From the NCBI GenBank assembly GCA_021157815.1, contig JAGGVT010000031.1, positions 1 through 14,568 on the forward strand: a DNA stretch of 14,568 nt, in the 5' to 3' direction. The notes below the pieces were generated by a model. It saw nothing but the letters and a program-made list of their open reading frames with translations, had not been told where the DNA came from and searched no databases. The stretch is from a bacterium. Its GTDB lineage: Bacteria > JAJVIF01 > JAGGVT01. Positions within the stretch are counted from its first letter, which is position 1; each line of letters begins with the position of its first letter. Position numbers and translations under genes: made by a program. This document shows, in pieces, positions 1-14,568 of the stretch.

Positions 1-10
1 GAAAAAGGGA

Positions 11-28
11 GGCAGACTACAATCTGCC
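11..28. repeat. short hairpin near left window edge
   Basis: The arms GGCAGA (11-16) and TCTGCC (23-28) are perfectly complementary around a 6-base loop. There is no T-run after it, so it is not a convincing intrinsic terminator. It lies in a segment (about 11-67) that has no counterpart in the two intact MITE copies, between bases 2-10 (AAAAAGGGA) and 71-79, which both resemble the MITE left arm. It may therefore be part of an insertion in a degenerate MITE. Low certainty. Confidence 0.35.
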
Positions 29-67
29 AAGGGAGATCTTGTGACCCTATTGACAAATACTTATCAT

Positions 68-210
68 GGATGTCCCAACCATGCAAATAAACACAGTATA
101 AATGAGGGTTTGCAGCATAGTATATTGATAACGTCAGGATTGAAGCATCATGTGGACTGTCCCCTTTTTTTACGGTGGGGCAAATAACCCACACAATTTA
201 TTTAAGCGTT
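68..210. mobile_element. degenerate copy of the 190-bp MITE (copy 1)
   Basis: From about base 71 (TGTCCCAAC) to 210 this stretch aligns base for base, with scattered changes, to the intact copies at 2544-2735 and 14166-14358. Shared blocks include ACAGTATAAATGAGGGTTTG, the CATGTGGACTGTCCCC block and its T-run, and the terminal ACCCACACAATTTATT. The right terminus has decayed: TTTAAGCGTT stands where the intact copies have TTGAAGCGCC. The left arm is missing, interrupted or lies beyond the window. The copy sits upstream of the phosphatase gene. The rest of the 326-base leader (211-326) is AT-rich, and I see no convincing promoter in it. Confidence 0.75.
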
Positions 211-326
211 AAGAATAATTACTTCCTATTAAATCCTCATAGCTTACTTTAATTAAATCGGCAATTACTTTTGGAAAATAAAACCTGATAAACAAAGGGA
301 CAGCGATCAGATGCGATCATAAATTG

Positions 327-2516
327 ATGTATCTGCAAACGGAAAACACCATGGTGGAGAATTCAGCGGAAAACGCTTCATGCGTAAATGTTCTTCTGCT
401 GAGTGAAAGGATCAATTCCGAACATCCGTTCTGGATAGCGATTGAACGTGCAGGGCATAATGTTTCTCAGCAAATCATGCCCGAAATCGATGAGAACAAT
501 TCACTCATTCTCATTGATGACATGGCTGAAATCATTTCAAGCCAGTGGATCGATTTTATTTTAAAGAACAAGGACAAATTGAAATCGATACCACGTGTAT
601 TGCTTAAGTCGGAGGGGGAAATGAATGCTGATTTCAAGTCCAGCATATATCAGACCGACGCATGGATTGATATCCAATCGGATGATAAAACAGCATTAGA
701 CAAGGCTGCGTCGGAAATTGCCAGATTGTCGAGTGCTGTTAATCCACTTTCTGATATCATTGGCGACTGGCAGAAATCAGCAAACCTGTCGATGAAAAAA
801 CAGCGTAAAGAGTATTCGCATAATAACCTGATATCTGATATTGCCGCTCTTGGTCCGCTTATCAGGGAATATGAATTCGCGATTAAGTCTCTTCTGAAAC
901 TGCTTGCGAAGTCATTTGAAATTCCTGTAACATCGATTTATATCTATGCGGACAAAACATGTTACACGTATGTCCACATGCCGATCACTACTGATCATCT
1001 GTCAGAGCATCTTAAGGCTTTCAGGAAAAAGTGCGAGGATGCCATAGCGTTTGATGGCTATACTGATGTTGTCTGGGGACGACGATTGGTTAAACCTGAA
1101 GGTGATGATTCCATCGGCATTGATTTCACAACTGGAACTCTTCACCTGGATGCAAAAAAAAAGCAGACTCTGGGATATGTCTTAATTCCTGCAAGCAAGG
1201 GCAGCCAACCGGAAAGTTCCAGCATGAACCTTCTGTTGCTTCAGATTAGCCTGCTTGTCAACAGCGCGCTGTTGTTTAAAACTCAGCGATTGATTGTTCA
1301 GGACAATATCATAAGGCTTGGCACAATCAGTGAAACGTGCAAGCTGTTTTCCGACGTTGATAAAAAAAATTTCGCTCTGCAGTTTTTGCTAATTCTTCTG
1401 GAACACCTGTCGGCAACCAAGGGCATTCTGGGATTTTTAGACGACGAAGGGAGGTTTTCCGAAGTCTATTCGGTTGGATTCGAGGAGAGAATTCAAACAT
1501 GGCTGGCATCGAGGGAAGCATTGCCATGGGTCGATGTATATGAGTCGGATGTTCCTCTTTCGAATCGCATGGAAGTTCCGGTTGGGGGAGTTGGCCAAAC
1601 CGAGGAACTTCACTACATTGGTTATCCGCTGGCCGATTTCCAGGGGAAAATCGGAGTATTGTTCATATTCTTTAAGCAACCACCCCTGGATGCTGAATCT
1701 TTCCTGCCGTTTTTTGTCACGATGTCAACGCTTGCAGGAACTCATTTCACAAACATCAAATTACATGAAGAATTTGTTGAAAAACGCATCATGGAAGAGC
1801 AGATAAACATCATGCGCAATATCCAGCGTGGGTTGCTTCCACAGGCGATGCCTTCCTCGAACAATTTTGAAATAGCAGCCAAGAGCCGCTCAGCCAAACA
1901 AGTTGGTGGGGACTTCTATGATTTCATTGAACTGTCGCATAATTACCTTGCGGTTGTAATTGGCGATGTCTCAGGCAAGGGAATCCCGGCAAGCCTGTTG
2001 ATGGTAATGACTAAAAGCCTTTTGAAATTCCACCTTCAACAGGATGTAAGTTTGTGTGAAGCGGTAACTGATGTAAATCGATTTCTGGCATATGAAACGC
2101 CTGCTGAGAAATTTGTTACAGCGCAGGCAATTTATATAAACGCGAAAAATAAATCAATCGAACTTGCCAATGCGGGACATGGGTATCTTGTTATATATAG
2201 AAGTGATACCGGTATTTTTGAGCAATTAGACGCCGAAGGACTGGCGCTTGGCATTCTGCCTGAATTCGGGTATGAGATAATTAACACAACGTACTCTTCA
2301 GGCGATATCATCCTGATGTTCACTGATGGATTAAGCGAAGCAATGTCCCCGACCAATGAGCAGTTTGGCTATAACAGGATTGAGGAAATTGTCAGGCGAA
2401 TGACTGATGCCAGCCCGGATGAAATCACTAATGAGCTTTTCCTGGCGATGGAAGATCATGCTGAAGGCAAGCCGCAGCATGATGACACAACAGTTATTGT
2501 GCTGAAAGCGATATAG
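327..2516 (+). CDS. PP2C-type SpoIIE/RsbU-like serine phosphatase with degenerate receiver and GAF-like sensor regions
   Basis: A predicted cytoplasmic protein phosphatase of the PPM/SpoIIE family. Such proteins usually dephosphorylate an STAS-domain anti-anti-sigma factor in partner-switching control. In 729 residues, the C-terminal catalytic domain (about 512-728) keeps all metal-binding motifs: GGDFYDF (Asp529), GDVSGKG (Asp547), FTDG (Asp667) and HDDTT (Asp719, Asp720). Before it come a helical linker with the usual NIQRGLLP motif (about 498-505), a GAF-like region (about 340-480) and a second, less certain one (about 170-315). Residues 20-135 alternate like a response-regulator receiver (VLLL, LILIDD, RVLL), but the first acidic pair and the late Lys are not evident, so it looks like a pseudo-receiver. 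ATG 327 follows a TTG at 324; ATG 351 behind a weak GGAAAA is an alternative. No anti-sigma or STAS partner lies in the window. The enzyme class is clear; the target is unknown. Confidence 0.9.
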   Translation: MYLQTENTMVENSAENASCVNVLLLSERINSEHPFWIAIERAGHNVSQQIMPEIDENNSLILIDDMAEIISSQWIDFILKNKDKLKSIPRVLLKSEGEMNADFKSSIYQTDAWIDIQSDDKTALDKAASEIARLSSAVNPLSDIIGDWQKSANLSMKKQRKEYSHNNLISDIAALGPLIREYEFAIKSLLKLLAKSFEIPVTSIYIYADKTCYTYVHMPITTDHLSEHLKAFRKKCEDAIAFDGYTDVVWGRRLVKPEGDDSIGIDFTTGTLHLDAKKKQTLGYVLIPASKGSQPESSSMNLLLLQISLLVNSALLFKTQRLIVQDNIIRLGTISETCKLFSDVDKKNFALQFLLILLEHLSATKGILGFLDDEGRFSEVYSVGFEERIQTWLASREALPWVDVYESDVPLSNRMEVPVGGVGQTEELHYIGYPLADFQGKIGVLFIFFKQPPLDAESFLPFFVTMSTLAGTHFTNIKLHEEFVEKRIMEEQINIMRNIQRGLLPQAMPSSNNFEIAAKSRSAKQVGGDFYDFIELSHNYLAVVIGDVSGKGIPASLLMVMTKSLLKFHLQQDVSLCEAVTDVNRFLAYETPAEKFVTAQAIYINAKNKSIELANAGHGYLVIYRSDTGIFEQLDAEGLALGILPEFGYEIINTTYSSGDIILMFTDGLSEAMSPTNEQFGYNRIEEIVRRMTDASPDEITNELFLAMEDHAEGKPQHDDTTVIVLKAI

Positions 2517-2543
2517 CTGATTGAATGCAATATACAGCCCGGA

Positions 2544-2735
2544 GGCTCTTCAATAAATCGTGTGGGTCGAGTTTAGATTGAGTAAAAAAAGGGGACTGTC
2601 CCAACAAAGTGAATAAATACAGTATAAATAAGGGTTTACAGCATAGTATATTTATAACATCAGATTTGAAGCCTCATGTGGACTGTCCCCTTTTTTTACG
2701 GGGGACAAATAACCCACACAATTTATTGAAGCGCC
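2544..2735. mobile_element. intact 192-bp MITE (copy 2)
   Basis: The left end GGCTCTTCAATAAAT and the right end ATTTATTGAAGCGCC are inverted repeats differing at one base. The complementarity continues through GTGTGGGT/ACCCACAC and, after a diverged stretch, through an inner pair (AAAAAAAGGGGAC and its complement before ACGGGGG). The whole element could fold into one long hairpin around an AT-rich centre. It matches copy 3 at 14166-14358 over its full length. No ORF of note is inside, and no clear target duplication flanks it (left CAGCCCGGA, right TTTCTATAT). It separates the phosphatase gene from the Asp23-like gene. Confidence 0.85.
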
Positions 2736-2755
2736 TTTCTATATTTTTTTAGATT
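2726..2755 (+). promoter_or_regulatory. possible promoter using the MITE right end as -35
   Basis: TTGAAG (2726-2731) in the outward-facing MITE terminus lies 18 bases before TAGATT (2750-2755). Each hexamer matches the sigma-70 consensus at four of six positions. Transcription would run into the Asp23-like gene at 2791. The T-rich spacer makes chance matches likely. TATGAT at 2761-2766 is another possible -10, but it lacks a good -35. Confidence 0.25.
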
Positions 2756-2763
2756 ATTTTTAT

Positions 2764-2777
2764 GATTACATGTAATC
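2764..2777. promoter_or_regulatory. 14-bp perfect palindrome, operator-like
   Basis: GATTACATGTAATC reads the same on both strands. It ends 13 bases before the preferred start of the Asp23-like gene. A palindrome this close to the start would suit a dimeric regulator, but no cognate regulator is encoded in the window, so the function is inferred from position and symmetry alone. Confidence 0.45.
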
Positions 2778-2790
2778 CATGGTGATACAA

Positions 2791-3201
2791 ATGACAACAA
2801 GAAAGAAAACAGGCACAAAAGTTACACGTGGGGATGTCAAAGTCGCGAATGATATCGTGGAGAAAATCGCCGCTATCGCTGCCGGTGAGATTGAAGGTGT
2901 CGCTGATTTCGCCCCTAAAAGCGGACTCCAACAGCTTTTTGGCCTTTTAGGGCCGGACCGTGGTGTCAGGGTGGAAGTCGGCTCGAAGGAAGTCGCTGTT
3001 GATCTGGATATAGCGGTTGAATACGGCAGCCGAATTCCTGATGTCGTCCGAAATATCCGACGAAACATCACTCAACGGATTAACGAAATGACAGGACTCG
3101 AGGTTGTCGAGCTGAATATTCGCGTCAACGACTTGCATTTCCCCGACGAGGGAATTCCCCTGACCCAGAAGGGCGAAATCCCCGAAGCCCGGGTTAAATA
3201 G
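2791..3201 (+). CDS. Asp23/Gls24 family protein
   Basis: A protein of 136 residues covering one Asp23/Gls24 (DUF322) domain. It has the family layout: a start of the form GDVKVANDIVEKIAAIAAGE, then EGVADF, a glycine/leucine-rich turn (GLQQLFGLLG), the strand pair VRVEVGSKEVAVDLDIAVEYG, the helix IPDVVRNIRRNITQRI, and the final strand GLEVVELNIRVNDLHFP. Members are soluble proteins linked to the cell envelope and alkaline or envelope stress in Gram-positive bacteria, but they also occur widely in other phyla with unknown roles. The GGTGAT at 2781-2786 favours ATG 2791 over ATG 2779, which has no ribosome-binding site. The gene stands alone, with a MITE and a palindrome upstream and a hairpin 22 bases downstream. 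There is no transmembrane segment. Confidence 0.88.
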   Translation: MTTRKKTGTKVTRGDVKVANDIVEKIAAIAAGEIEGVADFAPKSGLQQLFGLLGPDRGVRVEVGSKEVAVDLDIAVEYGSRIPDVVRNIRRNITQRINEMTGLEVVELNIRVNDLHFPDEGIPLTQKGEIPEARVK

Positions 3202-3223
3202 CCAATCCGGGGAATATATCATT

Positions 3224-3262
3224 GGTGGCTCCTCTCATTAGAGGAGGATGGGTCACGCCACC
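3224..3262 (+). terminator. nested hairpin after the Asp23-like gene, possible terminator
   Basis: GGTGGC (3224-3229) pairs with GCCACC (3257-3262). Inside it CTCCTCT (3229-3235) pairs with AGAGGAG (3240-3246) across a CATT loop. It begins 22 bases after the stop codon. The downstream sequence GGTTTGTTATAC has only a weak T-run, so termination is plausible but not assured. It may instead be a dispersed palindromic repeat. Confidence 0.4.
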
Positions 3263-3329
3263 GGTTTGTTATACTAAGTTGTATTCAAAATGCATTAAAA
3301 CATCAAACCAATCGGATGCAGGCTGGAAA

Positions 3330-3344
3330 GGGCTGTTGAAAAAG
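3330..3344. repeat. 15-bp repeat shared with the right window edge
   Basis: GGGCTGTTGAAAAAG is found here and again at 14444-14458, where it forms one arm of a palindromic element closed by CTTTTTCAACA. Here the partner arm is absent, so this is probably a solo end or a remnant. Confidence 0.5.
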
Positions 3345-3441
3345 CCTGTTTATACTGTAACCCGGTCATGCCGTCTCGAACCAAAGCAACAATTATCTAT
3401 AAGGTGAATCAGGTATGCCGGGGAAGTGGGTAGATATGCGC

Positions 3442-3506
3442 AACTCCGGAATGCCTGCGAACGTTGTAGAATCGACTCATGCTTTTTTATAAAGGCATTC
3501 CGGGTT
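3442..3506. repeat. inverted repeat in the 3202-3627 intergenic region
   Basis: CCGGAATGCCT (3446-3456) is perfectly inverted at 3493-3503 (AGGCATTCCGG), and the arms extend outward with one mismatch to 3442 and 3506. A CTTTTTTATA stretch lies just before the right arm. With the hairpin at 3224-3262 and the 15-bp repeat at 3330, this is all I can see in the 426-base gap before the TPR gene. A short open frame there (3222-3407) has no credible coding features. Confidence 0.55.
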
Positions 3507-3627
3507 ATGGTTATTAATCCACATAAACCCTCATATACTCTCTACTATTTAATAATCCGCCGCATTTCATAAACCCGCAAAACTACCGATAAATAAACCA
3601 GTATGTATTCCATGCGTGAGGTGTATC

Positions 3628-5049
3628 ATGGTTGCACGAGCAATAACCTCATTAATTAAATATTTTCTGATTTCAATGATTATCCTTCTTCTGTTTTTAA
3701 CTTTTAGCCCCAAAACAGTCAAGGCGGAAACAGATGATTTTTTCTTCGATAATCTGATACTTGCGGCTAATCTCAACCTTAAATCGGGAAACGCTGAAGA
3801 TGCTCTCGAGAAGTTCATCAAGGCGGAGAAGCAGGCTCCTGACAATGCCGATGTGCTTATCGGGCTGGTCAGGTCATATTCAAAACTGGGCGATTTTAAT
3901 CTTGCCAGAAAAAAACTCAGCCGTATGGAAAAACGTTACCCGTATGATATGCGTGTTCATCTGGTGAAAGGCGAGTATTTGGCAATGAAGGGGCATATTG
4001 AGGAAGCTGCCGGTGAATTCACTCTCATTGTTGAGAAGGGAATTTACAGGTTTGAGACTCTTCAGGGATTGATTCGCCTTTATGCTGACACAGGCGACAA
4101 CATCATCAAAAGCGTGATTGACATTGCAATCCCATTGTATGAGAAGGAAAATCAGGTTCTGTTGTATAAGCTCATGGTTAAATGCCTGGAAGAATCCGGC
4201 AGATTAGATGAGGCGCAAGTTACCGCGAGACTGCTTCGCGCGTTGGATGGCGATTCCGTTTCATCCGGCTCGAATGATAATGAATCGGAAATTTCGGAAC
4301 TTGAAATAACAATATGCCAAATCGAAAGGCTCCTGTCGGAAGGGCAATTCAAAGATGCAGAGATTTTACTGACAGGCGCTACACATAAATGGCCCGCCAA
4401 TGCAAAGATTCAAGAACTTCTGAAAACATGTTACTGGCGCATGATTGACAATATGCCTGTCAATCCTGACGCTGAACAGAATCAGGCGATTTTTGATCGT
4501 ATGGTTTCAAGAAGCGAGGGTACAAGCGTATCTCTTGGTTCGATGATACCACCCGACATCTCCTTTTCACTTGAAACTGAGGTTTATGTGACTGACGTCC
4601 TCAGAATAACAGGTGAAACTGAGAAATATTTCCAGAAGATGACAACTAATTTCACTAATCTTCAATCTCGTATCGGGCAGGATTCATATCAATCTAACAT
4701 CGAACGAAACAAAGCGGATGCTCAGAATCTCAAAGAGCTGGAGCTACTGCTGAATGAATCATCGAAGGCTTTGAAAATGGAGATAGACGCCCTTAAAGAA
4801 ACCGATCCGCCGGATAATTTCCTTGAGTTCCATAATCTCCTGACTGGTACAACCATGCAGCTAAATGACGCTTTCAAATATATAAATAAGTTTATAACAA
4901 ACAAAGACTGGACCAGTTATTTCAAGAGTATGGAATTGCTCGCCAAGATGGATGAGCAAATGAATGAACTGGCTGAATTGTTCAATCAAGCGATTATAAT
5001 GGAGATGCGGCAGGGAGGAACAGTCCAGGCCGCCAATCCGCAGGATTAA
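3628..5049 (+). CDS. exported TPR-repeat protein
   Basis: A protein of 473 residues with an N-terminal hydrophobic segment (about 8-24) and a signal-peptidase-like site, TVKA before ETDD, so it is probably secreted or periplasmic. Residues of about 45-200 carry several helix-turn-helix units of TPR type, for example SGNAEDALEKFIKAEKQAPD, a LGDFNLARKKLSRMEKRYP unit and one with GRLDEAQVTARLLRALDG. Another TPR-like pair is near 225-265 (EGQFKDAEILLTGATHKWP). The C-terminal 200 residues are predicted helical and rich in Glu, Lys, Asn and Leu, compatible with a coiled-coil-like bundle. TPRs mediate protein-protein contacts; no catalytic motif is visible and no specific function can be given. GAGGTG at 3618-3623 supports ATG 3628 rather than the GTG at 3616. 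The stop is followed by a candidate promoter for pdxT. Confidence 0.8.
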   Translation: MVARAITSLIKYFLISMIILLLFLTFSPKTVKAETDDFFFDNLILAANLNLKSGNAEDALEKFIKAEKQAPDNADVLIGLVRSYSKLGDFNLARKKLSRMEKRYPYDMRVHLVKGEYLAMKGHIEEAAGEFTLIVEKGIYRFETLQGLIRLYADTGDNIIKSVIDIAIPLYEKENQVLLYKLMVKCLEESGRLDEAQVTARLLRALDGDSVSSGSNDNESEISELEITICQIERLLSEGQFKDAEILLTGATHKWPANAKIQELLKTCYWRMIDNMPVNPDAEQNQAIFDRMVSRSEGTSVSLGSMIPPDISFSLETEVYVTDVLRITGETEKYFQKMTTNFTNLQSRIGQDSYQSNIERNKADAQNLKELELLLNESSKALKMEIDALKETDPPDNFLEFHNLLTGTTMQLNDAFKYINKFITNKDWTSYFKSMELLAKMDEQMNELAELFNQAIIMEMRQGGTVQAANPQD

Positions 5050-5053
5050 AACT

Positions 5054-5081
5054 TTGGGTTTTTGCTGTAATTATGTATAAT
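5054..5081 (+). promoter_or_regulatory. candidate sigma-70 promoter for pdxT
   Basis: TTGGGT (5054-5059) and a perfect TATAAT (5076-5081) are 16 bases apart, five bases after the TPR gene's stop. The -10 is ideal; the -35 matches only at TTG. Transcription would start near 5088 and give a short leader containing the stem-loop at 5089-5119. Confidence 0.45.
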
Positions 5082-5088
5082 TGCGGGG

Positions 5089-5119
5089 AAACAAAGCCGG
5101 ACATTTTACCCGGTTGTTT
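5089..5119 (+). terminator. stem-loop in the pdxT leader: terminator or regulatory hairpin
   Basis: AAACAA plus CCGG (5089-5100, with a two-base AG bulge) pairs with CCGG plus TTGTTT (5110-5119) around an ACATTTTA(C) loop. It ends in TTGTTTTA, so it could terminate the TPR transcript. If the promoter at 5054-5081 is real, it would lie at the very 5' end of the pdxT mRNA. Confidence 0.35.
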
Positions 5120-5154
5120 TATGGTGCGTTTATTTCCAAAGGGTATGGTGTGAA

Positions 5155-5724
5155 TTGCTGTACGGAGTTCTTTCTCATCAGGGCGCATATATACTGCATG
5201 AGAATATGTTACGAAAGCTTGGCCGCGATGTTCTTGGAGTCTTCACAGCTGAAGACATTAATAAGATCGATGCGTTGATTATTCCGGGCGGAGAAAGTAC
5301 CACACTGCTGAAGTTTTTCGAACGCCTGGATTTGATGAATATTACACGTCAGAGGATCATTGATGGTATGCCTGTGCTGGGAACATGCGCGGGTATTATT
5401 CTTCTGACTCGGGATGTTGCCAACAACAATCAGGACACTCTGGGAGTTCTTGACATCTCGATTGAAAGAATGGGATATGGCCGCCAGGTTAACAGTTTCG
5501 AGGCGAAAATCGAAATGCCTGTTTCCAGTGAGAAACCTTTTAATGGAATTTTCATCAGAGCGCCCAGGATTATTCGTGTCGGCGAAGATGTTGAAATCAT
5601 CGCGAAACTGATTGATGATCCGGTTGCTGTACGTTCAGGAAAAATATGGGGAACGACTTTCCATCCTGAACTTACGAACGATAACAGGTTCCATAAGATG
5701 TTCATCAAGGCGGCGGAAGGTTAG
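5155..5724 (+). CDS. pdxT: PdxT, glutaminase subunit of pyridoxal 5'-phosphate synthase
   Basis: PdxT hydrolyses glutamine and channels ammonia to PdxS, which builds pyridoxal phosphate from ribose 5-phosphate and glyceraldehyde 3-phosphate in the DXP-independent vitamin B6 route. At 189 residues it has the normal length. The class I amidotransferase triad is complete: Cys78 in GTCAG, and His170 and Glu172 in FHPELT. Other family signatures are GVLSHQG at the N-terminus, IPGGESTT (43-50), [12 protein letters not shown] and FIRAP. The start is TTG 5155 behind AAAGGG (5138-5143); it gives the N-terminus expected from the family, and no nearby upstream ATG or GTG in frame improves it. PdxS normally lies next to PdxT but is not in this window. 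The sigma factor gene follows after 50 bases and may be co-transcribed. Confidence 0.96.
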
Positions 5725-5774
5725 ATTCATATATTATTTCCGAATATTCAATCCTCCATATATATATATTGCTG

Positions 5775-6725
5775 ATGACAGAAAATAAAGACAACGAATC
5801 AGAGAAAAAGAAAATTACCAAACGAGCTGGCATCTTGAAAGCTGTCAAGGAATCTGATGAGCTGATTGAGGATTCCGTAAAGCTGTATTTGAAAGAAATT
5901 GGACGAATTCCTCTACTTACCCTTGAAGAGGAAAAGTATGTTACCCAGGTTATCAAGAACAGCAAAGATGAAAAAGAGGTTGATAAGGCAAAGGAAAGGC
6001 TGATACGGTCGAATCTCAGGCTAGTTGTGTCAATCGCGAAGAAATATATCAATCGCGGCGTTGATTTTCTCGACCTTCTGCAGGAGGGAACAATCGGGCT
6101 TATCAAAGCGGTTGAGAAATTCAATCCTGATCTGGGGTGGAAGTTTTCCACATACGCCTCATGGTGGATTCGCCAAAGGTTAAGCAGGATCATTGCCGAT
6201 CATGGCTCGCTTATACGCAAGCCGGTTTACATGGTTGATATAATCAACAAGTTTATCCGCACAACACAGGAACTCACACGCCAGAAAGCGGAAACAGGCG
6301 AGGAGCCGACAGTCGAGGAAATCGCCAGGGCGATGGAAATCTCAGTTGAAAAAGCGAAAGAGATAAAAAAGGTTGCAAGGAAAATCATCTCACTTGATAC
6401 GCCAATATCCACCGAGGAGGAGAGTTCAAGCCTTCAGGAGATAATCAGCGATTCTGAAATCGCCTCTCCGGCTGTTGAAGCGATGGTCAAAATGCGTTAC
6501 AGCGAAGTTAGAAAAGCCATGGAGATGCTTAATGAGCGCGAGAAGAGAATTCTAACTTTGTGCTACGGCCTTGATGATCATCCGGTGATGACCCTTGATG
6601 AAATCGGCAAGATAGAGGGTATCACTCGCGAGCGAGTGCGCCAGATCCGTAACCGCGCCATCAGTAAAATCAAACAGTCCGAATTCGCGGACAGCATCAA
6701 AAACCTCATTTACATTGAGTCATGA
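5775..6725 (+). CDS. RNA polymerase sigma-70 factor, RpoD/SigA type without region 1.1
   Basis: A 316-residue sigma factor that directs RNA polymerase to promoters. Region 1.2 (about 33-65, [16 protein letters not shown]), region 2 (about 79-145, with [20 protein letters not shown] and [12 protein letters not shown]), region 3 (about 150-225) and region 4 (about 243-303, with [18 protein letters not shown]) are all present; the acidic region 1.1 is absent. In -10 recognition, Gln134 (E. coli Gln437) is kept and Ser137 replaces Thr440. In region 3.0 the usual extended -10 contacts His455 and Glu458 are Tyr152 and Asp155. The -35-contacting RER..RQ helix is conserved. The length and these changes fit a group 2 or lineage-specific primary sigma factor; which of the two cannot be decided here. 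ATG 5775 follows a TTG at 5769, and there is no clear ribosome-binding site. Confidence 0.93.
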
Positions 6726-6810
6726 TTTCTTGCCCTCCTTTTTTAATATTCCTAAACCATGATTAATCATATGTTGCTGGATAATACAGACCGGGTTGCG
6801 AAATAAAATA

Positions 6811-6932
6811 GATTCCGGGTCAAGCCCGGAATGACATCCGATTGTCAAGCCTGCAAATTGTCATTCCGGCAAATTGTCATTCCGGCAAATTGTCATTCCG
6901 GCAAATTGTCATTCCGGCGAACGCCGGAATCC
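6811..6932. repeat. inverted repeat element with an internal 16-bp tandem array
   Basis: The left arm (6811-6836, GATTCCGGGTCAAGCCCGG then AATGACA) and the right arm (6907-6932, TGTCATTCCGGCGAACGCC then GGAATCC) are imperfect inverted copies, and each arm is itself a small palindrome. Between them GCAAATTGTCATTCCG is repeated four times without a mismatch (6853-6868, 6869-6884, 6885-6900, 6901-6916); a fifth, decayed unit can be seen at 6837-6852. Elements with this CATTCCGG/CCGGAATG theme are familiar dispersed repeats in many bacteria. It fills the gap between two converging genes. A short ORF reading through it is a translation of the repeat, not a gene. Confidence 0.85.
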
Positions 6933-6944
6933 ATCTTTTTTTTC
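6911..6944 (+). terminator. hairpin plus T-run between convergent genes
   Basis: ATTCCGGCG (6911-6919) pairs with CGCCGGAAT (6922-6930) across an AA loop, followed by CCATC and eight or more T residues. It has the shape of an intrinsic terminator reading rightward, for transcripts from the sigma factor gene that ends 185 bases upstream. The T-run begins about five bases after the stem, which weakens the case. Confidence 0.5.
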
Positions 6945-6953
6945 AGAGTTCTC

Positions 6954-9296
6954 CTACTGAACATCCACAATACACAGCGGGTCGCCGACTATTGTCTCCG
7001 TCCAGCTGACATATTTCAATGCCATATAACACGCTTCCGCCAGATTGTGTTTAGACACCTGCCGAGGATAAAGGAAACGCTCATCGCCGACAGCGTCCGA
7101 CCACGGCTCGTAAACATGCCCGATGCCGCCTGTTCCGCCAATTCGAATCCAGTCCCCAACCATGCCCATGCCTGACCGGTTTGCTTCGTTGAAAGTCGTG
7201 CAGTTGGATGATTCATACGTGTTAAAAATCGCACCGTTTAGAAGCCCGAAACCGAGTTCAAACACATAGAGTCCGCCACCGGGAGGCGATGGGCTGTGGT
7301 GGATTCCGTGACCCGTATATGCCAGCACGTAGTCACTGATTGAGGAATCATTTATTGTTTCCGCGGTCAGGAATATTTCAGCATTTTCGAACAGGTGCTG
7401 GATTCCGCGGTCTTCATAAATGACAGCCGCGCTTTCCATGCGGTCGTATGTTTTTCCACCGTCAAGAATAGCGTATGCGTCAGGCCCTGAATACGGATCA
7501 AGCGCCCTGTCTATCATGCCGTAAACCTCCTCCACTTCCCATGCGGCAAGGCGAGTTACAAGATACGCCACTACCGCCTGTCCCATTTGGTATTTAAACG
7601 GATGGAACCAACTGCCATCAGGCTTTCCGTAATACGGATTATAAATCCTGCCGTCAAGATTATATTCATCGCTGAAAATAAGTGAAAGTTCACTGTCTAT
7701 CGCAGCGTAGTCAAGGTCGTTATAATCGCTGCCGTGCGTCTTCTGAATTTTCAACGGGATTCCCTTGGTGAGCACGATATATTTAATCCTGTGTTTCAGC
7801 CCGTTGCTCTCGATGAAATCCTCAATCGGGGTTCTTATCAGTTCATTATATTGAGTTCGTGAAATTGACTCACCAAGCGACAAATCGAGCTCACAAATCA
7901 TGTCGCTTTTTATGTCGCGCCCTGTGGCATCGCTTACGTAGTAATCCTTTATCGAGACTGAATCGTTGCTGTTCAAATTATAGACCACAAGAATCGACTC
8001 TGATTCCGGTGCTGGAATCGGATCGTACAGCACACTGTCAATTTCAAACTGTACGACATGGTCAAGATTGTCGTTTGGAATCTGGATTACGATTTCATCA
8101 AATCGCCATGATGAAACAGTGAATCCAGCCGTTTCATCATCAAGCCAGACTGTATTGGCTCCCTGCTCGTTGCCAAATCCTGAGCCTGTTACATGAATCT
8201 CTTTAATATCCTGAGTTGAGAAATCGAAAAAGAGATCATCGAATTCCAGCGCGACAGCCTCGTTGACTGTTACTTTTGCGGTTGTATAAATTCCTTTAGC
8301 GGCGAAGCCATCAAACGCGTTAATCAAACAGAGATATTCTCCGGGCGACGCCTGATTGTAGTTGCCGATTTCACCTGCAAAAACATAGGTGTCCGGCTTG
8401 ACACCGGGACCAATATAATCAAGCGAAACTGTTGAACCGAACAATGCCGGGCTTTCGATCCCGACTGTTACATAATCGATTCCCTGCCAGTCGAGAATAG
8501 TTACCTCAATATCGATATATCCACCGTTCGAGTATAGCTCGCCTGTTATCTCAACTTCAGCATCAACAGGTTCCGGAGCGTTATCTGTAACAGGTGTGGG
8601 CGCATTTGGAAACCCGGTTGAAACATCACAGATTATATAGAACTGATAACCATGCGAGAATCCTGTTAAATCAAGATACCATCTGAGAGTTTCAGAGGTC
8701 TGTTCCGTTGATGAGAATCTTCGGTATGGAACATCCTTGAAATACGCCTTGAACGGATTTGTATTTCCGTCAAGGTCCCATTTGTCAAATAGTTTCGTGT
8801 AGCCATCTGGTTCCATTACAACTTTATTGTTGGCGAGAACATCAAAAGAAGGGAAATTCATTACATTGTGCAAACTGTCCGCCGGCAGGACAGCGATTAT
8901 TCGCGCGTCAAAACCATCAATTCCGCTTCCGGGAAACGGGTGTGACAAACGCATGTCGGCATAGAAATCGCCGTTATGTTCAGGGTCATTCCCGGTTTCG
9001 GTAAACGCGACTACGTTCGGATACGCGGCTGTCAAATTAAAATGATACTGCCCTATTCTGTCAACCGGTTCGAGATTGAATGTTCCGTCATCAGGATTAA
9101 AAGCCACCAGATACGCCGCGATAATCTCACGGTCGCTGTTTTCGATTTGTGTGCCCAGACTGCCCATCTGATCAGCGATTAACTGGCTTGATGGCTGATC
9201 GTCAGGCTGAATTGGGGTGCCGCTTTTCGAACATCCGGTAATTATCAATGCTATAACAACAGCAAACAGGAATGCAAATTGGAGTGAGGATTTCAT
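6954..9296 (-). CDS. lipoprotein with C-terminal TIGR03790 domain and IPT/TIG-like segment
   Basis: 780 residues. The N-terminus is a lipoprotein signal with lipobox IITGC (Cys22), so the protein is probably membrane-anchored outside the cytoplasm. Residues of about 40-250 form a beta-rich region I cannot assign, with a run near NGDFYADMRLSHPFPGSGID. About 250-345 looks Ig-like, and about 345-430 resembles an IPT/TIG domain (IHVTGSGFG). From about 436 it follows the uncharacterised family TIGR03790: ILVVYN, a YNELIRTPI block, IKYIVLTKGIPLKI, then GGTGGIGHVYEPW, NLAEACYMALKYVSW and GDPLC at the C-terminus. That family is known for its association with exosortase-bearing genomes, but no exosortase or PEP-CTERM protein is in the window. 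GGAGG on the minus strand, ending six bases before ATG 9296, fixes the start. It is divergent from the gene at 9476. Confidence 0.82.
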   Translation of the reverse strand: MKSSLQFAFLFAVVIALIITGCSKSGTPIQPDDQPSSQLIADQMGSLGTQIENSDREIIAAYLVAFNPDDGTFNLEPVDRIGQYHFNLTAAYPNVVAFTETGNDPEHNGDFYADMRLSHPFPGSGIDGFDARIIAVLPADSLHNVMNFPSFDVLANNKVVMEPDGYTKLFDKWDLDGNTNPFKAYFKDVPYRRFSSTEQTSETLRWYLDLTGFSHGYQFYIICDVSTGFPNAPTPVTDNAPEPVDAEVEITGELYSNGGYIDIEVTILDWQGIDYVTVGIESPALFGSTVSLDYIGPGVKPDTYVFAGEIGNYNQASPGEYLCLINAFDGFAAKGIYTTAKVTVNEAVALEFDDLFFDFSTQDIKEIHVTGSGFGNEQGANTVWLDDETAGFTVSSWRFDEIVIQIPNDNLDHVVQFEIDSVLYDPIPAPESESILVVYNLNSNDSVSIKDYYVSDATGRDIKSDMICELDLSLGESISRTQYNELIRTPIEDFIESNGLKHRIKYIVLTKGIPLKIQKTHGSDYNDLDYAAIDSELSLIFSDEYNLDGRIYNPYYGKPDGSWFHPFKYQMGQAVVAYLVTRLAAWEVEEVYGMIDRALDPYSGPDAYAILDGGKTYDRMESAAVIYEDRGIQHLFENAEIFLTAETINDSSISDYVLAYTGHGIHHSPSPPGGGLYVFELGFGLLNGAIFNTYESSNCTTFNEANRSGMGMVGDWIRIGGTGGIGHVYEPWSDAVGDERFLYPRQVSKHNLAEACYMALKYVSWTETIVGDPLCIVDVQ

Positions 9297-9340
9297 TAAA
9301 CTGCCTCCGGGGATTTGGAAATTGTGATGTTTATCGACTC

Positions 9341-9358
9341 GGTATATTGATTATACCA
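9341..9358 (-). promoter_or_regulatory. extended -10 promoter overlapping an operator-like palindrome
   Basis: Reading leftward, TGGTATAAT (9358-9350) is a perfect extended -10 element for the lipoprotein gene that starts at 9296; no good -35 is visible upstream. It overlaps GGTATATTGATTATACC (9341-9357), two perfect 6-bp arms around a five-base centre. A bound dimer there would block the promoter. The leader would be about 45 bases long. Confidence 0.45.
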
Positions 9359-9426
9359 ATACAACTATAGCATAAGGGAGTATGGGTTTTCAAAGCGGTA
9401 TTAATGTTCACGGGCTTTATCAGCAC

Positions 9427-9448
9427 TTGACACATATTCCATTATAAT
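9427..9448 (+). promoter_or_regulatory. TTGACA and TATAAT upstream of the secreted-protein gene
   Basis: A consensus -35 (TTGACA, 9427-9432) and a consensus -10 (TATAAT, 9443-9448) both lie before the gene at 9476, but only 10 bases apart, which a sigma-70 holoenzyme cannot normally use together. One of them probably works with a poorer partner, for example TTGACA with TCATAT at 9452-9457. A promoter here is likely; its exact elements are not resolved. Confidence 0.35.
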
Positions 9449-9475
9449 ACATCATATATTATGGAGGTATGTAAC

Positions 9476-11413
9476 ATGATAAGAATAAATAGAAAACTCA
9501 AGTACCGGCTTTTTTTCATAATGCTTGCGGTGATAATGTCCGGATATGTATGCTCGGCAATCACAACTCCGGCGTATGCGCTCCCCAAAATATACCAGGA
9601 TATAATCAATCAGAAAAAGAAAGAGAGAGCCGAAAAGAAAAAAGAGGAAAAAAAGGAATCAAAGGATAAAGAGAAAGAAAACAAGGAAGAGGATAATGAT
9701 GAACCTGAACGAGGCATGAATCCAATCGTTCGTGAACCCGACCTCGATCCCTATATCGCAATTCACAATCTAAAACTGATTAACACAAGCGGAAACAACG
9801 ATGGCTATTTTGGCATGAATGACAGAGTCGATCTGGAAATATCCTATAAAATCGGTGATTATGAGGGTTTTGATGATGTTCATATCTCATGGTCTGTGAA
9901 AGATCAATCTGGAAATTGGGTTCATCACGACAGCCGTACAGTTCGCCTCAGGCCTGACCGGTATGTTACGGAGCGCATTTCCAATGCTGTTCCGATGAAT
10001 AAACTTCACAACTCATCTGAATTCTCAGTTGAAGTAATGCTTGAGGTCGAGAATAAAACGGCGCGCAAAACAATATGGAATAAAACCAGGGGTGTTAGTG
10101 GCAAAGTGCGTATCCGTGACGCTTACCTGACAACCGAAAGGTCACATAACAGCTATTACCCCGGCTATCCAGCCTCGATATTCTACACGGGCGACCCGTT
10201 CTGGATTGTTATCGAATATGAAGTCACGGGTGATGCCAGAGGCGATGTGGAATTTGAATGCACAATAGACACGCGTTATAATTTCATTCTCTTCCGCGAC
10301 CATTTCAGATCAACCGCGCAGAAAGGCTATAGAACAGTATGCCATCAAGGATGGCTGCCCGATTACCTGCCGTCATCGACATACAGAATGACTCTTAATG
10401 TCAAGGCAAAACATGGAAACTCCACCACATCCACAAGCAGTTCCTACACGATAAAATCATCATCCGAAAAAGGCTATTCATACAGGGATGACTGGGACTA
10501 TGACTACGAAAGGGATTTTTGCCTGAGCAGTGTAATAACATCATCACGTCCCGATGACTGGTTGAGAAAACGATATTTCGATGGCAGCGACAGTATTTTT
10601 CTTATCGCGAAATATAATGTTCACCGTGGTTTTAACGAATTTGTAACGCTTTTGTGGAAAGTCTATGATTCACAGGAGGAATTGATTTACACTGATGAAG
10701 CGCGATACATGTCATCCGCCGACGGCTTTTTCCCCATTAAACTTGAATTCCCGCACAGCCTGCAATCCGGGAGATATTCATATTCGGTCAGTGTCAAAAA
10801 CAAACCTAATAAATCTACCCGTAAAGGCTCATTTACAATTTCAAACTATCCATCCCCCGTTGGCATGGCGAAATTGGGGGATATCGCAGGGACGGATATT
10901 GTTATTCGCGATCCAGATAACCAGACAATTACTTTTGAAATTGACAACCGGTTAACCATGAGTGTTCCGGACGAATGGGATGCCATGTTCCATTACGACA
11001 ACAACCTTCCGCCATTCACATTCCTGCCGACACCTGAAATCACAGGCATGGTCATGGTTAGCGAGTTTAAAAATGTGGACACATCTCATGTGGAAACATC
11101 CTTTGATGACGCTGTCAAACAATATGAGCAATTGGAATCAAAAGCAACGAAAATCGCGGATTCGACTGAACGGAAGGAGATTATCATTGACAGCAGGCAG
11201 TCGCTGATATGTTCATACAAGGGCAGCATCAAGCATCGCGGCGAATATCTAAACGAATACATTGAAAACGTTGATATTCTCGTTATTCAAATCTGGTATC
11301 CGACAGATGACGCAAATTATCTTTATTCCGTAAGGCTGATTACACCTGAGGAACATTCGGATTTGTTATTCGACGTGGCGGAAAAGGTAATTGATATGAT
11401 TCAAATTAATTAG
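9476..11413 (+). CDS. secreted multi-domain beta-rich protein of unknown function
   Basis: 645 residues. A signal peptide (hydrophobic about 12-28, cleavage probably after AYA near residue 36) is followed by a highly charged Lys/Glu segment (about 45-80), likely an extended or helical linker. Three regions (about 85-215, 215-335, 345-460) share the pattern of a beta-sandwich: a GDxI/V strand start, a W-V/W-K strand (ISWSVKDQSGNW; LLWKVYDSQEE) and a closing strand ending GSFTI or SSYTI. They look like diverged tandem Ig-like domains. The last 165 residues (from about 480: MSVPDEWDAM ... VAEKVIDMI) resemble PsbP/DUF1795-type folds, a weak inference. GGAGG at 9463-9467 selects ATG 9476 over ATG 9461. 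I cannot name a function. It is divergently transcribed from the TIGR03790 lipoprotein, so both surface proteins may share regulation. Confidence 0.78.
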   Translation: MIRINRKLKYRLFFIMLAVIMSGYVCSAITTPAYALPKIYQDIINQKKKERAEKKKEEKKESKDKEKENKEEDNDEPERGMNPIVREPDLDPYIAIHNLKLINTSGNNDGYFGMNDRVDLEISYKIGDYEGFDDVHISWSVKDQSGNWVHHDSRTVRLRPDRYVTERISNAVPMNKLHNSSEFSVEVMLEVENKTARKTIWNKTRGVSGKVRIRDAYLTTERSHNSYYPGYPASIFYTGDPFWIVIEYEVTGDARGDVEFECTIDTRYNFILFRDHFRSTAQKGYRTVCHQGWLPDYLPSSTYRMTLNVKAKHGNSTTSTSSSYTIKSSSEKGYSYRDDWDYDYERDFCLSSVITSSRPDDWLRKRYFDGSDSIFLIAKYNVHRGFNEFVTLLWKVYDSQEELIYTDEARYMSSADGFFPIKLEFPHSLQSGRYSYSVSVKNKPNKSTRKGSFTISNYPSPVGMAKLGDIAGTDIVIRDPDNQTITFEIDNRLTMSVPDEWDAMFHYDNNLPPFTFLPTPEITGMVMVSEFKNVDTSHVETSFDDAVKQYEQLESKATKIADSTERKEIIIDSRQSLICSYKGSIKHRGEYLNEYIENVDILVIQIWYPTDDANYLYSVRLITPEEHSDLLFDVAEKVIDMIQIN

Positions 11414-11416
11414 GTT

Positions 11417-11506
11417 GTAGCCCGGGAATCCATTTCCCGGGAAATGCGTGGGAAAAATGAGTGTTAAATTCACGCCAAAACCCCGGGAAATGGATTCCCG
11501 GGCTAC
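11417..11506. repeat. 90-bp element with perfect 25-bp inverted ends
   Basis: The arms 11417-11441 (starting GTAGCCCGGGAATCC) and 11482-11506 (ending GGATTCCCGGGCTAC) are perfect reverse complements. Each arm contains CCCGGGAA and TTCCCGGG, so it can also fold by itself. Inside, GCGTG and CACGC add a third pairing. It starts three bases after the stop codon of the secreted-protein gene and could act as a bidirectional transcription barrier, although it lacks a T-run. It resembles REP/MITE-like sequences dispersed in other genomes. No target duplication is visible. Confidence 0.8.
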
Positions 11507-11662
11507 GGGCAAATTTAAATTCCAAATGTCTCTTTTTAATAAACCAGGTAAAAAATTCCCCTGAAATTGCCGATTCTGATAGAATAGGAGGGCATTTGTA
11601 ATTGAAATCGAACAGGCAGCTTTAAACCGAGTGTTCAAGTGATTTGATTTAGCTGAAAATCA

Positions 11663-12577
11663 ATGATTGCTTACCTGATAAAATCGATGCGTTATCGCAG
11701 CTGGACGAAGAACTTTCTTGTGTTCGGAGCATTGTTCTTTGTGCCGGGCGCCATTCTCCAGAGCCAGGCTGTTACCCGAAGCGTTTTTGTGTTTGTCGCC
11801 TATTGCCTGCTGGCAAGCGGATTATATATCATAAACGATGTAACCGACAGAAAACGCGACAAACTCCATCCGTTGAAAAAACATCGACCGATAGCATCAG
11901 GGAAACTACCCATATCCACCGCGCTTCTTTTTGCGCTCACTCTGTTCATAATAAGTTTCGCGATTTCAATATGGCTTGATTTGACCGCATTCTCAATTGC
12001 AGGATTCGGAAAAATCATGCACATTAAATTCGGTGTCACGCTGACATTTCTTGCGTATTTCATCCTGATCATGCTGTACACGTTTTTTCTGAAAAGAATA
12101 TCCATTCTGGACGTAATAATAATCGCGATAGGATTTGTGCTTCGCGCGGTAGCCGGCGCGGCTGCATTGAATGTGGAGATCAGCCAGTGGCTTCTTCTTT
12201 GCACGTTTCTTTTGAGTGTATATCTCGCGCTGGCCAAACGTCGCGGTGAAATGCTTCAGCTTGGTGATGAGTCAGCCAACCATCGTGAAAATCTCGCCGA
12301 TTATTCAGTCCCGCTGATTGAACAGCTTTTAACAATCACAGCCGCGGCGAATATCATTTCATATTCGCTCTATACATTCATGGCGGATAACGCCGCGGGA
12401 ACATACCTCATGGCGACAATTCCCATGGTTGTCTTCGGGATATTCCGTTATCAGGCGATTGTGCTGTTTAAAGGTGAGGGAGCCAATCCTGAGGAGATTC
12501 TTCTTAAGGACAGAGCCATCCAGATTGATATTCTGGTGTGGCTCATTGCTGTAGTTCTGATTTTCAAATTTTCCTGA
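11663..12577 (+). CDS. UbiA-family prenyltransferase, decaprenyl-phosphate phosphoribosyltransferase-like
   Basis: An integral membrane enzyme of 304 residues with about eight or nine hydrophobic segments. The sequence follows the 5-phosphoribosyl-1-pyrophosphate:decaprenyl-phosphate phosphoribosyltransferase group (mycobacterial UbiA, Rv3806c, about 300 residues): an RSWTKNFLVF start, the metal-binding Asp motif N58-D59-xx-D62-xxx-D66 followed by HP and HRPIASGKLP, then LKRISILDV, GFVLRAVAGA, LAKRRGEM and a closing ILLKDRAIQID. In mycobacteria the product feeds arabinan synthesis. Homologues in other phyla probably make a polyprenyl phosphoribose or related sugar lipid, and the acceptor here is unknown. 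An in-frame TGA at 11654 forces the start to ATG 11663 or later; no clear ribosome-binding site precedes it. No DprE1/DprE2-like epimerase is in the window. Confidence 0.88.
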   Translation: MIAYLIKSMRYRSWTKNFLVFGALFFVPGAILQSQAVTRSVFVFVAYCLLASGLYIINDVTDRKRDKLHPLKKHRPIASGKLPISTALLFALTLFIISFAISIWLDLTAFSIAGFGKIMHIKFGVTLTFLAYFILIMLYTFFLKRISILDVIIIAIGFVLRAVAGAAALNVEISQWLLLCTFLLSVYLALAKRRGEMLQLGDESANHRENLADYSVPLIEQLLTITAAANIISYSLYTFMADNAAGTYLMATIPMVVFGIFRYQAIVLFKGEGANPEEILLKDRAIQIDILVWLIAVVLIFKFS

Positions 12578-12631
12578 TTGTGCCTATTCATCTCTGAAAA
12601 ACTTTTTTTTAAGTATGAGTTTAATGCTTAT

Positions 12632-12811
12632 CCTGGGAGCGCTGGTCTCTGACCGGCACTTGAGCAGGTTTACTTAAAGAGAAATAAAGGGAATTTATCG
12701 GACATTGTTGATAAATTCACCTCTTTTCTTTTGGTTTATTGTCTGCTAGATAAACTCTTTTGATTGCTATTAACCTTGTCCAGGTGCCGGTCAGAGACCA
12801 GCGCTCCCAGG
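12632..12811. mobile_element. 180-bp MITE-like element with perfect 28-bp inverted ends
   Basis: The left end 12632-12659 (CCTGGGAGCGCTGGTCTC then TGACCGGCAC) is the exact reverse complement of 12784-12811. The interior is AT-rich and contains a further hairpin: GAATTTATC (12691-12699) pairs with GATAAATTC (12710-12718), with imperfect extension. There is no ORF and no evident target duplication. Together with a second hairpin at 12817-12839 it occupies most of the 339-base gap between the prenyltransferase and the WD40 gene, which converge here. Confidence 0.8.
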
Positions 12812-12816
12812 TTCCG

Positions 12817-12839
12817 GATTTTATCGATATGATAAAATC
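12817..12839. repeat. hairpin downstream of the WD40 gene
   Basis: GATTTTATC (12817-12825) and GATAAAATC (12831-12839) are perfectly complementary around a GATAT loop. It lies about 78 bases beyond the WD40 stop on the minus strand, and directly outside the 180-bp element. It is AU-rich and has no T-run, so it is a weak terminator candidate. Confidence 0.4.
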
Positions 12840-12916
12840 ACCTGCGATTTCATCTGCCGGTTTTCACTGTAAAGCCTTTAAACGTAAGTGTTATGAACTT
12901 TTTCAGGGACAACTAC

Positions 12917-13954
12917 CTATTCAACAATCCAGAGTTTAATTGATTTGTCATCGCCGCCGGATGCCAGAAACCTGCCGTCGGGACTGAAATCCACGGATGA
13001 AATAATCGCGAAATGCCCCTCGAACGGGCGAATTAATTCAGCTGATTCAACACTCCATAATCGAATTGTCGTTTTGTTATTTGTGTAATCCCATCCGCCT
13101 GTAGCCAGGATTTTGCTGTCCGGGCTGAATGAAATCGAGCGGACATCATAGGATTGTACATTAATAGTGCGGATCATCCTGCCGTTGGCTGCGGCCCATA
13201 TTCCGATTATCTTGTCATTGCTTGGAACGCCTTTCTGAGGGCCTTTCAGTTTTAAAGGATCATCGATACATCCCGTGGCGAGATATCTGCCATTCGGACT
13301 GAACGCAACACAGTAAACCGGATGGTTGCGCCCCTTGAGCGTGTTAATAAGGTCTCCCGTTTGGGCTGACCATAATTTGGCGGTTTCATCCACACTTCCT
13401 GATGCTATGATACTCGCATCAGGATTGATAGCAACTGATGTTACACTGCCTTTATGGCCAATTGAATCATCCTCTTTACGCAGGATTTTATTTACAATTG
13501 TTGAGATTGTGGATTGCTCATGCCCCTCAATTGCGAATATCTGTTTCCCGGATTCCAAATCCCACATTCTGACAGTCTTGTCAACGCTTCCAGAAACAAG
13601 TTTAGTGCCGTCCGAGCTGACAGCAATTGACTTGACAGCATCAGTGTGCCCTTTTAACACCCATTTTACCTTTTCCTCTTCAAGAGACCAAAGCCTGATG
13701 AACTGGTCAAAACCCGCACCCGCGAGCGTTTTACCATCCGGGCTGAACGCAAGCGTTTCTATTGTCCTGTAATGCCCCTCAAGTTTCGATTCCTGCTCCC
13801 CTTCGAAAATCGACCACAACCTGATTTCAGGATCAATTCCGCCGGATGCCAGAATTTTGTTGTCCGGGCTGAAAGCAACCGCATTTACCGTACCAACATG
13901 AGCATCGAGAGTGGATTTCAAATGTAAAATCTTGTGGGATTCATCGGTCATCAT
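12917..13954 (-). CDS. seven-bladed WD40 repeat protein
   Basis: 345 residues made almost wholly of seven WD40 blades, enough to close one beta-propeller. Typical blade text is VNAVAFSPDNKILASGGIDP followed by EIRLWS. Blades four and five are enlarged: one has a duplicated GH turn (IEGHEQSTISTIVNKILRKE, then GHKGSV), the other an insertion (DDPLKLKGPQKGVPSNDK). There is no signal peptide, membrane segment or attached kinase or effector domain, so it is probably a cytoplasmic scaffold; its partners are unknown. I prefer ATG 13954 because AGGTG lies seven bases before it; the frame also opens at a GTG at 13993, giving 358 residues. It is convergent with the prenyltransferase. Its leader carries an unusual folded region and a promoter candidate. 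Confidence 0.88.
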   Translation of the reverse strand: MMTDESHKILHLKSTLDAHVGTVNAVAFSPDNKILASGGIDPEIRLWSIFEGEQESKLEGHYRTIETLAFSPDGKTLAGAGFDQFIRLWSLEEEKVKWVLKGHTDAVKSIAVSSDGTKLVSGSVDKTVRMWDLESGKQIFAIEGHEQSTISTIVNKILRKEDDSIGHKGSVTSVAINPDASIIASGSVDETAKLWSAQTGDLINTLKGRNHPVYCVAFSPNGRYLATGCIDDPLKLKGPQKGVPSNDKIIGIWAAANGRMIRTINVQSYDVRSISFSPDSKILATGGWDYTNNKTTIRLWSVESAELIRPFEGHFAIISSVDFSPDGRFLASGGDDKSIKLWIVE

Positions 13955-13992
13955 GACAAAGCACCTATCCCATTTGGAGATATCAAAATGCA

Positions 13993-14043
13993 CTAACCGG
14001 AATTGTTCATCTCCTTTATGAGATGATTTATTCCTTCCGGTTA
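13993..14043 (-). promoter_or_regulatory. folded leader of the WD40 gene with embedded ribosome-binding site and five-codon ORF
   Basis: Outer arms 13994-14002 and 14035-14043 (TAACCGGAA/TTCCGGTTA) and inner arms 14007-14013 and 14020-14026 (TCATCTC/GAGATGA) are perfectly complementary. On the minus strand the strongest ribosome-binding sequence, AAAGGAG (14017-14011), lies partly in the inner loop and partly in its stem, directly against an ATG at 14010. That ATG opens ATG AAC AAT TCC GGT TAG, whose stop overlaps the GTG at 13993 (TAGTG). The arrangement could control translation of the WD40 gene; this is inference. Confidence 0.5.
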
Positions 14044-14071
14044 ATGTTTTATGTAAAACTTCAAATAGTTT

Positions 14072-14122
14072 TTATCCGCTAATTGTAGCGGATAATATAA
14101 TACTATTTCAGCAGTAATGCAA
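14072..14122 (-). promoter_or_regulatory. candidate WD40 promoter with an operator-like inverted repeat
   Basis: On the minus strand TTGCAT (14122-14117) is 17 bases from TATATT (14099-14094). The -10 matches five of six positions, the -35 only TTG. Overlapping the -10 and covering the expected start point is a perfect inverted repeat with 9-bp arms (14072-14080 and 14087-14095, TTATCCGCT/AGCGGATAA) around AATTGT. This would suit repression or a 5' stem-loop. Confidence 0.4.
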
Positions 14123-14157
14123 GTTAAGGGATGTGTTTAAGAAAAGCGCGATTTATA

Positions 14158-14366
14158 AAAAATTTGGCTCTTCAATAAATCGTGTGGGTTGAGTTTTGAT
14201 TGAGTAAAAAAAGGGGACTGTCCCAAACAAGTGAATAAATACAGTATAAATGAGGGTTTGCAGTATGATATATTGAAATCATCAAGTTTGATGCCTCATG
14301 TGGACTATCCCCTTTTTTTACGAGGGTGCAAATTACCCACACAATTTATTGAAGCGCCAAAAATTT
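14158..14366. repeat. candidate 8-bp target duplication flanking MITE copy 3
   Basis: AAAAATTT lies directly before the left end (14158-14165) and directly after the right end (14359-14366) of the MITE. The match is exact and in direct orientation, as expected for a target-site duplication. The sequence is low in complexity and AT-rich, so chance cannot be excluded. Confidence 0.55.
14166..14358. mobile_element. intact 193-bp MITE (copy 3)
   Basis: Full-length relative of the element at 2544-2735 with the same ends, GGCTCTTCAATAAAT and ATTTATTGAAGCGCC, and the same inner complementary blocks around the two T/A runs. The two copies differ by scattered substitutions and one or two single-base gaps. 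It contains no ORF, so any movement needs a transposase from elsewhere. It lies just upstream of the WD40 promoter region. Confidence 0.88.
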
Positions 14367-14447
14367 AAACCAATCGTAGGGGCGCCGCTTGAAGAATGTC
14401 TCAGAATCTACAAACAGAAATAAAAACGTTATTCCCGCTTTCGGGGC

Positions 14448-14568
14448 TGTTGAAAAAGGGCTGAATGTAGGGGGTAGGTCTCTGTGCCTACCCTAAATAT
14501 TGGCATAAATACAGGGCAACCACGGAGAGTTGCCCCTACGGTCTGGGATATAATAGGCTTTTTCAACA
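14448..14568. repeat. nested palindromic element ending at the window edge
   Basis: TGTTGAAAAAG (14448-14458) is inverted at 14558-14568 (CTTTTTCAACA). Inside, GTAGGGG (14467-14473) pairs with CCCCTAC (14533-14539). Two alternative inner hairpins are GGGTAGG/CCTACCC (14472-14478, 14487-14493) and GGGCAAC/GTTGCCC (14514-14520, 14529-14535). No coding potential is seen in the 575 bases from 13994 to the end; 14367-14447 has no further structure I can support. Confidence 0.65.

Follow-up and report, generated by a model that had tools for sequence, protein, structure and literature searches.

The repeated element in the window, a stretch of 14,568 nucleotides that constitutes contig C115 of a 3.22-Mb, 221-contig and 90.9%-complete assembly (the bin), is best explained as a non-autonomous MITE of the ISL3 family that would be mobilised in trans by an ISL3 DDE transposase, a reading to which we assign a probability of about 0.93. 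The element is short (105–221 bp), present at about 70 places in its own genome and bounded by inverted 24-nt ends, and it carries no transposase gene, since its length does not suffice for one. The classification as an ISL3-type MITE follows from the combination of 8-bp target-site duplications with two ends that both match ISL3 ends in register.

Copies in the window and across the genome

The most informative copy in the window is copy 3 (14166–14358, forward strand, 193 bp), which is complete and, as the preliminary description had stated, bordered by exact 8-bp direct repeats, AAAAATTT at 14158–14165 and again at 14359–14366, both read directly and recovered when the flanks were tabulated. 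Its inverted ends are imperfect and at least 24 nt long. The left end, GGCTCTTCAATAAATCGTGTGGGT (14166–14189, forward strand), and the right end, GGCGCTTCAATAAATTGTGTGGGT (14335–14358, reverse strand), which was found by the genome pattern search, both fit the ISL3 end profile described below. Copy 2 (2544–2735, forward strand, 192 bp) is likewise complete with intact ends, and its flanks, AGCCCGGA and TTTCTATA, show no target duplication; it lies 27 bp past the stop codon of a 730-aa ORF and 43 bp ahead of the next ORF. Copy 1 (about 69–210, forward strand) lacks the entire left end and has a mutated right end (AACGCTTAAATAAATTGTG...), and is for these reasons a truncated relic. All three copies that had initially been proposed do exist, but only copies 2 and 3 are complete. 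The proposal that the ends start with GGCTCTTC applies to the left end only, whereas the right end usually starts with GGCGCTTC.

Searching the genome with the 24-nt left end and allowing up to 3 mismatches yielded 51 + 54 = 105 matches and none for the reversed control pattern, a repeat family far beyond chance. From these and from similarity matches, for which the surroundings were fetched, 51 complete copies were delimited, 17 of them measuring 189–193 bp and 32 measuring 209–213 bp, plus single copies of 221 bp and 105 bp. Only one end is left at about 20 further sites, where the copy is in most cases cut by a contig end and in the others truncated; the repeats are probably behind some of the contig breaks of the bin. 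The 105-bp form has its two end regions directly joined at GGGGACTGTCCCC and could have arisen from the 190-bp form by losing the DNA between two GGACTGTCCC repeats. Identity between copies averages 88–89%, and nearest neighbours are mostly 92–98% alike. Because copy 3 shares 98% identity with the copy at C169:18817, some transposition of the MITE was probably recent.

The window contains other repeats as well. At 11408–11515, an inverted pair of the palindromic motif GTAGCCCGGGAATCCATTTCCCGGG represents a second, REP-like repeat family, whose arm recurs at roughly 40–50 genome sites, a figure that refers to arm matches only, since the spacer of the query was incorrect. A 50-nt inverted repeat (GGGAGCGCTGGTCTCTGACCGGCAC...) at 12623–12820, with arms that are 82% complementary and 98 nt apart and with a second hairpin inside, may be another mobile or palindromic element. 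At 6841–6920, about five units of the 16-nt sequence ATTGTCATTCCGGCAA stand in tandem at the start of a forward-strand ORF.

Target-site duplications and insertion preference

Exact direct repeats of 8 bp flank 24 of the 51 delimited copies, compared to a mean of 0.6 when the right flanks were shuffled, and exact repeats of 5–7 or 9–12 bp were found at none of them. Allowing one mismatch, 34 copies have flanks that match at 7 or 8 of 8 positions, where 1,000 shuffles gave 1.5 such copies on average and never more than 5. These duplications demonstrate that the MITE has transposed, and they bear out the preliminary description, which had treated the 8-bp duplication at copy 3 as a candidate and had held that a lack of 8-bp repeats at other copies would speak against its reading; with 24 exact repeats at precisely this length, the MITE reading survives. 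At 13 copies, the flanks match at fewer than 6 of 8 positions and no duplication can be recognised, and a search among copies without duplications for swapped flanks, as left by recombination, found none. At one complete copy (L013, C122:3185–3395), the flanks resemble inverted rather than direct repeats (CCATTTTTT and AAAAAATGG, with a one-base offset).

The exact duplications have an A+T content of 90%, compared to 65% in the flanks just outside and 56% in the window, and the target preference is strongly A+T-rich, with a left half leaning towards A and a right half leaning towards T. The target preference of ISL3 elements has been called unknown, with A+T-rich regions suggested (PMC5395568, 2017). 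The 24 exact duplications suffice to describe it for this ISL3-type insertion.

Ends of ISL3 type and competing origins

As reference for the ends, pairs of ends with 8-bp repeats were sought around ISL3 transposase loci in other genomes and on annotated plasmids. Eight ISL3 elements could be delimited (L091, L100 and L101 in other genomes, together with ISKox3, ISRsp8 and elements from Polaromonas, Paraburkholderia and Vibrio), and loci without clean delimitation (ISEc53, IS1165 and those from Enterococcus, Pseudomonas and Mesorhizobium) were left out. The proteins of L091 and L100 belong to NF033550, the 'ISL3 family transposase' of NCBIfam (E-values 5e-92 and 1e-88), and a full 8/8 duplication was present in six of the eight elements, the exceptions being the Vibrio element and ISRsp8. 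The consensus end of the eight is GGTTCTTCCGCAATTTGAGTGGGT. Across the 16 ends, the profile has an invariant GG, then TCTT conserved at 75–94% and a C at 69%, a loosely conserved middle, and GTGG at 75–100%. Both MITE ends score within the range of the ISL3 ends and in register. Since a GG start was either demanded or preferred when the elements were delimited, the profile is biased towards these two bases, which were therefore held fixed in the composition-preserving shuffles; of 200,000 such shuffles, none reached the scores of the MITE ends. The MITE thus has ends that agree in register with those of transposase-bearing ISL3 elements, as had been suggested from the window alone: it shares with these insertion sequences the GGNTCTTC...GTGG pattern and the 8-bp duplications, which are usually A+T-rich in the ISL3 elements, but they are about 1.3–1.7 kb long and contain a transposase gene, whereas the MITE has none. 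ISL3 elements have been described as having imperfect repeats of 15–39 bp and 8-bp direct repeats (PMC5395568).

The long hairpin into which the MITE strand folds (z -7.5) and the location of 48 of the 51 copies between genes, as judged by a simple ORF call, would also suit a REP-like or terminator-like palindromic repeat that spread without transposition. However, such a repeat would hardly have precise ends together with 8-bp target duplications, which two thirds of the copies show, and genes neighbouring the copies show no bias towards convergence (9 convergent, 8 divergent and 26 co-directional arrangements), nor is there a terminator-like site around copy 2, so that we consider this origin extremely improbable. 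A position bias or terminator role of the MITE likewise finds no support in the gene arrangement or the surroundings of copy 2. The copies have no orientation preference, one of them breaks a 442-aa frame according to the same ORF call, and an Rfam search of the window gave no match.

Duplications of 8 bp are not exclusive to ISL3, and the bin contains no ISL3 transposase, both of which would allow for a MITE of another 8-bp-duplicating DDE family, such as IS1595, with ends that came to resemble those of ISL3 by convergence. Yet an IS1595 transposase (PF12762) is not found in the bin either, and the ends fit the ISL3 profile along all of their 24 nt, with the inner GTGG block included; this fit refers to the ISL3 profile alone, as no IS1595 element could be delimited in the fetched loci. 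We regard an origin from another DDE family as very unlikely, and the MITE was very probably moved by an ISL3-family transposase, as judged from its ends and duplications. According to this ISL3 reading, the MITE would retain only the two ends recognised by the transposase, each consisting of about 24 bp of inverted repeat and about 30 bp of subterminal sequence, with about 90–110 bp of non-coding DNA as interior. Provided in trans, an ISL3 DDE transposase would bind both ends, excise the MITE, presumably by a cut-and-paste route, and insert it where A+T-rich and mostly intergenic DNA has been cut with a stagger of 8 bp between the strands; gap repair would then produce the 8-bp duplication.

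Source of the transposase and place among known MITEs

The preliminary description had suggested that a resident ISL3-type transposase may mobilise the element, and this part of it stands less firmly than the ISL3-type ends on which it was built. Neither an ISL3 transposase nor a fragment of one was found in the bin with PF01610, NF033550 (considered up to an E-value of 1) or PF14690 (nothing above the cut-off), and inspection of every unpaired end revealed no full-length IS there. Given that the bin is incomplete, this weakens the claim of a resident transposase but not the assignment of the ends. At the edge of contig C157, a left end has 56 nt in common with the MITE before it passes into different DNA with TTGACA, a spacer of 17 nt, AAAGAT, GGGAGG and ATG TGT CAA CAA, where the contig ends. 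This corresponds to a promoter-like site, a ribosome-binding site and a start codon whose reading frame is cut off by the contig edge after four codons. Relics of the interior of this stub, 79–83% identical and sharing the left end, are present on C36 and C41. The stub is probably the cut-off 5' end of a putative autonomous element, and its appearance is what would be expected of a multicopy autonomous IS that had dropped out of a short-read bin. It is plausible that the transposase is resident in this organism, and the mobilising enzyme may be, or may have been, encoded by the element to which the stub belongs. Next to the C41 relic of this ISL3-type left end of the putative autonomous element lies a short helix-turn-helix frame (L088, C41:16811–19885, at about 1130–1530), which by eye resembles the start of an IS630-type transposase.

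Outside this genome, the MITE end was absent from 58 other genomes, only three of which are of the same class. GTDB species genomes gave no match to a close end pattern and two isolated single sites (L119 and L120) to a relaxed one, about the number expected by chance (2 by our own estimate), neither of which has an inverted partner or a transposase in its vicinity. Neither plasmids (by blastn) nor IMG/VR (with the exact pattern) contained a match, and a complete IS with the ends of the MITE was found in none of the 58 genomes, the GTDB species genomes or IMG/VR. We consider it rather unlikely that the family is confined to an isolated lineage which lost or never kept an ISL3 transposase of its own, and that it is moved only by incoming ISL3 elements or is now a fossil.

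A close counterpart has been described in Microcystis aeruginosa PCC 7806, a MITE of 187 nt that has GGCTCTTCG ends as well as 8-nt repeats and was assigned to ISL3; the same genome contains full-length ISL3 elements whose ends match (PMC11448079). Compared by description, both MITEs are non-autonomous, of near-equal length and able to form a stem-loop, with 8-nt direct repeats and with ends that start with GGCTCTTC and match ISL3 elements. Microcystis is a different organism, however, and it has ISL3 elements with matching ends, whereas none is assembled in the present genome. Because both an ISL3-type MITE and the traits of ISL3 elements have been published (PMC11448079, PMC5395568), the present family is of an already known kind. 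The case is clear, though ordinary, and leaves the existing knowledge of MITEs unchanged, and it adds a well-populated ISL3-type MITE family, with its about 70 sites, from a poorly sampled bacterial lineage.
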